Source: an uncultured Prevotellaceae bacterium
Lineage (GTDB): Bacteria; Bacteroidota; Bacteroidia; Bacteroidales; Muribaculaceae
Assembly (NCBI GenBank): GCA_900320245.1
Contig: ONRP01000002.1
Span: forward strand, 1-64,000
DNA length: 64,000 nt
Direction: 5' to 3'
The notes under the pieces were generated by a model, which was not told the origin of the DNA, did no database searches, and saw nothing but the letters and a program-made list of their open reading frames with translations. The position numbers and the translations under genes were made by a program. Numbering within the stretch: position 1 is the stretch's first letter; each line of letters begins with the position of its first letter. Positions 1-64,000 of this stretch are shown here, one piece after another.

Positions 1-345
1 AGCAGCACCTGGGCCGACAACTTCGCATTCGGTGCACTCAACAACATCTCCGACCTGCAGATCGTTGTTCGCTTCTACTATGTTGTGAACGGCATGATCG
101 AGAGCACTGACTACGTCATGGATCGCGATGGCGCTCCCGCCGGTTACGGTGCCGAGTCGCCCGGATTCTCACCCGAGCCTCACACCGGCATCATCGAGGT
201 GCTGAAGCCCAACCACGGCAGTGTTGTCAAGACCACCTATGTGAACCCGCAGGGTATGCAGTCCGACAAGCCCTTCGATGGCGTCAACATCGTCATCACC
301 CGCTACGAGGACGGCACCACCAGCACCAGCAAGGTGATCCGTTAA
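1..345 (+). CDS. 3' end of a probable secreted protein (partial)
   Basis: The frame is open from base 1 and stops with TAA at 343-345, so only the last 114 residues are visible and the start lies outside the window. I do not recognise an enzyme domain. The C-terminus reads GVNIVITRYEDGTTSTSKVI then Arg, which resembles the short beta-strand/basic ending of type IX secretion C-terminal sorting domains in Bacteroidetes. That would make it an exported, surface-attached protein, which fits the T9SS genes at the right end of the window. This function is inferred from the tail alone. A strong hairpin terminator follows within 25 bases, so it is the last gene of its transcript. Confidence 0.6.
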   Translation, partial: SSTWADNFAFGALNNISDLQIVVRFYYVVNGMIESTDYVMDRDGAPAGYGAESPGFSPEPHTGIIEVLKPNHGSVVKTTYVNPQGMQSDKPFDGVNIVITRYEDGTTSTSKVIR

Positions 346-366
346 TCACAGCGATTAATCCCCACT

Positions 367-407
367 ACAATGAGGTTGCCCACTATGGGGCAGCCTCATT
401 GTTCTTT
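367..407 (+). terminator. Rho-independent terminator after the first gene
   Basis: ACAATGAGG TTGCCC and GGGGCAG CCTCATTGT form a stem of about 15 pairs around a short ACTAT loop, followed by TCTTTA. It lies just after the stop at 345. Confidence 0.8.
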
Positions 408-576
408 ATCCACACAAGAACCGTGCTGCGCACGAGAAATCCAAAAACTTTGCCCAACCCATAATGATTTTGTTTGATTTCTTGCGAGCCACGACGAGCA
501 ATCCCTAATTCCCCGCTCTCCTCAGCACTGTGACAGCAAGGTGATGACGCAGCCAAACACCCGGAGGGTGACCTTT

Positions 577-821
577 GAGTAACCCGTGGTACATGGCCGT
601 GAAACGAGCCCAGCGAGTGCAGCGGCTGGCACCACGGGTCAGGGTGGCCCGCCTGGGGTCGCCTCCAGCGACCCCATCGCCTGTCTTGGTATTGGGGTCG
701 CCTCCAGCGACCTTCCATTGCATCATGGTATTGCCCGTGGTGATGCTGGCTGCCTTGCTTCGCTCGACAGCCTGCATTACCACGGGTTACTCAGAGGCTC
801 GCCTTTCAGGCGAGATGATTA
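577..821. repeat. Intergenic repeat element bounded by a 15-bp perfect inverted repeat
   Basis: This sits in a 779-base gene-free stretch (346-1124). GAGTAACCCGTGGTA at 577-591 is exactly reversed as TACCACGGGTTACTC at 778-792. Inside are two copies of GGTCGCCTCCAGCGACC (about 656 and 696) and, at the right edge, a small CTCGCC/GGCGAG hairpin (798-814). The right half (694-821) is clearly related to a second element at 3637-3751. Reading frames crossing it are short, overlap on both strands and look non-coding. The layout suggests a MITE- or REP-like non-autonomous element. I see no transposase for it. Confidence 0.6.
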
Positions 822-1000
822 CGAAATAGTTTGTTGATTTTTAGCATCCATTACTCAGGGGGTATTATAATTCTTGTTTTGGGGTGTGGTACTGGGAGAT
901 GCCACATTATTATATATCCGGCACTAAGGTGTTGAAAATGGGGCCGTTTTTGCTCCCCTGAAGCAGGCGTTGGCAGTATACCAAATTTTCCTGTAAACTG

Positions 1001-1031
1001 TTGCACATCTCGGCAAATCTCGCTACCTTTG
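1001..1031 (+). promoter_or_regulatory. Bacteroidetes promoter for the dockerin protein
   Basis: TTG at 1001-1003 and TACCTTTG at 1024-1031 are spaced by 20 bases, matching the -33/-7 pattern of the Bacteroidetes primary sigma factor. It leaves a leader of roughly 90 bases before the ATG at 1125. Confidence 0.75.
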
Positions 1032-1124
1032 CGGCAAGAAACGGACCTCGCTTGTATAAAGCACTCAGAATGAACACTTTTTTGTTTATTAACATATTTC
1101 ATTAACTCATTCATTCACGTTTTT

Positions 1125-3485
1125 ATGAAGAAATTATTTTCTCTCCTCACGTTAGCCCTGCTGACCATGTCGGCATGGGCTGGCTCGACTGTGACCTTTG
1201 ACTACACTGTGGATCAAGGCAATTGGACTACAGCTGGCGAATTCTCTGTAACAAAGGACAATGTGACACTCGCTTTCAGCAATGGCACTATTAATGCTGC
1301 ATACCGTGTGTATGCAAATTCGACACTCACCATTTCGTCAGCAAGTGAAGAAAACATCACCAAGATTCAATTCACCTGCACAAGTGGTAATCCCGCATCT
1401 AACTTCGATGAACTTGATGGCTTTAACACTGCAACTGGAGTATGGACTGGCGACGCTCAATCCGTAGAGTTTAAAGCCCATGCACAGGTTCGTGCTACCC
1501 AAATCGAGGTTACCCTGGGCGAGGGTGGCGATACCCCCGTTGATCCCGATCCCGTTGTTAAAACCTATGTCAAGGTGACCAGCGCTGATCAACTCGTTGC
1601 AGGTCAGAAGTACATCATTGTAGATGAGGAAGCGCCCTATGCCATGGCCTCGATTGGCAACAATGGCGGCTTGGGAACAAGTGTAACTATCAATAGTGGT
1701 ATTATTTCCACCGCCGATGCTCTTGAGCTCACCCTGGGTGGTACCGTTAATGCTGCTTCGTTCAGCTATGACAATAATGGCACGACCACCTACATGAAGG
1801 CTGCCAGCAAGAGCCTGTCGACTTCTACCGACGAGTATGCTGAATGGGTGATTGACACCGAGAACTTCACGCTGTCAGCAATGATTGGTACTGATGAATT
1901 CACGCTCCGTTACAACTCTAATGCAACTTCTGGCCCGTTCCGCTGCTACAGCACCAGTACTGGCCGCGTCGTTTACCTCTACGTCTATGACGAGAACGCT
2001 ACTCCCGTTGAGCCCGTTGAGAACGAGATTGGGTCACTGGAGATTTTAGCCGACATGGCTAACGATGTTAACTTCACCTTCACTGGCAACGCTTATGTTT
2101 CTGCCCAGAAGGGTAACTACCTGTGGCTGCGCGATGATACGGGTTATGGTCTCATCTTTGGTTATAATAATCCCACCTTCGTGCCCGGTACTGAACTGAA
2201 TCCCGGCTGGAAGGCCACCACAAGCATCTACAATGGCTTGATGGAGTTTACTAATGCTACTGGCCTTGACTCAATCGGTTTCGATGCCGCTTATGCTGAG
2301 CCCCAGACGATTACCGCTCTGGATGCCGACATGCTCAACGCCTACGTTCAGGTGCTCAACGTCAAGAGCTTTGCCGTCAGTGGCAGGAACGTGACCGCTA
2401 CCCTGGCCGATGGCACGACCATGGTTATGTACAACCAGTTCAACAACGAAGTAACCGTGCCCACCACCGAGGGCAACTACACCGTCCTGGGTGTTGTGAG
2501 CACTCACAATGCTCTGCAGCTGATGATCCTCAGCATCGAGGGTGACTTTGTCGTAGCTCCCACGCTACCTGCTTCTTGCGACTTTGAGGGCAGCATGAGT
2601 GTTGAGATCACCTGCAGTGATGAGGATGCTACCGTGATGTACGGCTATGATGGCACCACCTGGAACGAGTACACCGAGGCCCTGACCATCACCGCTACCA
2701 CCACCGTTTATGCTAAGGCTGTCAAGGGCGACATCGAGAGCGAGGTTGTTAGCGCAACCTACACCTTGGTTGATCCCGCCGAAATGGTTACCTATACCCT
2801 GGTGACCGACGTCAATGAGCTCGCCGATGGCGACAAGGTCATCCTGGTTGGCTTCAATCAGGTTGACAGCGTGACCGTTCAGCCTTATGCTATGGCTGCA
2901 TACCGTCCTTACAACTACAACTTCCAGGCCGTTGAGGTTGAAGTCGTGGACAATACCGTCACCACCGCTCTGGCCAACGTGATTACCCTTGAGGCCGCCG
3001 ATGAAGGCTTGTGGAACTTCAAAGCTCAGGAGGGTTACCTCTACGCCGCTAGCACCGAGAAGAACTATATGCAGGTTGAGGAAGCACCTGATGCCGATGG
3101 CAATGCCAATGCCCTGATCTACATGGCTACTGACTCCATGAGCATCTCGTTCCAAGGCACCAACACCCGCAACTTCCTGCGCTTCAACTACAACAACGGC
3201 ACTCCCCTCTTCTCTTGCTATAAGGTGGACAGCGGCGTTCAGACTCCTGCCTACATCTTCAAGGCTCAGTCCGATACTCCCGCTTATCAGCGTGGCGACG
3301 TGAACATGGACGGCAATGTCGACATCAACGACGTAACCCGCCTGATCGACGTTGTTCTTGGTAAGTCTGGCCTTGAGTACGATCAAGATGCTGCCGACTG
3401 CAACATTGAAGGTGGCAACGGTATGGTCGACATCAACGACGTTACCGTACTGATCAACCGCGTCCTCAAGGGCGTTTGGGATTAA
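1125..3485 (+). CDS. Secreted multidomain protein with C-terminal dockerin-like repeats
   Basis: A 786-residue protein. Residues 1-19 (MKKLFSLLTLALLTMSAWA) are a clear Sec signal peptide. Behind it are beta-rich segments of unrecognised family. Around residues 485-545 there is an Ig/FN3-like module resembling the chitobiase C-terminal type (DATVMYGYDGTTWNEYTEAL, then TTVYAKAVK). The last 65 residues hold two dockerin-type calcium loops, GDVNMDGNVDINDV and then GMVDINDVTVLINRVL. Dockerins of this kind are common at the ends of secreted Bacteroidales proteins that have no cellulosome; what binds them is not known to me. No catalytic domain is visible, so an adhesin or binding role is only a guess. 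It is monocistronic: own promoter at 1001-1031 and a strong terminator at 3517-3549. Confidence 0.85.
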   Translation: MKKLFSLLTLALLTMSAWAGSTVTFDYTVDQGNWTTAGEFSVTKDNVTLAFSNGTINAAYRVYANSTLTISSASEENITKIQFTCTSGNPASNFDELDGFNTATGVWTGDAQSVEFKAHAQVRATQIEVTLGEGGDTPVDPDPVVKTYVKVTSADQLVAGQKYIIVDEEAPYAMASIGNNGGLGTSVTINSGIISTADALELTLGGTVNAASFSYDNNGTTTYMKAASKSLSTSTDEYAEWVIDTENFTLSAMIGTDEFTLRYNSNATSGPFRCYSTSTGRVVYLYVYDENATPVEPVENEIGSLEILADMANDVNFTFTGNAYVSAQKGNYLWLRDDTGYGLIFGYNNPTFVPGTELNPGWKATTSIYNGLMEFTNATGLDSIGFDAAYAEPQTITALDADMLNAYVQVLNVKSFAVSGRNVTATLADGTTMVMYNQFNNEVTVPTTEGNYTVLGVVSTHNALQLMILSIEGDFVVAPTLPASCDFEGSMSVEITCSDEDATVMYGYDGTTWNEYTEALTITATTTVYAKAVKGDIESEVVSATYTLVDPAEMVTYTLVTDVNELADGDKVILVGFNQVDSVTVQPYAMAAYRPYNYNFQAVEVEVVDNTVTTALANVITLEAADEGLWNFKAQEGYLYAASTEKNYMQVEEAPDADGNANALIYMATDSMSISFQGTNTRNFLRFNYNNGTPLFSCYKVDSGVQTPAYIFKAQSDTPAYQRGDVNMDGNVDINDVTRLIDVVLGKSGLEYDQDAADCNIEGGNGMVDINDVTVLINRVLKGVWD

Positions 3486-3516
3486 TCATCATTGATTTTA
3501 ATAATCAATCATCCAT

Positions 3517-3549
3517 AAAAGGAGGGTGTGACGTCACACCCTCCCTTTT
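3517..3549 (+). terminator. Strong symmetrical terminator
   Basis: AAAAGGAGGGTGTGA and CACACCCTCCCTTTT form an almost uninterrupted stem around CGT. It carries a T-run on the + side and A-run on the other, so it could work in both directions. Confidence 0.85.
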
Positions 3550-3636
3550 GTTATATCTAGCCACATGATGCAAGCCAATGGCATGAACTATTCTTTTACA
3601 TTAGCACATGCCAATTAGCATGGTGATCTACGTGAA

Positions 3637-3751
3637 GGGTCGCCTCCAGCGACATTCACCGTGCATGGATTTACCCGTGGTGATGTTGACTCTCTCGCTA
3701 CGCTCAATAGCCAGCATTACCACTCAGAGGCTCGCCCGTTGGGCGAGATAA
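3637..3751. repeat. Second copy of the 694-821 intergenic element
   Basis: Shares with 694-821, in the same order, GGTCGCCTCCAGCGAC, CCCGTGGTGATG, GCATTACCAC, CTCAGAGGCTCGCC and a final GGCGAGAT. The two copies differ by substitutions and small gaps, including loss here of the GGGTTA that completes the terminal inverted repeat of the first copy. Two diverged copies 3 kb apart suggest an element dispersed in the genome. Confidence 0.6.
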
Positions 3752-3774
3752 TACCTAAAGCATTAGTATCCGGG

Positions 3775-4000
3775 GGAAAGCCCCGTTAGGGGCGTCAAGG
3801 ATTTAGGCAGGGGTGTAACGAGGCGAAGTCGAGTGAAACCCCTGCAGCAGTTGAGAACATCTGTTCAAGCCCCATCGGGGCGACAGTAAGTCATTGACAC
3901 ACAATCTGTCACCCCTAACAGGGTTAATTGATAACTGGATGTCCATTTACAGGGGTTCTGCTACGCTACGCCCCTGCCTAAGCCCCGACCAGCCCTAACA
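3775..4000. repeat. Palindromic intergenic repeat cluster
   Basis: Contains several small GC hairpins (GCCCCgttaGGGGC near 3781, GCCCCATCGGGGC near 3874, CCCCTAACAGGG near 3914). It also has a larger inverted pair: TTAGGCAGGGG near 3802 is reversed as CCCCTGCCTAA near 3972, both linked to an AACCCCTG/CAGGGGTT pair. No convincing gene lies between 3486 and 4004. Confidence 0.45.
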
Positions 4001-4004
4001 GGCT

Positions 4005-4619
4005 TCAAAAAAGCGTGTCTAAGCCGTCGAACAGTGTGGGCTGCGGCAGCAGTTGGAAGGTGTGACGGTGATAGGGCGTGGCGCCGTGGGCCGCGATGGC
4101 CGCACGGTGGTCGGGCGTGGGATAGCCCTTGTTGCGGCGCCAACCATACTGCGGGAACTCTTCGTCCAAGCGACACATCAGTTCGTCGCGGTGAGTCTTG
4201 GCCAGAATCGATGCGGCAGCGATGCTCAACATCTTGCCATCGCCCTTGACGATGGTCGTGTAGGGAATATCATGGTAGGGATAGAAACGGTTGCCGTCGA
4301 CCAGGATGCCCTCGGGACGGACCGACAACTGGTCGAGGGCGCGGTGCATCGCGGTGATGCTCGCACGCAGGATGTTCATGCAGTCAATCTCCTGGGGTGA
4401 CACCATCGCCACGGCCCAGGCCACGGCTTCGCGCTCGATGACGGGGCGCAGGCGCTCGCGCTGGCGTTCGGTCAGTTGTTTGCTGTCGTTGATCAGTTCG
4501 TTGTCGAAGTCGGGCGGCAGAATCACCGCAGCGGCCGTCACAGGACCTGCCAAGCAGCCGCGACCGGCCTCGTCACAGCCAGCCTCGATACGTCCTGCTA
4601 TCAAAAAACGCTCCAACAT
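4005..4619 (-). CDS. rnhB: Ribonuclease HII
   Basis: Cleaves the RNA strand of RNA-DNA hybrids at ribonucleotides misincorporated in DNA, acting in the cytoplasm during ribonucleotide excision repair. The 204-residue form starting MLERFLIAG has the family's usual length. It shows DEAGRG at 16-21 (catalytic Asp16 and Glu17), VDGN with Asp108, and TPDH near residue 170, giving the DEDD active site. A longer in-frame start exists 63 bases upstream, but it would add an unlikely hydrophobic stretch before the conserved N-terminus, so I chose the ATG at 4619. It stands alone and points away from ispB, across a short repeat-rich gap. Confidence 0.93.
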
Positions 4620-4849
4620 AGAAATAAGTAAACAAAAACTACAAATTACGCTAATTTTAACGAATATGGCATCCGCGCTCAATTATAACGAATTTATTAA
4701 ACCCGCATGCCAGCAATTCGTGGAATTTGGCTCAATAAAATCAAGGGGTTCGGGAGCCAGAAATTAGTATAATTCGTGTAATTCGTAGTTAAAAAGCAGC
4801 GCGGATGTCTCCCCAAAAAAGTTGTTTGAAACAGAGCGCGGATGCTTCT

Positions 4850-4884
4850 CTAAACTCTAAACTTTAAACTCTAAACTCTAAACT
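4850..4884. repeat. Tandem heptamer repeat, five units of CTAAACT
   Basis: Five consecutive 7-base units; the third reads TTAAACT. They lie between the rnhB start and the ispB stop, in a stretch that also holds two copies of GCGCGGATG (near 4800 and 4837). Confidence 0.7.
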
Positions 4885-4900
4885 GCGAGCGCAGCGAGCA

Positions 4901-5878
4901 TTACAGCCTGCGCTCGATGACGTAGTCAAAGATTTCGCGCAACTGGTCGACGGTCTCGTCGGGCGAATAGGGCGAAAGCACGTCGTTGGCCTCGTCGCGC
5001 AGGCGTTGCATCACCTCGTAGGCATAGTCGATGCCGCCGGCGCGCTTGGCGAAATCTATCAGGCGGTCGATGTCCTCGCCGGTGGGTGATTCCTTGTTGA
5101 CCAGAGCGAGCATCTCGTCATGCTCGGGCAGGTCGTCACGGCGCAGCGCATAAATCAGCGGCAGCGTCACCTTGCCCTCGCGCAGGTCGTTGCCCGTGGG
5201 CTTGCCGATAATCGGGTCGTGGTAGTAGTCGAACGTGTCGTCCTTGATCTGGAAACAGATGCCCAGCAAGCGGGCGAAACGGCGCAACTCGTCGATGGCC
5301 GTCTGCGGCGCATCGTTGGCATAGCCGCCCACAACGGCACAGCACTCAAACAGCGACGCCGTCTTGGCACGGATGATGTCCATATAGGTGCCCTCGTCGA
5401 TATTGTGGTTGCGAGCGATGTCGACCTGGTCAATCTCGCCCAACGACAGGTCGCGGCCCATATCGGCCAGCGCACTCAGGATGCGGCCGTCGCCGGTAGC
5501 CACGCCACAGCGCAGCGCTCCGGTAACGAAGAAGTCGCCCACCAGCACAGCCACATGGTTGCTCCACACGCTATTGATGGTGGGGATACCGCGGCGTTCC
5601 TGAGCCTCGTCGATGACGTCGTCGTGGATGAGCGATGCGTTGTGCAGCATCTCGAGGGCTGCAGCACCCTGCAGCGCCTTCTGGTTGACGCCGCCAAAGA
5701 ACTTGGCGCTGAGCAGCGTCACGATGGGACGCAGCAGTTTGCCCTTGCTCTTGAGATAACTCGTGACGATGCTGTTGGTGAGTTCACTGTTGCTCGTCAA
5801 CGTCGCCGTGATGATGGCGTTCATCGCGTCGAGTTCAGGTCGCAGTTGCTCTTGGATATGTGCTAACGTGTTTGACAT
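4901..5878 (-). CDS. ispB: All-trans polyprenyl diphosphate synthase
   Basis: Elongates farnesyl or geranylgeranyl diphosphate with isopentenyl diphosphate to the long chain used for menaquinone side chains. The 325-residue length is normal. The two Asp-rich motifs that bind magnesium and substrate are present: DDVID at 86-90 and DDTFD at 213-217. The GKLLRP segment at 46-51 and the KTASLF segment near 172 are also typical. The exact chain length (hepta-, octa- or nona-prenyl) cannot be read from the sequence, so the symbol is by family. The -7 box at 5886-5893 lies only about 8 bases before the ATG, which would make the mRNA nearly leaderless. Confidence 0.9.
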   Translation of the reverse strand: MSNTLAHIQEQLRPELDAMNAIITATLTSNSELTNSIVTSYLKSKGKLLRPIVTLLSAKFFGGVNQKALQGAAALEMLHNASLIHDDVIDEAQERRGIPTINSVWSNHVAVLVGDFFVTGALRCGVATGDGRILSALADMGRDLSLGEIDQVDIARNHNIDEGTYMDIIRAKTASLFECCAVVGGYANDAPQTAIDELRRFARLLGICFQIKDDTFDYYHDPIIGKPTGNDLREGKVTLPLIYALRRDDLPEHDEMLALVNKESPTGEDIDRLIDFAKRAGGIDYAYEVMQRLRDEANDVLSPYSPDETVDQLREIFDYVIERRL

Positions 5879-5885
5879 TGCAGTG

Positions 5886-5893
5886 CAAAGGTA
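5886..5893 (-). promoter_or_regulatory. -7 box of the ispB promoter
   Basis: TACCTTTG on the - strand (CAAAGGTA on +), 8 bases before the ispB ATG. No good -33 TTG is seen at the expected distance. Confidence 0.55.
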
Positions 5894-5985
5894 ACAATAA
5901 TTCTCGGTAGCATCACCATTTTTAAGAGTTATTTTTATTTACCGCAGCCCGACGTAACAATTCAGCCATATCATCTGCCACAAAA

Positions 5986-6133
5986 CCTCACGCTAAGGCG
6001 CTAAGTCACAAAGACGTTGATAATGAGATCATCTTATTATTAAGGACCTATCACGTGTTTTATCAGTATTCTTCATGAATGATTTAATGTCATGATAATA
6101 AAAAACTTAGCACCTTAGCGGCTTAGCGTGGGG
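5986..6133. repeat. 20-bp inverted repeat pair between ispB and polA
   Basis: CCTCACGCTAAGGCGCTAAG at 5986-6005 matches the reverse complement of CTTAGCGGCTTAGCGTGGGG at 6114-6133 with two mismatches. The 108 bases between are AT-rich and hold no gene. Arms of the CTAAGGCGCTAAG type look like a dispersed Bacteroidetes intergenic repeat. This pair occupies most of the 345-base gap between the two divergent genes. Confidence 0.6.
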
Positions 6134-6189
6134 CAAAATTCGCTGAATAGTTACAGGACCGCCAAGGCACGAAAACGAAAACTTTTTAC

Positions 6190-6197
6190 TACCTTTA
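6190..6197 (+). promoter_or_regulatory. -7 box of the polA promoter
   Basis: TACCTTTA lies 27 bases before the chosen polA ATG at 6224. This placement argues against the longer in-frame starts upstream of it. Confidence 0.5.
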
Positions 6198-6223
6198 TGC
6201 CCTGTAAAAATTGCATCACCACA

Positions 6224-9103
6224 ATGGAAACGAACAAGAAACTGCTGCTGCTCGACGCCTATGCGCTCATCTTCAGGGCATTTTACGCCATGATACGCAG
6301 CCCGCGCGTCACGTCCACCGGCATCGACACGTCGGCCGTGTTCGGCTTTGTCAACACCTTGCAGGAACTGCTCAAGCGCGAGCAGCCCAGCCACATCGCC
6401 GTGTGCTTTGACCCGCCGGGCGGTAACACGTTCAGGCACAAGAGTTACGAGCCCTACAAGGCCAACCGCGACAAGACGCCCGAGGGCATCCTCGTTGCCG
6501 TGCCCTACATCAAGCGCATCCTGCAGGCCTACGGCATCCCCATCTTTGAGGTCGACGGCTATGAGGCCGACGATGTCATCGGCACGCTGTCGCACCAGGC
6601 CGAGCAGCAGGGCTTTTTCACCTATATGGTCACCGGCGACAAGGACTTCGGCCAACTGGTGACGCCCAACATCAAGATCCTCAACCCCGGCAAGCACGAG
6701 ATTCTGGGTGTTGACGAGGTCAACGCCAAATACGGCATCCAGTCGCCCACCCAACTCATCGACATCCTGGGCCTCATGGGCGATACCGCCGACAATATTC
6801 CCGGCTGCCCGGGCGTGGGACCCAAGACTGCCGAGAAACTCATCCAGCAATACGGCTCGATCGAGAACCTGCTCAACCACACCAGCGAACTCAAGGGTGC
6901 GCAAAAGCAGCGCGTCGAGGAGAACGCCGAGCAGATTCGTCTCTCGAAGTGGCTCGCCACCATCATCACCGATGTGCCTATCACCCTCGAGGCTGATGCG
7001 CTCAAGCGCAAAGCGGCCGACTTGGACGCCCTGCGCGAGGTGTTCAACGAACTGGAGTTCCGCACGCTCACCCAGCGCCTCATCGACGACGGCGAAGCCA
7101 ATGTCAACGTGGACGGCAAGGCCGAGGCTCAAGTCCCGGCATCCCCTTCCACCCCACCCTCTCAAGACAATCCAGCCAATCAGTCCGACCCGGCCAGTCA
7201 GCCAACTCCGGCCAGCCCGGCCAAGCGGCCGGCACCGGGCCAGCAACTGTCGCTGTTCGACCTTGACACTCCCGGAGAGGAGGCTCCCGCAGCCGATGCA
7301 CCCGCCTACTCGTCACTCGACCAGGTGTCACACAACTACCGCCTGGTCACGACGCCCATCGAGGCCGCCGCAGTGGTCAGCGACCTGGAGGACAAGCAGC
7401 GCATCGCCGTCAGCCTGCTGGGAAGCGGCAGCAATGCCATGCAGTTCAAGATATTGGGTCTGGCCCTGTGCGGCAAGCGCCACGAGGCCGCCTTCATCAA
7501 GTGTGACGACAGGCAGGACATGCTGGGAGCATTGGCACCCGTCTTTGAGGGCAAGGCATGCATCGTCGGCAGCGACATCAAGCGCCTGATGGTCGTGCTG
7601 GACCAACACGGCATCAAGTTCACGGCACCCTACTACGATACCGCCGTGGCCCACTACCTGCTGCAGCCCGAGCGGGGCCACTCCACCGCCGAGATGGCCT
7701 ACGAACTGCTGCACTACACTGCCATCACGCCCGAGCGGCTGCTCGGCCCGAAAGGCCGCAACCAACTCAAGCCCTCGCAGGTAGCACCCGAAGCGCTCAC
7801 GCGGTGGGCCTGTGAAGCCGCCGACCTCACGCTGCAACTGCCCGATGTGCTCAACAAAGCCCTGGAGGCCCAGGGACAGTACAAACTGTTGACCGACATC
7901 GAACTGCCGCTCGTGCAGGTGTTGGCCAGCATGGAATTGGCCGGTGCCCGCATCGATGTCAAGGCACTGAAGGAATACTCGGTAACGCTCACCCGGCAGA
8001 TGAACAGCCTGGAGGAAGAGTGCCACCGGTTGGCGGGAATACCCTTCAACACGGCATCGCCGGCACAGGTGGGCGAAGTGCTCTTTGACTACCTGAAAAT
8101 TGACCCCAAGGCCAAAAAGACCAAAACAGGCCAATACAGCACCACCGAGGACATCCTGCTCAAGTTGCGCCAACGCCATCCGCTGGTAGACAAGATTTTG
8201 GAACTGAGAGGTATACGCAAGTTGCTGTCCACCTACGTCAATGCGCTGCCGGCCCTCATCAACCCCAAGACAGGCCGAATCCACACGACCTATAACCAGA
8301 CCGTGACCGCCACCGGTCGCCTGTCCTCGACCAATCCCAACCTGCAGAACATCCCCGTGCGCAACGACGAGGGCAAGGAAATACGCCGTGCGTTCATCCC
8401 CGCCGACGGCAATGTGTTCTTCAGCGCCGACTATTCGCAGATTGAATTGCGCCTCGTGGCCGACTTGAGCCACGACCAGACGATGCTCGAAGCCTTTGCC
8501 AACGACCACGACATCCATGCCATCACCGCGGCACGCATCTATCACAAACCGCTGGAAGCAGTCACCGGCGACGAGCGCCGCAAGGCCAAGACGGCCAACT
8601 TCGGCATCCTGTACGGCATCAGCGCCTTCGGCCTGGCCCAACGACTGAACATACCGCGCGACGAGGCCAAGATGCTCATCGACGGCTACTACACCACCTT
8701 CCCGCAGGTGCGCGACTACATCGATCGCAGCATCGCACAGGCACGTGAACAGGGCTATGTGACCACCGTGTATGGCCGCCGCCGCATGCTGCCCGACATC
8801 AACTCGCGCAATGCCGTGGTCAGGGGCTTCAGCGAGCGCAATGCCATCAACGCGCCCATCCAGGGCACCGCCGCCGACGTCATCAAACTCGCTATGGTGC
8901 GCATCTATCAGCGCTTCAAGCGGGAAGGCATCCAGTCGCAGATGATTCTGCAGGTGCACGACGAACTCAACTTTGACGTCATTCCCGGCGAACTCGAAGC
9001 GGTGCAGCGCATCGTCATCGAGGAGATGGAAGGCGTCTACGAGGGCAACGTCCGGCTGACGGCGAGCCACGGTGCCGCCAGCAACTGGCTCGATGCACAT
9101 TAA
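6224..9103 (+). CDS. polA: DNA polymerase I
   Basis: Repair and gap-filling polymerase that removes Okazaki primers. 959 residues from METNKKLLLLDAY; the frame is open 32 codons further up, but the -7 box sits inside that stretch. Domains in order: 5'-3' flap exonuclease (about 1-290, with LLLDAYALIFRAFYAM and DDVIGTL); a Pro/Ala-rich linker (about 310-360); a 3'-5' exonuclease-like fold (about 380-570); and the polymerase with motif A DYSQIELR, motif B KTANFGILYGIS and motif C VHDELNFDV. The proofreading fold lacks the DxE of Exo I (it reads AVSLLGS) and the Asp of Exo II (GSDIKRLM), so proofreading is probably lost, as in some other family A enzymes. Confidence 0.95.
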   Translation: METNKKLLLLDAYALIFRAFYAMIRSPRVTSTGIDTSAVFGFVNTLQELLKREQPSHIAVCFDPPGGNTFRHKSYEPYKANRDKTPEGILVAVPYIKRILQAYGIPIFEVDGYEADDVIGTLSHQAEQQGFFTYMVTGDKDFGQLVTPNIKILNPGKHEILGVDEVNAKYGIQSPTQLIDILGLMGDTADNIPGCPGVGPKTAEKLIQQYGSIENLLNHTSELKGAQKQRVEENAEQIRLSKWLATIITDVPITLEADALKRKAADLDALREVFNELEFRTLTQRLIDDGEANVNVDGKAEAQVPASPSTPPSQDNPANQSDPASQPTPASPAKRPAPGQQLSLFDLDTPGEEAPAADAPAYSSLDQVSHNYRLVTTPIEAAAVVSDLEDKQRIAVSLLGSGSNAMQFKILGLALCGKRHEAAFIKCDDRQDMLGALAPVFEGKACIVGSDIKRLMVVLDQHGIKFTAPYYDTAVAHYLLQPERGHSTAEMAYELLHYTAITPERLLGPKGRNQLKPSQVAPEALTRWACEAADLTLQLPDVLNKALEAQGQYKLLTDIELPLVQVLASMELAGARIDVKALKEYSVTLTRQMNSLEEECHRLAGIPFNTASPAQVGEVLFDYLKIDPKAKKTKTGQYSTTEDILLKLRQRHPLVDKILELRGIRKLLSTYVNALPALINPKTGRIHTTYNQTVTATGRLSSTNPNLQNIPVRNDEGKEIRRAFIPADGNVFFSADYSQIELRLVADLSHDQTMLEAFANDHDIHAITAARIYHKPLEAVTGDERRKAKTANFGILYGISAFGLAQRLNIPRDEAKMLIDGYYTTFPQVRDYIDRSIAQAREQGYVTTVYGRRRMLPDINSRNAVVRGFSERNAINAPIQGTAADVIKLAMVRIYQRFKREGIQSQMILQVHDELNFDVIPGELEAVQRIVIEEMEGVYEGNVRLTASHGAASNWLDAH

Positions 9104-9146
9104 AAAATAAGGCCATAACATAGAAACTGGCCCATCTACGTTTTTA

Positions 9147-9161
9147 CCGCCTTTTAGGCGG
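9147..9161. other. Small hairpin in the polA to tRNA gap
   Basis: CCGCC TTTTA GGCGG lies 44 bases after the polA stop without a clear T-run. Apart from this and the tRNA promoter I see nothing in 9104-9339. Confidence 0.35.
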
Positions 9162-9290
9162 GAAGTTTAACAAATTTGATTTACAACATTCATTTGATAA
9201 CTTTCCCGCGCGTTAGCACGGTATATCAGTGCGACATACTGCTACAGGGGGCATCTGCCGCATCGTCACATTAAATATTATTGAGAAAAA

Positions 9291-9322
9291 TTGCTCAGAT
9301 TCAAAAAAAAGCAGTACCTTTG
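9291..9322 (+). promoter_or_regulatory. Promoter of the tRNA-Pro gene
   Basis: TTG at 9291-9293, a 21-base spacer and TACCTTTG at 9315-9322, ending 17 bases before the tRNA. This is a textbook Bacteroidetes arrangement. Confidence 0.75.
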
Positions 9323-9339
9323 CACCGCTCTAAGAGTTT

Positions 9340-9413
9340 CGGGGTGTAGCACAGTTGGTTAGCGCGCCACGTTCGGGACGTGGAGGCCGGAAGTTCGAGT
9401 CTTCTCACCCCGA
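9340..9413 (+). tRNA. tRNA-Pro (anticodon CGG)
   Basis: A full cloverleaf of 74 bases. The acceptor CGGGGTG pairs with CACCCCG, the anticodon stem CCACG/CGTGG encloses TTCGGGA (anticodon CGG), and the T-loop is TTCGAGT. CCA is not encoded. Its last 14 bases are part of the 17-bp phage attachment core, so integration restores an intact 3' end and the gene stays functional. Confidence 0.95.
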
Positions 9414-9416
9414 CTC
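9400..9416. other. attL core (17 bp)
   Basis: TCTTCTCACCCCGACTC, identical to 49678-49694. It covers the 3' part of tRNA-Pro, the usual target of tyrosine integrases. Confidence 0.9.
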
Positions 9417-9420
9417 GATG

Positions 9421-9464
9421 TGGTCTAACTTGCAACGAGTTAGCAAGTTAGACCACTTTCTTTT
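9421..9464 (+). terminator. Phage-supplied terminator for the tRNA-Pro transcript
   Basis: TGGTCTAACTTGC (9421-9433) and GCAAGTTAGACCA (9443-9455) form a perfect 13-bp stem with a 9-base loop, followed by CTTTCTTTT. It begins 5 bases inside attL and replaces the host terminator, now at 49703-49741 beyond attR. Confidence 0.85.
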
Positions 9465-9471
9465 AAATAGC

Positions 9472-9522
9472 CGGGACAAAATCGGGACAAACCGTTATTG
9501 GCCCTTTGTCAAACAGGTGGCG
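9472..9522. promoter_or_regulatory. Left integrase arm-type sites
   Basis: Two CGGGACAA copies (9472-9479 and 9483-9490, 11 bases apart), TATTGGCCCTTTGTCA (9496-9511) and ACAGGTGGCG (9513-9522). All recur near attR: 49575-49582 and 49586-49593 with the same 11-base step, 49615-49630, and inverted at 49657-49666. Likely binding sites for integrase and accessory proteins. Confidence 0.7.
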
Positions 9523-9533
9523 TTTCCCAAGAA

Positions 9534-10739
9534 ATGTCGCTAAAAAAAATGTTGACACCAAACAAGCATTCTAAATCCTCTGTACTACCGTACAAGCGCG
9601 GTAACACCGACTATGTAAAGCAATTTACCTTACCAGTTCTTAGGGAAGGAACTGAATGGTATATTGAGTTCTATGCCTTTGACCCAGCCCTTGGGAAGCT
9701 CAGGCGAAAGAAAATCAAGATTAACAGAATCAAGTCGCTCATGAAGCGCCGGGCCTATGCCCGTGATGTGATAGGCCGCTTGACTACCCAGCTGCAGCGA
9801 GGGTGGAATCCATGGATTGCCCAGGACATTGGCGACCTTCACCTGTTCAGCGATGTATGCGACTCCTACGATAGATACATCGAAAAGATGTACTCCAGCG
9901 GAAATTATCGCAAGGAGACCTACGTCGGTTACAAGTCCTACCTGAAGAACCTGAGGGGCTACGTTGAGGAGCACCCTATATATTATATGTATCAGCTGGA
10001 CCGGGCCTATATCGTCGAGTTCCTGGATTACATCTTCATCGAGCGTGACAATGGCGGGCAGACCAGGAACAATTACCTTTCATGGTTGAGTAACTTCTGT
10101 GGATGGGCAGTTGATAAGTGTTACTTAACAACTCGCCCGACGGATGGCATCCCCTACATTGACAAGAAGCACCTGCGCAAGAAGCGCCAGGTGATTCCCA
10201 CCAATGTGGTCAAGCAGATATCGACCTGGTTGAAAGACAATGATCCTTATTTCCTACTTGCTTGCCAGCTGCTATATAACTGCTTCATCAGACCGGTTGA
10301 GATGACCAGGCTTCGGGTGGGCTGGTTCAACATTAAGGCAGGGACCATCACCATCCCTGCAGATGCAGCCAAGAACAGAGAAACCATGGTGGTGACCGTC
10401 CCCAAGAAGGTGATGGCGCATGCCATAGAGCTGGGCACCTTCCACGCTGCCAGTCAAGATTTCCTGTTTTCCATCGACCTCAAGCCAGGCGATCATCAGG
10501 TTGACCCTGTTATCTTCAGGCACCATTGGGCGGTAGTGAGGCGAACTTTGAGCCTGCGCCCGGAATGGCAGTTTTATAGCCTCAAGGACACCGGCATCAC
10601 CGAGATGCTGGACAGGAACATCGCCAGCATTGCGGTGCGGGACCAAGCCAGGCACAGTTCTTTGGCCATCACCGAGGTGTACACGCGCCACCTTCAGCGG
10701 GCCAATGAACAGGTGCTGCAGTGGGAAGGTTCACTCTAG
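9534..10739 (+). CDS. int: Phage tyrosine integrase
   Basis: Site-specific recombinase that inserts and excises the phage at tRNA-Pro. 401 residues from the ATG at 9534; a TTG 36 bases upstream also fits but falls inside the arm-type repeats. The N-terminal half holds an arm/core-binding SAM-like domain. The C-terminal catalytic domain shows CFIRPVEMTRLR (Arg I), AAKNRETM (Lys), FYSLKDTG where most relatives have H-x-L-R, RHSSLAIT (the HxxH/W region) and VYTRHL with the nucleophilic Tyr. Arg II thus appears replaced by Lys, a variant I associate with some Bacteroidetes mobile-element integrases. The 3' end overlaps the convergent tail gene by 9 bases. Confidence 0.92.
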   Translation: MSLKKMLTPNKHSKSSVLPYKRGNTDYVKQFTLPVLREGTEWYIEFYAFDPALGKLRRKKIKINRIKSLMKRRAYARDVIGRLTTQLQRGWNPWIAQDIGDLHLFSDVCDSYDRYIEKMYSSGNYRKETYVGYKSYLKNLRGYVEEHPIYYMYQLDRAYIVEFLDYIFIERDNGGQTRNNYLSWLSNFCGWAVDKCYLTTRPTDGIPYIDKKHLRKKRQVIPTNVVKQISTWLKDNDPYFLLACQLLYNCFIRPVEMTRLRVGWFNIKAGTITIPADAAKNRETMVVTVPKKVMAHAIELGTFHAASQDFLFSIDLKPGDHQVDPVIFRHHWAVVRRTLSLRPEWQFYSLKDTGITEMLDRNIASIAVRDQARHSSLAITEVYTRHLQRANEQVLQWEGSL

Positions 10740-12731
10740 GATGCGATAGAAGGTGCCCTTCTTGAGCTCGCTCATGCCGTTCTCGTTGATGTCCGTCTTG
10801 ATGGAGGCACACAGATACTTGTGGCCACGGATGATGAAGATGGCCCGGACATCGGGCAGATCATCACTCAGGAATGAAAACTCATACTTTTTGCGGTTGT
10901 CAATCTTTATGGTCTGGGCGAGCCGTGCGCCCTGGCCATATTGGTCACTGTTCAATCGCAGGCTGCCATGATGATAAGAGCTCTGCGAATAGAAGCTCTG
11001 ATAATACATCACTTCATTGGCAATCGCAGAAGTCTTCACCTCATACTCATCCAGGAACGGATGTGGCGGTTCGTTCAGCAGGAAGTAGGGTGAATTATAA
11101 ACGGGGTCTTTCAATCCATACCAGAAACCCACCTGCAGCGTGGAATAGTTAGTGCTGCCGTCATTTTCTCCATCCTTTATCTGTCGGAACTTGTTCGACT
11201 GGAGGATTTGGTCTGCTTCGACTTCGCCCTGGTTGTTCGGCGTTTCATGGCCATCATAGCTGCTCTTATATTGTTCACCCGAAGAAGAAGTGTTGTCCAA
11301 CTCTCCAGCCTCAAAGAACACCATCCAACCTTTATCCGTCTGGTCGAGCCAGGCGGGCACAATGCCGATTTCCTCTTTTTCGTCCCAGCGTTCATCGTCA
11401 AAGATGCGGTTGCCGTAGGCGTTAAGCGGCAACAGTCTATAGATGTTGATGTATTTCATCACATCATTGTGCTGGCGCTCGTCATAAAGGTATCTGGCCG
11501 TCACATAAGGGATGAAGTAATTATCAACATCCTTGGCATAGAAAATGATATCTACAGCCTCACCATGGAACCAGGTTCTAGGTTTAGCACCAAGATATTG
11601 TTCCAGCTCAAACAGCGTATTGAACTCCGTCACCCATACCTTGCTCTTGTGGAAGTACCAGTCACAGGAATAGATGTTGGACATATTATGCCCGCCATCG
11701 GCATATCCAATATTTCTTGACCCCCGGTACTGGCTATCGTCCTCCTTGGAGACTGATGCCTGGAACTCATCCACAATCTTATCGATGGCGACAGTGCCTG
11801 CATTGGCAACATTTTCGTTACTCCACGAAAATGATATGGTCTTATCCTTGTGGTTAATGTCAAACTCACAAAGCATCAGTTTCTCCAAGTTTTCAAAGAA
11901 CTCGTTGATGGTCCAATGGGGAAGCGTGTCTTCCCAGCTGCAGCCGCCCCAGGCATAAGGCACAGCATTGAACGAGTAAAGGTTATAGTAGGCGCTCTCC
12001 CTCCAGCCTTCAGCGCTGAAGGAGTACCCCAATGCTTGGCAGACCAGCTCCACAATCTTATAGAGGCGAATCTGACACGAGAGGCCACGCACCACTTCAG
12101 TGTCATCTTCATCCGTCTGTCTGACATGCCATGTCCAGTTACCATAGACATCATAGTCAGCCCTGTTCTGGATGTTGCCACTGGAATTATTGACCCACGG
12201 CAAGGCGATAATATCGCCGGTGCCCCAAGCCATTTCGGGCGAGATATAGACCGAATCAACCGGGGCAGAATCCCCACGAGGCCTGGCACCGCCTGGCCGT
12301 GTCGATGGACGGTCATTGCGGTTATTTCCCCCTCCCTGGGCGTCTGCAATATTGTTAGGCAGCCATGTGGGGATGGCGCCCAGGTCCAGCTCATCGATGT
12401 AGGTGTCATCGAAGGCTGGGTAGAAGTTCTGGTAGGAACGACCTGCAATAAACTGCACCTTGGCCATCGTGTCGGTGATGGAGGTGAGCACGACGGCTCC
12501 CGTCTTGTGCCAATCATCCGCAATGATCTCGGCATCGAAGTAGATGGTTTCGATGTCGGCATCTTTGCGGTTGATATTGCCAAAGATTTCGGCATTGGCC
12601 TTGATGTCGAGCGGCAGTTCAATGTTCATCGTGTAGTCATCACGATCAGCAAACAGCCGATTGTCCGATGTGTACTCAAAACTCGAGCCATGCTTGATGG
12701 CTGCAGGTTTGCCTGATATAAGCAGAATCAT
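10731..12731 (-). CDS. Distal tail / baseplate protein (after the tape measure)
   Basis: 666 residues, no signal peptide, rich in aromatic residues and beta-type sequence, with a disordered Gly/Asn/Arg/Pro stretch near 130-155 (GGGNNRNDRPSTRPGGARPR). I do not recognise a named domain. Its start overlaps the tape-measure stop by 4 bases (ATGA), so the two are translationally coupled. The position directly after the tape measure is where siphoviruses keep the distal tail and tail-associated proteins, and its size fits. It is the last gene of the late transcript and converges on int. Role inferred from position. Confidence 0.7.
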   Translation of the reverse strand: MILLISGKPAAIKHGSSFEYTSDNRLFADRDDYTMNIELPLDIKANAEIFGNINRKDADIETIYFDAEIIADDWHKTGAVVLTSITDTMAKVQFIAGRSYQNFYPAFDDTYIDELDLGAIPTWLPNNIADAQGGGNNRNDRPSTRPGGARPRGDSAPVDSVYISPEMAWGTGDIIALPWVNNSSGNIQNRADYDVYGNWTWHVRQTDEDDTEVVRGLSCQIRLYKIVELVCQALGYSFSAEGWRESAYYNLYSFNAVPYAWGGCSWEDTLPHWTINEFFENLEKLMLCEFDINHKDKTISFSWSNENVANAGTVAIDKIVDEFQASVSKEDDSQYRGSRNIGYADGGHNMSNIYSCDWYFHKSKVWVTEFNTLFELEQYLGAKPRTWFHGEAVDIIFYAKDVDNYFIPYVTARYLYDERQHNDVMKYINIYRLLPLNAYGNRIFDDERWDEKEEIGIVPAWLDQTDKGWMVFFEAGELDNTSSSGEQYKSSYDGHETPNNQGEVEADQILQSNKFRQIKDGENDGSTNYSTLQVGFWYGLKDPVYNSPYFLLNEPPHPFLDEYEVKTSAIANEVMYYQSFYSQSSYHHGSLRLNSDQYGQGARLAQTIKIDNRKKYEFSFLSDDLPDVRAIFIIRGHKYLCASIKTDINENGMSELKKGTFYRILE

Positions 12732-15700
12732 CTCCTTTTGGATTTAGGAAGTGTATTGTTCTGAAGTCTCTGATATTCGTCTTGGGCCTGCTTGATGCCA
12801 GTGTCGCCGGTCACGGTGTTGACGGTGACGAATGGCTCATCAAGCCGGTCACCCAAGCGTTCCATCGTGTCACCATAGCGGGACATGACGGCCACCATGG
12901 CGACCATGGTGCGCTCCATCGATCCGTCGGCAGCTGCGCCAGCGAGTACAGATGGAGCGGTGACGGTTCTCGACACATCGGCGGCACCAAGTCGCCCGAT
13001 GGTGTTATTACGCTGTGCAGCATCCAGGGCGTCAATGGCAGCACGGGTTTGCGGATTCTTCAGCAGTTTCTGTGATGCCACCCACTCACCGGCATGAACC
13101 ACACCAACAGGCTCATCAACTGCACCAGCTGGAGTAAAACCGCCCTTCGAGTAACCTGTAGCCAGTGAAGCGGCCTGTTGTTTCTTGATGGCAGCGATTT
13201 GGATTCCACCGGCTGCGACAGCCATGGCTGCAGCGATAGGGCCAAGAATCCAGCTGACCTTGGATGCAGAAGCATAGGCATTGATGGCAGCAAGGGCCGT
13301 TTCGGCAACAGCGGAAATTACCTGTTGAGCGAATTGGCGCTTGGATGCCTCAGCCTTGAGCTTTGCTTCATCCTTCTGTTTCTTGCGCTCCAGCTGCTTC
13401 ACCTTGTAGGCATTACCTTCGGCCATCGAAATCTCACGCTCATAGTATTTCTGCAGTCGAGCCAGGCGAAGCTCGTTCTCAGCATCGGCCAACTGACCGA
13501 GCGCCGAGAAGGTTGCAGCGACTGTTGAATACATTGCCTTGATGCCTTCACCATACTTGGACCAGGTTCCCTCTCCAAAAATCTTATCCATCAACCTGCC
13601 AATCCAATCTTCAAGCGAATTGCCAAGCTCTTGCCCCATCTCCTTCACGGGCTCGTGAAGTTTCTTCAGTGCATTCTCGTATTGGGATGTGAGTTGCGAT
13701 ATTTTAGAGGCTTTTTGGTCTGGGCTCAGACTTTCATCCATCTCAATCAAAGCCAGCTTTGATTTGTATGCAGCCTCAAGCAGTGCTTCAGTTTCTTTGA
13801 TAATCCTTGCACGCTTTTCCTCTTGAGAGACTGCATATTCTTCCCAAGCATCCTCAAGTTTCTTTTGATGTTCTTTTTCCTTTTGCTCAAACTCTTGTTG
13901 GCGTTTCAGCTGGTCGGCAACAAGGCGTTCACGGTATGCCGTTTCAGCCTTTGCTCTTTCCTCGGTACCCTCTTTGGTAATGTGGGCAAGAGCTCTCATG
14001 TGTGCCATCTCAACATTCTCCATCTGCATGTTATATGACTCAGTGGAGATGCGTTTCTGCAGATAGTCATCCTGGATTTGCCGTTTAAGGTCGGCATAAG
14101 CCTGGTTTTCCTCCTCGATGGTCCATTTGTCATATTGCTCTTGCTGCTTCTTCAGCGCTTCCAAATATTCGGCTTTTATTTGGACTTCTTCATTGCCAGT
14201 GAGATCAGTATGAAGAAGGCGTTTAGCATGATATTGGCTTTCAATCTCCAACATCATATCCGTATATTCTTCATAATCCCTTTTACCTGTTAGCCAAGCA
14301 ATCTTGTTGAGCGCTATTTCACGCTCGCGCCAAGCCTTTTCAGCAGCGAATTTATCGGGCTTGGCATGGCTACCATGACTTCCACCAGAGCCTGAACCGC
14401 TGCCGGATGGTGTATATCCACCACCTCCTCCTCCACCATCTTCTGTTGCATCGACAATGACCAAATCCTCGTTTTTGGAGTATTCCATCAATTTGTCGAT
14501 TCTTTGCTTGAGCAGTTTCCTCTTTTGTTTCTTGTCATAGGCAATACCAGGCATCACTGTTATTTCGCCCTGCGCATTTATTGAATAGCCATAGGCATGA
14601 GCAACAGCTTCTTTGTTTTGTCTTGATTGGCCTTTAGTTGACCAGCCTACCCTTTCGCGTTCCGCATCCTCAGCTTCATAAATTTCACGCTTTAGCTTTT
14701 CATCTTCTCGGATGAGCCTTTCATATTCCTCACGATTTGCCTCCAGTCGTATCTTCTTTTCAAGAGAGAGAAGATAATCGTCAAGCGCTCTTTTATTCTC
14801 TCGGTACTTGCCTGTTTCTGCATCAAGGCTAGCGCAATAGCCGGGGATTTTAGCGTTGAGAATATCGATTGCCTTCTGTCGTTTTTCCATAGAAACAGTC
14901 TCGTCTCTTGCTACAGCCACCAGCTGATTGATTTTCCCTTTCTCTGCATCCAACTTTTCCATGTGGTCCTGCCTGGCTTTTGCAAGTTCTTTGTCCATTT
15001 CGGCCATTTCCTTTTGAGCCTTTGTGGCTTCTCTGGTTCTCTTTGCAAAAGCGATAAGACCAACGACAACGGCAGTGATTGCTGCTGCGGCAAGTCCCCA
15101 TGGATTCATCTTCATCGTTGCATTCAACAACTTTTGGGCAGCAGTGGCCCTAGTAATGTTTCCAGTAAGTTTATTGTATGCAACGGAACAGAGCAATACA
15201 GTCACCTTGTGCGCCTTCATCAAAGCATCTTTCGTCACCAGCAAAGCATAATGAACATTATCAATCATGTTTGCCGCATGAACAGCGACTTTGTATGCAA
15301 CAATAGCAGCGGTAACGGTGATGATAGCACCTTTGTATTTAATAATAAAGTCTACAGTGACGGCTAACACTCTCATCATCGCGCTGGAGCCAGTAATGGC
15401 GTATCGCATAGCAGGAGCCAGTTTTTCGCCAAGGGCAACTGCCATTTCGTTGAAGTTCTTTTTGGCCTTTTCAAGTCCGGCCTGAACGGTGTTGTTCTGA
15501 ACATTGAACTCCTTATCGATGGACACAGCCTCCTCAAAAGCCTGGTTTGCCACAAGCTGCTGAGACTTCACTTCATCGATATGGCTGGCCAGAGTAGAGA
15601 GGGCAGCGACAGCGCGGGCGCCGTTCTCGCCCATATCCTTGAACATCGGCGAAAGCACATCCATTCCACCAGCCTTGTTCAGCGCTTCCAGAAACTGGAT

Positions 15701-16819
15701 GAGCGCAGCGTTGGCATCCTGTTTCAACAGGTCAGCAAAGGCCTTGACATCGAGCCCAGCGACCTTGGCATATTTCGCCGGATCCTGATACAGGCGAACA
15801 ATCACCTGGGACAGCGCGGTGGCCGATGCCTCAACCTTCTGGTTGTAGGTATCGAGCACGGCACCAATACCCATAATCTGCTGTGTGGTCATGCCTGCTT
15901 GAGCACCGACACCGCCAAGGCGGCTGGCAAACTCAGCAAGATAAGGAGCAGATGCCGTACAGTTCTGGGATAGCTCGTTGATAACCGAACCGACGGACAG
16001 CAGCGACTGTTCAACGCCCAGTCGCTCCCGATCGCCAAAGATGGTGGTCAGTTTAGACAGAGTTAGTGTGGCACCTTCACCCAGGTCATCAAGGGCGACG
16101 TTAATCTTATCAGCAGCACGCACGAAGCCCATCACATCCTCTTGGGACTGCATACCCAAACGGCCAGCCTCCTGGGCGAGTTTATTCAGTTCCTCTCGAC
16201 TGGTGCGAGTGTCCATCTTCTTGAATTCATCATTCAATGAGGCCACTTCATCAGCAGACATGCCAGTGAACTTGCGGACATTGGCCATCTCTTGGTCCAT
16301 CTCGGCAAAAGCCTCTACAGATTGGCGTGCAGCCATAGTGAGGCCAGTAAAAGCAGCTACAGCGCTGGCTATGGACATGCCCCACTTGTTGATGGTGCTA
16401 TTGAGACGGCCAATAATCGAGTCGTGCTCACGCATCTCTTTGTTGACCTTATCCAGCTCGCTGCGAACAGTACGGATTTTTTTGGTCTGCTCATCCCAAG
16501 CCTTGGAGCCTCGCTCGATGTTCTTCAAGTCCTTCTCGAGACGGCGCAATGTCTCACGCAGTTCCTTGGGCGTGGCCTTATCGAGACGTTTCAGCGTCTG
16601 CTCAACATTGACCATATCGTTTTGCATGGTGCGAATTTCTCGATTAGTGGCCTTGAGATCTTTGGTCAGCTTATTAGCCAGCTTATCGTTGCCCTCCTTA
16701 TAGGCTTTTGCGATGGCATCGCGGAAGTCATCGGCACGTTGTTTGAGTCGCTGAAGTTGTTGGCCAGCGTTGCCGTTCACATCAATCTCGGCAACAGCTC
16801 TAGTTCTTATGTCACTCAT
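12728..16819 (-). CDS. Tail tape-measure protein
   Basis: 1363 residues. The protein sets tail length and helps DNA pass into the host. The N-terminal 130 residues are a charged coiled coil. Residues about 150-430 match the TP901-type tape-measure core (MDQEMANVRKFTGMSADEVA, EAGRLGMQSQEDVMGFVRAA, then ATALSQVIVRLYQDPAKYAK). Hydrophobic segments follow (AIITVTAAIVAYKVAV, AAAITAVVVGLIAF), then a second long coiled coil (about 820-1170) and a small hydrophobic region (ILGPIAAAMAVAAGGIQIAA). A Gly/Ser linker near residue 785 separates the halves. It has its own promoter (16841-16848), after a terminator-like hairpin. Confidence 0.93.
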   Translation of the reverse strand: MSDIRTRAVAEIDVNGNAGQQLQRLKQRADDFRDAIAKAYKEGNDKLANKLTKDLKATNREIRTMQNDMVNVEQTLKRLDKATPKELRETLRRLEKDLKNIERGSKAWDEQTKKIRTVRSELDKVNKEMREHDSIIGRLNSTINKWGMSIASAVAAFTGLTMAARQSVEAFAEMDQEMANVRKFTGMSADEVASLNDEFKKMDTRTSREELNKLAQEAGRLGMQSQEDVMGFVRAADKINVALDDLGEGATLTLSKLTTIFGDRERLGVEQSLLSVGSVINELSQNCTASAPYLAEFASRLGGVGAQAGMTTQQIMGIGAVLDTYNQKVEASATALSQVIVRLYQDPAKYAKVAGLDVKAFADLLKQDANAALIQFLEALNKAGGMDVLSPMFKDMGENGARAVAALSTLASHIDEVKSQQLVANQAFEEAVSIDKEFNVQNNTVQAGLEKAKKNFNEMAVALGEKLAPAMRYAITGSSAMMRVLAVTVDFIIKYKGAIITVTAAIVAYKVAVHAANMIDNVHYALLVTKDALMKAHKVTVLLCSVAYNKLTGNITRATAAQKLLNATMKMNPWGLAAAAITAVVVGLIAFAKRTREATKAQKEMAEMDKELAKARQDHMEKLDAEKGKINQLVAVARDETVSMEKRQKAIDILNAKIPGYCASLDAETGKYRENKRALDDYLLSLEKKIRLEANREEYERLIREDEKLKREIYEAEDAERERVGWSTKGQSRQNKEAVAHAYGYSINAQGEITVMPGIAYDKKQKRKLLKQRIDKLMEYSKNEDLVIVDATEDGGGGGGGYTPSGSGSGSGGSHGSHAKPDKFAAEKAWREREIALNKIAWLTGKRDYEEYTDMMLEIESQYHAKRLLHTDLTGNEEVQIKAEYLEALKKQQEQYDKWTIEEENQAYADLKRQIQDDYLQKRISTESYNMQMENVEMAHMRALAHITKEGTEERAKAETAYRERLVADQLKRQQEFEQKEKEHQKKLEDAWEEYAVSQEEKRARIIKETEALLEAAYKSKLALIEMDESLSPDQKASKISQLTSQYENALKKLHEPVKEMGQELGNSLEDWIGRLMDKIFGEGTWSKYGEGIKAMYSTVAATFSALGQLADAENELRLARLQKYYEREISMAEGNAYKVKQLERKKQKDEAKLKAEASKRQFAQQVISAVAETALAAINAYASASKVSWILGPIAAAMAVAAGGIQIAAIKKQQAASLATGYSKGGFTPAGAVDEPVGVVHAGEWVASQKLLKNPQTRAAIDALDAAQRNNTIGRLGAADVSRTVTAPSVLAGAAADGSMERTMVAMVAVMSRYGDTMERLGDRLDEPFVTVNTVTGDTGIKQAQDEYQRLQNNTLPKSKRR

Positions 16820-16840
16820 ATCTCAGTCATTTGTTTTTGA

Positions 16841-16848
16841 CAAAGATA
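16841..16848 (-). promoter_or_regulatory. -7 box of a promoter for the tape-measure transcript
   Basis: TATCTTTG on the - strand (CAAAGATA on +), 22 bases before the tape-measure ATG, with a TTGC about 17 bases further up. It sits directly downstream of the hairpin at 16875-16898. Confidence 0.55.
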
Positions 16849-16866
16849 AATGACCAAGTTATGAGC

Positions 16867-16898
16867 AAAAAAGACAGGCGACGCTCACGCGCAGCCTG
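16867..16898 (-). terminator. Terminator between tail-completion genes and the tape measure
   Basis: On the - strand CAGGCTGCGC and GCGTCGCCTG form a 10-bp stem (one mismatch, one wobble) with a GTGA tetraloop, followed by TCTTTTTT. It would stop or attenuate the upstream late transcript before the tape-measure promoter. Confidence 0.7.
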
Positions 16899-16938
16899 AC
16901 CCACCAAAAATTTATGTCATTCCAAATCACATTGTCAT

Positions 16939-17388
16939 TTAATGCGTCTGATAGTACCGGCTATTCCGGCGCATCTTGTCACTGTCGAGTGCGTCGCTCA
17001 CCGCTCCCAGGAACTCACGTCCTACCGACTCAGCCATGAAGTCCTTCAGGTTCATGAAAGAGGCGTAGAACTTGCGGGAAAACCATGGGTGCTTTTGGCG
17101 CACCTTGTCTCGCCCGATGTCACCAGGATTGCCCCGGGGCGTTTCTCGGCCAGTGCCATAGTTTTGCCAAAGACCATATTCCAGGAAGGACTGCCCGAGG
17201 GTGATAGCCGTTATTTTGTCGTTCTTATCGCAGCGGATTCCTATGGGAGACTCAAGCAGAGCGCCGGTGTCGATCACGCCGAGCAGTGTAATCTGCTCTT
17301 TCCAGATCTTCACCATCGTATCGTTGAACGCATTGATGTATTTCTCGCGTTCAAGAAGCGCCTGTTGCTCTGTCAGTCGTTCAGCCAT
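16939..17388 (-). CDS. Head-tail connector / tail-completion protein (HK97 gp10-like)
   Basis: 149 residues. FNDTMVKIWKEQITLLGVID, DTGALLESP, YGLWQNYGTGRE and the late FYASFMNLKDFM resemble the gp10-type tail-completion family: a helical start, an S/T-G-x-L segment and a G-T-G-x-x loop. These proteins sit at the head-tail junction. Gene order (connector, 169-residue protein, 250-residue protein, then tape measure in transcription) fits. It overlaps the preceding gene by 16 bases. Confidence 0.6.
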   Translation of the reverse strand: MAERLTEQQALLEREKYINAFNDTMVKIWKEQITLLGVIDTGALLESPIGIRCDKNDKITAITLGQSFLEYGLWQNYGTGRETPRGNPGDIGRDKVRQKHPWFSRKFYASFMNLKDFMAESVGREFLGAVSDALDSDKMRRNSRYYQTH

Positions 17389-17882
17389 TCCTCAGGGCGA
17401 TAGACCAGGTTGGTATATACGTCGAAGGCCACCTGGAAGTAAGCGCAGGCGCAGCCCATGGCGAAGTACTGTTCAATCTCCTGGAAGGAGACGCGCGGGT
17501 CAAGATAGAGGATGCCTTGCTCAATCTTGGTGCGTTCCTTGAACAATACCGACATCATCTGCCGGAACAGTTCCCGCATCTCATCCATGCACGCCTGTCG
17601 GGCCTTCATGTCATTGATAGCATGACGCTTCATCATGAAGACCGTCTTCACGCGCCTGGTGTGCGGTGTGTTGTTCATTTCGGTATAGCCGGGGGAAATC
17701 TCGCTGATGCAGACAGCAGCAGTCACCGTTCTTGCCTGCTCGATATATTCCTCCAGCCCAGCAAGTCCGCTCACCATAGCGAAGCGGTAGCCCTTTTCAC
17801 GGGCCAGCTTGTTGCGATGCAGCAGGTCACGGAAGTAGGCCGTTGCATCCCAATTATAGTTTTTATCAAGAAGATTTGCCAT
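17373..17882 (-). CDS. Phage connector/tail protein of unknown family
   Basis: 169 residues from the ATG at 17882; a longer in-frame start exists 27 bases upstream, but this ATG gives a 17-base overlap with the preceding gene, typical of this operon. Mostly helical, with YNWDATAYFRDLLHRNKLAR at the start. I do not recognise a domain. Its place between the 250-residue protein and the gp10-like protein points to head-tail joining or the tail terminator. Confidence 0.6.
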   Translation of the reverse strand: MANLLDKNYNWDATAYFRDLLHRNKLAREKGYRFAMVSGLAGLEEYIEQARTVTAAVCISEISPGYTEMNNTPHTRRVKTVFMMKRHAINDMKARQACMDEMRELFRQMMSVLFKERTKIEQGILYLDPRVSFQEIEQYFAMGCACAYFQVAFDVYTNLVYRPEEWLND

Positions 17883-18618
17883 ATTTCCTTTGCCATTCTT
17901 CGGCCTCACGGGCCAGTGCGTCTAACTCAGTCAGTGCCCTCCATGTATCCATGGCCAGCACTTCTTTTTCCTTGGTGATGTCGCCCTTGGTCAGTGCCCT
18001 GATCTGGGCGTTCATGGATTCCTGCAGCTGGGCACCGATGGACTTGGCGTTACCAAGCAGGTTGCCATCCTTCGGCGCCGATGCCGGAACAAAGAAGTTG
18101 GGGAACTGTTTGGCGAAAAACGCCTTCAGCGATGTCCACCAAAAGAAAATGTTCATCTTCTCAGCCTGGCCGAACATCAGTTCCTCACCATCATACAGCA
18201 GCCGTCCCATCTCATTGAGCAGGTCATGGCGCGTCGTGTTGAGAAATCCCTGGTACAGGTTTTCGAGCGTCAGATAATCCTCGAAGGGCACGCCATTCAT
18301 CACCGCATCCACAGCCTCATGTTTCTTGATGACCGAGATGCGGACAGGCTTGGGTGATACATCCTCCAGCCACTTCAGCGAGGAGATGGCTGCAGCGATG
18401 TGCTCCACGTCGGTGTAGAATTCGGCCTTGCCCTGCTTGATGAGGTAGCCGTCGCCATAGCGACACACCACGCCAAGATGCCCCCAGCGGAACAGGCAGA
18501 GCGTGCGGATCTGTGCACCGCTCAGGTTGTCGGCTATCAAGCCATAGACGTAGTAGAGCTGCTGGTCGTCCAGTTCGCTCCACGACTTGGGCATATTGAG
18601 GTGGATAACGGGAACCAT
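17866..18618 (-). CDS. Late phage protein, possible tail assembly component
   Basis: 250 residues, soluble, helical, starting MVPVIHLNMPKSWSELDDQQ. The N-terminal half reads like a small recognisable unit in Bacteroidetes phages (PKSWSELDDQQLYYVYGLIA), but I cannot give it a family name. The C-terminus is a charged helix ending in LAREAEEWQRKYGKSS. It lies three genes before the tape measure, where many siphoviruses keep tail chaperones, so an assembly role is possible but unproven. Confidence 0.55.
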   Translation of the reverse strand: MVPVIHLNMPKSWSELDDQQLYYVYGLIADNLSGAQIRTLCLFRWGHLGVVCRYGDGYLIKQGKAEFYTDVEHIAAAISSLKWLEDVSPKPVRISVIKKHEAVDAVMNGVPFEDYLTLENLYQGFLNTTRHDLLNEMGRLLYDGEELMFGQAEKMNIFFWWTSLKAFFAKQFPNFFVPASAPKDGNLLGNAKSIGAQLQESMNAQIRALTKGDITKEKEVLAMDTWRALTELDALAREAEEWQRKYGKSS

Positions 18619-18620
18619 GA

Positions 18621-19463
18621 TCAGAAGAAGTAACCGGTTGATTCTTTCTTGTTGCGGAAGATGGTGGGCGCGTTATAGAGGCGTGCCGTCTCGCTGGTGG
18701 CCCAGTCGGGGAAGATGTCGCCGTTGTTGCGGATGAAGTTCACGATGCGGTCAAGGTCCCAATGGTTGCGAGGCATGCCGCGCAACTCATTGAACACGCA
18801 AGAGCGCACCTTCAAGGCTACCTGGTGAACAGTGGCATTGTTGACGATAAGCAGCTCAGTACGCAGCTGTGTCATCACATCCGGACTGATCCATTTCTCG
18901 GCAATGGCATCCTCGATGAGGATGGCACGTTCACGCAGCTGCAGGAACTGGTCCCATTGCTGACCCTCACGCGGACGGTCAACGACAGTGTTCACACAAG
19001 CCTTGGGCCATGAAATCAGCGATGCAGCAAACCACTGGTATTGCTCAGTGTCCTGCCATTCAGCAAGCGTCCTCAGGTCATCAATCAGCAGGTTGATGTA
19101 ACTGTCACGCTGGGCAACCAGTTTGGTGATGAGACGTTCCACACGGTCCTTGGATGCCGGTGCCAGGTTCTGGTTGCTCACGATGCCGAAGCCATTGGGC
19201 GTGAGCACCAGGTCAAGAGACGGGATGGCGCGATGAAGGGCATCTTCAACGATGATGCCGGCAACACGTTGCCAGAGCGTTCCCGTCGTGTCGGCTGCAA
19301 TACCATCCAGGATGTCTTCACCTGTAAAGGTGCGGGCCACCCAGTCCTCAGCAGCCTGCAGTTCCGGAGAGATTTTCTCAAAGAGTGTCTGTTCCCCTTC
19401 TACCGTGGTCACCACATTGGGGACCAGCGCCATCAGTAGCTCGTTAGTCGTTATTATCTTCAT
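18621..19463 (-). CDS. Conserved phage head-completion-type protein (after portal)
   Basis: 280 residues from MKIITTNELLMALVP (ATG at 19463), overlapping the portal stop by 20 bases; the longer frame upstream runs inside the portal gene and is unlikely to be used. Helical, with one Trp-rich central part (EWQDTEQYQWFAASLISWPK). In Bacteroidetes phages a protein of this size follows the portal, and I suspect the DUF6712-type family without being able to check. Its position suggests head completion or an adaptor. Confidence 0.55.
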   Translation of the reverse strand: MKIITTNELLMALVPNVVTTVEGEQTLFEKISPELQAAEDWVARTFTGEDILDGIAADTTGTLWQRVAGIIVEDALHRAIPSLDLVLTPNGFGIVSNQNLAPASKDRVERLITKLVAQRDSYINLLIDDLRTLAEWQDTEQYQWFAASLISWPKACVNTVVDRPREGQQWDQFLQLRERAILIEDAIAEKWISPDVMTQLRTELLIVNNATVHQVALKVRSCVFNELRGMPRNHWDLDRIVNFIRNNGDIFPDWATSETARLYNAPTIFRNKKESTGYFF

Positions 19464-20796
19464 TGCCGGTATTCTTGTTGATTTGTACCTGTTTTGCGTC
19501 AAGACCTTCATCGAGCGTCGTGAGCTGGATGAAGGGCACCTCAACCGTCACATTCTTCCATCCATTGAACTTGATGATGATGCGATGCACCAGGAACATC
19601 AAATCATGGTAGGGCTTCTGCAGGGCTTGGGCGATGGTGTAGAGCTCGCGTTTGTCGCTGCCCGAGTTATTCATCTGCGACTTGCCCGGAACGGAACCGA
19701 CTAGGTTGCTGTGCACCTGGAAGGTGAAGCAGATCATGTTCACGCTTTCCTGGATATCGCTCTCCCAGTCGCCACCTTCCTTGTGGTCATCCACGCGGGT
19801 AATCATCACCTCGTGGTTTTCCTTGCCGTCGGGCGAGACATAGAAGTTGGCAAACCAAGTTTTGCCAGAATTCTCGGCACCCGACAGGAAGTCCAAGATT
19901 TCCTGCTTGACGGCCACGATGCGCTCCTGGCGTTTTTTCGGGTCGGTGATACCCTCTTGACGGAACAGTCGCTCAAAGTACTTGTCGGAAATCTCCACCA
20001 GGTAACGGATGGGTGACGAGTTCTGAATCTTCGACTTTTTGGCCAGCCCGATAAGGCGCTTGATGTCGTACCATCCCGAGCGGAACAACGCTGCCCAATA
20101 GGGTATCGGGTAGTAGGTGTGGTCGCTGGTCGGCATTCTCGTGACGATGGCGAACTTGGCATCCTTGTTCTTGGGATCCTTGAGGCGTGCCTGAAGGTCG
20201 CCCCAGGGATTCAACTCATTCAGCAGGGGAATGGTCTCCACTTTATCGATGTCCAACACTGCCTCACGCCAGGGGCCGTAATAGACTTTCTCGATGATGC
20301 CGGTCTTCTCGTTGGCACGGGAAAAGCGGCAATAGCATGCCTCCTTGCGGATGAGGCGCGAGATGCGTTTACGGTCCTTGCTCAGGATAATGACACTGAT
20401 GGCAAAGCCCCAGTGCTTCATGTCCTGTGCCACGCCCCAGAAGTAGGTAGGCAGTGAATTCTCCAGCGTCCATTCGTCCACATCGTCGGCCACCTTCTTG
20501 GTGGCTTTCTCTGTGTTATACTGCAGGCCCGAGCCATAGCACATCTGCGAGTTCCACATCAGGCAGGTCGAGACCGTCTCGTCGCTCTCGATAAGGTCCA
20601 TGATGTTATAGGGCATGGCGTTGTCCATACCCCACGGCATATAATATTCGTGGTCGCCAAGAGGCTGGGCTTCGATGTCCTGTTCACGGAACACGCTGCT
20701 GCTGTTGACGTTCAGAAAAGCAGCCTTAGCCTGCACCCCGGGGATGTCGTGGATGCTCGGCACCATGAATCTCTCATATCCAGTATTCTTGCTCAT
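19444..20796 (-). CDS. Portal protein
   Basis: 450 residues. Dodecameric ring at the capsid vertex through which DNA is packaged and ejected. Signs: ALPYNIMDLIES-type start (MDNAMPYNIMDLIESDETVS), a central YWAALFRSGWYDIKRLIGLA helix, and late ESVNMICFTFQVHSNLVGSV and NNSGSDKRELYTIAQALQKP, which are typical of the portal clip/stem region in this phage group. It lies a few genes after the large terminase. An acidic Asn/Asp tail (NKNTGNEDNND) ends it. Confidence 0.8.
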   Translation of the reverse strand: MSKNTGYERFMVPSIHDIPGVQAKAAFLNVNSSSVFREQDIEAQPLGDHEYYMPWGMDNAMPYNIMDLIESDETVSTCLMWNSQMCYGSGLQYNTEKATKKVADDVDEWTLENSLPTYFWGVAQDMKHWGFAISVIILSKDRKRISRLIRKEACYCRFSRANEKTGIIEKVYYGPWREAVLDIDKVETIPLLNELNPWGDLQARLKDPKNKDAKFAIVTRMPTSDHTYYPIPYWAALFRSGWYDIKRLIGLAKKSKIQNSSPIRYLVEISDKYFERLFRQEGITDPKKRQERIVAVKQEILDFLSGAENSGKTWFANFYVSPDGKENHEVMITRVDDHKEGGDWESDIQESVNMICFTFQVHSNLVGSVPGKSQMNNSGSDKRELYTIAQALQKPYHDLMFLVHRIIIKFNGWKNVTVEVPFIQLTTLDEGLDAKQVQINKNTGNEDNND

Positions 20797-21026
20797 AGGT
20801 AAACTGTTAGTCCATTAATTTGATAGATGCACACATCGCGGATGGTGCGAATCTGGCGAGAGGCCAGCACTTTGATGTTGTGGGTACCCGACCTGAAGTT
20901 ATATCTCAACCCCACCACGTCATGCAGTTCGATCAGGTCGCCGTCCTTTGTCCAGAAGGCGATGTCCACCGGATCTCCCGACTCGAGTATCTTGCGAGCT
21001 GTCGATATGTGGATAGACTGTGCCAT
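20793..21026 (-). CDS. Small phage protein before the portal
   Basis: 77 residues, predicted mainly beta. It overlaps the portal start by 4 bases (ATGA), so the two are translationally coupled. It reads like a short structural or decoration protein (SGDPVDIAFWTKDGDLIELH). No family recognised. Confidence 0.65.
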   Translation of the reverse strand: MAQSIHISTARKILESGDPVDIAFWTKDGDLIELHDVVGLRYNFRSGTHNIKVLASRQIRTIRDVCIYQINGLTVYL

Positions 21027-22100
21027 TTAATCGAACTGATGACTGAACGGAGGTTGCTGGAAGATGTTGATGTCGGTGCCGTCGATGGTCATCACGTCAC
21101 GGGCATCATCATACTGCCATGTGAATTTTATGTTGTTCATTACCGCTGCATCGTCACTGATGGAAGCATCGCCATCGGTGATGATGATAGGCTCGCCATT
21201 ACCCAACCATGTCCAGGGACTGGTCACCAGCTGGGCAAGCCAGTGGGCTACCTCCAGCGGCAGCGGGGACGTCTCCACCTCGTGTGTCACGCTCTGGTCG
21301 AAGTCATAGAGCATGGCACGGCGGGCGACGGATGCCACCTTGCGGGCATCTTTCGTCTTTGTGACCGTCACACAATTCAGCCAGGCCGTCTCCTGCACTC
21401 CAAAGGCATTCGCAAACACGAAAGCCTGGTCTGCAGGGATCGCCGGCTTGTAGTATGTCATCACTCTAGATTCAACCCGGATGGTCACGCCAATCACTTC
21501 TTCCACCGTCTCCTCGGCCTCCATGGCGGCGGTTGTCACGTTGTTGAGGCTCCACAGCACCTGTCGCACAGCGGTACCGTTGGCAGGGATTTCGCTGAAG
21601 TATTCCTCCAGTTCTATCACCCTTACCTCACCAGTGGTCAGGCGGCATGTTGCCAGCAGTTCCGGAGTAACAGCCACAGGAACCGGGTGCACGAAAAACA
21701 GGTTTTCCGTTGCGCCTGGTGCCGGCAGCGGTTTACTCTCCAGGGTGGTCAAGAAGTGGGTCATCATCCATTCACTGCAGCTGGTGTAGATGTTCAGGTT
21801 GCAGTAATAGACATGGACGGCATTGGCCTGTGAGAACGTCCGTTCCCCAGCTTCTCTCCAGCGCACGAGCAGCGTGATATAGGACCGGTTCAGGTGGTGC
21901 ATTCTGCGCTCCACCACTTCGCGGACTTCCCACAGCTTCACCACGTTTGCCGTCGGTGTCAACGTCACCTCGAGGATGGAGCCACCATCAGGGCAGAACA
22001 GCGATACCGTCAAGGCCTCGCTGTCCGTCTCCCAGCGGAGGTCGGGCAGCTGGCTGCTGAAGTAATACGCCAGAAGGTTATTTTGAAGTGTCGTTGCCAT
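21027..22100 (-). CDS. Structural protein of unknown family, own promoter
   Basis: 357 residues, beta-rich with many Thr/Val, no signal peptide. No domain recognised. It follows a terminator (22134-22172) and a -7 box only 5 bases before its ATG, so its mRNA could be leaderless. It is separated from the following 77-residue gene by no gap. Ligand-binding or spike functions are possible, but nothing in the sequence proves one. Confidence 0.65.
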   Translation of the reverse strand: MATTLQNNLLAYYFSSQLPDLRWETDSEALTVSLFCPDGGSILEVTLTPTANVVKLWEVREVVERRMHHLNRSYITLLVRWREAGERTFSQANAVHVYYCNLNIYTSCSEWMMTHFLTTLESKPLPAPGATENLFFVHPVPVAVTPELLATCRLTTGEVRVIELEEYFSEIPANGTAVRQVLWSLNNVTTAAMEAEETVEEVIGVTIRVESRVMTYYKPAIPADQAFVFANAFGVQETAWLNCVTVTKTKDARKVASVARRAMLYDFDQSVTHEVETSPLPLEVAHWLAQLVTSPWTWLGNGEPIIITDGDASISDDAAVMNNIKFTWQYDDARDVMTIDGTDINIFQQPPFSHQFD

Positions 22101-22104
22101 ACTA

Positions 22105-22112
22105 CAAAAGTA
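22105..22112 (-). promoter_or_regulatory. -7 box directly before the 357-residue gene
   Basis: TACTTTTG on the - strand (CAAAAGTA on +). The ATG begins 5 bases after it, about where transcription should start. Confidence 0.5.
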
Positions 22113-22133
22113 AAAACGACTACTTTTCTATGA

Positions 22134-22172
22134 AAAGACAGGCCGAGCGCACCTTTTTGGGGTACGCTCGGC
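22134..22172 (-). terminator. Terminator after the MutS-domain gene
   Basis: On the - strand GCCGAGCGTACC and GGTGCGCTCGGC form a 12-bp stem (one wobble) around CCAAAAA, followed by CTGTCTTTT. The end matches the hairpin at 16867-16898, which is also followed by TGTCTTTT. Confidence 0.8.
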
Positions 22173-22193
22173 GCGATGATCTGCAGGGTGGCA

Positions 22194-22709
22194 TTACAGC
22201 CCATCACAGATGGCCACCCGCTTGCCTGCCCTTACCAGCCTGGGCAGATAGCTGTCGATTGCATGAGCTGGGAAGGCTGTCATGTAGGCGGGCTTCTCAT
22301 AATGGAAAAACTCATCGATGCGGGTGAGGGTGAGGCCGCACACATCGGCCACCACTTCGGCATCATCGCCATGGGCCTCATAGAAATCGCCATGGCGGAA
22401 AAGCAGGATGGCATCGGGATGCTTGGCCTTCATCTCGGCATATTGCTTTGCCACGGGTGAAGGCTCTGGGGCTGCAGGCTGTTCGGGCTCGGGCTGGGCT
22501 GCCTTCACTTCGGCCATCAGCTTGTTATAGATAGCCTTCGGGATGACGGCGCCAGTGCGCTTGCGGAGGATGAACGCATACCGCAACGCCTTCAACGCCT
22601 CCGAAAAGTAGAAATCGCCACTTTTCACATTGTCCTCACTACGGTACACATGCCACATCATTGCACCACTCTTTACCTCGTGCTTGCTTGCTAAAATCAG
22701 ATTTGCCAT
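22194..22709 (-). CDS. Stand-alone MutS domain I protein
   Basis: 171 residues. Residues 1-70 are an unrecognised N-terminal part, 70-85 a Pro/Glu/Ala linker, and 86-171 match the mismatch-binding N-terminal domain of MutS: VAKQYAEMKAKHPDAILLF, HGDFYEAHGDDA and PAHAIDSYLPRLVRAGKRVA. The Phe-x-Glu pair that stacks on mismatches in MutS is kept (Phe109, Glu111). There is no MutS clamp, lever or ATPase, so it cannot do repair alone. It may sense DNA or interfere with host MutS. Such isolated domains occur on some Bacteroidetes mobile elements. It sits between the terminase and portal genes, an odd place for a DNA-repair gene. Confidence 0.75.
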   Translation of the reverse strand: MANLILASKHEVKSGAMMWHVYRSEDNVKSGDFYFSEALKALRYAFILRKRTGAVIPKAIYNKLMAEVKAAQPEPEQPAAPEPSPVAKQYAEMKAKHPDAILLFRHGDFYEAHGDDAEVVADVCGLTLTRIDEFFHYEKPAYMTAFPAHAIDSYLPRLVRAGKRVAICDGL

Positions 22710-22729
22710 AATACTAAAAATTGAATGGA

Positions 22730-22984
22730 TTAAAAACTATCGACGTATAAATACACATTACAGTAATTCACCTGCAGGCCTTCGGCCATGGCCATGTCGG
22801 CGGCCAGCTCGCTGGCCTCCTGCTCGCTTCGGGCATCCACCTCATAGGTGTGACTCTCATTGTCAAAGTCCACGACTTCAACCATGTAATTATTGTACTT
22901 GGATGAGCGGTAAGCCCTTTTACTTACTTGGCTCTCAGCAGGGATGGGAGAACCCAGGAATGATATGTTATAAGAAGCTGTCAT
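22730..22984 (-). CDS. Small late phage protein
   Basis: 84 residues, soluble, with DARSEQEASELAADMAMAEG predicted as an amphipathic helix after two beta strands. No family recognised. It is preceded by a 378-base gap and followed after 20 bases by the MutS-domain gene. Both leaders share TTTTTAATCCATT. Confidence 0.55.
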   Translation of the reverse strand: MTASYNISFLGSPIPAESQVSKRAYRSSKYNNYMVEVVDFDNESHTYEVDARSEQEASELAADMAMAEGLQVNYCNVYLYVDSF

Positions 22985-23151
22985 AATGGATTAAAAATTT
23001 TATATGTTAATAATCATTGTCCATGTTGTCGCGTATAGCCTTTTTACGGTGCTATTCAGGTAAGGGCTGTTAGTGATACGTCTGTCAAGGCTTTTCAGAA
23101 AAATACTACCCTGCAGGGGATGGAGATTTTTCAAGAAAACTGTGCATGGCC

Positions 23152-23180
23152 TTGCAGTATCACGATGCCCACTACCTTTG
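23152..23180 (+). promoter_or_regulatory. Host-type promoter facing against the late genes
   Basis: TTGCA from 23152 and TACCTTTG at 23173-23180, spaced by 18 bases, lie on the + strand inside the gap between the large terminase and the 84-residue gene. They would transcribe towards, and antisense to, the terminase gene. Confidence 0.6.
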
Positions 23181-23210
23181 CACAGGAAAAAGCTGGGAGC
23201 GACTTGGACA

Positions 23211-23339
23211 ATGCAACCTATAAAATTCCTTATGGCGGCTTCCCATGTCATTCCCTCCCGACCTGTAGAGAGGCGAGTATATGAGACAGCGATGGCGGCC
23301 CTCACGAGTCGCCATCACATTCATTACTATGTTAAATGA
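23211..23339 (+). CDS. Possible 42-residue peptide from the antisense promoter
   Basis: First ATG after the promoter at 23152-23180, 31 bases downstream. The peptide is basic and unlike anything I know (starts MQPIKFLMAASHVIPSRPVE). It may instead be part of a small RNA: the hairpin at 23291-23316 lies inside it. Weak candidate. Confidence 0.25.
   Translation: MQPIKFLMAASHVIPSRPVERRVYETAMAALTSRHHIHYYVK
23291..23316 (-). other. Stem-loop with CGACTC-GNGA-G-R-GCCG apex, copy 1
   Basis: On the - strand GATGGCG/CGCCATC (7 bp) carries the apex CGACTCGTGAGGGCCG with a GTGA tetraloop. The apex recurs at 38189-38220 on a different lower stem. It is 47 bases after the terminase stop, and is followed by CTGTCTCAT instead of a full T-run. 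Confidence 0.45.
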
Positions 23340-23362
23340 TAAAGTATGAAAATGAAATTAAC

Positions 23363-24994
23363 TTATCCAATACCGGAAATCGAGTAGTTGCTTGAAGCCA
23401 CCACCTGGGGGAACTTCTCGCACCCTATATATAGCGTATCAAAGGCATCCGTGCCGTCGGTACGATGTTCCAGCAGATTTTCTTCGTTCTCCTCCAGTTT
23501 CTCGCCGGACTTGTTTTTGCGGAAGCCATTGCGTCCACGCTCCACGCCAGCCGTCTGGATGGCCAGGATGAGGTCGTCATTGTTTTGGCGGTTGAACATC
23601 GGCATGAGCCGTTGTTTGCCGGCAAAACCCTGGTTGATGAGCAGGTACTTCTCATCATGGCGCATCGGGTGCCCCAAGTAAACATCCTGGACATACCATC
23701 CACGCTTTTCAAACTCGGTCATGATGACCCAGCGGAAGTCCTGGTCATTGACAGCATAGTTACTGCCCAGGGCCGTCGTGTCATAGTAGAAGATGACCGT
23801 TTTCTCGCGGTGGTGCATATAGTAGGAGCAAAAGTCGTTCACGAGCTCCGGCAGTTTCCTTTCGTACTTCACATAGAAGGATTTGAGCACGAGCAGTTTT
23901 TTGCCCCTGGGCTGGCCTGCCACTATCCAGTTGATGTTGGCGTTGTAGTCCATGCCGATACAGATGGGCGCATCGGGATCCACGTCACGATCCGCGCGGC
24001 TGTCCAGAGCCATCGGGTCAGGGTCCCAGCCCAGCGAGTCGAGATATTCAAAGTCGCTTGCGTCATACTTGTGGCTCTCGCGCATGGAGTTATAGAAGCC
24101 ATCCTTTGCGATGCCGATGCGTTGGCACAGGATGGAAGTCTGGAAGGTCAGCGGCGTGAGGTCGCGTTTCATCTGCTTGATGTAGTTCTCACCAAGCAGC
24201 TGCAGGTTCTCGATGGAGGAGTATTCCTTATAATATACGGCCACCGAGCGCATCCGATTCAAGTCTCGATCGAGACGGCGCAGATGGTTGCGCAGGTAAC
24301 CAGGCACTGGTTTACCTGCAGCCTGCATCTCGCGGATGCGGTTCTTGGTGTACCAGATATGATAGAGCGTGCCCGTGATGGTTTCAATCAGTTCCTCATC
24401 CATCTTCTCCCGATAATGAAGGAACCAGGACCCCTTGCTGGTCTGCGGCATATCGCTCAATATCATCAATGAATGGTTGAAGCTATGCTTGCCAAAGTGG
24501 CTCTTGATGCCACCATTGGCGGGGAATACCTCATCCTTCAGTTTATTGTAGTCGATGAATTTGGCCTCATCAACGAGGACCCACGACAGCGTTAACGAGT
24601 TCGCTGCACCCGGGCGATCCTGCGAGAGGATGATGGCGACTGAGCCATTATAGAAGCTGATGACGTGCTCATAGTATTTCGGGTCGATGATTGGCGAGGC
24701 AAACGACTTGGGAGGTTTCTTGCCCACCACATAGTGGATGCCCTCCTTGAAGCCCCATCGCTTCCATGCCGTCAACAGTCCAGGAATGGTGTTGGTCAAG
24801 CCATGCCTGAAGGTGGGCACAACGATGCCCCCGGTGCTGCCAGCCATGCGCTGCATGTTACGCAACACAAAAGGCGCAGCGATGGAGTCCGTCTTGCCGG
24901 TACGACGGCCAGCCACGATGACCGTGGTATTGGCACCGATGAGCTGCGTCAGCCGTTGTGGCTTATTGAAGTATATCGGATTCGGTTCCTTCAT
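23363..24994 (-). CDS. terL: Terminase large subunit
   Basis: 543 residues from MKEPNPIYFNKPQRLTQL. ATP-driven motor that packages DNA through the portal and cuts the concatemer. Walker A GRRTGKT at 29-35, Walker B LSWVLVDEAKF near 160, and an RNase H-type nuclease starting at CIGMDYNANINWIV (first metal-binding Asp), with FYYDTTALG further on. The longer frame upstream is unlikely to be used, because it lies inside the small-subunit gene; the chosen start already overlaps that gene by 32 bases. Its stop is followed by a 378-base gap. Confidence 0.92.
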   Translation of the reverse strand: MKEPNPIYFNKPQRLTQLIGANTTVIVAGRRTGKTDSIAAPFVLRNMQRMAGSTGGIVVPTFRHGLTNTIPGLLTAWKRWGFKEGIHYVVGKKPPKSFASPIIDPKYYEHVISFYNGSVAIILSQDRPGAANSLTLSWVLVDEAKFIDYNKLKDEVFPANGGIKSHFGKHSFNHSLMILSDMPQTSKGSWFLHYREKMDEELIETITGTLYHIWYTKNRIREMQAAGKPVPGYLRNHLRRLDRDLNRMRSVAVYYKEYSSIENLQLLGENYIKQMKRDLTPLTFQTSILCQRIGIAKDGFYNSMRESHKYDASDFEYLDSLGWDPDPMALDSRADRDVDPDAPICIGMDYNANINWIVAGQPRGKKLLVLKSFYVKYERKLPELVNDFCSYYMHHREKTVIFYYDTTALGSNYAVNDQDFRWVIMTEFEKRGWYVQDVYLGHPMRHDEKYLLINQGFAGKQRLMPMFNRQNNDDLILAIQTAGVERGRNGFRKNKSGEKLEENEENLLEHRTDGTDAFDTLYIGCEKFPQVVASSNYSISGIG

Positions 24995-25601
24995 CTCTCT
25001 TAGGTGGTGCAAACAGTTCCTGTTCCTCGAGGTCTGCTTCCTCATATTCCACATCCTCGATGTCGATGGTCTCCTTGCGGTATTTATCGATCATCTCCTT
25101 GATGCGTTGTTCAATGTCCTTGATGGGCTTGATGCCGAGCACGCTCGGGTCATTGGTCGCCGTGAAGGGCTGGATAACGATATCCTCATAGGGGATGAGC
25201 TGTTCATCCTCAAGGTCAACACGGTTATACTTCGCGTAGGAAGCAGCGGCGCGTTCCATGGTCTTGGTGTCCTTGCGTCTCTTGGCCATCTGGTAGGTCT
25301 CGAGCAGCATCTGATTCGCCTTCCAGCGGTGCCAGTCACGGCTGGAGCTCGTTAATGCGGGCAGCAGCTGCTTGATGACGCTCAGGTCGCCATAGATGGC
25401 ACGCTCGTGCATGCCGGTCCTGCCCGTGAATTCCTCTACGAATTGACGGTCAGGCAGGTCGGGATTGGCCAGCACCCACTGATATTCGGCACGGATGCGC
25501 ATCAGGTGGTTGATGGTAATCACGTCATAGCGGACCTGTAAATCCTTCTCGGCGGTAAACAAGTCCTTCTTTGCGACCTCTATGATATTAGGTAACGGCA
25601 T
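24963..25601 (-). CDS. Terminase small-subunit-like protein
   Basis: 212 residues, helical, with a HTH-like part near residues 45-75 (RQFVEEFTGRTGMHERAIYG) and a strongly acidic C-terminal tail (DIEDVEYEEADLEEQELF). It lies directly before terL and overlaps it, the usual place of the DNA-recognition subunit. The role is inferred from position and character, not from a recognised family. It shares one base with the preceding gene's stop. Confidence 0.65.
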   Translation of the reverse strand: MPLPNIIEVAKKDLFTAEKDLQVRYDVITINHLMRIRAEYQWVLANPDLPDRQFVEEFTGRTGMHERAIYGDLSVIKQLLPALTSSSRDWHRWKANQMLLETYQMAKRRKDTKTMERAAASYAKYNRVDLEDEQLIPYEDIVIQPFTATNDPSVLGIKPIKDIEQRIKEMIDKYRKETIDIEDVEYEEADLEEQELFAPPKRDEGTESDILQ

Positions 25602-25876
25602 TATTCGTCTTCCTCCATATCGATGAGTGCCTGCCGGGCGTTCTCCAAGGCGAGCGGTGAACCCACCTGAGCGAGCTGGATTTCCTGTTTGCGGAGCTCC
25701 AGTTTTCGCATGGTCTTGCCCTTATTATAGGCGATGGCCACCGGGTTGCCTTTAATTTTGATCTGGCGGCGCAGTTCCTCGGGCCACACACCCATGATGG
25801 TGGCGATATCCGAGATGGACATGTATAGCGATGCCATCTGTTCAATCTGTTTCAATTCTTCCTCTGTAAAGGTCAT
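25601..25876 (-). CDS. Small HTH-type packaging protein
   Basis: 91 residues from MTFTEEELKQIEQMASLYMS; a GTG 12 bases upstream is possible but less likely. MSISDIATIMGVWPEELRRQ looks like a helix-turn-helix that reads DNA, so it is a second candidate for a small terminase or a regulator. Overlaps the preceding gene by 35 bases. Confidence 0.65.
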   Translation of the reverse strand: MTFTEEELKQIEQMASLYMSISDIATIMGVWPEELRRQIKIKGNPVAIAYNKGKTMRKLELRKQEIQLAQVGSPLALENARQALIDMEEDE

Positions 25877-26363
25877 GGAGCGGCACACTGTGGTTAGTTA
25901 TTAAATCTTTGATTTGGGCGTTGATGGTCCTGAAGATGGTCAGGCTTGTCGAGACAAAAGCGCTCTCGGTGCGGTTGCCACGGGTGAGGTTCTGACTGGT
26001 GATGACCGTCACCACCTCGCCCTTGACGCTCTCCACCTGCAGCACCTTGCTGTGGTTGTCGGCCAGGAAGGTTTTCTCCACCACTTGGGTGAGGAACGGC
26101 CACAACTGAATCGTCTTATTCGTCGCCTTATGGTCGAGTACCAGGTTATATTCCTGGACCAGTCCCGACTTCTCGATGAAGAACAGCCGGCGCACAAACT
26201 CCTCGCTGATGGAGAACGAGGTCTGCCACACCGTCGCCTTGCCCACCTGCTCCAGAATCCATTCGAGCACATCGGCCACCTGCAGGGCATTCGTCAGATA
26301 GGCCTGATTCTCTGCCTCTGCAAGCGGCTTCAACCATTGCTCGATGTCAACGCCACGCTTCAT
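25842..26363 (-). CDS. PLD-like nuclease-fold protein
   Basis: 173 residues. FLADNHSKVLQVESV followed by VITSQNLTRGNR resembles one HxK-type catalytic half of the phospholipase D/nuclease fold; the usual Asp of HKD is not at the expected position. Such proteins may bind or nick DNA, or act as dimers. The gene stands between capsid and terminase, overlapping neighbours on both sides, so it probably belongs to packaging or head assembly. Activity is uncertain. Confidence 0.55.
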   Translation of the reverse strand: MKRGVDIEQWLKPLAEAENQAYLTNALQVADVLEWILEQVGKATVWQTSFSISEEFVRRLFFIEKSGLVQEYNLVLDHKATNKTIQLWPFLTQVVEKTFLADNHSKVLQVESVKGEVVTVITSQNLTRGNRTESAFVSTSLTIFRTINAQIKDLITNHSVPLHDLYRGRIETD

Positions 26364-27100
26364 TCAATGATGCCCAGTTCTTTGAGCTCGTTGGTCATCT
26401 TCTCGGTGGGGTTGATGACCAGGGCATAATTGTCGGCCAGCTGCTTCTTCAGTTCCTCGGTCGGGTTACGGCGATAGCGTCCCTTGTTGAGGTTGATGAT
26501 GTTGCAGGCCTTCTTGCTGGCGGCACGGGCGTCAAGCTGTTCAATGACCTGGCCTTTCTCGAGGTCGAAGTCATCATACTTAGCCCAGTTGTCGTGATAT
26601 TTCTTATCAAGTTCGATAAGTTCCTGCAGCAGCGGGAAGCAATCAGAGTCATGGCAGGGAATCTGTTTGCCGGCGGCTGCTTCTTCCAGGATCACGAGAC
26701 GGCCATGCAGCATCCTCATGCGCTGCATGATGCCCAGGTTCTCGGTGTAGGCTGCCTGGATCTCCTCGGGCAACTGGTCATGGTCGGCACGCTTGCCGCC
26801 CTTGAACTCGCTGGCAGGGTTATCTTTCTGCAGGGAGCGGGACTTGGCGATGGTCTTCACCTGGTCACGCATCTGCTCCACCTGCTCATGGGAGATGTTG
26901 TCGAGACGGAAGGCAAGGCGTTTCTGCAGCTCACTCTCGAGGGCACCGGCCCACTTCTTGGGGAACATGCAGATATTCCTATATTGAACCTTGTTGTGGT
27001 TCATCTTCAGCAGCAGCAGGGCACCGTCCTTGATGTCGCGCTGTTCGGCAGGGGTGTCCAGCCATTGCTTGATGCGTTGAGTTAATTTTTCGTCAATCAT
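26360..27100 (-). CDS. Conserved phage protein of unknown function
   Basis: 246 residues, soluble, charged, mostly helical with a coiled-coil-like middle (MRMLHGRLVILEEAAAGKQI). No signal peptide or membrane segment. It overlaps the PLD-like gene by 4 bases (ATGA) and the PRTase-like gene by 4 bases, so the three are coupled and probably act together. I do not recognise the family. Confidence 0.65.
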   Translation of the reverse strand: MIDEKLTQRIKQWLDTPAEQRDIKDGALLLLKMNHNKVQYRNICMFPKKWAGALESELQKRLAFRLDNISHEQVEQMRDQVKTIAKSRSLQKDNPASEFKGGKRADHDQLPEEIQAAYTENLGIMQRMRMLHGRLVILEEAAAGKQIPCHDSDCFPLLQELIELDKKYHDNWAKYDDFDLEKGQVIEQLDARAASKKACNIINLNKGRYRRNPTEELKKQLADNYALVINPTEKMTNELKELGIIE

Positions 27101-27729
27101 AGTTTGTTGTTGATAAGTGTGAAAAATAGCATGTTCTTGTCATGCTGGATGAGCAGCTGCTTCATCGCTGCCAGCGTCTGCCCGGTGGTCACGAAGTCAT
27201 CAAACACGATGACGTTTGGCTCCTTGGGTAGCACGTTCAGGTCAAATACCGCATTCACGCGCTGGCGTGTCCGGCACAGTGCCACATCCTCATAAAAAGG
27301 AATAGCCAGGGACTCAGCGATGCGCTCACTGATGAGCGTTGCGAAGTTCCTGGCCTTATGCCTGCGCTTTGGCGATGTGCAGATGCACCAGTCGCCCTTG
27401 TCAAGAAAATGGCCTACCGTCTCACGGATGACAGGGACGATGTTTTTGGCGCAGAACTCCACCATGGCAGGGTCGTTCTTGATATCAGTCAAGGTGCGGC
27501 CATGGACCGTCTTCTGCCAGATGGAGATGAAGTTGACATCGCTTCGGCGCGTCAGCCTGAGCCTGAAGGAGAAGTCGCATCGCGCTTCAACCGACTTATC
27601 CCAACCCTTACGCTGTTGCACAGCGAACAGGTCTTTGGCCTCAGGCGGGTTGTCAAGATCATCTAAAAGAGCGGAGAGTTGCGCAGATTCCGGCACATCC
27701 GTCAAGAGCCCATCGGCGTAACTCTCCAT
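27097..27729 (-). CDS. Phosphoribosyltransferase-fold protein (ComF-like)
   Basis: 210 residues. NVIVFDDFVTTGQTLAAM near residue 175 is the PRPP-binding motif of type I phosphoribosyltransferases (acidic pair, then TTG), preceded by CTSPKRRHKARNFATLIS, the other region typical of ComF-like proteins. It lacks the N-terminal zinc finger of ComF. Real transferase activity is not proven. A PRTase-like gene between the capsid and terminase genes is unusual, and the overlaps with its neighbours suggest it is part of the late morphogenesis unit. Confidence 0.7.
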   Translation of the reverse strand: MESYADGLLTDVPESAQLSALLDDLDNPPEAKDLFAVQQRKGWDKSVEARCDFSFRLRLTRRSDVNFISIWQKTVHGRTLTDIKNDPAMVEFCAKNIVPVIRETVGHFLDKGDWCICTSPKRRHKARNFATLISERIAESLAIPFYEDVALCRTRQRVNAVFDLNVLPKEPNVIVFDDFVTTGQTLAAMKQLLIQHDKNMLFFTLINNKL

Positions 27730-27749
27730 CCCTATTTTTCAGATTTTGC

Positions 27750-28568
27750 TTAACCTGCGGTGACGGTCACGGCCACTTCGATTTCCACCGCATCGGCACC
27801 GGTGCCATGGGTGCAGGTGATGGTAGCCGAGCCAGCTTGAACGCCGGTAATGAGACCTGCATCGCTCACGGTAGCCTTGCCTTCAGCTGAACTCTCGAAG
27901 GTCCAGCCTGTGGCGGGGGTCATGGTGAGCTGCTTGGTCGCATTCACCGCCAAACTAACGCTCGTAGGCGTCACGGTGGGAGTTGCGGCGGCATCGGCGG
28001 TCACCTTTGCCGAATAGACGTCACCGTCAGCGGTAACGATCTTACCGACATAGAAGGGTGCGGCCAGCTCGTCGGTCACCTCCACGTTGATGGTGGTGCC
28101 GGCAGGGGTCGTGCCCTGGCCATTGTCCTGGTTGACGGTGGTCAAGGTCGGCCACTTGTCATTGCCGACAACGCGGAAGTTGCCAGCCATGTCCTCAACG
28201 ATGAACACGTTGTCCGAGTTGTTCAGGAAGCCAGCGGCAGCCGTAGCCTCCTCATCAACGCCATTGTGCATGAGCACGAGCTTGTTGAGCTGGGTCTGGC
28301 TGGGCTTTTCGCCCTGGGGCTCGCTGGTGAGCTGAGATTTGTCGGGGTTGATGTCCACATACTGGAAGGTGGCATTCTCCACGAGCTCGAAGTCACCGCT
28401 GTACACGCTCGAGGTGGGACGTCCAAAGGCGTCACGGGTCAAGGTGGGCCACTTCGCAATCAAATTCTTGTTGCAGAAGTAGGCACGGCGACGGATGCCC
28501 GGGTACTGGGGCATACCGTCACACCAATCCAGAGATTTCTGCAGAGCAGATACACATTCTCTTGCCAT
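27750..28568 (-). CDS. Structural protein with C-terminal Ig-like (Big_2) domain
   Basis: 272 residues. The N-terminal 190 residues are of unknown family, with GDFELVENATFQYVDI and VVGNDKWPTLTTVNQ. The last 75 residues form a bacterial Ig-like group 2 domain (VSLAVNATKQLTM, ATGWTFESSAEGKATVSDAG, LITGVQAGSATITC) closely similar to that ending the capsid protein upstream. It directly follows the capsid gene, so it may be a head decoration or tail-tube protein. Ig-like domains on phage particles are known to bind surfaces or mucus glycans; that use here is inference. Confidence 0.7.
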   Translation of the reverse strand: MARECVSALQKSLDWCDGMPQYPGIRRRAYFCNKNLIAKWPTLTRDAFGRPTSSVYSGDFELVENATFQYVDINPDKSQLTSEPQGEKPSQTQLNKLVLMHNGVDEEATAAAGFLNNSDNVFIVEDMAGNFRVVGNDKWPTLTTVNQDNGQGTTPAGTTINVEVTDELAAPFYVGKIVTADGDVYSAKVTADAAATPTVTPTSVSLAVNATKQLTMTPATGWTFESSAEGKATVSDAGLITGVQAGSATITCTHGTGADAVEIEVAVTVTAG

Positions 28569-28603
28569 ATTGATTGTTCAGATTAAAGGTTCAACAATAC
28601 GGT

Positions 28604-29806
28604 TTAGGCAGCCGTAACGGTTACCTTCACAACAATCTCGGTGGTGCCGTTGGTGCAGGTAATGTTTGCAGATCCAGCGGCGACGCCCGTAATCTTACCC
28701 GCGCTGCTGACCGTAGCCTTGCCGGTTGCCGACGAGGAGAAGGTCCAGCCCGTTGACGGGAATACACTCAGGTCATAGGTAGCGTTAGCTGCCAGGGTGA
28801 CCTCCCTGGGCTCGATGTTCGGCTGAACAGCCGATCCACCAGCGATCATAGCCACCTTCAGGAAGCGCTTGTCGTAGGTACGGAAGCCCACACCGAAGAA
28901 CATCTTCGCGTTTACCGTGAAGGTGTCAGCATTGAGGCGCAGTACCTCGAACTTCTCCTCGTCCGATACACCGTCGTAGCCATAGATGACGTTCTTCTTG
29001 GGAGCGATGAACATCACGCCTGTACCAGCGAGACCGTCGAGCGGAGCGAAAGTCATCTTGCGGTTGCTGCCCTCCACGTAGTTCTGTTCGAACTTCTGGT
29101 TGTAGGGCACCGAGGGATGGGTGAGCAGGTAGCCCTCGTTGTAGAGGTCAACGATGGCGGGATCGCAGAACAGGAAGCGCTCCTGGCGGCGCAGTCGGGT
29201 GTCAAGACCATATTCCAGGCCCTTGATAACTTCCACCACGTTGTCCGCAGTGATAGCGTCCGAAATCTGCACCAGGTTGCCGTTGGCGACAGACACCTTG
29301 CCGGAGATGATAGCCGACGAGATCAAGGTGGCGAAGCCATTGAACAGGTCCAGCGTGGTGTTGCCGCTGGCATTGCGCTTAGCTACAGGGAGTGCGAGGG
29401 CGAGTTTCTCGCCGGCGCTTTCCATGATGGTGCTCAGCACGAGCCTTGCCATCTCGCTCTGGGACTGTCCCATGCCGAGCTTGTCGGCATGCTCACCGAG
29501 GAGCGTTTGGATGTAGTCGTTGGGCACGAAGTCGTGGATCATCGAGCCGAAGAAGATCTCCAGCGTCTCGAAGTTGATGGCCGTCGAGCCATCGCCGCGC
29601 TTGTCGGCCACGTAGGGGTAGAACTGGGCCTCACTCTCTACGGTGCCCAGGTGCTGGTTCGTGCGGCAGCCGGGAAGGCCCGTCATGAACTTGGTAGCGT
29701 CGCCCATGGCGAGCACGGGCATCTTCAGGAATACACGTCCCCACTTTTCAGCCGCTTTCTTCCAAGCAGCCTCGTCGGGGGTTACATTGATAAGATGGTT
29801 AGCCAT
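28604..29806 (-). CDS. Major capsid protein with C-terminal Ig-like (Big_2) domain
   Basis: 400 residues. Position right after the protease/scaffold gene, size and high Ala/Gly content fit the major capsid protein. The first 330 residues carry long helices (GEKLALALPVAKRN) and beta segments (RRQERFLFCDPAIVDLYNEG, GLAGTGVMFIAPKKNVIYGY). Residues about 335-400 are an Ig-like group 2 domain (VTLAANATYDLSV, STGWTFSSSATGKATVSSAG, KITGVAAGSANITC), which would project from the shell. The HK97 fold itself cannot be proven from sequence alone. Confidence 0.8.
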   Translation of the reverse strand: MANHLINVTPDEAAWKKAAEKWGRVFLKMPVLAMGDATKFMTGLPGCRTNQHLGTVESEAQFYPYVADKRGDGSTAINFETLEIFFGSMIHDFVPNDYIQTLLGEHADKLGMGQSQSEMARLVLSTIMESAGEKLALALPVAKRNASGNTTLDLFNGFATLISSAIISGKVSVANGNLVQISDAITADNVVEVIKGLEYGLDTRLRRQERFLFCDPAIVDLYNEGYLLTHPSVPYNQKFEQNYVEGSNRKMTFAPLDGLAGTGVMFIAPKKNVIYGYDGVSDEEKFEVLRLNADTFTVNAKMFFGVGFRTYDKRFLKVAMIAGGSAVQPNIEPREVTLAANATYDLSVFPSTGWTFSSSATGKATVSSAGKITGVAAGSANITCTNGTTEIVVKVTVTAA

Positions 29807-29812
29807 GTTGTC

Positions 29813-30178
29813 TTACTTTTTGAGTTGGTTCAACATTTCGCGGGCTTCGCTCACCTCAGCGCAGTAGTCCTGCAGCTGCGAAGGCTCGGCGGCAGCCTGG
29901 TTCTGATTAGTCACCTGCTGAGTGGCTGCGGCGGGCTGTTTGGACAGATCCGCAATCTCAGCATCCTTGGCCACGATCTGGGCCTTGAGGCCTTCGATTA
30001 CCTTGTCGCGCTCCACCATCTGGGTGTGAGCCTCATCAACCTGGCCCTGCAGGGAGTTGATGTGGTTCTCCAGCGTGGTGAGCTGCTCATCGGTCAGCGA
30101 GGCACTACCACCTTCCTCGCACTCGAAGGTCTCGACAGCGAGGATGGCAGCAATAACAGAGAAAAGTTTCTTCTTCAT
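29813..30178 (-). CDS. Possible nested scaffold protein (internal start)
   Basis: In-frame ATG at 30178 inside the protease gene would give a 121-residue coiled-coil scaffold. The 30 bases before it (AACAACTAACCAAGTATTAA, then GCACA) resemble leaders of real phage genes here, for example that before 31371. Lambda and others make scaffold this way. Unproven. Confidence 0.35.
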   Translation of the reverse strand: MKKKLFSVIAAILAVETFECEEGGSASLTDEQLTTLENHINSLQGQVDEAHTQMVERDKVIEGLKAQIVAKDAEIADLSKQPAAATQQVTNQNQAAAEPSQLQDYCAEVSEAREMLNQLKK

Positions 30179-30886
30179 TGTGCTTAATACTTGGTTAGTT
30201 GTTTCCTTGGTTGTGTAGATACCTCTCAAGAATTCCTTGAAGCGGGAGAACATGCCGCGCTCATCGTCATCGTCCATGGGCAGGTTGGGCATCGGGATGC
30301 CCTCGGCTGCCATGAAGTCCTTCACTTCTTCCGTCATTACCGGCTTCTTGTCTTCGGGCAGGTCGGTCACCTCATCGACGAAGCCCCAGTCAAGAGCTTC
30401 CTCGGCGGTGAGCCAGCCGCCCTCTCTCATCAGGTCGAGCAGTTCGGCTTTCTCCTTCTTGCATCGGGCAGCATAGCCACCGGCGATGTTCAGGTCTATC
30501 TTGTTGAGATCTTTCTTGGTCTTCTCACACTCCTGGATGAACTGGTCCAGCTGGTCGGCATTCATCTGGTCCCACACGAGCATGAACTGGCTGCACTTGT
30601 GCACCAGGTACATCGCATTGCGGTCAATCGTGACCGTCTTGGCACCCAGGGAGGCGATGGTGGCAGCGCTCGCGTTCATGCCTTCATAGTGAACGTGCAC
30701 GTTGCCATGACGCTTGAAGGCAGCGCTCACACTCAAAGCCGTGGCGACGGATCCGCCAAGCGAGTTGATGAGCACGTGCACCTCATCGTCCTTATATTTA
30801 TTGAGGACATAATCGACGTAATCGCTGTCAAAATTCCAGCCGCCGACGTAGCCCTTCAGATGCAGATGATAGGTTCTTTTTGCCAT
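29813..30886 (-). CDS. ClpP-type prohead protease with C-terminal scaffold
   Basis: 357 residues from MAKRTYHLHLKGYVGG (a TTG two codons up is the alternative). Residues 1-180 are a ClpP/S49-like protease: LINSLGGSVATAL forms the oxyanion loop, GMNASAATIASLGA holds the likely catalytic Ser73, and MYLVHK the His96. Residues about 237-357 are a Lys/Glu/Gln-rich coiled coil with scaffold character, starting MKKKLFSVIAAILAVETFEC. It lies one gene before the capsid gene in transcription, as in other phages where it cuts the scaffold during maturation. Confidence 0.85.
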   Translation of the reverse strand: MAKRTYHLHLKGYVGGWNFDSDYVDYVLNKYKDDEVHVLINSLGGSVATALSVSAAFKRHGNVHVHYEGMNASAATIASLGAKTVTIDRNAMYLVHKCSQFMLVWDQMNADQLDQFIQECEKTKKDLNKIDLNIAGGYAARCKKEKAELLDLMREGGWLTAEEALDWGFVDEVTDLPEDKKPVMTEEVKDFMAAEGIPMPNLPMDDDDERGMFSRFKEFLRGIYTTKETTNQVLSTMKKKLFSVIAAILAVETFECEEGGSASLTDEQLTTLENHINSLQGQVDEAHTQMVERDKVIEGLKAQIVAKDAEIADLSKQPAAATQQVTNQNQAAAEPSQLQDYCAEVSEAREMLNQLKK

Positions 30887-30948
30887 AATCAATCGAGTTT
30901 GTCACAAAATTAAGCCCTCAAACGCCCTATATAAAAGACTTTAAGGCC

Positions 30949-31371
30949 TCAATTCTCCAGGGGAATCAGCGCTTTATAGCCCTGATATTCCACCGTCACC
31001 GTCGCCACGGCACGGTCACCACCAGGCACGCCGGTGTTGGTTGTGACCTTCACGGTGGGGTAAACGGGTTCACGGCGCCCGATGAGCCACCAGCCGCCAT
31101 TGGCCTGTCGGATCATCCACACGACGCCGGCACGCGGCACGTCCTCGGTGGTCATGAAGGTGAGCGTCACCTTCTCGATCCTGCCGTTATTGCTATGTTC
31201 CTCAACGGCCTGGCAGGTAGGCTCGCCCTCCAATGACACGCGCGTGCCATCGACGAACACTGCAGCGGGAACTCCGGCAAGGTAGCAACTCACCACATCG
31301 GGGGTGATGTCTTCGGGCTTGAGATGTCTGACTTCGACGATGCCCGGCATGTTATAACTGTCCTGTGTCAT
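30949..31371 (-). CDS. Late phage protein of unknown family
   Basis: 140 residues from MTQDSYNMPGIVEVRHLKPE, soluble, beta-rich. TLTFMTTEDVPRAGVVWMIR and NGGWWLIGRREPVYPTVKVT are well-structured segments. It lies between a 155-residue conserved protein and the protease in the same late unit. Perhaps a minor head protein; no motif decides. Confidence 0.6.
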   Translation of the reverse strand: MTQDSYNMPGIVEVRHLKPEDITPDVVSCYLAGVPAAVFVDGTRVSLEGEPTCQAVEEHSNNGRIEKVTLTFMTTEDVPRAGVVWMIRQANGGWWLIGRREPVYPTVKVTTNTGVPGGDRAVATVTVEYQGYKALIPLEN

Positions 31372-31484
31372 GTTGTAGTGCTTAGTAGTTGTTTGTTATA
31401 CTTTGGTTGTTTAGTTGCATTTTGTTGAGGTTTGTTAGATTTACGGTTTGAAATCCACGTTAAAACGTGTTAAAAATCGCGTTT

Positions 31485-31952
31485 TTATCGCTTAGGAGGG
31501 GTTTGACCCTCGCGGTAGGCTTTTCGTTGCCTGAAGAACATCTGGCGGATGGCTTCCCAGGACTTTTCCTCGGGCTCGATGCCGTGCCGCTCCATCCAGT
31601 CATAGATGCAGTCGGTGATGGGCAGCGAGAGCTTCTCCACCTTGTAGAGGTCATTCCACAGCTGGACACGGAACCTCACCATGATCACATGGGTGAGTAC
31701 CTTCCTGGCATACTCACTGAGCACACACCAGTAGGGTGCAGGTTTCGACTTGAAGTCTGGAATCTCGATGGCAATTTGACCATCCTCGCGCAGCTGGGGC
31801 TCTGCTCCCTCCGGCAACTTGTCCAGCTGCATCTCGAGCACATCATTCTCGGCACTCCCACGGGGAAAGCGCACGACGCCGTTAGCGTCGCCCCAGTCAT
31901 GGAGGCACCATTCGCCGAGATACTTCGGTAGTGTCAGGTAAATGATCATCAT
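31485..31952 (-). CDS. Conserved Bacteroidetes phage protein, first late gene
   Basis: 155 residues from the ATG at 31952; the frame runs far upstream but crosses its own promoter and the repeat region, so that part is not coding. ITDCIYDWMERHGIE and WEAIRQMFFRQRKAYRE near the end, and YLTLPKYLGEWCLHDWGDAN at the start, remind me of a protein recurrent in Bacteroides mobile elements, but no function is known to me. The promoter at 31979-31986 makes it the first gene of the late transcript, so a role early in late expression is conceivable. Confidence 0.7.
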   Translation of the reverse strand: MMIIYLTLPKYLGEWCLHDWGDANGVVRFPRGSAENDVLEMQLDKLPEGAEPQLREDGQIAIEIPDFKSKPAPYWCVLSEYARKVLTHVIMVRFRVQLWNDLYKVEKLSLPITDCIYDWMERHGIEPEEKSWEAIRQMFFRQRKAYREGQTPPKR

Positions 31953-31978
31953 AGCGCACAATACTGATATCGATAGCA

Positions 31979-31986
31979 CAAAGATA
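31979..31986 (-). promoter_or_regulatory. Probable late promoter (-7 box)
   Basis: TATCTTTG on the - strand (CAAAGATA on +) with TTGCA about 22 bases further up, 27 bases before the ATG at 31952. Everything from here to the terminator at 23.3-22.1 kb is tightly spaced, so it could drive the head and packaging genes. Confidence 0.6.
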
Positions 31987-32086
31987 CTAATTTCTTCATA
32001 TTCAGGTGCAAGTAACCGAAACAAAAATGTGCAGAACTTTTTATAAAAGTTTCTACGTGGGGGTGCCTTATATATAGAAAAAAACT

Positions 32087-32285
32087 GTGCAGTTGTACGG
32101 GCTACCCATTTTGAAATATTCAATTCGTTGTGCATCAGTGCGTTAACTTCCGCACGATTTTTGCACGATTTTCGGGCCCCGTACAACTGCACTGTACGTA
32201 CAACTCCGCACTTTTTTTTTCGCAAAATCGTGCGCTTGTAACTTGCTGATTTTCGGCAACTTTTCCCACTTCCGTACAACTGCAC
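32087..32285. repeat. Two interleaved iteron-like repeat families
   Basis: CCGTACAACTGCAC occurs at 32179-32192 and 32272-32285 and inverted at 32087-32100, with a diverged copy at 32197-32211. GCACGATTTT occurs at 32152-32161 and 32163-32172 and inverted at 32224-32233. The segment is gene-free, lies 100-300 bases upstream of the late promoter and contains A/T runs. It looks like a set of protein-binding sites: a replication origin or a late-gene control region. Confidence 0.6.
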
Positions 32286-32294
32286 TCTTTTTTT

Positions 32295-32302
32295 TACCTT
32301 TG
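32295..32302 (+). promoter_or_regulatory. -7 box of a + strand promoter
   Basis: TACCTTTG in a T-rich stretch, 10 bases after iteron copy 32272-32285, which occupies the -33 region. It faces the opposite way to the phage operons. Confidence 0.5.
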
Positions 32303-32331
32303 AAACAAGTAAAAAGTAAAAAAATAAATTT

Positions 32332-32499
32332 ATGAATACACCGCCGACTTGGCGGCTGCTTCGAGCCTTGTTTATGTATGGTAATTCGCCAACATTCTCC
32401 TATACATCATCATGCAGGTTCGGGCGTCGGGCCCCGCTCCCCCTCCATCGAAGGCTTGAGCCAGTACAACGGTACCTGTGCACTATGATATTCGCTTAA
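32332..32499 (+). CDS. Possible 55-residue basic protein (+ strand)
   Basis: ATG 30 bases after the -7 box at 32295-32302, ending TAA at 32497-32499. Starts MNTPPTWRLLRALFMYGNSP and is Arg/Pro-rich, with no known relative. A hairpin at 32564-32604 follows, so promoter, frame and terminator form one unit against the direction of the phage operons. It could equally be a non-coding RNA. Confidence 0.3.
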   Translation: MNTPPTWRLLRALFMYGNSPTFSYTSSCRFGRRAPLPLHRRLEPVQRYLCTMIFA

Positions 32500-32563
32500 A
32501 GTAGGGGTCCGGGGTTCCCGACGGGCAGGAGCCCTGGCATAAAACATAAACTCCCGAAAAAGA

Positions 32564-32604
32564 AAAAGGGCCCCGCGTCATCTCGACGCAAGGCCCGGGC
32601 CTTT
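32564..32604 (-). terminator. Terminator of the small-protein operon
   Basis: AAAGGGCC...CGCGTC and GACGC...GGCCTTT form a GC-rich hairpin. On the - strand it is followed by TTTTTCTTTTTC, an excellent T-run, 33 bases after the stop of the 79-residue gene. On the + strand the tail is weaker. Confidence 0.75.
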
Positions 32605-32636
32605 GTTCAAACTAAAAAATGTCAACAAAAAAAATG

Positions 32637-32876
32637 TTACTGTCGCCTGGCCATCGCCCAACCATGTCGGCCATCAGGGCGATACACGATGCGATATCCG
32701 GCCATCTGCATGAGGGTGGCCACCTCGCCCTCTTGGGGCTCTGCCATGTCCTGGAGCTCGCGCTCTATGGCTTCGGTGGTCTTCAATAGCACGTCCGTGC
32801 CATCCTGGGCGGGTTCAAAGTTCTCCAGATAGGCTGCCAATGCCATTGCAGCCGGTGAAACTTGGTTACTGTCCAT
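32637..32876 (-). CDS. Small protein, last gene of the 34.9-32.6 kb operon
   Basis: 79 residues from MDSNQVSPAAMALAAYLENF; a longer frame upstream overlaps the Cys-rich gene and is not needed. A strong Shine-Dalgarno (GGAAGGAGGTGACC) lies before the ATG. Acidic first half, basic end (GRHGWAMARRQ). No family recognised. Confidence 0.65.
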   Translation of the reverse strand: MDSNQVSPAAMALAAYLENFEPAQDGTDVLLKTTEAIERELQDMAEPQEGEVATLMQMAGYRIVYRPDGRHGWAMARRQ

Positions 32877-33003
32877 GGTCACCTCCTTCCTTGTAGTTGC
32901 AGCCCAGCTGGCGGCTGTTGCAGCTCTTGTCGGGGCAGTCACAGCAGGGGATGTTCTTGGCACAGGGCGGGTAGTTCGCCCACTTACACACTTTGCACGT
33001 CAT
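32866..33003 (-). CDS. Cys-rich 45-residue protein
   Basis: Starts MTCKVCKWANYPPC at 33003 behind AAAGGAGGTAAACA. It has eight cysteines in 45 residues (CxxC, then CCDC and two more), likely a small zinc-binding or zinc-ribbon protein. It overlaps the next gene by 11 bases and the previous one by 20. Its stop codon lies inside the following start region, so the two are coupled. Possibly a host-protein inhibitor, as many small early phage proteins are; that is a guess. Confidence 0.65.
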   Translation of the reverse strand: MTCKVCKWANYPPCAKNIPCCDCPDKSCNSRQLGCNYKEGGDHGQ

Positions 33004-33271
33004 TGTTTACCTCCTTTCTTTTTTGGTTCTCCTTCATCATCTCAATATAGGCACCGATGGCGTCATGCAGCACCTCGAGGTCGCTGATGTCATCGAGCCA
33101 GATGGTATCGTCTGGCACGCTCATGCCATTGTCAACGGGGCTATCGATGTGGATGCGGCATGCCACTGGCACGCTCGTGTCATTGACATCGATGCAGCGC
33201 TCTATCGTGATATTGATGTGGCCACGGCCTTCAAATCGGGTGGCCATAATCTTCAATCCGTCCTCGATCAT
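32984..33271 (-). CDS. Small phage protein of unknown function
   Basis: 95 residues from MIEDGLKIMATRFEGRGHIN; AAAGGAGG precedes the ATG. It overlaps the previous gene by 4 bases. Beta-rich with an acidic middle (DDTIWLDDISDLEVLHD) and a helical end. No family recognised. Confidence 0.65.
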   Translation of the reverse strand: MIEDGLKIMATRFEGRGHINITIERCIDVNDTSVPVACRIHIDSPVDNGMSVPDDTIWLDDISDLEVLHDAIGAYIEMMKENQKRKEVNNDVQSV

Positions 33272-33549
33272 ACAGCAACAGCCTCCTTTCCGGCGGGCGA
33301 CATGCCCTTGTAGTCCTCGTTGATAGTCCAATAGTCACCGGTCCAATTATGGAAGCAGCGGTTACCCATGAAGCTGCCCAGGTGGTCCCAGGTGTTCAGC
33401 GGTTCGTTGAAGGCTCGCACATTGATCTGGTGACGCTGGCTGGTGGCCATGGTGTCGCCCATGCGCCGGATCTCCTCAAAGGTGCAGTTGGCGTCGGCCA
33501 CCACCTTGCGCCCATTCAGCAGCTGGAAGTGATATCTCTTGGCACTCAT
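33268..33549 (-). CDS. Small phage protein of unknown function
   Basis: 93 residues from MSAKRYHFQLLNGRKVVADA, preceded by GAAAGGAGGTGCGCG. It overlaps the previous gene by 4 bases. Looks like a small folded protein with several Trp/Phe (TWDHLGSFMGNRCFHNWTGD). No family recognised. Confidence 0.65.
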   Translation of the reverse strand: MSAKRYHFQLLNGRKVVADANCTFEEIRRMGDTMATSQRHQINVRAFNEPLNTWDHLGSFMGNRCFHNWTGDYWTINEDYKGMSPAGKEAVAV

Positions 33550-33824
33550 CGCGCACCTCCTTTCATGTTAAGTTGAGGTTCAATCGTCTCGATGATCCTG
33601 CCAAGAGTCCGCATGGCGTTCTCATGCTTCATCATCATGGTCTGCTGCTTCTCGTCGGCTTCGCCACTATCGTGGATATCCTTATACTTCTCATAGAGTT
33701 TGGCCTCACGCTTGTGCTCACGCTTCAAGGCGGGGAGCATGGCGGCTGCAGTAAGAGCGTCCATCACCAGCTCATAAGAATATGCCTTGGTTGATACCTG
33801 GTATTTTGCACGCCACTTAATCAT
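33546..33824 (-). CDS. Small helical phage protein
   Basis: 92 residues, basic and helical (LPALKREHKREAKLYEKYKD), with GGAAGGAGGTGAGTC before the ATG. Overlaps the neighbours by 4 bases on each side. No family recognised. Confidence 0.65.
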   Translation of the reverse strand: MIKWRAKYQVSTKAYSYELVMDALTAAAMLPALKREHKREAKLYEKYKDIHDSGEADEKQQTMMMKHENAMRTLGRIIETIEPQLNMKGGAR

Positions 33825-34111
33825 GACTCACCTCCTTCCTCATCGGGGACCAGCAGCAACAAGTCATGGCCGGTGGTCACATTATTTCTAACATCACGCT
33901 TGCCATTGAGCGTCCATTGCATGGCTACTTCTTGATCGCCAAATTCAACAAGGCCCACAACAGGGAAGTCTCCCTTGGCATTGAAGACCAGAAGCCTCAC
34001 TTTGCGGAATTCTAAAGTCCTTACTTCGCCCTTGATGACCTCGTGCTTGATATGCCTTGCCATCTTGACATTAAAGGGGATTTCCGTTAACGGCTTTTCA
34101 AACATACTCAT
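33821..34111 (-). CDS. Small phage protein of unknown function
   Basis: 96 residues from MSMFEKPLTEIPFNVKMARH; a second ATG follows two codons later. AAGGAGGTGCTGAGGT precedes it. Beta-rich, ending in acidic EEGGES, whose codons encode the next gene's Shine-Dalgarno. No family recognised. Confidence 0.65.
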   Translation of the reverse strand: MSMFEKPLTEIPFNVKMARHIKHEVIKGEVRTLEFRKVRLLVFNAKGDFPVVGLVEFGDQEVAMQWTLNGKRDVRNNVTTGHDLLLLVPDEEGGES

Positions 34112-34650
34112 ACCTCAGCACCTCCTTCCTCTTGCTGGCGTGCCTGGCGGTTCTGCTCGACGGCTGCCAGGTACTGCTGATGAAGTTCATCAGCCTGGTT
34201 GATGTAGTGCTTGTTGATGGCCCGGCGTTCCTCCTGGTTCTCCTTGCACCGGTTGTCGAAGGCTGCCTCAGCATCATTCAAGGCAGTCACCATCTGACGC
34301 TCAAGGCCAATGACCTGCTTATGCAGGGCCTCGATGCGGTTGGTGAAGTCCTCAAGGTCGCCCATGCCGGTGGTGTCGGCATCGACGCTCAAGGCGTGGC
34401 GCAGGTTGGCCCGCTGATCATGAAGGTGGGCAATCTGAGTCTTGAGGTTGAGGCGGCGCAGGCTGAAATCCTCCTTGATGCGGATGCGCTCCATGCGGTA
34501 GGAGGTCTTGATGATCTTGTGTCGCTCATCCACCTGGGCCAGCTCGTCTTCCTTAGCCTGGCGCAGGTCCTTCAGTTTGCGTGAATACTGAGCCTCGAGT
34601 TGCTGCGCACGCATGGCAGCGTCCGAAAGGATGGGATTGCCGGTCATCAT
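34108..34650 (-). CDS. Coiled-coil phage protein
   Basis: 180 residues, nearly all helical and strongly charged with heptad-like repeats (RRLNLKTQIAHLHDQRANLR, TNRIEALHKQVIGLERQM). Probably an elongated dimer. A good Shine-Dalgarno (AAAGGAGGTGACC) lies before the ATG. It overlaps the membrane-protein gene upstream by 4 bases. Function unknown. Confidence 0.65.
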   Translation of the reverse strand: MMTGNPILSDAAMRAQQLEAQYSRKLKDLRQAKEDELAQVDERHKIIKTSYRMERIRIKEDFSLRRLNLKTQIAHLHDQRANLRHALSVDADTTGMGDLEDFTNRIEALHKQVIGLERQMVTALNDAEAAFDNRCKENQEERRAINKHYINQADELHQQYLAAVEQNRQARQQEEGGAEV

Positions 34651-34901
34651 AACTGGTCACCTCCTTTCGCAATACTGATGCAAAGCATGACGGACAGATG
34701 GCCCACCCAGGCGAGGATCGCCACGATGGTGAGGTCCATGTGCTGCTCGCTGATGTAATAGGCAAGCAGGCACACCAGGGCGACAGCCGCCAGCAGGATG
34801 TTGACTTGCAGGGTTAAAAACTTCAGCACGATGTGACCCAGTGCTGTAGCCAGAGCTTCATAGCTCTCACTCTCTCGGTTGATTTGAATTGTGTTGTTCA
34901 T
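34647..34901 (-). CDS. Small membrane protein, first gene of the operon
   Basis: 84 residues from MNNTIQINRESESYEALATA. Two hydrophobic segments (LQVNILLAAVALVCLLAYYI and LTIVAILAWVGHLSVMLCIS) suggest a two-pass inner-membrane protein. The frame is open upstream to 35150, but that part is the leader with the repeats, so I chose the ATG at 34901. Copy 3 of the leader repeat ends 1 base before this ATG, so its translation could be gated by leader folding. Possible roles include superinfection exclusion or lysis control; nothing proves either. Confidence 0.6.
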   Translation of the reverse strand: MNNTIQINRESESYEALATALGHIVLKFLTLQVNILLAAVALVCLLAYYISEQHMDLTIVAILAWVGHLSVMLCISIAKGGDQL

Positions 34902-34902
34902 A

Positions 34903-35114
34903 ACACTTGTTGGTTGTTTGGCTATGGGTGATATAAAGAAACGGCCACCCGTTCCGTTGTCGCCAAACAACCAACAAGTGTCATCCCGAGGGAGCGCTTT
35001 ATTGATCCGGAAGGGCAGCCTTTCTATGGGCTGACTCGAGCACAAAAAAAAGCCCGAGGTTTTCGAGCGTATCCGACGCTCCACGGCGATGACTAACATC
35101 GTTGGTTGTTTGGC
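34903..35114 (-). ncRNA. Leader with three mutually complementary segments (candidate RNA switch)
   Basis: On the - strand transcript, copy 1 GCCAAACAACCAAC (35114-35101), copy 2 ACACTTGTTGGTTGTTTGGC (34981-34962) and copy 3 GCCAAACAACCAACAAGTGT (34922-34903) appear in that order. Copy 2 can pair perfectly with copy 1 (14 bp) or copy 3 (20 bp), but not both. Copy 3 ends 1 base before the ATG at 34901, so pairing 2-3 would hide the initiation region and pairing 1-2 would free it. A GAGCGT/ACGCTC hairpin and a run of nine T's lie between copies 1 and 2. Confidence 0.5.
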
Positions 35115-35119
35115 ATCGG

Positions 35120-35127
35120 CAAATGTA
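35120..35127 (-). promoter_or_regulatory. -7 box of the small-protein operon promoter
   Basis: TACATTTG on the - strand (CAAATGTA on +), touching the operator at 35126-35141. The same box and operator pairing is seen at 49144-49159. Confidence 0.55.
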
Positions 35128-35141
35128 CAACGCCCGTTGTA
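35126..35141. promoter_or_regulatory. Putative repressor operator O1
   Basis: TACAACGCCCGTTGTA, a dyad with TACAA/TTGTA arms and a 6-base centre, overlapping the -7 box. The neighbouring GTTGTAAATGTACAA (35136-35150) is identical to the reverse of 49135-49149 in the repressor control region. Confidence 0.6.
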
Positions 35142-35276
35142 AATGTACAAGCCAAAACGCCAGAAAATTGCCGAAATATGTTTTATAACATAAAAATCGG
35201 CAAGAATTCCGTGAAATTCCGCCGATTTTCCGCGAGTTTTCCGCGAAAACTACCGATTAAGCAGGTTTGAATCTGC

Positions 35277-35828
35277 TTAATCCATACATTTTGCGAGAAA
35301 TATAACCATCAGCACAATGAAAATAATGGTAATTATAACAGCGCCTGCTTGATTCTCATTATTACTGTTTGCCTTGGCCATCTCAGTCCGCTTAGCTCTG
35401 ATTTCTATTTCTTCTTGAGCAGCAGCTGGATTATCCTTGGCAAATGCAATAGCATCCTGAATGAGATTGAAAACCGCGTTAGTTTTGTCCTTGGTTTGAA
35501 GCAGAATCTGGCGCTCCCTGCCATTTTCATTAAACAGTAGCACGATTTCGCTCTTGTCTTTGGCCTTGGCACCGATAGCAGCACCAGCCAGCAGACCAAT
35601 GCCACCAGTTAGGACACCACCGATGAGGGCACCAGTTGCGGCACGGGCACCGCTGCGCTTACTCTTGGCATCAAACGAGATGTCAAGAATGTCCTGGCCA
35701 TTGATGAGAATCTCTTTCTTGAAGACAGGCTCATAGATGCGCACCACGCCTTTGTTGGCACTCACGTTCACATTCCTTTTGTTATCCCATCCTGGATAAC
35801 CGATAATGTATTTTACTCCGTATTCCAT
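35277..35828 (-). CDS. Membrane-anchored Gly-zipper protein with its own promoter
   Basis: 183 residues from MEYGVKYIIGYPGWDNKRNV; an upstream start lies before its own -7 box. A beta-rich domain (about 1-70) is followed by a Gly/Ala-rich GALIGGVLTGGIGLLAGAAI (glycine-zipper type, possibly membrane-inserting), a charged linker and a C-terminal transmembrane helix (AGAVIITIIFIVLMVIFLAK). A repressor-type dyad lies upstream. Being separately transcribed within the prophage, it is a moron candidate, for example superinfection exclusion. That is inference from layout. Confidence 0.6.
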   Translation of the reverse strand: MEYGVKYIIGYPGWDNKRNVNVSANKGVVRIYEPVFKKEILINGQDILDISFDAKSKRSGARAATGALIGGVLTGGIGLLAGAAIGAKAKDKSEIVLLFNENGRERQILLQTKDKTNAVFNLIQDAIAFAKDNPAAAQEEIEIRAKRTEMAKANSNNENQAGAVIITIIFIVLMVIFLAKCMD

Positions 35829-35852
35829 AACAATGAAGATTAAGTTACCCTG

Positions 35853-35860
35853 CAAAGGTA
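35853..35860 (-). promoter_or_regulatory. -7 box of the 183-residue protein gene
   Basis: TACCTTTG on the - strand (CAAAGGTA on +), 25 bases before the ATG at 35828, with the operator-like dyad 29 bases further upstream. Confidence 0.6.
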
Positions 35861-35877
35861 ACAATTTTTCCTTTGGT

Positions 35878-35915
35878 GCGTGTATATTTACAACGGCTAT
35901 TGTAGTAATACACGC
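35878..35915. promoter_or_regulatory. Putative repressor operator O3 in a 38-bp dyad
   Basis: The core TACAACGGCTATTGTA (35889-35904) has the same TACAA-N6-TTGTA form as O1 and O2, and lies in a larger palindrome whose outer arms GCGTGTAT and ATACACGC match perfectly. Confidence 0.55.
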
Positions 35916-35965
35916 ATTAGCGAGAAAAAAGTAATGGATGTTAATTTTTTGGAGCGTTTTGCTTA

Positions 35966-35995
35966 TTCCGCCATGTTCAGCGCGACATGGCGGAA
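35966..35995. other. 11-bp perfect stem-loop in the 36-kb gap
   Basis: TTCCGCCATGT / ACATGGCGGAA with the loop TCAGCGCG. No T-run on either side. Confidence 0.7.
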
Positions 35996-36079
35996 ACCGT
36001 TGGAATAATAGCGCATTCAGCGTGATTTTTATGCGTTTTTCTTGGTTAAATTTTGTTGGTATGTAAAAATCATATTCAT

Positions 36080-36135
36080 AAATGCCTGTATTTACGGCAT
36101 TTTCAGGGTATTGTTAAAGGGAATATCCCTTTAAC
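36080..36135. other. Two adjacent stem-loops in the 36-kb gap
   Basis: AAATGCC/GGCATTT (36080-36102, 9-base loop) and GTTAAAGGGA/TCCCTTTAAC (36113-36135, 3-base loop ATA). A third, GTTAGC/GCTAAC, lies at 36193-36211. Confidence 0.65.
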
Positions 36136-36388
36136 TCTGTCAGACGACCCCCCGCCCGCCCTGCGGCGTGGGTGTCCCTTCCCCTTCCCCAAGTTAGCGG
36201 AATATGCTAACACATGTTAAAATCGTGTTGCCCCAGCCGAGCGATGCGCGGTGATGGGCCTGGCGCCTGCGTCTGGCTCATCAAGGGTGACGTGATGCTG
36301 CCACCATGCCCCATCGATGGGCGGTGATGATGCAGTGCGCCGCATGTAACGGAGTGGCAGCGCAATGCCTCAGTGGCCGGCGTGAGCG

Positions 36389-36491
36389 CACCGCATCCCG
36401 GTAACCATGTCGGGCTCATCCTGACTATAGCGAGAGCGAGGCACGAAGCCCACGCCATAGGAAGGTGAGCCGGGCATGGCGGGATGCGGTG
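36389..36491. ncRNA. 103-base long hairpin, candidate structured RNA
   Basis: CACCGCATCCCG (36389-36400) pairs perfectly with CGGGATGCGGTG (36480-36491). After a 4-base bulge (GTAA), 36405-36420 pairs with 36464-36479 over 16 positions (one mismatch, two wobbles). Inside, CTATAGCG/CGCCATAG and GGC-ACGAA-GCC continue the stem. The stretch is much more GC-rich than its flanks. The frame open across it has no coding character. The strand used is not clear. Confidence 0.5.
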
Positions 36492-36572
36492 AAAGAAGCG
36501 AGCCCAAGGCCTGTGAGGGATGGAGCGGGAACGGAGTGGATGCGGGCACACGGAGTCATCACGGCCCAACGA

Positions 36573-36601
36573 AACTCCCCGATGCAGGGTTGCACCGGGG
36601 A
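36573..36601. other. Stem-loop CTCCCCG-TGCA / TGCA-CGGGGAG
   Basis: An 11-bp stem with one mismatch and a GGGT loop, 54 bases beyond the u-spanin stop on the - strand. The palindrome CCCATCGATGGG lies at 36310-36321 in the same gap. Confidence 0.6.
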
Positions 36602-36654
36602 GAGTCAGATAATTATACCACCTCCATTCTATTATTATGATGAAACACGTTGAG

Positions 36655-37227
36655 TCATTGCTTGACCTTGCGATGGATGAAGTATAGTATTACCAGGGCA
36701 AGGATGACTGCAGGGACGATATAGACCCAGGGAGGAACCGGATGAGCCACGGCTACGACATCACTGGACTCCTGGATCTGTGATGTGGTGTCCTGGCTGC
36801 TGCTGGTCGAGTCCTGCAGCTGGGCAGTCTGCACCACCGTTCTCTCGGCCACTGTCCCGCTGGTGAGGGTGGCACGGCGGGCCTTGAGCAGCACCGGCAC
36901 CCGGCCGTTGCTGTTCGATTGGGATGACTGCTGTGCCAGCGTCGTGGCTGTATCGGGCAGAAGGTAAGCCAGGTTCTCCTGCCCGATGGGAAGCCACAGC
37001 TCAAGGCTATCGAGAGAAAGGGTGAAATTGTGGTCGATGTGCTGCTGATCGACAGACGTGACATCCTGTGTGGTGACCGTGACAGCTTCGGCTGTTGCGG
37101 TCTCCACGCGGGTGGATTCTTTCGTGCTGCGACACGATGAGACAGAGATAGAGATCAGGAGTAACACCAGAATGATGAGCAACATGAACATGATGCTCTT
37201 GAACAGGTCTTTGTAGCGCGATTCCAT
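36655..37227 (-). CDS. Probable u-spanin (lipoprotein with C-terminal membrane helix)
   Basis: 190 residues. The N-terminus has a hydrophobic stretch (MFMLLIILVLLLISISV) ending in the lipobox-like SVSSC, so the mature protein would be lipidated at Cys32. The C-terminus is a transmembrane helix (WVYIVPAVILALVILYFIHR) with a basic end. Lipid anchor in the outer membrane plus inner-membrane helix is the layout of unimolecular spanins, which fuse the two membranes in the last step of lysis. The middle is Ser/Thr/Gln-rich and extended. Its place after the holin and amidase supports this. No sequence family recognised. Confidence 0.65.
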   Translation of the reverse strand: MESRYKDLFKSIMFMLLIILVLLLISISVSSCRSTKESTRVETATAEAVTVTTQDVTSVDQQHIDHNFTLSLDSLELWLPIGQENLAYLLPDTATTLAQQSSQSNSNGRVPVLLKARRATLTSGTVAERTVVQTAQLQDSTSSSQDTTSQIQESSDVVAVAHPVPPWVYIVPAVILALVILYFIHRKVKQ

Positions 37228-37245
37228 AGGCGTTATGGTTTTGAG

Positions 37246-37860
37246 TTAGATATTGGCGTACTCTTTGCGGGCGTCGAAGGAGGGACAGGCCTTGTTGGCA
37301 AATTCACGATGGCCATGGATTGTGGCCTTCGGGTAGACGGCCTTCAGCTTCTTCAGCAGTTCCAGCAATGCTTTCTTCTGCATGGGCGTCCTGGTGTCCT
37401 TGGGCGTGGTGCCGTCACTCCTGCAGCCGCCAACATAGCAGACCCCGATGGAGTGGGTATTGTGCCCGGTGCAATGAGCGCCCGACTTGTCAACATGGCG
37501 GCCAACATGCACTGAGCCGTCCAGGTAGACGACATAGTGATAGCCGATGTCCGAGAAGCCACGCTGCAGGTGCCACTGCCTGATCTGGGCGACGGTGACA
37601 TGCTGGCCTTCACGGGTTGCCGAACAGTGGACAATGATTTCGTCGATCCTGCGCTTCGACACCGACAGCCCTGCGGCACCGGTGATGGTCGCCCAAGTCT
37701 GAGGGCCAACCACACCGTCCGGATAAAGCCCATGGGCTGCCTGGTACTCTTTGACAGCCTCCTCGGTCAGCGGGCCAAAGATACCGTCAGGATACAGGTG
37801 AAGCGCCTCTTGCAAGGCCTTCACGTCATCGCCTTTACATCCCTTCTTCAGTATTCTCAT
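37246..37860 (-). CDS. Endolysin: peptidoglycan-binding domain plus N-acetylmuramoyl-L-alanine amidase
   Basis: 204 residues from MRILKKGCKGDDVKALQEAL; a longer frame upstream overlaps the holin gene. Residues about 1-60 are a PG_binding_1 domain (HLYPDGIFGPLTEEAVKEYQ). Residues 70-200 are an Amidase_2 / T7-lysozyme-like domain with zinc ligands in IIVHCSAT (His78), TGHNTHSIGVCYVGG and HREFANKACPSFD. No signal peptide, so it needs the holin to reach the wall. It overlaps the holin stop by 26 bases. Confidence 0.9.
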   Translation of the reverse strand: MRILKKGCKGDDVKALQEALHLYPDGIFGPLTEEAVKEYQAAHGLYPDGVVGPQTWATITGAAGLSVSKRRIDEIIVHCSATREGQHVTVAQIRQWHLQRGFSDIGYHYVVYLDGSVHVGRHVDKSGAHCTGHNTHSIGVCYVGGCRSDGTTPKDTRTPMQKKALLELLKKLKAVYPKATIHGHREFANKACPSFDARKEYANI

Positions 37861-38152
37861 CTTGATTGGGTTTTTCGTAGTCCATATACTTGTCATCGTC
37901 CATCATGCCGGGGTGATGCGTATGATGGCGCCGATAGGAGTCATAGGTCTTGTAGCGGTAGTGGTAGTCAACGCCAATCAATGAGCCGGCAAAGGTGCAG
38001 CACTCACCGAAGGCAACCAGTACAGAGTTATGGATTTCGCCGTGAGGAGCGGCAAAGAAGCCGCAGAACAGCAGCACGAGCCCTGCTGTGACCAGCACGA
38101 CAGCGATGCCGAGCTGAATATTGAGTTTTATTTCCGGAGTCAATCTTTTCAT
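37835..38152 (-). CDS. Probable holin
   Basis: 105 residues. Two hydrophobic segments (LGIAVVLVTAGLVLLFCGFF and SVLVAFGECCTFAGSLIGVD) followed by a charged His/Tyr/Asp/Glu-rich tail (DYHYRYKTYDSYRRHHTHHP) give the shape of a class II-like holin. It directly precedes the endolysin. A terminator-like hairpin lies 38 bases before its ATG. Confidence 0.65.
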   Translation of the reverse strand: MKRLTPEIKLNIQLGIAVVLVTAGLVLLFCGFFAAPHGEIHNSVLVAFGECCTFAGSLIGVDYHYRYKTYDSYRRHHTHHPGMMDDDKYMDYEKPNQDENTEEGM

Positions 38153-38188
38153 ACGGCGAAGTTACCCCATTTTGGTACCCCTCAAAAA

Positions 38189-38220
38189 GACAATAACGGC
38201 TCTCCCGAGTCGCTATTGTC
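38189..38220 (-). terminator. Terminator / attenuator just before the lysis genes
   Basis: On the - strand GACAATAGCG/CGTTATTGTC carries the apex CGACTCGGGAGAGCCG (GGGA tetraloop), followed by TTTTTG. The apex is shared with the hairpin at 23291-23316 on a different stem. It separates the EEP and tail-fibre unit from the holin. Confidence 0.7.
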
Positions 38221-38376
38221 AGCAATTTTTAATCCATGTATGTTACGGCTGCTGTATGTGCAATTCGTATTAGCAGCCGAGTATGTCTATAGCAATAATC
38301 GTGCCATTACACTCTCCGGCAAAAATGCCTACCATCAACAGTATCGAGGCGAGTTATCGCCTGTATCTCTCGCGCT

Positions 38377-38457
38377 TCAGCAAGCAGTCCACACGGGCAG
38401 GGCGACGATGACCGCCGCCAAGATGCCTGCTGCGAGATGTTTGATGTAGTCGTTCAT
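38377..38457 (-). CDS. Possible 26-residue membrane peptide
   Basis: ATG at 38457 follows the EEP gene's stop by 1 base. The peptide MNDYIKHLAAGILAAVIVAL (then PVWTAC) is one hydrophobic helix ending in Cys. It resembles in style the tiny 'smalltalk'-type proteins next to amidases in Bacteroides, but I cannot confirm a link. It may be a lysis regulator. Too short for standard gene finders. Confidence 0.35.
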   Translation of the reverse strand: MNDYIKHLAAGILAAVIVALPVWTAC

Positions 38458-38458
38458 A

Positions 38459-39565
38459 TTATAATAAAGTTAAATCACAAAATATTCCGCAGTGGTCTGT
38501 TAAGGTGCTGTCGTCAATTACTGTCACGTTGCCCATTGCAAACCCTTTAACCATGATGTTGTCAAAAGAACAGTACGGCACTGCTGGCGTTGAGTTCCAC
38601 TGTTGTTGCCACCCTGTTGCTGGCCATGTCATAAGCGGGTCGTTTATCTGGTTGGCCATCGTGAAGCCAGCAGTTTGGAACTTCTCATATTCTTCAGGCT
38701 CTGCCACATTGAAATCACCGCCAAGAATGATATGATTGTATTGCGACAGGTCTGAAATTACCGTATCGAACTGTGCAAGGCGTTCAGCAGAAGAACCTGG
38801 CGTAGTATGGAGGCAAGCGATGACAACATCGGCAGACCCTATCTTCACCATTCCTTTTAGGAGATACCGCGCTGAGCCTAAATTCACTTCTTCTTTAAGA
38901 ACGCCATCGTGCCAGTAGAATGGGAATCTCCTTGTATAAAGTGCGTTGTGGCTGTACCCTTGGTTTGTGCCGTCAATATAGTACGGAAGAAACGCACCGA
39001 ACAAGGTGTCGTGAGTGTCCACGCTTGAAAAAGTCGTGTGATACTCACTAACAAGAAAGACGTCAGGCGAAATTGCGCCAAGTCTTGCGTTCCAACGCTG
39101 TCTCTGCACTGCTTCGTTGCCATTCGGTGTGTACGCCTCACCCTCTGTGAAATCTCCATAACCCCTGTCGGGCAGCGATGGACTGACATACCCAGACGCT
39201 GAATTGCCCATAGCGAAATGGCCGATGTTCCACGAAAGGACGCGGATAATGCCGACATCAACACGATGGTATGATTTCAGCCGTTCTATCGCCATGCTGG
39301 CGTTGGACACCTCCACCCCCCCGATAACGGCATTGTAAACTACATCGTCCAACGGCAGACCGATTGCACTGTCGTTGATGACGGCAGTCTTGAGCATATC
39401 AGCATACACTGGATTGGGGGGTTCGTCACCGTTCGCGTTAGCAACAAGCATGTCAAGTGCATCTTGCAAGTTCGTTGTCGGCGTTCCGTCAACCGTTATG
39501 TCGCAAGCCACGTCTGCGGCCTGCACTCGGAGCCTATTTCCGTTTATTGTCAGTTCCTTTGCCAT
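38459..39565 (-). CDS. Tail-region protein with EEP (endonuclease/exonuclease/phosphatase) domain
   Basis: 368 residues. Residues about 1-100 look like a phage attachment or fibre-type N-terminus (MAKELTINGNRLRVQAADVA). From about 108 an EEP fold runs to the end: RVLSWNIGHF (metal-binding Asn), VFLVSEYH (Glu), IILGGDFNV (Asp and Asn), SFDNIMVK (Asp), and TDHCGIF (catalytic His). All main motifs are kept, so it is probably active on a phosphodiester or phosphate substrate. Being between the fibre and lysis genes, it might act on a host surface or on DNA. Substrate unknown. Confidence 0.75.
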   Translation of the reverse strand: MAKELTINGNRLRVQAADVACDITVDGTPTTNLQDALDMLVANANGDEPPNPVYADMLKTAVINDSAIGLPLDDVVYNAVIGGVEVSNASMAIERLKSYHRVDVGIIRVLSWNIGHFAMGNSASGYVSPSLPDRGYGDFTEGEAYTPNGNEAVQRQRWNARLGAISPDVFLVSEYHTTFSSVDTHDTLFGAFLPYYIDGTNQGYSHNALYTRRFPFYWHDGVLKEEVNLGSARYLLKGMVKIGSADVVIACLHTTPGSSAERLAQFDTVISDLSQYNHIILGGDFNVAEPEEYEKFQTAGFTMANQINDPLMTWPATGWQQQWNSTPAVPYCSFDNIMVKGFAMGNVTVIDDSTLTDHCGIFCDLTLL

Positions 39566-39569
39566 AGTA

Positions 39570-42500
39570 TCAAGATACAGTTATTTCTTCAATCTTAGCG
39601 ATTGCTGCGGTTAATGTGTCTGCTGATGCCCCATTATCAGAACCATTCCAGCCAAGTAGTTTCAGCCAACGCCCTGCATGGGTCTTTGATGAATCAGAGT
39701 AATACTGTTTCATGCCTGTCGGGACTTGTAACTTGCTTACCTGACTTTTTTGATAACTGAAATTTGCATTTAGGCATAACACTCCATTCTCGCCTGATGC
39801 GGTTCCTGATGTTGTTTCGATACGCATGGTTCCTATTGTGGTACCGCTGAGAGAATACCCTTGACTGAACGGGTTTGTCGTTCCAGTAGGGACAATCATC
39901 GTTTGAATAGTGCAGGAGGTGTACACCCACTGTGCGCTGTGTGTCGCATTCTTCGGCACGGTGAGGCGGATAAGCAAAGGGTCATTCTGGACGTAGTTGC
40001 CAACGCTCGTAACACTGTCTGGCAAATCAAGGTATTGCAGTGCCGACATATTCGAGAATGCGCGATACTCTACACTTTCAATCGTGTTAGGGATAATCAC
40101 TTGGCGTATCTGGGACTTATAGAATGCAGAATTTCCAATGCTGCTCACCGTGTAGTCCGTTCCCGCCCAAGTAACGGTAGAAGGAATGGTGAAGACATCA
40201 CCTGAATAGGTCGACGGGTCGGCTGTTGTTCCAGTGCTATGCTCTACCTCGAGTTTGTTATTGGCAAGCACCTTGTAGCGGATGCCTCCCTTTGTGATGA
40301 TGTCATCAACAGCGGGCGTTCCCTCATATGTGACACCGAGTGAGGCCGAGAGTCCGTCAGCCGAATCAGTGAATGTGACTGTAGCATCATTAGCAGATGC
40401 GCCAGAAACCCTCGATATAACGACAGGGACACCCTGCGCACCAGCGGCATTGATGTCTGCTGCCGAGATAGTTGACGGGTTGATGGAGAAGTCCGCGCTG
40501 CTTGACACACCGACAACATTGCCGCTTAACAGCGAGCCGATGACGTACACAGTGGAACTTGCACTGCTGCCGTAAATGCCGAGTGAACTTGCAGACAACG
40601 ACAAGGACGGAATCGCTGCAACACCCTGCAATCGCACGACACCGACGATGTTGTTGCCGACCTTTACGTTGAGTGTCGCATTTTGGGTCGTTTTGCCAAC
40701 AGGGAAATATGTCACAGTTACGGTGGAATCAACGCCACCGCCTACTGGCGATATGGAGTTTTGCGATAGCGTAAACATTGTGCTGCCGTCAACTTCAAGC
40801 GTAACATTTCCAGACACGCTTTCCCCGCTGATGCTGATTGTCTTTGACTGGTTCCCGCCGACCTGTGCATTGAACGCAAGCGTGAGCGGAGAAACATTCA
40901 GGACTTGAAGGCTCGATGCTATGTTGATGTTGATGTGCGTGGCATCTTCCGTTACATATAAGTGTCGTGCGCCCAATACCTTTCCCATCTCCGCTGAAAG
41001 AGCCTTTGTTGCGCCGCCATCGGTGAGGTTGTTGACCACCTCCAACTCGTTTGCTGCACCAGTGTAACCGCTGTTGCCTTGTGCGCCTTGCGAAGGATAT
41101 TGGGTCACTTGGCCGTTCACAATCCAGTTGCCAGTATTCGGGTCGATGGTCGGCTGCGCAGCAGAAACTCCAGAACTGATGTCGACAACACCATTGATGT
41201 TCGGTGAGTATTCCGTTGAGCCAATCTTTACCTTACTCACGCCGCCGCTGATGTCTTCAACGGCATCGTCAATCATATCCTGCACGTCAGATTGGGACAA
41301 GATGGTCGGCTTGTTGCTCAAATCGTTATAGCTGCCGCTGGTTGCGACCGTGGCGAGTATAGGCTGGAATGTGTTTCCATTCCATCGGTACATCTTCCCG
41401 TCTGCAAGGCAGAAATAGATGACCTTCCTGGAAGGTGCACCGATGTCCGGGTCACCTGATGGGTCTTCGGTGTGCCAGAACAGGTGGCCACTGTCGAAGT
41501 AAGTGTCGCCCTCGTTCAAATCATCGAAGACGGTGGCAGTGACGTTGCGGAGCACGACAGGAGTGGCCATACTCTGCTTGATGTGGTTGGAGGCGTCTTT
41601 GAGCTCTGCAGCACCATCGATGGTGATGTTGCCGGTGCCCGTAATCGTCTGACCGTTGATGGTCTTGAGCGGCTGATGGGCGGTGAGGAAGCCCATGTCA
41701 TTGATCAGGTCACTGAGCTTGGTGGGCACAGTGACGTCACCTGACGAAATGAATACAGCCTGCACGAAGCGGGAGCCCGTCCAGCGGTAGAGTGTCTGGT
41801 CTGCCAGGCAGTAGTAGATGACCTTCCTGGAAGGTGCACCGATGTCCGGGTCACCTGATGGGTCTTCGGTGTGGTAGAACAGGTGGCCAGTATCGTAGTA
41901 AACATCGCCGATAGCCAGGTCATCGAAGACCGTATCGGTGACATTGCGCAGGATGGTCGGGGCAGCGTATTGCTGTTTGAGGTAGCCGGCATCGTCACGG
42001 ACCGACTCAGTAGGGCCAGCAGCAACGAGTGCTGCCAGCTGGTCGGCCTGTTCCTTGGTCATCAAGCCAGCCTTGCCTCCCGTTCCGGCTGTCGCGCCCA
42101 CGAAGGTGACGGACTTGGATGTGCCGTCGCCGAAGGTGATGGTCAGCGTTACCACCGACTCGCTTGACGGGGCACTCATCAGGTTGACGCGCTTGCCGTA
42201 GGCCGTATCGAGGTGAGACTTGTCGGTGGCGGTCATGATACCGGCACCGGTTGACGATGCAGCAGGGAGAACGACCTGCTTGGCAGAGTGGCCGTGCTGC
42301 TTGATAGAGAGCGACACTTCATCTTCATCCTGGGATTGGGTGAAGGAGTCGATGACGTTGCCCGCTGCACCAGCCTGGGCATTCTGTGCAGCCTGCAGGG
42401 CCGTCGATGCGTTGGACTCAGCGGCAGAGAGACGTTGCAGGATGGCCTCCTCGTCCTCCACATCGATGCCACTCATCGACGAGATGGCATCAACGATGCG

Positions 42501-42596
42501 CTGCAGGATCGAGCCAAGGCCATTGGGCGTGATGGAGTCCCGGGCCGTCTGTGCACGCAAAGTGCTGATAAGTCTAGTGATGTCTGATAAATCCAT
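39570..42596 (-). CDS. Tail fibre / receptor-binding protein
   Basis: 1008 residues from MDLSDITRLISTLRAQTARD. The first 120 residues are a helical trimer-type stalk. Two repeated modules (about 185-265 and 325-400) share DDL.-GD.Y.D.GHLF.HTEDP and SGDPDIGAPSRKVIY, encoded by an identical 59-bp stretch. Three Ig/BACON-like beta domains (about 560-790) follow. The C-terminal 200 residues include a BspA-type leucine-rich repeat (IPNTIESVEYRAFSNMSALQ, LDLPDSVTSVGN) likely to bind the receptor. A chain of repeated adhesin units fits host-range switching. Confidence 0.8.
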   Translation of the reverse strand: MDLSDITRLISTLRAQTARDSITPNGLGSILQRIVDAISSMSGIDVEDEEAILQRLSAAESNASTALQAAQNAQAGAAGNVIDSFTQSQDEDEVSLSIKQHGHSAKQVVLPAASSTGAGIMTATDKSHLDTAYGKRVNLMSAPSSESVVTLTITFGDGTSKSVTFVGATAGTGGKAGLMTKEQADQLAALVAAGPTESVRDDAGYLKQQYAAPTILRNVTDTVFDDLAIGDVYYDTGHLFYHTEDPSGDPDIGAPSRKVIYYCLADQTLYRWTGSRFVQAVFISSGDVTVPTKLSDLINDMGFLTAHQPLKTINGQTITGTGNITIDGAAELKDASNHIKQSMATPVVLRNVTATVFDDLNEGDTYFDSGHLFWHTEDPSGDPDIGAPSRKVIYFCLADGKMYRWNGNTFQPILATVATSGSYNDLSNKPTILSQSDVQDMIDDAVEDISGGVSKVKIGSTEYSPNINGVVDISSGVSAAQPTIDPNTGNWIVNGQVTQYPSQGAQGNSGYTGAANELEVVNNLTDGGATKALSAEMGKVLGARHLYVTEDATHININIASSLQVLNVSPLTLAFNAQVGGNQSKTISISGESVSGNVTLEVDGSTMFTLSQNSISPVGGGVDSTVTVTYFPVGKTTQNATLNVKVGNNIVGVVRLQGVAAIPSLSLSASSLGIYGSSASSTVYVIGSLLSGNVVGVSSSADFSINPSTISAADINAAGAQGVPVVISRVSGASANDATVTFTDSADGLSASLGVTYEGTPAVDDIITKGGIRYKVLANNKLEVEHSTGTTADPSTYSGDVFTIPSTVTWAGTDYTVSSIGNSAFYKSQIRQVIIPNTIESVEYRAFSNMSALQYLDLPDSVTSVGNYVQNDPLLIRLTVPKNATHSAQWVYTSCTIQTMIVPTGTTNPFSQGYSLSGTTIGTMRIETTSGTASGENGVLCLNANFSYQKSQVSKLQVPTGMKQYYSDSSKTHAGRWLKLLGWNGSDNGASADTLTAAIAKIEEITVS
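41416..41474. repeat. 59-bp exact direct repeat in the tail-fibre gene (copy A)
   Basis: Identical to 41815-41873. Encodes the conserved part of the duplicated fibre module (GDPDIGAPSRKVIY). Exact identity over 59 bases, with flanks more diverged, suggests recent duplication or gene conversion. Confidence 0.85.
41815..41873. repeat. 59-bp exact direct repeat in the tail-fibre gene (copy B)
   Basis: Same sequence as 41416-41474, 399 bases away, in frame with it. Confidence 0.85.
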
Positions 42597-42780
42597 AATG
42601 TTCCGAAATTTGTACTGCACGAAGTTACTACCAGGCTGAGGCAGACGAAAAGACAACAAAAACAAGGTCGGGTGCATCCCTGCAGCCGACCTCCAAGCGT
42701 TTACTTAATCCATGAAAAAACTTTCTTTATTAACTTTAAATTTTTCCTTATGAAGACTAGTACTTTTGGTTGTTTTACGC

Positions 42781-42798
42781 CCTACCCGGGCCAGGTGA
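42781..42798. repeat. 18-bp repeat CCCTACCCGGGCCAGGTG, copy 1
   Basis: Repeated exactly at 42903-42920. It lies in the gene-free stretch 42597-43448, which also holds a GGTCGG/CCGACC hairpin near 42663-42690 and three tiny frames beginning ATGAAAAAA (from about 42713, 42836 and 42884). Confidence 0.7.
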
Positions 42799-42902
42799 TG
42801 ACGGATGGCGTGCATCCCTGCAGGCCAATCCTGGTATGAAAAAATCAATACTTCCTTCTGTTTAACCCATAACTATTGTATCTATGAAAAAATTTTTAGC
42901 AT

Positions 42903-42920
42903 GCCCTACCCGGGCCAGGT
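42903..42920. repeat. 18-bp repeat CCCTACCCGGGCCAGGTG, copy 2
   Basis: Second copy, 122 bases from the first, followed by a GGGGGAAC/GTTCCCCC hairpin. No function visible. Confidence 0.7.
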
Positions 42921-43183
42921 GTTGCTTTGGGGGAACGAGTTCCCCCGGGTTGAATTAGAAAATGTCAATACCTATTTTGGCATACCTTACTACCCTCACG
43001 GGCCTCAGCGAAACGCGCCACATTAAACGGGGAATACCGTCAATGTGTAGCGAGAGGGACACGTCCCACGAGGTTCTTCTGGCCCGCTGGCCTCCTCAAC
43101 TCTTTTAAGTCAACACGCTGCGTTTATCGTCCAGCTTGACTATCCTTGTCGGGGGAACACGGTGGTTATCCGTGTGTGGTGTC

Positions 43184-43262
43184 GCCGAGGGATGGGCTTG
43201 CACCATCGTCTCATCCGGTTGCACCCGGAGCGCTTGCATTCGTCAGCTACTCTCGACTCGGC
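43184..43262 (-). ncRNA. tRNA-like sequence 1 (79 bases, degenerate)
   Basis: Ends pair as GCCGAG/CTCGGC. A T-arm-like GATGG-TGCAAGC-CCATC and an anticodon-arm-like TCCGG-GTGCAA-CCGGA are spaced as in a tRNA, with total length 79. The D-arm is irregular, and the anticodon loop is one base short. It resembles a decayed tRNA or a tRNA-mimicking RNA. The + strand frame crossing it is a chance reading. Confidence 0.35.
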
Positions 43263-43287
43263 CCTTATCGCAAGAGGCCTGCTTTGT

Positions 43288-43374
43288 AGGGAGGGGTGGA
43301 ATCGAACCACCCAGGTTGTTTTTAGACACCCCTTTTGGGGGAGTGGATTTTGCCGTTTGGCTGTTTCGCTTTCC
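43288..43374 (-). ncRNA. tRNA-like sequence 2 (Leu-type, degenerate)
   Basis: A perfect T-arm GGTGG-TTCGATT-CCACC, an anticodon arm CACTCC-CCCAAAA-GGGGTG that would give anticodon CAA, a class II-length variable region and a D-arm-like GCGAAACAGCC...GGC. The acceptor halves do not pair, and position 33 is C rather than T, so it is not a normal tRNA. Confidence 0.4.
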
Positions 43375-43448
43375 TTAAAAACTTAACATTTAACACACTT
43401 TTGTTTATTAACACGGTTACTATATAAGCCTTTCTCCCCACCATTGGT

Positions 43449-43607
43449 CTAGTACTCGGTCACACCTCCTTTCGATGAACGGTCATAATTTGTCTTAGTG
43501 CGCAGGTACCAGGGTTTGGGATGATCCTCCCGGTACTCCTCGAGGTCGTCACGAAGTTTCTTCAGACGCTGTTCCTCGGGTGAGGGTTCAGTCTTGGGTT
43601 TCGCCAT
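43449..43607 (-). CDS. Small charged phage protein (52 residues)
   Basis: Start MAKPKTEPSPEEQRLKKLRD at 43607, overlapping the previous gene by 20 bases; ends TAG at 43449. Very charged and helical, finishing with PWYLRTKTNYDRSSKGGVTE and Tyr. The PWYL segment also occurs near the end of the HTH protein at 43859-44431. No family recognised. Confidence 0.55.
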   Translation of the reverse strand: MAKPKTEPSPEEQRLKKLRDDLEEYREDHPKPWYLRTKTNYDRSSKGGVTEY

Positions 43608-43839
43608 CCTTATTCTTCCTTTTCAAGGTGAATAGTGAGATGTTCCACCACAACATGTTCTGGAACGAGGCAAGCAGCAGAATCGCCAGGCCGAACCATG
43701 AGGCCCCGATCAGCGACAGGATCATGAGGAACTCACCGACGGAGATGCCGAGCTTGCCGTCTTTCTTGTACGCGCTGCAGCCAAGGATAATCAGCACGAT
43801 TAACGTGGCTGCCAAACCGATAAAGTAAAGGATGTTCAT
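43588..43839 (-). CDS. Small two-pass membrane protein
   Basis: 83 residues. Helices ILYFIGLAATLIVLIILGCS and EFLMILSLIGASWFGLAILL, with a short basic end. Similar in shape to a second holin or superinfection protein, but far from the lysis genes. No family recognised. It begins 19 bases after the HTH gene's stop. Confidence 0.6.
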   Translation of the reverse strand: MNILYFIGLAATLIVLIILGCSAYKKDGKLGISVGEFLMILSLIGASWFGLAILLLASFQNMLWWNISLFTLKRKNKDGETQD

Positions 43840-43858
43840 AATGTTGTTTATAATTAAG

Positions 43859-44431
43859 TTATTGTTCTTTCTTGCTTGGAATCGTCCTCTGAGATTGCAG
43901 ATACCAGGGCTTCTTCAGCACGGATTCCTTCTTCTCCTTGGGTTGCTCGCTTTCGGCTGCAGGCGTTTCGGGATTCAAGACATCATCGCCGCGCTTCACG
44001 CCCATCTTACTGACGAGTAGCCTGATGGAGGTGTCCGTCCTGCCGAACTTTTCGGCGATAGACTTGATGCTTTGCCCGTCTGCATACATCATAGCAATCT
44101 CTGTTTTTTCTTCTACCGTAAACCGCTTAGGTTTTTTACTTACTACTGTTTTCGGCGTGGGGGGGGTAGATGTTTCCTCTGTGGAGACAGCTGGCACCTC
44201 GATGCGCGGCTGAGGAGCCGGAATTTCAGAAGCAATACTGATCTCTGATGGTGGAGTCATTGTTATCTCCAGCTGATAATCGTTGTACTGTTTTTGCATC
44301 CTACACAACGCCTGAAGCATCCCGATATACACATTCAATGGCAGACCGTCTCCTTCCACTCCTCGAGAGGAAAGAAACACAGTATCATCTGCAGGGTTGT
44401 ATTCAACCAGTATTTTTACCTCAGCTTTCAT
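43859..44431 (-). CDS. HTH-containing early protein
   Basis: 190 residues behind AAAGGAGGAGAGGA. Residues about 1-60 are an unrecognised N-terminal domain, followed by a Pro/Ser/Thr-rich linker. Residues about 100-148 are a helix-turn-helix of the homeodomain/recombinase type (FTVEEKTEIAMMYADGQSIK, SIAEKFGRTDTSIRLLVSKM), then a charged tail. Probably a DNA-binding regulator of phage genes. Confidence 0.65.
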   Translation of the reverse strand: MKAEVKILVEYNPADDTVFLSSRGVEGDGLPLNVYIGMLQALCRMQKQYNDYQLEITMTPPSEISIASEIPAPQPRIEVPAVSTEETSTPPTPKTVVSKKPKRFTVEEKTEIAMMYADGQSIKSIAEKFGRTDTSIRLLVSKMGVKRGDDVLNPETPAAESEQPKEKKESVLKKPWYLQSQRTIPSKKEQ

Positions 44432-44664
44432 TCCTCTCCTCCTTTCTTGATCTGAGCTTTGAGCTCATAGATGTCCATTACCATTTCGTACTCTTTCGGG
44501 CTGTTCTCCCAAGTCACTTCCTGGAGTGCGCCTTCAGGAAGTGGCCACTGTCCTCTTATTGTAGTTTTGGCGATTTCAGGCATGAAGAAGGTGTCCTTCC
44601 TGTCTGGTTTGCTATCGTACATAAACAGCCCACCGTCAGCGTCTCTTGCAATCCAAACTTTCAT
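44428..44664 (-). CDS. Small early phage protein
   Basis: 78 residues, beta-strand start (MKVWIARDADGGLFMYDSKP) and helical end. Overlaps the HTH gene by 4 bases; Shine-Dalgarno AGGAGGTGAGTC before the ATG. No family recognised. Confidence 0.65.
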   Translation of the reverse strand: MKVWIARDADGGLFMYDSKPDRKDTFFMPEIAKTTIRGQWPLPEGALQEVTWENSPKEYEMVMDIYELKAQIKKGGEE

Positions 44665-45041
44665 GACTCACCTCCTGCCTCTATATATTGATAAAAAGCC
44701 ACGTCAAGTTGTGTGTTATTATGCACTTCAAAAAGTCTTTCGACCCTTTTGACGATTAGCCTGGCCACATTGTAGTCAACAGCTTGTTTACTCTTGAGCT
44801 CTATAAAAATGACTCTATCCGTAGTGTCAACCTTGAACGGTGCAGTTCCTGGACTCTCTTTGTCCAGTGCGTCACAGTGATTCTTGACGATTTGTGTCAA
44901 TGCTGAGAAGACGCCACCATCAACTGTTATACCGGGCACGATTAGGGCATTATTAAATGTTTCAACCCATTTAATGAGAGCCCTGCATTTATTGTTCTTA
45001 GGAGCAAAGGTCTCGACCTGCACAAAATATCGATCAATCAT
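44661..45041 (-). CDS. Early phage protein of unknown function
   Basis: 126 residues from MIDRYFVQVETFAPKNNKCR, mixed alpha/beta, behind AAAGGAGGTGAGAA. Overlaps both neighbours by 4 bases. No family recognised. Confidence 0.65.
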   Translation of the reverse strand: MIDRYFVQVETFAPKNNKCRALIKWVETFNNALIVPGITVDGGVFSALTQIVKNHCDALDKESPGTAPFKVDTTDRVIFIELKSKQAVDYNVARLIVKRVERLFEVHNNTQLDVAFYQYIEAGGES

Positions 45042-45253
45042 TTCTCACCTCCTTTCTCGATGGGCGTGACGATGAATTTACCGACTACTACCTGGTAGCC
45101 TTTCTCGTTTTGGATCTTTACCAGATCCACCGCACGCTGACAGGTCATCGGGTCAACATCCCTGCAGCCTTGCTGGTCTCTTTTTGGGCATCCCACACAG
45201 TTCGCCGTAACGAACTCAAGATGGTTGCCGAATGACAATGTTAGTTGTGACAT
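45038..45253 (-). CDS. Small Cys-containing early protein
   Basis: 71 residues. NCVGCPKRDQQGCRDVDPMT, then Cys, gives four cysteines spaced Cx2Cx7Cx7C that could hold zinc. Directly follows the primase-helicase gene. No family recognised. Confidence 0.65.
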   Translation of the reverse strand: MSQLTLSFGNHLEFVTANCVGCPKRDQQGCRDVDPMTCQRAVDLVKIQNEKGYQVVVGKFIVTPIEKGGEK

Positions 45254-45264
45254 AATTTTGGATT

Positions 45265-48200
45265 TTAGAATGGTTCTTGTAATGCGTGGTTTGTGTCGTA
45301 CACCGAGAAGTACTCGATACCGCCGGACTTATCGTCTCCACCGATGAAGCTCTCACCGGGGTGGTCGGCAATCCAGTTGCGGAAGCTCTTGCCCTCCTTG
45401 TTCAGCTTGGAAGGGTTGAAGTGGTAGCCCTTGAACTGGCAGAAGTAGATGAGGCGCTTCTTGAAGTTCGCCGTGCTGATGCCGGAACGGGCGTCGGGGA
45501 AGTGGTTCTTGAAGTCGCCGAACATCTCACCGCGCTGCTTGCGGGTGTTCAGGACAAAGCCCGTTGAGTCGAAATAGACCTCAGCCCACTGGTAGAGGCT
45601 CTCGCTCATCTGCTGGCGCAAGGTGCGCTGCATGATGTCGTGCATGGGCGGGAGGATAACACCCTGGCCAGGGCGTGCCCATCCGTCGCGCATCGATGTG
45701 AAGTAGAGGAACACACATTCAATCATCAGATTGAAGAACAGGTCCCACTGTTCCTGGCTCCAGTCATCAAAGAACTGGTGGCCGAACACATCCATCGGGT
45801 GACGTGAATCGTTGAAGTAGTTGCTGAAGCCGATGTAGATGATACGCTCGAGAGAGCTGCGCGACTCCGAGCCATTGATGGCGTGATTGGTGGCGATATA
45901 GATTTTCGGTGACCGTTCACTCGGGATAGTGAAGCGGGTGCCGCCCTTGACGTTCACGTTCAAGTCGCCGGTGATGGCCACATACAGGCGCTCGAAGTTG
46001 AAGTTGACCGGCACGTCATCGAAGAACACGTTGCGCGTGCGCAGCGTCGTCTCAGTAAACATGAAGTCATCATCATTCTTGGTCTTGCGGCCATCAATCT
46101 TAGCCTGGTTAATGATGTAGGAAATCGCCTTACCGATGAGTGACTTACCCGTGCGGCCATTGCTCTGGCCCACGTCGCTCATCTCACCGTCCATGGCGAT
46201 GACTGCCTTTAGCTCGGTTTGGAACTTGTAATCGCTCAACAGGTAGCCGATGGCCGTCAGCTTGTTCATCAGGTGCTGCTGGTATTCCTTGCGCTCGAGC
46301 GGTGTCTGAGGGCCACCCTTCTGCCACCAGAAGTCAGATGCATAGCAAAGGAAGTTCAAGAAGTCACAGCGCTTGCCCGACTCGGTGAAGGTCAGACTGA
46401 TGCCACCAGTCTCCGGATCGGTGTCCACGCTTTGGATGATCTGCACGCGGTTGAAGGTGCGCTTGAGCACCTTATGCTCCCAAACAGTAGCATCGATAAT
46501 CTTGTCCTGCTTGATGCCTTCAGGCGTGACGGTCACCATGCCGTTCTTGAAGTAGAAGCGTTGCTGGAACGGCTCGAAGGTGTCGAAGTCATCCTCAATC
46601 TTGGTCAGGCGCTCCAGTTTGTCGGCACCCATGTCGCTGCTCAACCGGGCAGAGAAATGGTTGCGGACAACCGGGTCCTTGCTGGTCATCTTGATATATT
46701 CCCAAACGAAGTCACGGATATCACTGCCTGCCACCTCATGGGCGACGCCATCCTCGATGTGGACAAAGCCATATTCGCCTTTGGCCATGTCATCGGTGTG
46801 GATGCGATGGAAGCCAGCCTGCTCCACGAACTGCAGGGCCTCGAAGGTTTCCAGGGAGACAGAGATGCGCCCAGTGTTCTCGTTCTTGTTGACGGTCCAG
46901 AACTCCTTATCGGCAATCACCTTGGAGGCCAGTTCCACCTTGCCATCCTCGGTAATCTTATAGCGGAAGCGGTTGAACTTGAAAAGTTTCAACGGCTTCA
47001 GCCTGTCCTGGTACTTGGTGAAGAACGACTCGATGTCATTCAGCAGCCAGTAGTCCTGGATTTGAATGTCGGTGTTGGTTGACACGTTGAAGATGGAGCA
47101 GTACTTGCCCAAGCCGTCATGAGCATGGATGGCGAAGTCGATATCCTTTGCCAGCTCATCCTCATGGCCCTTGAGTGTGCCCACCAACAGGTCATCAACG
47201 CCCTTATCGCCGCGCTCGTTGTCATTGATGTGGCCAAAGAAGATGTCCACATTGACGCCCACGTTGTGCATCGTGCCCACATACTTTTTGAACTTGATGG
47301 CTGCCTTGGAGAACATGCGAGGACGGTAGTCCACGGCTTCGTCTGGGTTGAGCTGCTTGCTCAGATCATCCCAGTCGCTGTCGAAAAGCAGCACCACATT
47401 TTTCACCTGGCATCGCTGCACGATGTACTGCAGATCCTGTGGCAGTCCACCTTCTTTGTTCCCGATGTTGAAGATGCCCTGGATGGCGATGCTGGGAATG
47501 CCATGCTTGCAGGCTTTCTCGGCCTTCTTCTCGCCTTCCTGGATAATCAGCGTCTCGATGGGTGTCTCCTTCTGGTACATGTCACGGACACGCTGAGGGA
47601 TATAGAAGCGTGTCGGTGCACCGGTGGGAGACATGTATTTATTCTCGCGTGAGCTGCCTTCAGGAGTATGCAGGGAAGGGTTGGACCACCTGATGCGGAT
47701 GTAAGGGCGCAGCGCACCACGAGCCCCACGGGTGGGGTACATCTGCATCGAGCCGTCAAGACCATAGTAATAGATCAGCATCTCATCGTCACTAGGATGA
47801 ACGATGCCGGCCTTATCGATGCTGCCCTTGCGCATGGCGGGCTCGTATTTCTCCAGGCGTTCACCCTTGACAATCTCCACGCTCTTGACCATCACGTCCT
47901 CCACCGTCAGGCCACTGGCCTCCAGCTGGCGTTCACAGAACGACTTGGCAATCTGCTTGCGGTGGTTCTTGGTCACGGCAACGCGGCGCTCGTTCTCGCT
48001 CTGGATGAAGATGCCGGCAGCATCGGCAGTCGCCTTCACCGCTTCAGCAAAATGCTTGCGATCCTCATTGAACTGGTAATACATGGTGGCGTCCAGCGCG
48101 TCCTTCAGCGCAAAGCCACAGGAGAAGCACTTGGCAAGGTTCTTCCTGGAATTGTGGGTGACGCATAGGCCAGCATTCTTGCCGTCCTTGCCACACTTGG

Positions 48201-48312
48201 GGCAGGGAACGTAGGATGTAGCCTTCGAGTGGTCGGCACCAGGGATGCAAGTCCTGATGTCGGCCTGCGCTCTCAGCAGGTTGACAGTATTATTATCATA
48301 AAACTCGCTCAT
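45265..48312 (-). CDS. Zinc-finger primase / SF3 helicase
   Basis: 1015 residues; phage replication initiator. N-terminal zinc finger (CPKCGKDGKNAGLC, then CFSCGF, about 38-75), a TOPRIM-like part (ETLIIQEGEKKAEKACKHGI and VVLLFDSDWDD, about 245-320), and a C-terminal SF3-type ATPase with Walker A GQSNGRTGKSLIG, Walker B NVFFDDVP and the later IYIATNHAI (about 700-860). Primer synthesis plus unwinding in one protein is common in phages without a host-type DnaB gene. It overlaps the LuxR-HTH gene stop by 4 bases. Confidence 0.85.
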   Translation of the reverse strand: MSEFYDNNTVNLLRAQADIRTCIPGADHSKATSYVPCPKCGKDGKNAGLCVTHNSRKNLAKCFSCGFALKDALDATMYYQFNEDRKHFAEAVKATADAAGIFIQSENERRVAVTKNHRKQIAKSFCERQLEASGLTVEDVMVKSVEIVKGERLEKYEPAMRKGSIDKAGIVHPSDDEMLIYYYGLDGSMQMYPTRGARGALRPYIRIRWSNPSLHTPEGSSRENKYMSPTGAPTRFYIPQRVRDMYQKETPIETLIIQEGEKKAEKACKHGIPSIAIQGIFNIGNKEGGLPQDLQYIVQRCQVKNVVLLFDSDWDDLSKQLNPDEAVDYRPRMFSKAAIKFKKYVGTMHNVGVNVDIFFGHINDNERGDKGVDDLLVGTLKGHEDELAKDIDFAIHAHDGLGKYCSIFNVSTNTDIQIQDYWLLNDIESFFTKYQDRLKPLKLFKFNRFRYKITEDGKVELASKVIADKEFWTVNKNENTGRISVSLETFEALQFVEQAGFHRIHTDDMAKGEYGFVHIEDGVAHEVAGSDIRDFVWEYIKMTSKDPVVRNHFSARLSSDMGADKLERLTKIEDDFDTFEPFQQRFYFKNGMVTVTPEGIKQDKIIDATVWEHKVLKRTFNRVQIIQSVDTDPETGGISLTFTESGKRCDFLNFLCYASDFWWQKGGPQTPLERKEYQQHLMNKLTAIGYLLSDYKFQTELKAVIAMDGEMSDVGQSNGRTGKSLIGKAISYIINQAKIDGRKTKNDDDFMFTETTLRTRNVFFDDVPVNFNFERLYVAITGDLNVNVKGGTRFTIPSERSPKIYIATNHAINGSESRSSLERIIYIGFSNYFNDSRHPMDVFGHQFFDDWSQEQWDLFFNLMIECVFLYFTSMRDGWARPGQGVILPPMHDIMQRTLRQQMSESLYQWAEVYFDSTGFVLNTRKQRGEMFGDFKNHFPDARSGISTANFKKRLIYFCQFKGYHFNPSKLNKEGKSFRNWIADHPGESFIGGDDKSGGIEYFSVYDTNHALQEPF

Positions 48313-48866
48313 TGGAATAGACGGTTATTCTCGGCATATTTAACGAACTCGGCCTTAGAGTGGATGCCAAGACGGAAGTAGGCATTACGGATGTGGTTGT
48401 TAACGGTGTGAGCCGACAGGTATAGCTGTTCGGCGATTTCCTCCTTGCTGAGTCCCTGGTGCCACAGACGCATGACGCGCATCTCGGCATCGCTGAGGTT
48501 GTGTGCGAACTCGGGTCGGCACACCACATTCTCCAGCTTGCACTCGCCACGCAGCGGGCAGGGAACACACTCCAGATGGATACGGCCAGCGGCATCGATG
48601 TCGGAAGTCCTGTCTATCACGCCGAAGTTGCACTTGATGAAGCGCACTGCAATACGGTAGCGATAGAAGGACATGTTGGGGATGCAGCGCTCGTACTCCT
48701 TGCACAATGCAGTGAAGGCAGCCGGATAAAACTGTTCGATCATCTCGTATATAGCAGAGATGATATCGCCATGGTTCTCGGTCAGTTTCTCGGCCCTGCC
48801 GTCGCCGAAATGCACCCACGCTTCATCATTGAAGGTGTAAAATTCGATATTTGATAGCACGTCCAT
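48309..48866 (-). CDS. LuxR-type HTH regulator with Cys cluster
   Basis: 185 residues from MDVLSNIEFYTFNDEAWVHF; longer in-frame starts would overlap the 80-residue gene. Near residue 100 lies ECVPCPLRGECKLENVVC (Cx2Cx5Cx6C), a likely zinc or Fe-S site. The last 65 residues are a LuxR-type helix-turn-helix (NLSDAEMRVMRLWHQGLSKE, LYLSAHTVNNHIRNAYFRLG). A metal-binding sensor joined to an output HTH suggests a regulator of early or late genes. Confidence 0.75.
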   Translation of the reverse strand: MDVLSNIEFYTFNDEAWVHFGDGRAEKLTENHGDIISAIYEMIEQFYPAAFTALCKEYERCIPNMSFYRYRIAVRFIKCNFGVIDRTSDIDAAGRIHLECVPCPLRGECKLENVVCRPEFAHNLSDAEMRVMRLWHQGLSKEEIAEQLYLSAHTVNNHIRNAYFRLGIHSKAEFVKYAENNRLFQ

Positions 48867-48867
48867 G

Positions 48868-49110
48868 TTAATTTTCGCACTTTTCGAGTTTGTCAAAAAT
48901 CGATTTTCCAAAAATTTCCTCAATTTTGCACTTGTGCAATTCGGGAATTCTAGCTAGGCCCCTGATCCAGTTATGTATCGTGTAGCGAGGCACCATACAG
49001 CCCTCACAGATCTTATCGTAGATCACCACGATTTCGTTCTTTGAATGGCTCTGAATAAAGTCTCGTAGAGCAACAGAGTCCTTCCTAATTTCTGTAGTTT
49101 GATTCGTCAT
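48868..49110 (-). CDS. Small HTH-like early protein
   Basis: 80 residues, first gene left of the control region. CEGCMVPRYTIHNWIRGLAR looks like a helix-turn-helix recognition region (Cro- or excisionase-like), giving a candidate for antirepressor or Cro. Divergent from the repressor. Its stop lies one base before the LuxR-HTH ATG. Confidence 0.65.
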   Translation of the reverse strand: MTNQTTEIRKDSVALRDFIQSHSKNEIVVIYDKICEGCMVPRYTIHNWIRGLARIPELHKCKIEEIFGKSIFDKLEKCEN

Positions 49111-49143
49111 AATTTTGTGTATTTACATTCTTTGTTGTACATT

Positions 49144-49159
49144 TACAACCGCAAATGTA
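49144..49159. promoter_or_regulatory. Putative repressor operator O2 over the early promoter
   Basis: TACAACCGCAAATGTA (arms TACAA and ATGTA, one mismatch). It contains the - strand -7 box TACATTTG (49152-49159), so a bound repressor would block early transcription. TTGTACATTTACAAC (49135-49149) alongside is the exact reverse of O1's neighbour. Confidence 0.6.
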
Positions 49160-49233
49160 AATATAAAATTTAAAACTCGAACTAATATATTAAGTAACTC
49201 AAACGATTTTAGCAATTTTTAACCTTTGAAGTT

Positions 49234-49602
49234 ATGTTACATATCGGAAACGAAATCAAAAAGGCAATCGAGGAAAACCATCTTGTTAAGCAGGATGTGG
49301 CCGAGAAATTAGGTGTATCACCCACCTATTTAACTCGGATGTTCAAGTTGGAAGACATGCGTTGTTCAAGTCTTGACAAAGTATGTAAAGTGATTGGACT
49401 TTCAGCAGCGCACATCTTTGAACAGGAAAGTGCAGTTAACGTCCAGAATGTTTCGGCCAATTCATTTATTGGTGATGCCAGAGCGGAGCTGAACATCACT
49501 CCTGGAGAGGTCGCCACGCTGCGCGAGCTGCTTGCAGAAAAGGAGCGTACCATCCAAATCCTCCTCCAGCAAATCGGGACAATAACGGGACAAGATGGGT
49601 GA
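49234..49602 (+). CDS. XRE-family phage repressor
   Basis: 122 residues. Residues 1-55 are an XRE/Cro-type HTH (GNEIKKAIEENHLVKQDVAE, KLGVSPTYLTRMFKL). The remaining part is a short helix pair (GEVATLRELLAEKERTIQIL) for dimerisation. It is transcribed away from the early genes, the usual layout of a prophage repressor. No protease (S24) domain, so induction by RecA cleavage is unlikely. Its 3' coding end contains the right arm-type integrase sites. Confidence 0.8.
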   Translation: MLHIGNEIKKAIEENHLVKQDVAEKLGVSPTYLTRMFKLEDMRCSSLDKVCKVIGLSAAHIFEQESAVNVQNVSANSFIGDARAELNITPGEVATLRELLAEKERTIQILLQQIGTITGQDG

Positions 49603-49666
49603 AAATTGGACGCATATTGGCCCTTTGTCATCGCTGATTATCAACCAATTAGCAAGCGCCACCTGT
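49575..49666. promoter_or_regulatory. Right integrase arm-type sites
   Basis: CGGGACAA at 49575-49582 and 49586-49593, TATTGGCCCTTTGTCA at 49615-49630 and CGCCACCTGT at 49657-49666, counterparts of the left arm sites at 9472-9522. The first pair lies within the end of the repressor gene. Confidence 0.7.
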
Positions 49667-49677
49667 GTTGAAACAAT

Positions 49678-49694
49678 TCTTCTCACCCCGACTC
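49678..49694. other. attR core (17 bp)
   Basis: TCTTCTCACCCCGACTC, identical to attL at 9400-9416; the remaining copy of the tRNA-Pro 3' end. Confidence 0.9.
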
Positions 49695-49702
49695 AAGCCA
49701 GA

Positions 49703-49741
49703 GGCGGCAAGTTGATGTTCAACTTGCCGCCTTTCTGTTTT
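49703..49741 (+). terminator. Original host terminator of tRNA-Pro
   Basis: GGCGGCAAGTTGA / TCAACTTGCCGCC is a perfect 13-bp stem with loop TGT, followed by TTTCTGTTTT. It now lies beyond attR, separated from its tRNA by the prophage. Confidence 0.85.
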
Positions 49742-49742
49742 A

Positions 49743-49774
49743 TTTGCGCCATTGGCAAAAAATTGCTACCTTAG
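49743..49774 (+). promoter_or_regulatory. Promoter of the AraC gene
   Basis: TTTG at 49743-49746, 20-base spacer, TACCTTAG at 49767-49774; the ATG follows at 49799. Confidence 0.6.
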
Positions 49775-49798
49775 CACCGTTCTAACCCGCACAAGACA

Positions 49799-50692
49799 AT
49801 GAAACAGAACAGAATCACCCAAATCGACCTGAACGACGTCCCATCAGTCTACCACAACTTGAAGTACAACGACGGCGAAATCTTCTTTGCCGACAACATC
49901 ACATCAATACCGGGGCTGATGAAACAGTTCCAGGTCAATTTCATTGTCTATGTGATGGTGCTCGAGGGGCACCTGACGCTCGACCTCAACTCGGTCAACT
50001 ACAGGCTGCGCAGGAACTGCTCGCTGCTCATCGAGCGCAAGATGGTCATCGACAACGTGAAGACCAGCGAGAACTTCAGGTGCCGCATCTGCGCCATCAG
50101 CACCGACGTCGGCTTCTCCTTCATCAACAAGAACCTGATGCAATCGGTCATGCACCTGCTGGCCAACCCTGTCATCGAGATGGAAAAGGACGATATCGAA
50201 CTGATGGTGAAGTACTACGACCTGCTGGTGTTCAAGATGGACCATCCCGAGATGAACTTCGGGCGGGAGACGATGAGGGACATCATCCGCTGCTTTGCCT
50301 ACGACCTGCTGTCAAACATCAACAAGCACCTGAAGCCCGAGGACGACGACTCGCCGCGCCAGGGCGACCGCATCTTCCGCCAATTCATGCTCCTACTGGC
50401 CGACAACACCAACATCAACCGCAGCGTCAAGTCCTATGCCGACGAACTGTGCGTCTCGCCCAAGTACCTGACCAGCGTGTGCCGCAAGCACAGCGACTAC
50501 ACCGCCAGCGAACTCATTGCCGCCTCGGTCATGAGCCGCATCAAGCAATTACTGCTCTACAGCGACCTGAGCATTAAGGAAATAGCAGGTGAAATGGGAT
50601 TCCAGAACCTCTCTTTCTTCGGGAAATACGTGAGAAAACACCTGGGCCTCTCGCCCAACCACTATCGCAAAGCCAATAACTACGGCAAGTAA
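49799..50692 (+). CDS. AraC-family transcriptional regulator
   Basis: 297 residues. N-terminal cupin-like sensor part (about 1-170, with FIVYVMVLEGHLTLDLNSVN) and a C-terminal double helix-turn-helix (about 200-290, ending LSIKEIAGEMGFQNLSFFGK and HLGLSPNHYRK), the classic AraC signature. It is the gene that stood next to tRNA-Pro before phage entry. Effector and targets cannot be read here. The folK gene converges on it with only 7 bases between the stops. Confidence 0.9.
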   Translation: MKQNRITQIDLNDVPSVYHNLKYNDGEIFFADNITSIPGLMKQFQVNFIVYVMVLEGHLTLDLNSVNYRLRRNCSLLIERKMVIDNVKTSENFRCRICAISTDVGFSFINKNLMQSVMHLLANPVIEMEKDDIELMVKYYDLLVFKMDHPEMNFGRETMRDIIRCFAYDLLSNINKHLKPEDDDSPRQGDRIFRQFMLLLADNTNINRSVKSYADELCVSPKYLTSVCRKHSDYTASELIAASVMSRIKQLLLYSDLSIKEIAGEMGFQNLSFFGKYVRKHLGLSPNHYRKANNYGK

Positions 50693-50699
50693 ACCGTCA

Positions 50700-51182
50700 T
50701 CAATGCGACTCTTCTCCTGATGACATCTGTTCCAGCATCTGGGCGGCGGTGAGCCCCGTCACGGGGTGACGCCATTCGGGTGCGAGGTGCTGCATGGGTA
50801 TCAGAAAGAAGTCGCGCTCGGGCAGATGCCGATGGGGAACCTGCAGCGAGGGCGAGTCGATGACCAGGTCGTCGATGGCCACGATGTCGATATCCACCAG
50901 GCGGTCGACATAACCGCCCTGGGCGTCACGGTGGGATGCGCTGCCCAGTTCGCGCTCTATCTCATGGATGCGTTCAAGCATCTGCCAGGGCGACATCGTG
51001 CTCTGAAGGCACACCCCCAGATTCATGAACCGGTTGTCGCTCTCGAAGCCCCACGGCTCGCTCTCGACAATCGGCGAGACGGCACAGTCGCCGCCCGTGC
51101 ATGCCGCAAGAGCAACGACGGCGCGATAAAGATTATCGCGCCGGTCGCCAATATTGCTACCTATATTCAGGTAATAATTCAT
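50700..51182 (-). CDS. folK: 2-amino-4-hydroxy-6-hydroxymethyldihydropteridine pyrophosphokinase
   Basis: 160 residues, normal length. Transfers pyrophosphate from ATP to 6-hydroxymethyl-dihydropterin, a step of folate synthesis. Typical motifs: LNIGSNIGDRRDNLYRAV, ESEPWGFESDNRFMNL, and DRLVDIDIVAIDD followed by VPHRHLPERDFFLIPM with its active-site Asp and Arg. It follows infB by 6 bases, so it may be cotranscribed with the infB-nusA-rimP operon. Confidence 0.93.
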   Translation of the reverse strand: MNYYLNIGSNIGDRRDNLYRAVVALAACTGGDCAVSPIVESEPWGFESDNRFMNLGVCLQSTMSPWQMLERIHEIERELGSASHRDAQGGYVDRLVDIDIVAIDDLVIDSPSLQVPHRHLPERDFFLIPMQHLAPEWRHPVTGLTAAQMLEQMSSGEESH

Positions 51183-51188
51183 TGTGGA

Positions 51189-53966
51189 TTACAAGGTCTT
51201 GTGAACCTCAACCTCCTCAAAGGCCTCGATGATGTCCATCTCCTGCAGGTCGTTGTAGGACTTGAGACTCAAACCGCAGTCATAGCCACTGGTGACTTCC
51301 TTGGCATCGTCCTTGAAGCGCTTGAGCGAAGCCAACTCGCCGGTGTGGATAACGATACCGTCGCGGATCACGCGCACCTTGCTGCCACGCTTGATCTTGC
51401 CCTCGATGACCATGGCACCGGCGATGGTTCCCACCTTGCTGATGTGGTAAACCTGGCGCACCTCGGCGCTACCGGTAACCTCCTCCTTGATGTCGGGCTG
51501 GAGCATACCTTCCATAGCACTCTTGACCTCCTCGATGGCGTCATAGATGATGGAATAGAGACGGATGTCGACACCCTCCTGCTCGGCGGCGCGCTTGGCC
51601 GAAGCCGACGGACGCACCTGGAAACCGATGATGTAGGCATCACTGGCAGCAGCCAGGGTAACATCGCTCTCGGTAATGGCACCCACAGCCTTGTGGATGA
51701 CGTTGACCTGGACCTCGGGGGTCGACAACTTGATGAGCGAGTCGCTCAGAGCCTCGATCGAGCCGTCCACGTCACCCTTGACGATACAGTTGAGTTCGTG
51801 GAACTCGCCCAAGGCACGGCGGCGGCCGATGTCCTCGAGGCTGACACGATGCTGGGTGCGGCGGCTCTGCTCACGCTGCAACTGCTCACGCTTGTTGGCA
51901 ATCTGGCGGGCCTCCTGGTCGGTGTCCATGACATTGAACTTGTCACCCGCGGTGGGTGCACCGTCCAGACCCAAGATGAGCACGGGCGTCGACGGCCCGC
52001 TCTCGGTGATGCGGGCATTGCGCTCGTTGAACATCGCCTTGACCTTGCCGTAGTGGGTACCTGCCAGCACGATGTCGCCCACATGGAGCGTACCGTTGTC
52101 GATCAGCACGGTAGCCACATAGCCACGACCCTTGTCCAGCGACGACTCGATGACCGAACCTGTCGCCTTGCGGTTGGGATTGGCCTTGAGGTCGAGCATA
52201 TCGGCCTCGAGCAGCACTTTCTCCATCAGTTCCTCGACACCGATGCCCTTCTTAGCCGAGATGTCCTGGCTCTGATACTTGCCGCCCCAGTCCTCGACCA
52301 GATAGTTCATATTGGCCAATTCCTCCTTGATTTTCTCGGGGTTGGCACTGGGCTTATCAATCTTGTTGATGGCAAAGATGATGGGCACACCGGCAGCCGA
52401 CGCGTGGTTCAGCGCCTCGACGGTCTGCGGCATGACGTTGTCGTCGGCAGCGACGATAACGATAACGATATCGGTGACCTTGGCACCACGGGCACGCATA
52501 GCGGTAAAGGCCTCGTGACCAGGGGTATCCAGGAAGGTGATGCGGCGGCCGTTGGGCAGTTTCACATTATAGGCACCGATGTGCTGGGTGATACCACCGG
52601 CCTCGCCGGCAATCACGTTGGAGTTGCGGATGTAGTCGAGCAGCGACGTCTTACCGTGGTCCACGTGACCCATGACGGTCACAACGGGCGGACGCTGAAC
52701 GAGATCGGCGGGATCATCCTCCTCGTCGCTGATGGCCTCGGCAACCTCGGCACTGGTGTACTCGGTCTTGAAGCCGAATTCATCGGCTACAATGTTGATG
52801 GTCTCGGCGTCAAGACGCTGGTTGATGCTCACCATCACACCCAAATTCATACAAGTGGCGATAACCTTGTTGATGGGCACGTTCATCATGCTGGCCAGGT
52901 CGTTGGCCGTCACGAACTCGGTGAGTTTCAGAATCTTGCTCTGTGCTGCTGCCAGTGCGGCTTCCTCGCGGGCCTCCTCACGATGCTCTTCACGCTTCTC
53001 ACGGCGGCGTGCAGCGGCTTTCTTGTTGGTCTTGGCGGTGAGGCGTGCCAGCGTTTCCTTCATCTGGCGCTGTACGTCCTCCTCGCTCACCTCGGGCCTG
53101 AACGGCTTGCGGTTCTTGTTCTTGTCCTTGCTGCGCTTGCTGCCCTCGGCCTCCTTGTTGCCGCCACGGTTCTTGCCGGGCTGCTGCGATGCAGGCTGGC
53201 TGCCGGCACTCTCGATGTCGACTTTCTCCTTGCCGATGCGTTTACGCTTGCGCTTGCCGCCCTCGGCCTGAGCCTTGGCGATGCGGTCGGCGCGCTTTTC
53301 TTCCTTGCTCTTCTTGCGCGGACGGGTCTGCTGGTTGAGCGAGGTCAGGTCGACCTTGCCCACCACCTTGAGTTGAGGTCCGGCAACGGTCTTGGCTACC
53401 GGCTCAAACACGTCGGAATTGTCGGCCTCGGACTCAACAGCCTCGGGTTCGGACTGCTCGACAGGTGCTTCCTGTTCGGGCTCGGCGGGAGCAACGGGGG
53501 ATTCTTCCTGGGGTACAACGGCAGGCTTCGGAGCCTGTTCGGCAACGGGTTCCTCCTTCTTTTGTTCAGCGGGCTTCTCCTCGGGCTTGGCCACCGGCTT
53601 CTCAGCCTTCTCCTCGGGAGCGGGCTCGGGCTTGGGAGCAGGCTTGGGTTTGCCTGCCGCCTCCAGGTCTATCTTGCCCACGACCTTGGGCTTCTGACCC
53701 GGCACCACGGTTTTGATTTCGTGGCTCTCCTTGGCTGCCGCGCTCTGTTTGGCCTTCTCCTTCTGTCGCTCGTTGGCCATCTTGTCCGACTTGGACTTGA
53801 GGTCCATATCGGGCTTGAATTCCTTGACAAGCATTTCATAGACATCGTCCTGGATGCGCGCATTGATGCTGGCATCAATTTCGATACCCTTCTTGTGGAG
53901 GAACTCCTCGATGGTTTGCCTGCCCACGTTCAAATCTGCGATGACTTTACTTATCTTTATCGCCAT
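51189..53966 (-). CDS. infB: Translation initiation factor IF-2
   Basis: 925 residues. Places initiator tRNA on the 30S subunit and promotes subunit joining with GTP. N-terminal part with IF2_N-like helices ([20 protein letters not shown]), a long Glu/Pro/Lys/Ala-rich disordered region (about 70-340), then the GTPase with [18 protein letters not shown] (G1), [20 protein letters not shown] (G3) and NKIDKP (G4), followed by the C-terminal beta-barrels ([20 protein letters not shown]). Directly after nusA, as usual in bacteria. The very long frame on the + strand over it is a shadow. Confidence 0.95.
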
Positions 53967-54083
53967 AAAATGTTTTTTATCAGTTCGCTTTCAGCAACAT
54001 GCTGTCGGCATTAATATGTTTTTTTGTTGTGAGAAGTGAATAATCGGTTTCTTCTTTAATACAGTTGGTCGGCACAAGTGCGA

Positions 54084-55346
54084 TTAGTCGTCAAACTCGG
54101 CGCTGAGCACAGCCAGCAGGTGGTCGACCGTGCTTTCCTCGAGGTCGAGGTCGGGACGGTTGATCAGGTCCTCACGCGGTGTGCGCAGCACCGACTTGGC
54201 GGTGGCGAGTCCCACATTCTTGAGGGTCTCGATTACCCACTCGTCGATCTCGTCCTTGAACTCGTCCAGGTAGATGTCTTCCTCGCCCTCGGACTCAACG
54301 TCGCGATAGACGTCGATGCTGTAGCCGGTGAGGATGCTTGCCAACTTGATGTTCAGGCCGCCCTTACCGATGGCCAGCGACACTTCGTCGGGACGCAGGA
54401 ATACCTCGGCGTGCTTGGTCTCGTCGTCCAAGCGGATCGACGAAATCTTGGCGGGGCTCAAGGCGCGCTGGATAAGCAGTTGCGGGTTGTTGGTGTAGTT
54501 AATCACGTCGATGTTCTCGTTCCTCAACTCACGCACGATGCCGTGGATGCGGGCACCCTTAACGCCCACACAGGCACCAACGGGGTCGATGCGGTCGTCA
54601 TAACTCTCGACGGCAATCTTGGCGCGCTCACCGGGGATACGGGCGACGGCACGGATGACGATCAGGCCGTCATGAATCTCGGGCACCTCCTGCTCGAACA
54701 GGCGGCGCAGGAAATGCTCACTCGTGCGCGATACCCTGATCTTGGGGTTGTTGTTCTCGTTGTCGACCTCCTTGATGACGGCGCGCACGACATCGCCCTT
54801 GCGGTAGATGTCGGTAGGAATCTGTTCCTCCTTGGGCAGGAGCAACTCGTTCTTGTCCTCGTCGAGCAGGAGGACTTCACGCTTCCACACCTGGTAGACC
54901 TCGCCGGCAACAAGTTCGCCCTCGCGGCCCTTGAACTTGTTATAGATGGCATCCTTCTGGAGGTCCAGGATCTTGCTGGCCAAGGTCTGGCGCAGGTTCA
55001 GGATCGCACGGCGGCCGAACTTGGCAAAGTCAATCTTGCGGGTGTGCTCCTCGCCCACCTCACAGTCGGGGTCGTCATCGGCACGGGCATCGGTCAATGA
55101 GATTTCCTTGTTGGGATTCTCCACCTCGCCGTCATTGACAACCATAAGATTCTGGTAAATCTCACAGTCGCCCTTGTCAGGGTTGACAATCACGTCAAAG
55201 TTATCGTCGCTGCCAAACACTTTGGACAGCACACTGCGGAACGACTCCTCGAGCACACTGATCAGTGTGGTCTTGTCGATATCCTTGAGTTCCTTGAACT
55301 CGGCAAACTGTGCGGTCATGTTAACCGCTTCTTCTCTTTTAGCCAT
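54084..55346 (-). CDS. nusA: Transcription termination/antitermination factor NusA
   Basis: 420 residues. Binds RNA polymerase and modulates pausing, termination and antitermination. N-terminal RNAP-binding domain (LKDIDKTTLISVLEESFRSV), S1 (KGREGELVAGEVYQVWKREV) and two KH domains (GVKGARIHGIVRELRNENID, and LAIGKGGLNIKLASILTGYS), then an acidic end. A second ATG 27 bases in is possible; the longer form matches relatives I recall. Between infB and rimP. Confidence 0.93.
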   Translation of the reverse strand: MAKREEAVNMTAQFAEFKELKDIDKTTLISVLEESFRSVLSKVFGSDDNFDVIVNPDKGDCEIYQNLMVVNDGEVENPNKEISLTDARADDDPDCEVGEEHTRKIDFAKFGRRAILNLRQTLASKILDLQKDAIYNKFKGREGELVAGEVYQVWKREVLLLDEDKNELLLPKEEQIPTDIYRKGDVVRAVIKEVDNENNNPKIRVSRTSEHFLRRLFEQEVPEIHDGLIVIRAVARIPGERAKIAVESYDDRIDPVGACVGVKGARIHGIVRELRNENIDVINYTNNPQLLIQRALSPAKISSIRLDDETKHAEVFLRPDEVSLAIGKGGLNIKLASILTGYSIDVYRDVESEGEEDIYLDEFKDEIDEWVIETLKNVGLATAKSVLRTPREDLINRPDLDLEESTVDHLLAVLSAEFDD

Positions 55347-55437
55347 AATGCTCTTTTGTCTTTTACCTTAGTCGTCAACCATTAGCCGTCAGCCGCCGAG
55401 AACGGCAGCCATCAACTAATCGCTGAACGCCCAAAGG

Positions 55438-55905
55438 CTAGATCGTGATGATATTTTTTGTTTGTTTGATGTCGTTATAATTGAACCGTTCACGCTCTTC
55501 GACCATCTCGGGGCGTTTTTTGCCCTCGAGTTTCTTCTTGACGGTAGTAACCAGCGTGAATCCCTCGTCGTCGGCATCCTCGAGGACTCCCTTGAGTTTG
55601 CGTCCGTCGGCTGTGAGCACCTCCACATCATTGCCCACGCTGTTGCGGTACTGTCGCGGCAGCAGCAGCGGTGAGGTCAGGCCATAGGAGCCCACGGTCA
55701 ACTCGTAGTCCTCGCCGGTGTCGCGGTCAAACGCGGCAAGCACGGCATCGTTGACGGCAACGCAGTCGTCAATGGTGATGTCCTCGTCGCTGTCCAGGGC
55801 CACGTCGATGATGTTGTCCTTGCTCACCTTGAGGGTGACCAAAAACATCCCCGTGCCCTCCAGGGCCTCGTTGATTACTCGTTCCAGTTCTGTCTTGTCG
55901 ATCAT
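55438..55905 (-). CDS. rimP: Ribosome maturation factor RimP
   Basis: 155 residues. Needed for 30S subunit maturation. Two-domain RimP fold: ITIDDCVAVNDAVLAAFDRD and YELTVGSYGLTSPLLLPRQY contain the signature Gly-x-x-x-Pro-Leu segment. First gene of the rimP-nusA-infB operon. Promoter: TACTTTTG at 56022-56029 (- strand) with a TTG 20 bases further up. Confidence 0.9.
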   Translation of the reverse strand: MIDKTELERVINEALEGTGMFLVTLKVSKDNIIDVALDSDEDITIDDCVAVNDAVLAAFDRDTGEDYELTVGSYGLTSPLLLPRQYRNSVGNDVEVLTADGRKLKGVLEDADDEGFTLVTTVKKKLEGKKRPEMVEERERFNYNDIKQTKNIITI

Positions 55906-56021
55906 ATTATAGTTTCTAGTTTTTAGTCCCTAGTTTCTGGTTGGCATCCGCTGCGATAATCGTAAAGCAAATTATAATAAAAACGAGGAAGCCCAAGTGC
56001 TCCCTCTCACGAATGCTGGCG

Positions 56022-56052
56022 CAAAAGTACTCTTTTTCTCGCACACACGCAA
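56022..56052 (-). promoter_or_regulatory. Promoter of rimP-nusA-infB
   Basis: TACTTTTG on the - strand (CAAAAGTA on +, 56022-56029) with TTG 20 bases upstream, giving a leader of about 110 bases before rimP. The 404-base gap also holds a CCCGAAAGGGTG hairpin (about 56191) and GAGCGCGGATG-type motifs near 56246 and 56276; no gene seen. Confidence 0.65.
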
Positions 56053-56309
56053 TATGTAATGTAAAAAGCCCTATAAATCCACATATTCTTTCACATAATT
56101 TAACATTATTTAAACGTCAATCCCGCTCTTTAACACCAAAAAGCCAAGTTCTACATGCTTCATCGGCTAATTACAACGGGTGCTGACAATAACCCGAAAG
56201 GGTGTTTTGCCCAACACATTTCACGAGCCAAAAGGGGCGATAATGAATGAGAGCATCCGCGCCCCCATTCAACAGGAGCGCGGATGTCAACTGAATGCTG
56301 ATTATTTTG

Positions 56310-57188
56310 TCACCAATCTCCCTTCAGGACATAGTTAATCAAGGATGTCACGTCGTCGATGTCTACTCCGTCAAGCAGATTACAGTTCGCGGCTTCCAGA
56401 TTCACACCTGTTGCATCACCGGTGAGGACATAAGCGATGAGTGCCGTCACGTCGTTGATATCAACAAAACCGTCCATATCCACATCGCCACGGGAGTTAT
56501 AGAACGACATTGAGTTCACCTCACCATAATAGCCAACCCAAGCACCGTTGCTGGCACCTATCATCCAATGGATGGTGTGCTGGCCGCTGGGCACAGTCGC
56601 CATGTCAATTTCTATCACGCCAGCCACGGTCTTGCCGCTGACGGGAAGGGTGCCGACCACCAGATTGGCCACGTCGTCGTCAAACCAGTAGCAGTAACTG
56701 ACGAGTTCAACGTCCTCTTCCACTTCCTCGTGAGGAATGATGAAGTGCACGGTCTTCTGCGAACTCCACTGGCCCAGGTCGTCCTGGGCGCGCATGGTCA
56801 GCGAGTGCAGGCCAGCCGGCAGCGACGAGATGTCGACCGTGGCCACCGAGGCACCGATGGCCTGGCGCGCCGCATAGTTGTTGTCGAACCATACCTCCAC
56901 CCGTTGTATCTGAGAGGCGGCCGAGTTGTCTATCTCGTGAGGAATGATGAACGCCCGGGTCATCGCGGGGCTCCACACGCCCTGGTCGTCCTTGACACGC
57001 ATCGTGAACCAGTGCAGGCCCGCAGGCAGCGACGAGATGTCGAGCGAGGCCGGCGAGGCACTGATGGCCTGGCGCGCAGCAAAATTGAAGTCGAACCAGG
57101 CTTCGCGCTCGGTGACACCGCCTTGGGCCGCCGCCACCATGCTGCTGCAGATGGCGAGCGCCGATAAGCAATATTTGAGAATATTCAT
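56310..57188 (-). CDS. Secreted protein with tandem beta repeats and dockerin
   Basis: 292 residues from MNILKYCLSALAICSSMVAA, a Sec signal peptide (an ATG four codons up is less likely). Two tandem repeats of about 70 residues share EAWFDFNFAARQAI / EVWFDNNYAARQAI and SLPAGLHWFTMRVKDD / SLPAGLHSLTMRAQDD, then a third, diverged unit. The C-terminus carries a dockerin-like pair (GDVDMDGFVDINDVTALIAY, and GVDIDDVTSLINYVLKGDW). It shares the dockerin type with the protein at 1125-3485, so both may be recruited by the same partner. Function unknown. Confidence 0.85.
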   Translation of the reverse strand: MNILKYCLSALAICSSMVAAAQGGVTEREAWFDFNFAARQAISASPASLDISSLPAGLHWFTMRVKDDQGVWSPAMTRAFIIPHEIDNSAASQIQRVEVWFDNNYAARQAIGASVATVDISSLPAGLHSLTMRAQDDLGQWSSQKTVHFIIPHEEVEEDVELVSYCYWFDDDVANLVVGTLPVSGKTVAGVIEIDMATVPSGQHTIHWMIGASNGAWVGYYGEVNSMSFYNSRGDVDMDGFVDINDVTALIAYVLTGDATGVNLEAANCNLLDGVDIDDVTSLINYVLKGDW

Positions 57189-57212
57189 AGCATTAATCAT
57201 TTAAACGATGAA

Positions 57213-58178
57213 TTATTCTCTTACCTCGGCCTCGTAGTTAATCTTGAGCGACGAGCCTTCAACATTCAGGCCCAGGCTCTTGATGACAGGAATCCTGGGA
57301 ACCTTGCTCCACCCTTGACCACCATGCAGGCCAATCTGGGTGCCGTCCGTGCCAATCCACACGTCAGGCTGCTGAATCTCAAAAGTGCGGTCAGCGCTAT
57401 AGGCACCACCATCAGTATCGGTAAAGATATTCGAGCCAATGCCAAAATAACAATTTTCTTGATCAATGGCATCAAAGTTTCGGTTTGCATAGAAGATACA
57501 ATTCTTCACTACAGTCTCGGATGATAGAATATAAATATCATTCTTGGCAAAAATTGAATTCGAATAATAGTAAATGCCGTATCCATTTTTGTTCAGCACA
57601 CAATGATCAATCATAACAGGACTTAGAGTGGGGAAATAAGCGATTGTGCCGCCAACATAACAATTGCTGATCAGCACTGAATTAAATTGAAAATTGGAAT
57701 TTCCCCAGACGTTACCTGTAATGACATTGCTGTACAACACCATGTCCAAGACGCTACCACTACCAGACCAACCGATTCCACCTATCTGGCAGTTTTGGAT
57801 GCGTAACGACTCAATATTACAATTACTGACTGAAGCACCGAAAGAGCAGCCCTCGATATGAAGATTGGATATCGTGCCCTGAATGTATGACTGACCATTG
57901 ATTTGGGTAGCCCTCGTTCCGGTAATATCGTCATTCTCAAAGCCCGCGCCATAGATGGTGAGGGACTTGCCGTCGATAGTAAAAGCGTTGAATGTGCCTT
58001 CTGAGAGGGTGATGACATCTCCGTCCACCGCCGCATTGACGGCTTCGTTAAGCGCATTGGCCATCTTGAACACCGTCAACTCGTTGCCATGCTGCAGCGT
58101 GGCGGTCACTACATCGTTCTGCCCTTGAGCCGCCATCATGCAGCCCAGGGCCATCATTGATAATAAGAATTTTTTCAT
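57213..58178 (-). CDS. Secreted right-handed beta-helix-like protein
   Basis: 321 residues from MKKFLLSMMALGCMMAAQGQ, a signal peptide. A longer upstream frame is less likely. The middle (about 85-270) repeats strands with stacked N/C/G residues (LHIEGCSFGASVSNCNIESL, RIQNCQIGGIGWSGSGSVLD, NSVLISNCYVGGTIAYF), the pattern of parallel beta-helix adhesins or pectin-lyase-like folds. No catalytic residues are clear. Followed after 24 bases by the dockerin protein, so the two probably share a transcript. Confidence 0.8.
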   Translation of the reverse strand: MKKFLLSMMALGCMMAAQGQNDVVTATLQHGNELTVFKMANALNEAVNAAVDGDVITLSEGTFNAFTIDGKSLTIYGAGFENDDITGTRATQINGQSYIQGTISNLHIEGCSFGASVSNCNIESLRIQNCQIGGIGWSGSGSVLDMVLYSNVITGNVWGNSNFQFNSVLISNCYVGGTIAYFPTLSPVMIDHCVLNKNGYGIYYYSNSIFAKNDIYILSSETVVKNCIFYANRNFDAIDQENCYFGIGSNIFTDTDGGAYSADRTFEIQQPDVWIGTDGTQIGLHGGQGWSKVPRIPVIKSLGLNVEGSSLKINYEAEVRE

Positions 58179-58223
58179 AATGATCACTGTTTTTGAGTTA
58201 TTGTTAATAATTTGTTTTGTTTG

Positions 58224-58231
58224 CAAATTTA
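58224..58231 (-). promoter_or_regulatory. -7 box of the secreted beta-helix / dockerin pair
   Basis: TAAATTTG on the - strand (CAAATTTA on +), about 46 bases before the ATG at 58178. No good -33 seen. Confidence 0.45.
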
Positions 58232-58266
58232 CCATCAGTGTGCCATTGCGGGACTCTCAAAAATGT

Positions 58267-58303
58267 AAAATCGACTCTCAAAAAAAAATTGAGAGTCGAT
58301 TTT
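58267..58303. terminator. 15-bp perfect hairpin between divergent genes
   Basis: AAAATCGACTCTCAA / TTGAGAGTCGATTTT with a 7-base A loop. It has A/T tails on both sides like a bidirectional terminator, yet lies upstream of both divergent genes, so its role is unclear. Confidence 0.5.
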
Positions 58304-58449
58304 TGGATAGTTATCACCATTACGCTTTTTTCTGAATGACTCAAGTCCCTAAAAATGATTGCACTCTATCAGATTACGACATGACTGTATCATTATAGCA
58401 TCGCCTGGAAATAATACCGCCCGGCGGAATGGAAATTAAACAAATTTTG

Positions 58450-58457
58450 TACTTTTG
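58450..58457 (+). promoter_or_regulatory. -7 box of the porW unit
   Basis: TACTTTTG 26 bases before the ATG at 58483. Confidence 0.55.
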
Positions 58458-58482
58458 TGCCCATATTCATATTCATGACCAT

Positions 58483-58920
58483 ATGAAACCGACAATCATA
58501 TTGTTGACGATACTGGTGGCGGGTGGAGCCATCGTTTGGCTCATCGACCGCCTGTTCTACCACAAGGACAGGGCCGAAAACGTCGATGAAACCGAGCAAA
58601 ACGGTGACACCGGCACCTCGCGCCAGGGCTGTGCCGACGAGGGCTGCGGCCTGCGCTCGATCTGCCCCAGCGAACAACTGCTGGCTGGCGAGTGCAAGCA
58701 GGAAATCACCTACTATGAGGACGAAGAACTCGACGCCTTTGCCGGACGCAACGAGAACGAGTATACCCCCGAGGAAGAGGAACAGTGGCGCGACGTGCTC
58801 TATACACTGCAGCCAGCCGACCTGCTGGGCTGGGGACAGAGCATCAAGCACCGCGGGCTGGTGATGCCGGCCGCCATCAGGCAGGAATTCCTGCAACTCG
58901 CCGCCGAACGTCACACGTGA
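58483..58920 (+). CDS. Conserved Bacteroidales single-pass membrane protein
   Basis: 145 residues from MKPTIILLTILVAGGAIVWL; the longer upstream frame overlaps the promoter. One N-terminal transmembrane helix is followed by a cytoplasmic or periplasmic acidic part with a Cys cluster (QGCADEGCGLRSICPSEQLL) and EEEEQWRDVLYTLQPADLLG near the end. I have seen similar proteins upstream of T9SS regulators, but I cannot name a function. Its TGA overlaps a GTG of the next frame. Confidence 0.7.
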   Translation: MKPTIILLTILVAGGAIVWLIDRLFYHKDRAENVDETEQNGDTGTSRQGCADEGCGLRSICPSEQLLAGECKQEITYYEDEELDAFAGRNENEYTPEEEEQWRDVLYTLQPADLLGWGQSIKHRGLVMPAAIRQEFLQLAAERHT

Positions 58921-58982
58921 AATGCAATAAAACCGCCACACGCTCGTTATATATAGTACATCACAAACAAGTACAGAGTAGA

Positions 58983-61900
58983 TTGAACAATACAAGACGT
59001 TTCATACCGGTGCTCATCATCACGATGGTGGTCATTCTTGCTGCCTGCAGCAACAAGACCAACACCGCGCGTTCACGTTTCTGGCACTCGTTCACCACCA
59101 AGTACAACGTCTACTTCCACGGCAAGACCAACTACGACGAGCAGATGAAGGAGATGATGGACAATTACGAGGACGACTACTCCCAGCGCTTGTACATGCA
59201 TCCTGCCGAAGCCCGATCCAACCCCAAGGCTCCGCAGCCCGGCGGCAGTTTTGACCGCACCATCGAGAAGATGGAGAAGGCCATCGCGCTGCACTCCATC
59301 AAGAAAAAGCCCAAACGCAAGGCCGGTAAAGGCCGCGACCCGAAATACCAGGAATGGCTCTCCCGAGACGAGTACAACCCCTACCTGCACAACGCATGGT
59401 ACCTGATGGCCAAAGCCCAATACATGAAGGGCGACTTCCTGGATGCCGCAGCCACCTTCCGCTACATCGCCCGCCACTTCACGTGGAAGCATGACCTGGT
59501 ACAGGAGTGCCAGGTGCGCGAAGCCCTGTGTTACTGTGCCTTGGGTTGGGTCACCGAGGCCGACAACGTGCTCACCCACATCCATCTCGACGAAATCACC
59601 AACAAGCGCGTCCGCTCGTTGGCCTATGCCGCTTTTGCCGACTACTATGTCAAAGCGCAGCAGCCCGAGGAAGCCATCCCCTATCTGTCAAAAGCAATCA
59701 AGGGCTTCAAGGGCAACGAGAAGGCCCGCATGAGTTTCCTGCTCGGACAACTCTATGAAGATGTCGGGGACAAGCGCAACGCCTATCTGGCCTACAAGCA
59801 GGCAGGCAGCGGCAGCAGTTCGACCTACCGCACCAAGTTCAACGCGCGCATCAAGCAGAGCGCAGTGTATGAGGGCGCCAACATCGCCAGCGAGGTCAAG
59901 GCCCTGAAGCGCATGACCCGCTATGACCGCAACAAGGACTATCTGGACCAGATCTACTACGCCATCGGCAACCTGTACCTCACCCACGGCGATACGCTCA
60001 GCGCCATCGAGAACTACAGGCTCGCTGCCGAAAAGAGCACCCGCAACGGCGTGGACAAAGCCATCAGCCAACTCACGCTGGGCGGCATCTACTTCGCCCG
60101 ACGCCAATATGACGATGCACAGGTGTGCTATGCCGAGGCCATTCCGCTGATCAACGATGACTACCCCAACTACAATATGCTCAAGAAGCGCAGCGACGTG
60201 CTTGACGAACTCGCTGTGTATTCGCAAAATGTGACGTTGCAGGACTCGTTGCTCACGCTGGCCAAGATGACCCCCGAAGAGCAGAAGGCCGTTATCGCCA
60301 AAATCATCGAGGAACTGAAGAAAAAAGAGAAAGAAGAGGCCGAGAATGCCGCGCGCGAGGAATACCTCGCACAACAGGGCGCCAAGGGCAGCCCGTTGGG
60401 CAACAAGGGCAACGAGCCCTCGACCTACACCATGAACACCGACAACTCATGGTACTTCTATAACGCGCCGGTCAAGAATGCCGGTAAAACGCAGTTCCAA
60501 CAGCAATGGGGCAACCGCAAACTCGAGGACAACTGGCGACGCCGCAACAAGAGCACCTTCTCGTTCACCGACGAGGAGGCCGACAGCCTCATGGCCGCGA
60601 TGGCCGACAGCGTGGTCGTCGATGAGAACGGCGACACCGTGAAAGTCGATCTCGAGGCCCTCAAGCGCGCCGAGGACCCACACTACGAAGAATTCTACCT
60701 CAAGCAGATTCCCAAGACCGAAGAAGACATCCAGTCGGCCCACGAGATCATTCAGGAGGGACTCTACAATATGGGCATCATCCTCAAGGACAAGATGGAG
60801 GACTATGATGCCGCAGCCTATGAGTTCAACCAACTGCTGGATCTGTACCCCGACAACACCTACCGTCTGGACGTGTACTATAATATGTACATGATGTACA
60901 TGCGCAACCAACAGGACGCCGATGCCGAACCTTATCGGGAAATGATTCTCGACGAGTTCCCGGATTCCAAGTACGGTATGGCCATGCAGGACCCCAACTA
61001 TCTGGAGAACCTCAAGAATATGGGCCGCGACCAGGAGAACATGTACGAGGCGGCCTATGCCAACTACCTGGCCAACAACCACGCTGCCGTCCACGAGGCC
61101 TACGCCGAGATGATGCGCAAGTACCCGCTGTCCAAGATCATGCCCAAGTTCATGTTCATCGACGCGCTGAGTTACCTGACCGAGAAGAACCACGACAAGT
61201 TCAAAGAGACGCTCAAGGACATGCTGCAGCGCTATCCGCAGACCGACATCACCCCCGTGGCATCCGAGATTGTCAAGCAACTCAACCAGGGCCGTCGACT
61301 CGAGGGAGGCAGCAGCAACATGCGCGGCATGTTGTGGACCACGCGCCTGAGCAACGATACCACACCCCAGGCATTGGAGCGCACGTTCACCCCGTTTGCC
61401 GAGGACAACGACAAGCCGCAGGTGTTTATCCTGCTCTATCCCAGCGACAGCATCAACTCCAACATGCTGCTCTATGAGGTGGCACGCCACAACTTCAACT
61501 CCTTCAAGGTCAAGGACTATGACATCGAACAGATGAACTTCGGCACGCTGGGCCTGCTGATAGTCAAGGGAATGGACAACTTCAAGGAGGCCACCAACTA
61601 CCGCAGCCAGTTTGAGAAGGACAACACCATCAACGTGCCGCGACAGGTGCACTACGTCATCATCAGTGTCGACAACTTCAACCTGCTGCTGAACGAGGGC
61701 CGCACCTTCGAGGACTACTTCAACTACCTGGAGGAGAAGAACGACAAGGAACACAGCGACCTCGAGAAGAAAGAACTCGACGAGGCCGAGAAGAAGGCCC
61801 TTGAGGAGGCCGAAGCCGAGGAAGCCGCAGAGCGCGAACGTGAGCGTCTCGAGGCCGAGCAGATTGCTCGCGAGGAAGCCGAACTCGCCCGACAGGATGC

Positions 61901-62813
61901 CGAAGCCAAGGCACTCGAGCAGGCCGAGGAAAAAGCACGACTCGAGGCCGAAGCCGCCGAGCAGGCACGCATCGAGGCCGAGAAGAAGGCCCAGCAGGAG
62001 GCTGAGCGCCAGCAGATCAAGGCCAGCGATTACCGCAACCGCTCTACCGTCGCAACCGGCCAGACGCAACTCAGCGAGAAGGAGCGCAAAGCCCAGGAAC
62101 GTGCCGAGGAAGAGCACCTGAAGCAACTCGAGCGCGAAGCCAAGGCCCGCGAGAAAGCCGAACGCAAACGCCAAAAGGAAATCGAGGACAGCATCAAGAA
62201 GGAACAGAAGCACCAGCGCAAACTGGACCGCATCGCCGAGATAGCCGAGCAAGACTCCATCGAGCAGGCCGAGCGTGAGAAAGAGAAAGAACGTGACTTC
62301 CGCTACAAGTGGCGCGAAGACTCGGCCAAGGCCGCCTACAAGGCTGCACAGCAAGCCAAGAAGGATGCCAAGAAGGCTAAAGAGCAGGCACGCAAAGATA
62401 AGCAGAAAGAGCGTAAAGAACTCGCCAAGCAGCGTGAGAAAGAACGCAAAGAAAAGGCCAAGCAGCGAGAACGAGAACGCAAGGAGAAGCAGAAAGAGCG
62501 CAAAGAGCAGGCCAAGCAACGCGACCAGGAGCGCAAGCAGCGGCAGAAGGACCGTGAGCAGGAGCGTAAGGAAAAGGCCGAGGAGCGCAAACAGCAGGCC
62601 AAGGACCGAGACCGGGATAAGGACAAAAACAATCCCAAGTCCGGGCAATCCGGTGGCACCGGGCAGCCCTCCAAATCCAGCGACTCCAACGACTCTGCCC
62701 AACCCTCCAAGGACAGTGGCGCCAGCCAGTCCAGCGACACCAATGCCAACAGCCAGCCCGGCAACGACAAGTCCACGCCGCGCTCTGTCAAGCCTGACAA
62801 GAAGAACGACTAA
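58983..62813 (+). CDS. porW: PorW/SprE-like type IX secretion lipoprotein
   Basis: 1276 residues from a TTG at 58983 (TTG start). No ATG fits well: with TTG the N-terminus is a lipoprotein signal (NNTRRFIPVLIITMVVILAA then Cys), whereas the first ATG (59023) would leave it only 8 residues. After the lipid Cys comes the SprE/PorW-type start (RFWHSFTTKYNVYFHGKTNY), then TPR-like helical repeats (about 100-600), and a very long charged coiled-coil/disordered end rich in Lys/Glu/Arg/Gln. PorW links the T9SS machinery to its regulator. Followed after 24 bases by a porX-like gene. Family by recognition, not search. Confidence 0.75.
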   Translation: MNNTRRFIPVLIITMVVILAACSNKTNTARSRFWHSFTTKYNVYFHGKTNYDEQMKEMMDNYEDDYSQRLYMHPAEARSNPKAPQPGGSFDRTIEKMEKAIALHSIKKKPKRKAGKGRDPKYQEWLSRDEYNPYLHNAWYLMAKAQYMKGDFLDAAATFRYIARHFTWKHDLVQECQVREALCYCALGWVTEADNVLTHIHLDEITNKRVRSLAYAAFADYYVKAQQPEEAIPYLSKAIKGFKGNEKARMSFLLGQLYEDVGDKRNAYLAYKQAGSGSSSTYRTKFNARIKQSAVYEGANIASEVKALKRMTRYDRNKDYLDQIYYAIGNLYLTHGDTLSAIENYRLAAEKSTRNGVDKAISQLTLGGIYFARRQYDDAQVCYAEAIPLINDDYPNYNMLKKRSDVLDELAVYSQNVTLQDSLLTLAKMTPEEQKAVIAKIIEELKKKEKEEAENAAREEYLAQQGAKGSPLGNKGNEPSTYTMNTDNSWYFYNAPVKNAGKTQFQQQWGNRKLEDNWRRRNKSTFSFTDEEADSLMAAMADSVVVDENGDTVKVDLEALKRAEDPHYEEFYLKQIPKTEEDIQSAHEIIQEGLYNMGIILKDKMEDYDAAAYEFNQLLDLYPDNTYRLDVYYNMYMMYMRNQQDADAEPYREMILDEFPDSKYGMAMQDPNYLENLKNMGRDQENMYEAAYANYLANNHAAVHEAYAEMMRKYPLSKIMPKFMFIDALSYLTEKNHDKFKETLKDMLQRYPQTDITPVASEIVKQLNQGRRLEGGSSNMRGMLWTTRLSNDTTPQALERTFTPFAEDNDKPQVFILLYPSDSINSNMLLYEVARHNFNSFKVKDYDIEQMNFGTLGLLIVKGMDNFKEATNYRSQFEKDNTINVPRQVHYVIISVDNFNLLLNEGRTFEDYFNYLEEKNDKEHSDLEKKELDEAEKKALEEAEAEEAAERERERLEAEQIAREEAELARQDAEAKALEQAEEKARLEAEAAEQARIEAEKKAQQEAERQQIKASDYRNRSTVATGQTQLSEKERKAQERAEEEHLKQLEREAKAREKAERKRQKEIEDSIKKEQKHQRKLDRIAEIAEQDSIEQAEREKEKERDFRYKWREDSAKAAYKAAQQAKKDAKKAKEQARKDKQKERKELAKQREKERKEKAKQRERERKEKQKERKEQAKQRDQERKQRQKDREQERKEKAEERKQQAKDRDRDKDKNNPKSGQSGGTGQPSKSSDSNDSAQPSKDSGASQSSDTNANSQPGNDKSTPRSVKPDKKND

Positions 62814-62837
62814 CACGATAACAACGATACTAAACGC

Positions 62838-64000
62838 ATGAGTAAAGAAAGAATTCTGTGGGCCGACGACGAAATCGACCTGTTGAAGCCCCACATCCTG
62901 TTCCTCCAGAACAAGGGCTACGAGGTGGAAACGGTCACCAACGGACGTGACGCCCTCGATGCCCTGGGCAGCCAGATCTTCAACCTCATCATCCTCGACG
63001 AGAACATGCCGGGTATCAGCGGCCTTGAGGCCCTGCAGCGCATCAAAATCATGCAGCCCAATGTGCCCGTCATCATGATTACCAAGAGCGAGGAAGAGGA
63101 CATCATGAACCAGGCCATCGGCAGCGAGATCGCCGACTACCTCATCAAGCCCGTCAACCCGATGCAGATTCTGCTGTCCATCAAGAAGAACCTGCACAGC
63201 GAGGCCCTTATCACCGAGAAAGTGACCGGGGACTACCAGCAGGAATTCATGCGCATCAGCCAGATGATCAACACGGCACAGACCATCGAGGACTGGTATG
63301 AACTATATGCCACCCTCGTGCGGTGGGAACTCACCCTGTCCAACGCCGACACCAACATGGACGAGATGCTCAGGATGCAGAAGACCGAGGCCAACAGTGC
63401 CTTTGCCAAATTTGTCAAGCGCAACTACGAGGACTGGCTCACCAAGCCCGAACACCCCCTGCGCAGCAACGAGTTGTTCAAGACCAAGGTGCTGCCGCTG
63501 CTCGACAAGGGCGAGAAGGTGTGCTTCGTCGTCATCGACAACTTCAGGCTGGACCAGTGGCGCACCGTGAGCCCCCTGCTGGCCGACTATTTCAATATCG
63601 AGAGCGAGGAACTCTACACGACCATCCTGCCCACAGCGACACAGTATGCCCGCAACGCCATCTTCTCGGGACTGATGCCCGTCGACATCGAGCAGATGTT
63701 CCCCGACCTGTGGGTCGATGAGGAGAGCGAGGAGGGCAAGAACCTGAACGAGGCACCCCTAATCCAGACACTGCTCGACCGCTACCGCCGCAAGGTGCAC
63801 TTCTCTTACAGCAAGATGAACGACAGCGCCGCCGGTGACAAACTGATGCAGAACTTCGGCATGTTCAAGAACTACGAACTCAACGTGCTGGTGTTCAACT
63901 TTGTGGATATGCTCTCGCACGCGCGCACCGAGTCCAAGATGATCCGCGAGTTGGCCAACAGCGACGAGGCCTACCGCTCGCTCACCAAGTCATGGTTCAT
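62838..64000 (+). CDS. porX: PorX-like response regulator with PglZ domain (partial)
   Basis: Starts MSKERILWADDEIDLLKPHI; 387 residues are visible and the end is cut by the window. Residues 1-120 form a receiver domain: WADDEIDLL (acidic pocket), LIILDENMPGISGLEAL (phospho-Asp) and YLIKPVNPMQIL (Lys). Beyond about 200 the sequence fits a PglZ/alkaline-phosphatase-like domain (CFVVIDNFRLDQWRTVSPLL, LPTATQYARNAIFSGLMP). PorX controls type IX secretion expression in Bacteroidetes, together with a PorY-type kinase not seen here. Adjacent to porW, as fits. Confidence 0.85.
   Translation, partial: MSKERILWADDEIDLLKPHILFLQNKGYEVETVTNGRDALDALGSQIFNLIILDENMPGISGLEALQRIKIMQPNVPVIMITKSEEEDIMNQAIGSEIADYLIKPVNPMQILLSIKKNLHSEALITEKVTGDYQQEFMRISQMINTAQTIEDWYELYATLVRWELTLSNADTNMDEMLRMQKTEANSAFAKFVKRNYEDWLTKPEHPLRSNELFKTKVLPLLDKGEKVCFVVIDNFRLDQWRTVSPLLADYFNIESEELYTTILPTATQYARNAIFSGLMPVDIEQMFPDLWVDEESEEGKNLNEAPLIQTLLDRYRRKVHFSYSKMNDSAAGDKLMQNFGMFKNYELNVLVFNFVDMLSHARTESKMIRELANSDEAYRSLTKSWF

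Follow-up and report, generated by a model that had tools for sequence, protein, structure and literature searches.

The window, a stretch of 64,000 nucleotides (positions 1-64,000 of the forward strand of contig ONRP01000002.1, assembly GCA_900320245.1, from an uncultured Prevotellaceae bacterium), contains on its minus strand a leader with three segments of one sequence or its complement, placed directly before a small phage gene. This raises the question of what a phage operon may gain from a leader RNA whose middle segment can pair with either of its neighbours.

The leader lies in an integrated tailed phage, the span of which (9400-49694) was taken from 17-bp att repeats. The direct repeat TCTTCTCACCCCGACTC is present at 9400-9416, in the 3' end of a tRNA-Pro, and at 49678-49694, the two copies being 40 kb apart and taken as the prophage ends. 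The integrase at 9498 adjoins the tRNA-Pro. Terminase, portal and head protease were recognized in the prophage by PHROG matches, together with the phage's own HTH regulator gene (49234-49602, PHROG transcriptional regulator). The elements of the leader and of the operon are the following.

35120-35150 (-): putative promoter of the Bacteroidota type, read from the sequence, with TTG at 35148-35150 and the -7 box TACATTTG at 35120-35127
35101-35114 (-): copy 1 (GCCAAACAACCAAC), close to where the transcript is predicted to begin
35088-35100 (-): hairpin A (GATG/CATC), for which RNAalifold, run on 22 leaders, shows changes in both of its sides
35075-35081 (-): D1 (GAGCGTC), which can pair with D2 or, at long range, with D3
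35044-35068 (-): T1, terminator-like, a GCTCGA/TCGGGC hairpin and eight T
35008-35020 (-): E1 (GGCTGCCCTTCCG), 5' arm of the terminator-like helix T2
34992-34997 (-): D3 (GCGCTC), partner of D1
34962-34981 (-): copy 2 and its extension (ACACTTGTTGGTTGTTTGGC), the hub
34935-34956 (-): E2 (CGGAACGGGTGGCC) and a T-rich tract, which supply T2 with its 3' arm and its tail; in the window this tract is interrupted
34926-34930 (-): E3 (CACCC), alternative partner of E2, read from the sequence
34903-34922 (-): copy 3 and its extension (GCCAAACAACCAACAAGTGT), one base ahead of the start codon
34647-34901 (-): gene 1, 84 residues, with a long hydrophobic stretch seen by eye; AAAGGAGGT lies at its end, which overlaps gene 2
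34108-34650 (-): gene 2, 180 residues
32637-34111 (-): further small genes of the operon, including that at 32637-32876

The three copies reported by the initial annotation are exact (copy 1 at 35101-35114, copy 2 at 34962-34975, copy 3 at 34909-34922, minus strand). Pairing of copy 1 with copy 2 over 14 bp was confirmed, as was that of copy 2 with copy 3 over an uninterrupted 20 bp (23 nt at 96%), and the 20-nt copy 3 does stop at 34903, one base ahead of the ATG at 34901. Copies 1 and 2 do enclose the GAGCGT/ACGCTC hairpin; the T run, given as nine T, counts eight. The initial proposal of a phage operon leader with attenuator-like parts is supported, the phage being a prophage. The 14-mer with up to three mismatches has eight matches in the window (chance mean 5.85 for all eight), among which only the three copies are without mismatch. 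With up to one mismatch, only the three copies match in the whole assembly (90% complete), leaving no further site as another target of the copies; a reversed control pattern gave two matches. Both strands were folded, as had been recommended. The RNA of the gene strand has a z-score of -5.06 and that of the opposite strand one of -3.67, and none of 200 shuffles was as stable in either case. The opposite strand is also stable because of the 20-bp inverted repeat, and folding energy by itself therefore cannot choose the strand.

The first sign that pairing is kept, and not sequence, came from a second leader in the window's own assembly (G000:C20). It consists of GCTGTAATCAAC, its complement and GCTGTAATCAAC again before an ATG, in the same layout with a different copy sequence. 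A search of 101 genomes of the genus, own included, placed the gene 1 protein at 19 sites in 16 of them, and four viral contigs encode it as well. All 23 leaders found by this protein show the three segments; in L004, L007, L009, L010 and L025, copy 1 is recognizable as such only if G-U pairs or a mismatch are allowed. From 21 protein-found leaders a covariance model (R1) was built that covers the core and excludes the copies on either side of it. It matched 19 of the 101 genus genomes and 56 of 397 genomes of a family sample, in 13 of 30 genera (own included). A second model, R2, matched 9 of 393 genomes of an order sample (own included). Six of its eight matches in other order-sample genomes score at least 38 bits, and the two lower ones are without a triple. 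The six are L305-L308, with full triples, L310, cut by the contig end after copy 2, and L309, which is partial. In a phylum sample, 5 of 296 genomes matched (own included), the other four at no more than 31.5 bits and without a triple. The genomes are samples throughout, and many records are metagenome bins.

The triple is present in two unannotated phage records from the human gut, MT836146.1 and MT836345.1. Among the named records listed, convincing triples belong to Muribaculaceae, Barnesiella and other Bacteroidales; the 10-letter rule was also passed by a small number of records from other phyla, with AT-rich matches that look like chance. Leader DNA searched against phages gave no match for two of three leaders and two records for the third, and one leader searched against plasmids gave no match. 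With cmscan, the window leader and six other loci had no match at the gathering score among 4227 Rfam families; only sub-threshold chance matches appeared at E ≤ 5.

A pattern search yielded at least 201 matches that were checked (9 at edges, 9 duplicates), at least 47 of them with a copy 3 match of at least 10. Twenty-five of those loci were taken to the model search, leaving out places already included, chance-looking AT-rich ones and at least one that looks true (L238); five of the 25 (L160, L220, L230, L239, L244) were without a model match. In all, 84 distinct leaders were compared, five identical to others having been removed beforehand. Three model matches that re-read places under another locus were left out, L005 and L023 were added, and L008, whose core is deleted, was excluded. 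As 17 of the 84 leaders were pre-selected on copy 3, unbiased counts use the other 67 (22 found by protein, 45 by the core model). The excluded L008 (G064:C31, 325-455) is a natural internal deletion from D1 to E1, removing T1 and the 5' arm of T2 and retaining the three copies.

Pairings were scored with +1 per Watson-Crick or G-U pair and -2 per mismatch. For the 67 leaders whose discovery did not involve the copies, both pairings score 11 or more in 65, and in the remaining two it is copy 3 that scores lower; all 67 reach 11 with copy 1 and 9 with copy 3. The copy 1:copy 2 score is at least 11 in 84/84 leaders. When partners were taken from other leaders, 11 was reached in 131 of 994 trials for copy 1 and 84 of 994 for copy 3, that is in 8-13% of trials. 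A score of 14 was reached by own partners in 74/84 (copy 1) and 78/84 (copy 3) leaders, versus 21/994 and 20/994 across leaders. In a later held-out set, 19 of 22 loci pass the 11/9 rule (cross-locus 29/171 and 47/171). The triple is visible by eye in the held-out misses L317, which has a bulge, and L340, where the model end was misplaced. In L323 (310-411), the copy 1:copy 2 pairing is kept and there is no copy 3.

The copies themselves vary, with 79 distinct 16-mers among the 84 leaders. Over 13 columns and 82 distinct rows, in a register chosen to maximise pairing, 94.7% and 96.4% of the cells of the two pairings are paired, versus 50.9% and 51.5% with shuffled partners. Every one of the 13 columns has double changes (443 cells in the first pairing, 431 in the second), and in 500 shuffles neither these counts nor the paired fractions were attained. 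The variety of pair types, in contrast, was within the shuffle range (51 versus a mean of 46.4 and a maximum of 52; 46 versus 44.7 and 52). Relatives thus vary all three copies jointly, keep the pairings and lose the reading frame, which is the reverse of the outcome named at the outset as speaking against a switch. The whole-leader alignment by MAFFT misregistered the copies, which were then aligned by register in a script; RNAalifold recovered neither pairing because the MAFFT alignment had the copies out of register.

The direction of the changes identifies the molecule. Deviations from perfect complementarity in the 67 leaders comprise, for copy 1, 45 that keep a wobble pair, no opposite transition and 9 transversions and, for copy 3, 31, one and two, respectively. 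As the deviations retain G-U pairs on the gene-sense strand, the pairing is RNA:RNA. Judged from these substitutions, selection acts on the RNA of the gene direction to form copy 1:copy 2 and, as a mutually exclusive alternative, copy 2:copy 3.

A coding role for the leader itself had also been considered. The frame is indeed open in the window, back to the TTG at 35150. It is open through copy 1 in 6 of 84 leaders, and leader lengths fall in all three classes modulo 3, so that this role was rejected.

Up to five leaders are present per genome, viral contigs being counted as genomes in comparisons within genomes. On one strand of L077 (1183-1631), two leaders with different addresses lie 346 bp apart, start to start. 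In G139:C11, four leaders with unrelated copies precede nearly identical pairs of genes 1 and 2. Among the 84 leaders, a copy is shared in 0/39 pairs within genomes and in 29/3447 pairs between genomes. With core identity of at least 0.85 the figures are 0/15 and 13/93, a difference that is not significant (Fisher p = 0.13). Twelve within-genome pairs with gene DNA at least 90% identical average 95% identity for the gene, 89% for the core and 61% for copy 2, and copy 2 of unrelated leaders averages 53%. Rapid change of the copies is evident from these comparisons. Between genomes, pairs with gene DNA identity of at least 0.9 share a copy in 0/7 cases, with a mean copy identity of 0.56. Since cassettes with like gene DNA differ between genomes too, the divergence is not special to co-residence; this control speaks against co-residence as its cause, and the argument for private addresses drawn from such identities is weak. 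L005 and L012 have identical cores and copies 2 with gene DNA only 68% alike, and leaders seem to move as units.

Other parts of the leader recur. Just 5' of copy 1, TAnnTTTG is found in 76/84 leaders, at a distance of 1-4 nt in 71 of the 76, and TTG or TTT lies 17-23 nt upstream of this box in 75 of the 84; both counts are without a shuffled control. The T1 hairpin has at least 5 bp (5-8 bp) in 73/84 leaders and at least six T of eight in 82/84, again without a shuffled control; the stretch from copy 1 to T1 in the window folds like its shuffles (z = -0.80, 40/200). The E1:E2 duplex reaches -21.2 kcal/mol or better in 84/84 leaders (mean -27.7 kcal/mol, without a shuffled control), in many compensated sequences, and copy 2 lies between its arms in the 84 leaders. 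Fewer than four T are found in the 8 nt after the T2 duplex in 21/84, the duplex sometimes including part of the tract. E2 and E3 share an exact 5-mer complement in 67/84 leaders versus 29/398 cross-locus comparisons. By this scoring the window leader counts among the 17 misses, with a GGGTG:CACCC pairing that is one base off register. The alternatives E1:E2 and E2:E3 look like a second choice. For D1:D3, the outer three pairs are well kept over 82 distinct rows and the inner four are broken in 23, 30, 21 and 49. Together with two other core helices, 81.7% of cells are paired, a value reached by 0/500 shuffles, the alignment having been fitted to the model. Shifting the structure by +3 leaves the number of double-change pairs unchanged (9).

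Copy 3 is tied to the start of gene 1. In 81/84 leaders no more than 5 nt separate the start codon from the end of the copy 3 helix, and no GGAG-type site precedes gene 1 (0/83 leaders). The stop of gene 1 overlaps the next ATG (ATGA) in 64/83 leaders; GGAGG near the end of gene 1, counted separately, is also found in 64/83. The gene 1/gene 2 junction thus has the sequence hallmark of coupling between a first and a second reading frame. An open reading frame of at least 45 residues follows downstream, in the orientation of the core, in 83/84 leaders, and the remaining one runs off its locus.

The products of the operon give little indication of function. The proteins of genes 1 and 2 belong to no PHROGs or Pfam family at E ≤ 0.001, the first downstream proteins have weak matches only, at E ≤ 1, and gene 2 and an 84-residue cassette protein had no protein match in a phage collection. 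Across leaders, gene 1 comes in several kinds; by eye these seem unrelated, and some of them lack a hydrophobic stretch. A run of small genes at 31485-33549 (minus strand), without family matches and some of them overlapping, lies between the first operon genes and the head genes. The gene at 32637-32876 (minus strand) encodes a 79-residue protein of a small family that recurs in leader cassettes of related phages. Its predicted model has a pLDDT of 88, with two uncharacterised siphovirus proteins as the nearest BFVD matches and nothing in the PDB at E ≤ 0.001; the author's reading of the model is winged-helix-like.

The reading preferred here, with a probability of about 0.47, is that of a self-addressed riboregulator that times translation of a small-gene operon of the phage or prophage. 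Folding with pseudoknots left out predicts copy 1:copy 2 in 84/84 transcripts that end at copy 2. In the full leader, copy 2:copy 3 is predicted in 70/84, and 14/84 remain with copy 1:copy 2. E1:E2 crosses copy 1:copy 2. Switching of the leader is predicted from this folding: copy 1:copy 2 would form first and be replaced by copy 2:copy 3 on completion of the leader, shutting the start codon. This closed form would cover the start of gene 1, which is without a Shine-Dalgarno-like site. Many transcripts would end at T1 or T2, and the T1 product would be a small RNA of approximately 75-80 nt with copy 1 free at its 5' end. By taking copy 2, copy 1 would free copy 3 and open the start codon, in cis on fresh mRNA or in trans as the small RNA. 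Trans action, and the benefit of it, we infer. Copy 2:copy 3 being the longer of the two helices, opening in trans would not be favoured at equilibrium. A cassette would respond to its own copy sequence alone, hence without cross-talk among paralogous cassettes or co-resident phages. A stronger version, to which rather less credence is given, is a family of private-address switches, in which the small RNA of a cassette would unlock its own mRNA only, many near-identical cassettes in one cell would be mutually deaf, expression would follow the dose of the single cassette, and an address would be selected to differ from all others in the cell.

The simplest reading dispenses with a small RNA acting in trans. 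Copy 1:copy 2 would briefly open fresh mRNA, or steer T2, copy 2:copy 3 would close it, and the copies would diverge under the pairing constraint alone. For such a timer both partners are on one transcript and the predicted folding path suffices. With gene DNA identity of at least 0.9, copy identity is moreover similar between genomes (0.56, n = 7) and within them (0.61, n = 12). However, it does not account for the speed at which the copies change together (gene 95%, core 89% and copy 2 61% in the 12 within-genome pairs), and it leaves unexplained a terminator-like hairpin after a 5' segment that a short RNA would leave free. We regard this timer as rather improbable.

An immunity function like that of P4 CI or P1 C4 is less probable still. 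An RNA ended at T2, with copy 2 in the E1:E2 loop, would silence copies 1 and 3 of the same phage or of an incoming homotypic one, and the sequence classes would be immunity groups. The position of copy 2 between the E1:E2 arms in 84 leaders fits this, as do the differences between co-resident leaders (0/39) and the order of segments, which is that of the P4 leader as described in PMC4825925. Silencing in trans is weakened, though, because copy 1 would cover copy 2 within one RNA ended at T2 unless this is processed, and closure of copy 3 is already possible in cis. Several leaders per phage with small downstream genes are unlike one immunity region, and the phage encodes its own HTH regulator (49234-49602).

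Start-proximal pairing is typical of type I toxin mRNAs, and the long hydrophobic stretch seen by eye in gene 1 of the window would suit a small membrane toxin silenced by its own leader. This is very improbable, as the kinds of gene 1 look unrelated, some lacking such a stretch, and gene 1 is mostly joined to gene 2 by its Shine-Dalgarno-like end (64/83). Repeats acting as DNA, either operators of a phage protein or inverted repeats of an invertible segment, would agree with the exact copies of the window and have the least chance of all, being largely contradicted by the one-directional changes that keep G-U pairs, by the constant orientation of the downstream reading frame of at least 45 residues (83/84) and by the 79 distinct 16-mers in 84 leaders, which one protein could hardly read. 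In a check for an invertible promoter, core and following reading frame had the same orientation in 83/84 cases, and the segment was not found in both orientations.

The self-addressed riboregulator would be of interest on several counts. The leader has no Rfam match, no description of it was found in the open-access literature, and it resides in phages of a dominant gut order. Its three segments vary jointly while the rest is stable, providing dozens of natural addresses on one RNA design. If action in trans is true, these would be a natural library of riboregulators of the same kind, and phages would have a new means of separating their accessory genes. The leader also opens RNA-based specificity among co-resident prophages to direct testing.

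Several known systems resemble parts of this leader. Transcription attenuators have mutually exclusive hairpins and terminator-like hairpins with T runs. The leader shares such terminator-like elements and has alternative helices that overlap; unlike in attenuators, no leader peptide or ligand was found, and the chooser is a repeated, variable sequence. In IsrK of the Salmonella prophage Gifsy-1, as described in PMC4825925, one promoter yields two RNAs, one short and terminated, the other a read-through mRNA closed to translation, the leader has alternative pairings, the first small reading frame is coupled to the next gene, and the short IsrK was found by experiment to open its own read-through mRNA. 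The predicted anatomy of the present leader matches this, likewise in a prophage. IsrK has an Rfam family, and C4 is among the Rfam families as well. The present leader, in contrast to IsrK, has no Rfam match, comprises three segments of one sequence or its complement and two terminator-like elements, and occurs as several leaders per genome with different sequences; its action in trans is one that we infer.

In the P4 CI leader, the middle RNA is complementary to seqA upstream and seqC downstream, as described in PMC4825925. A middle segment complementary on both sides is also present here. The P4 CI RNA, processed and containing the middle segment, terminates transcription and gives immunity, whereas here copy 3 is at the start codon, the segments are hypervariable and several leaders are present in one genome. 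The C4 RNA of P1 and P7 is a phage antisense RNA with a complementary region near a ribosome binding site and confers sequence-specific heteroimmunity (PMC12197685). The present leader differs from C4 in matching none of the 4227 Rfam families by cmscan, and its mechanism is predicted. HMP2_4078 is a candidate RNA of Bacteroidetes near phage domains (PMC8040213). By analogy, the best reading is that the leader would work like IsrK or P4 CI.
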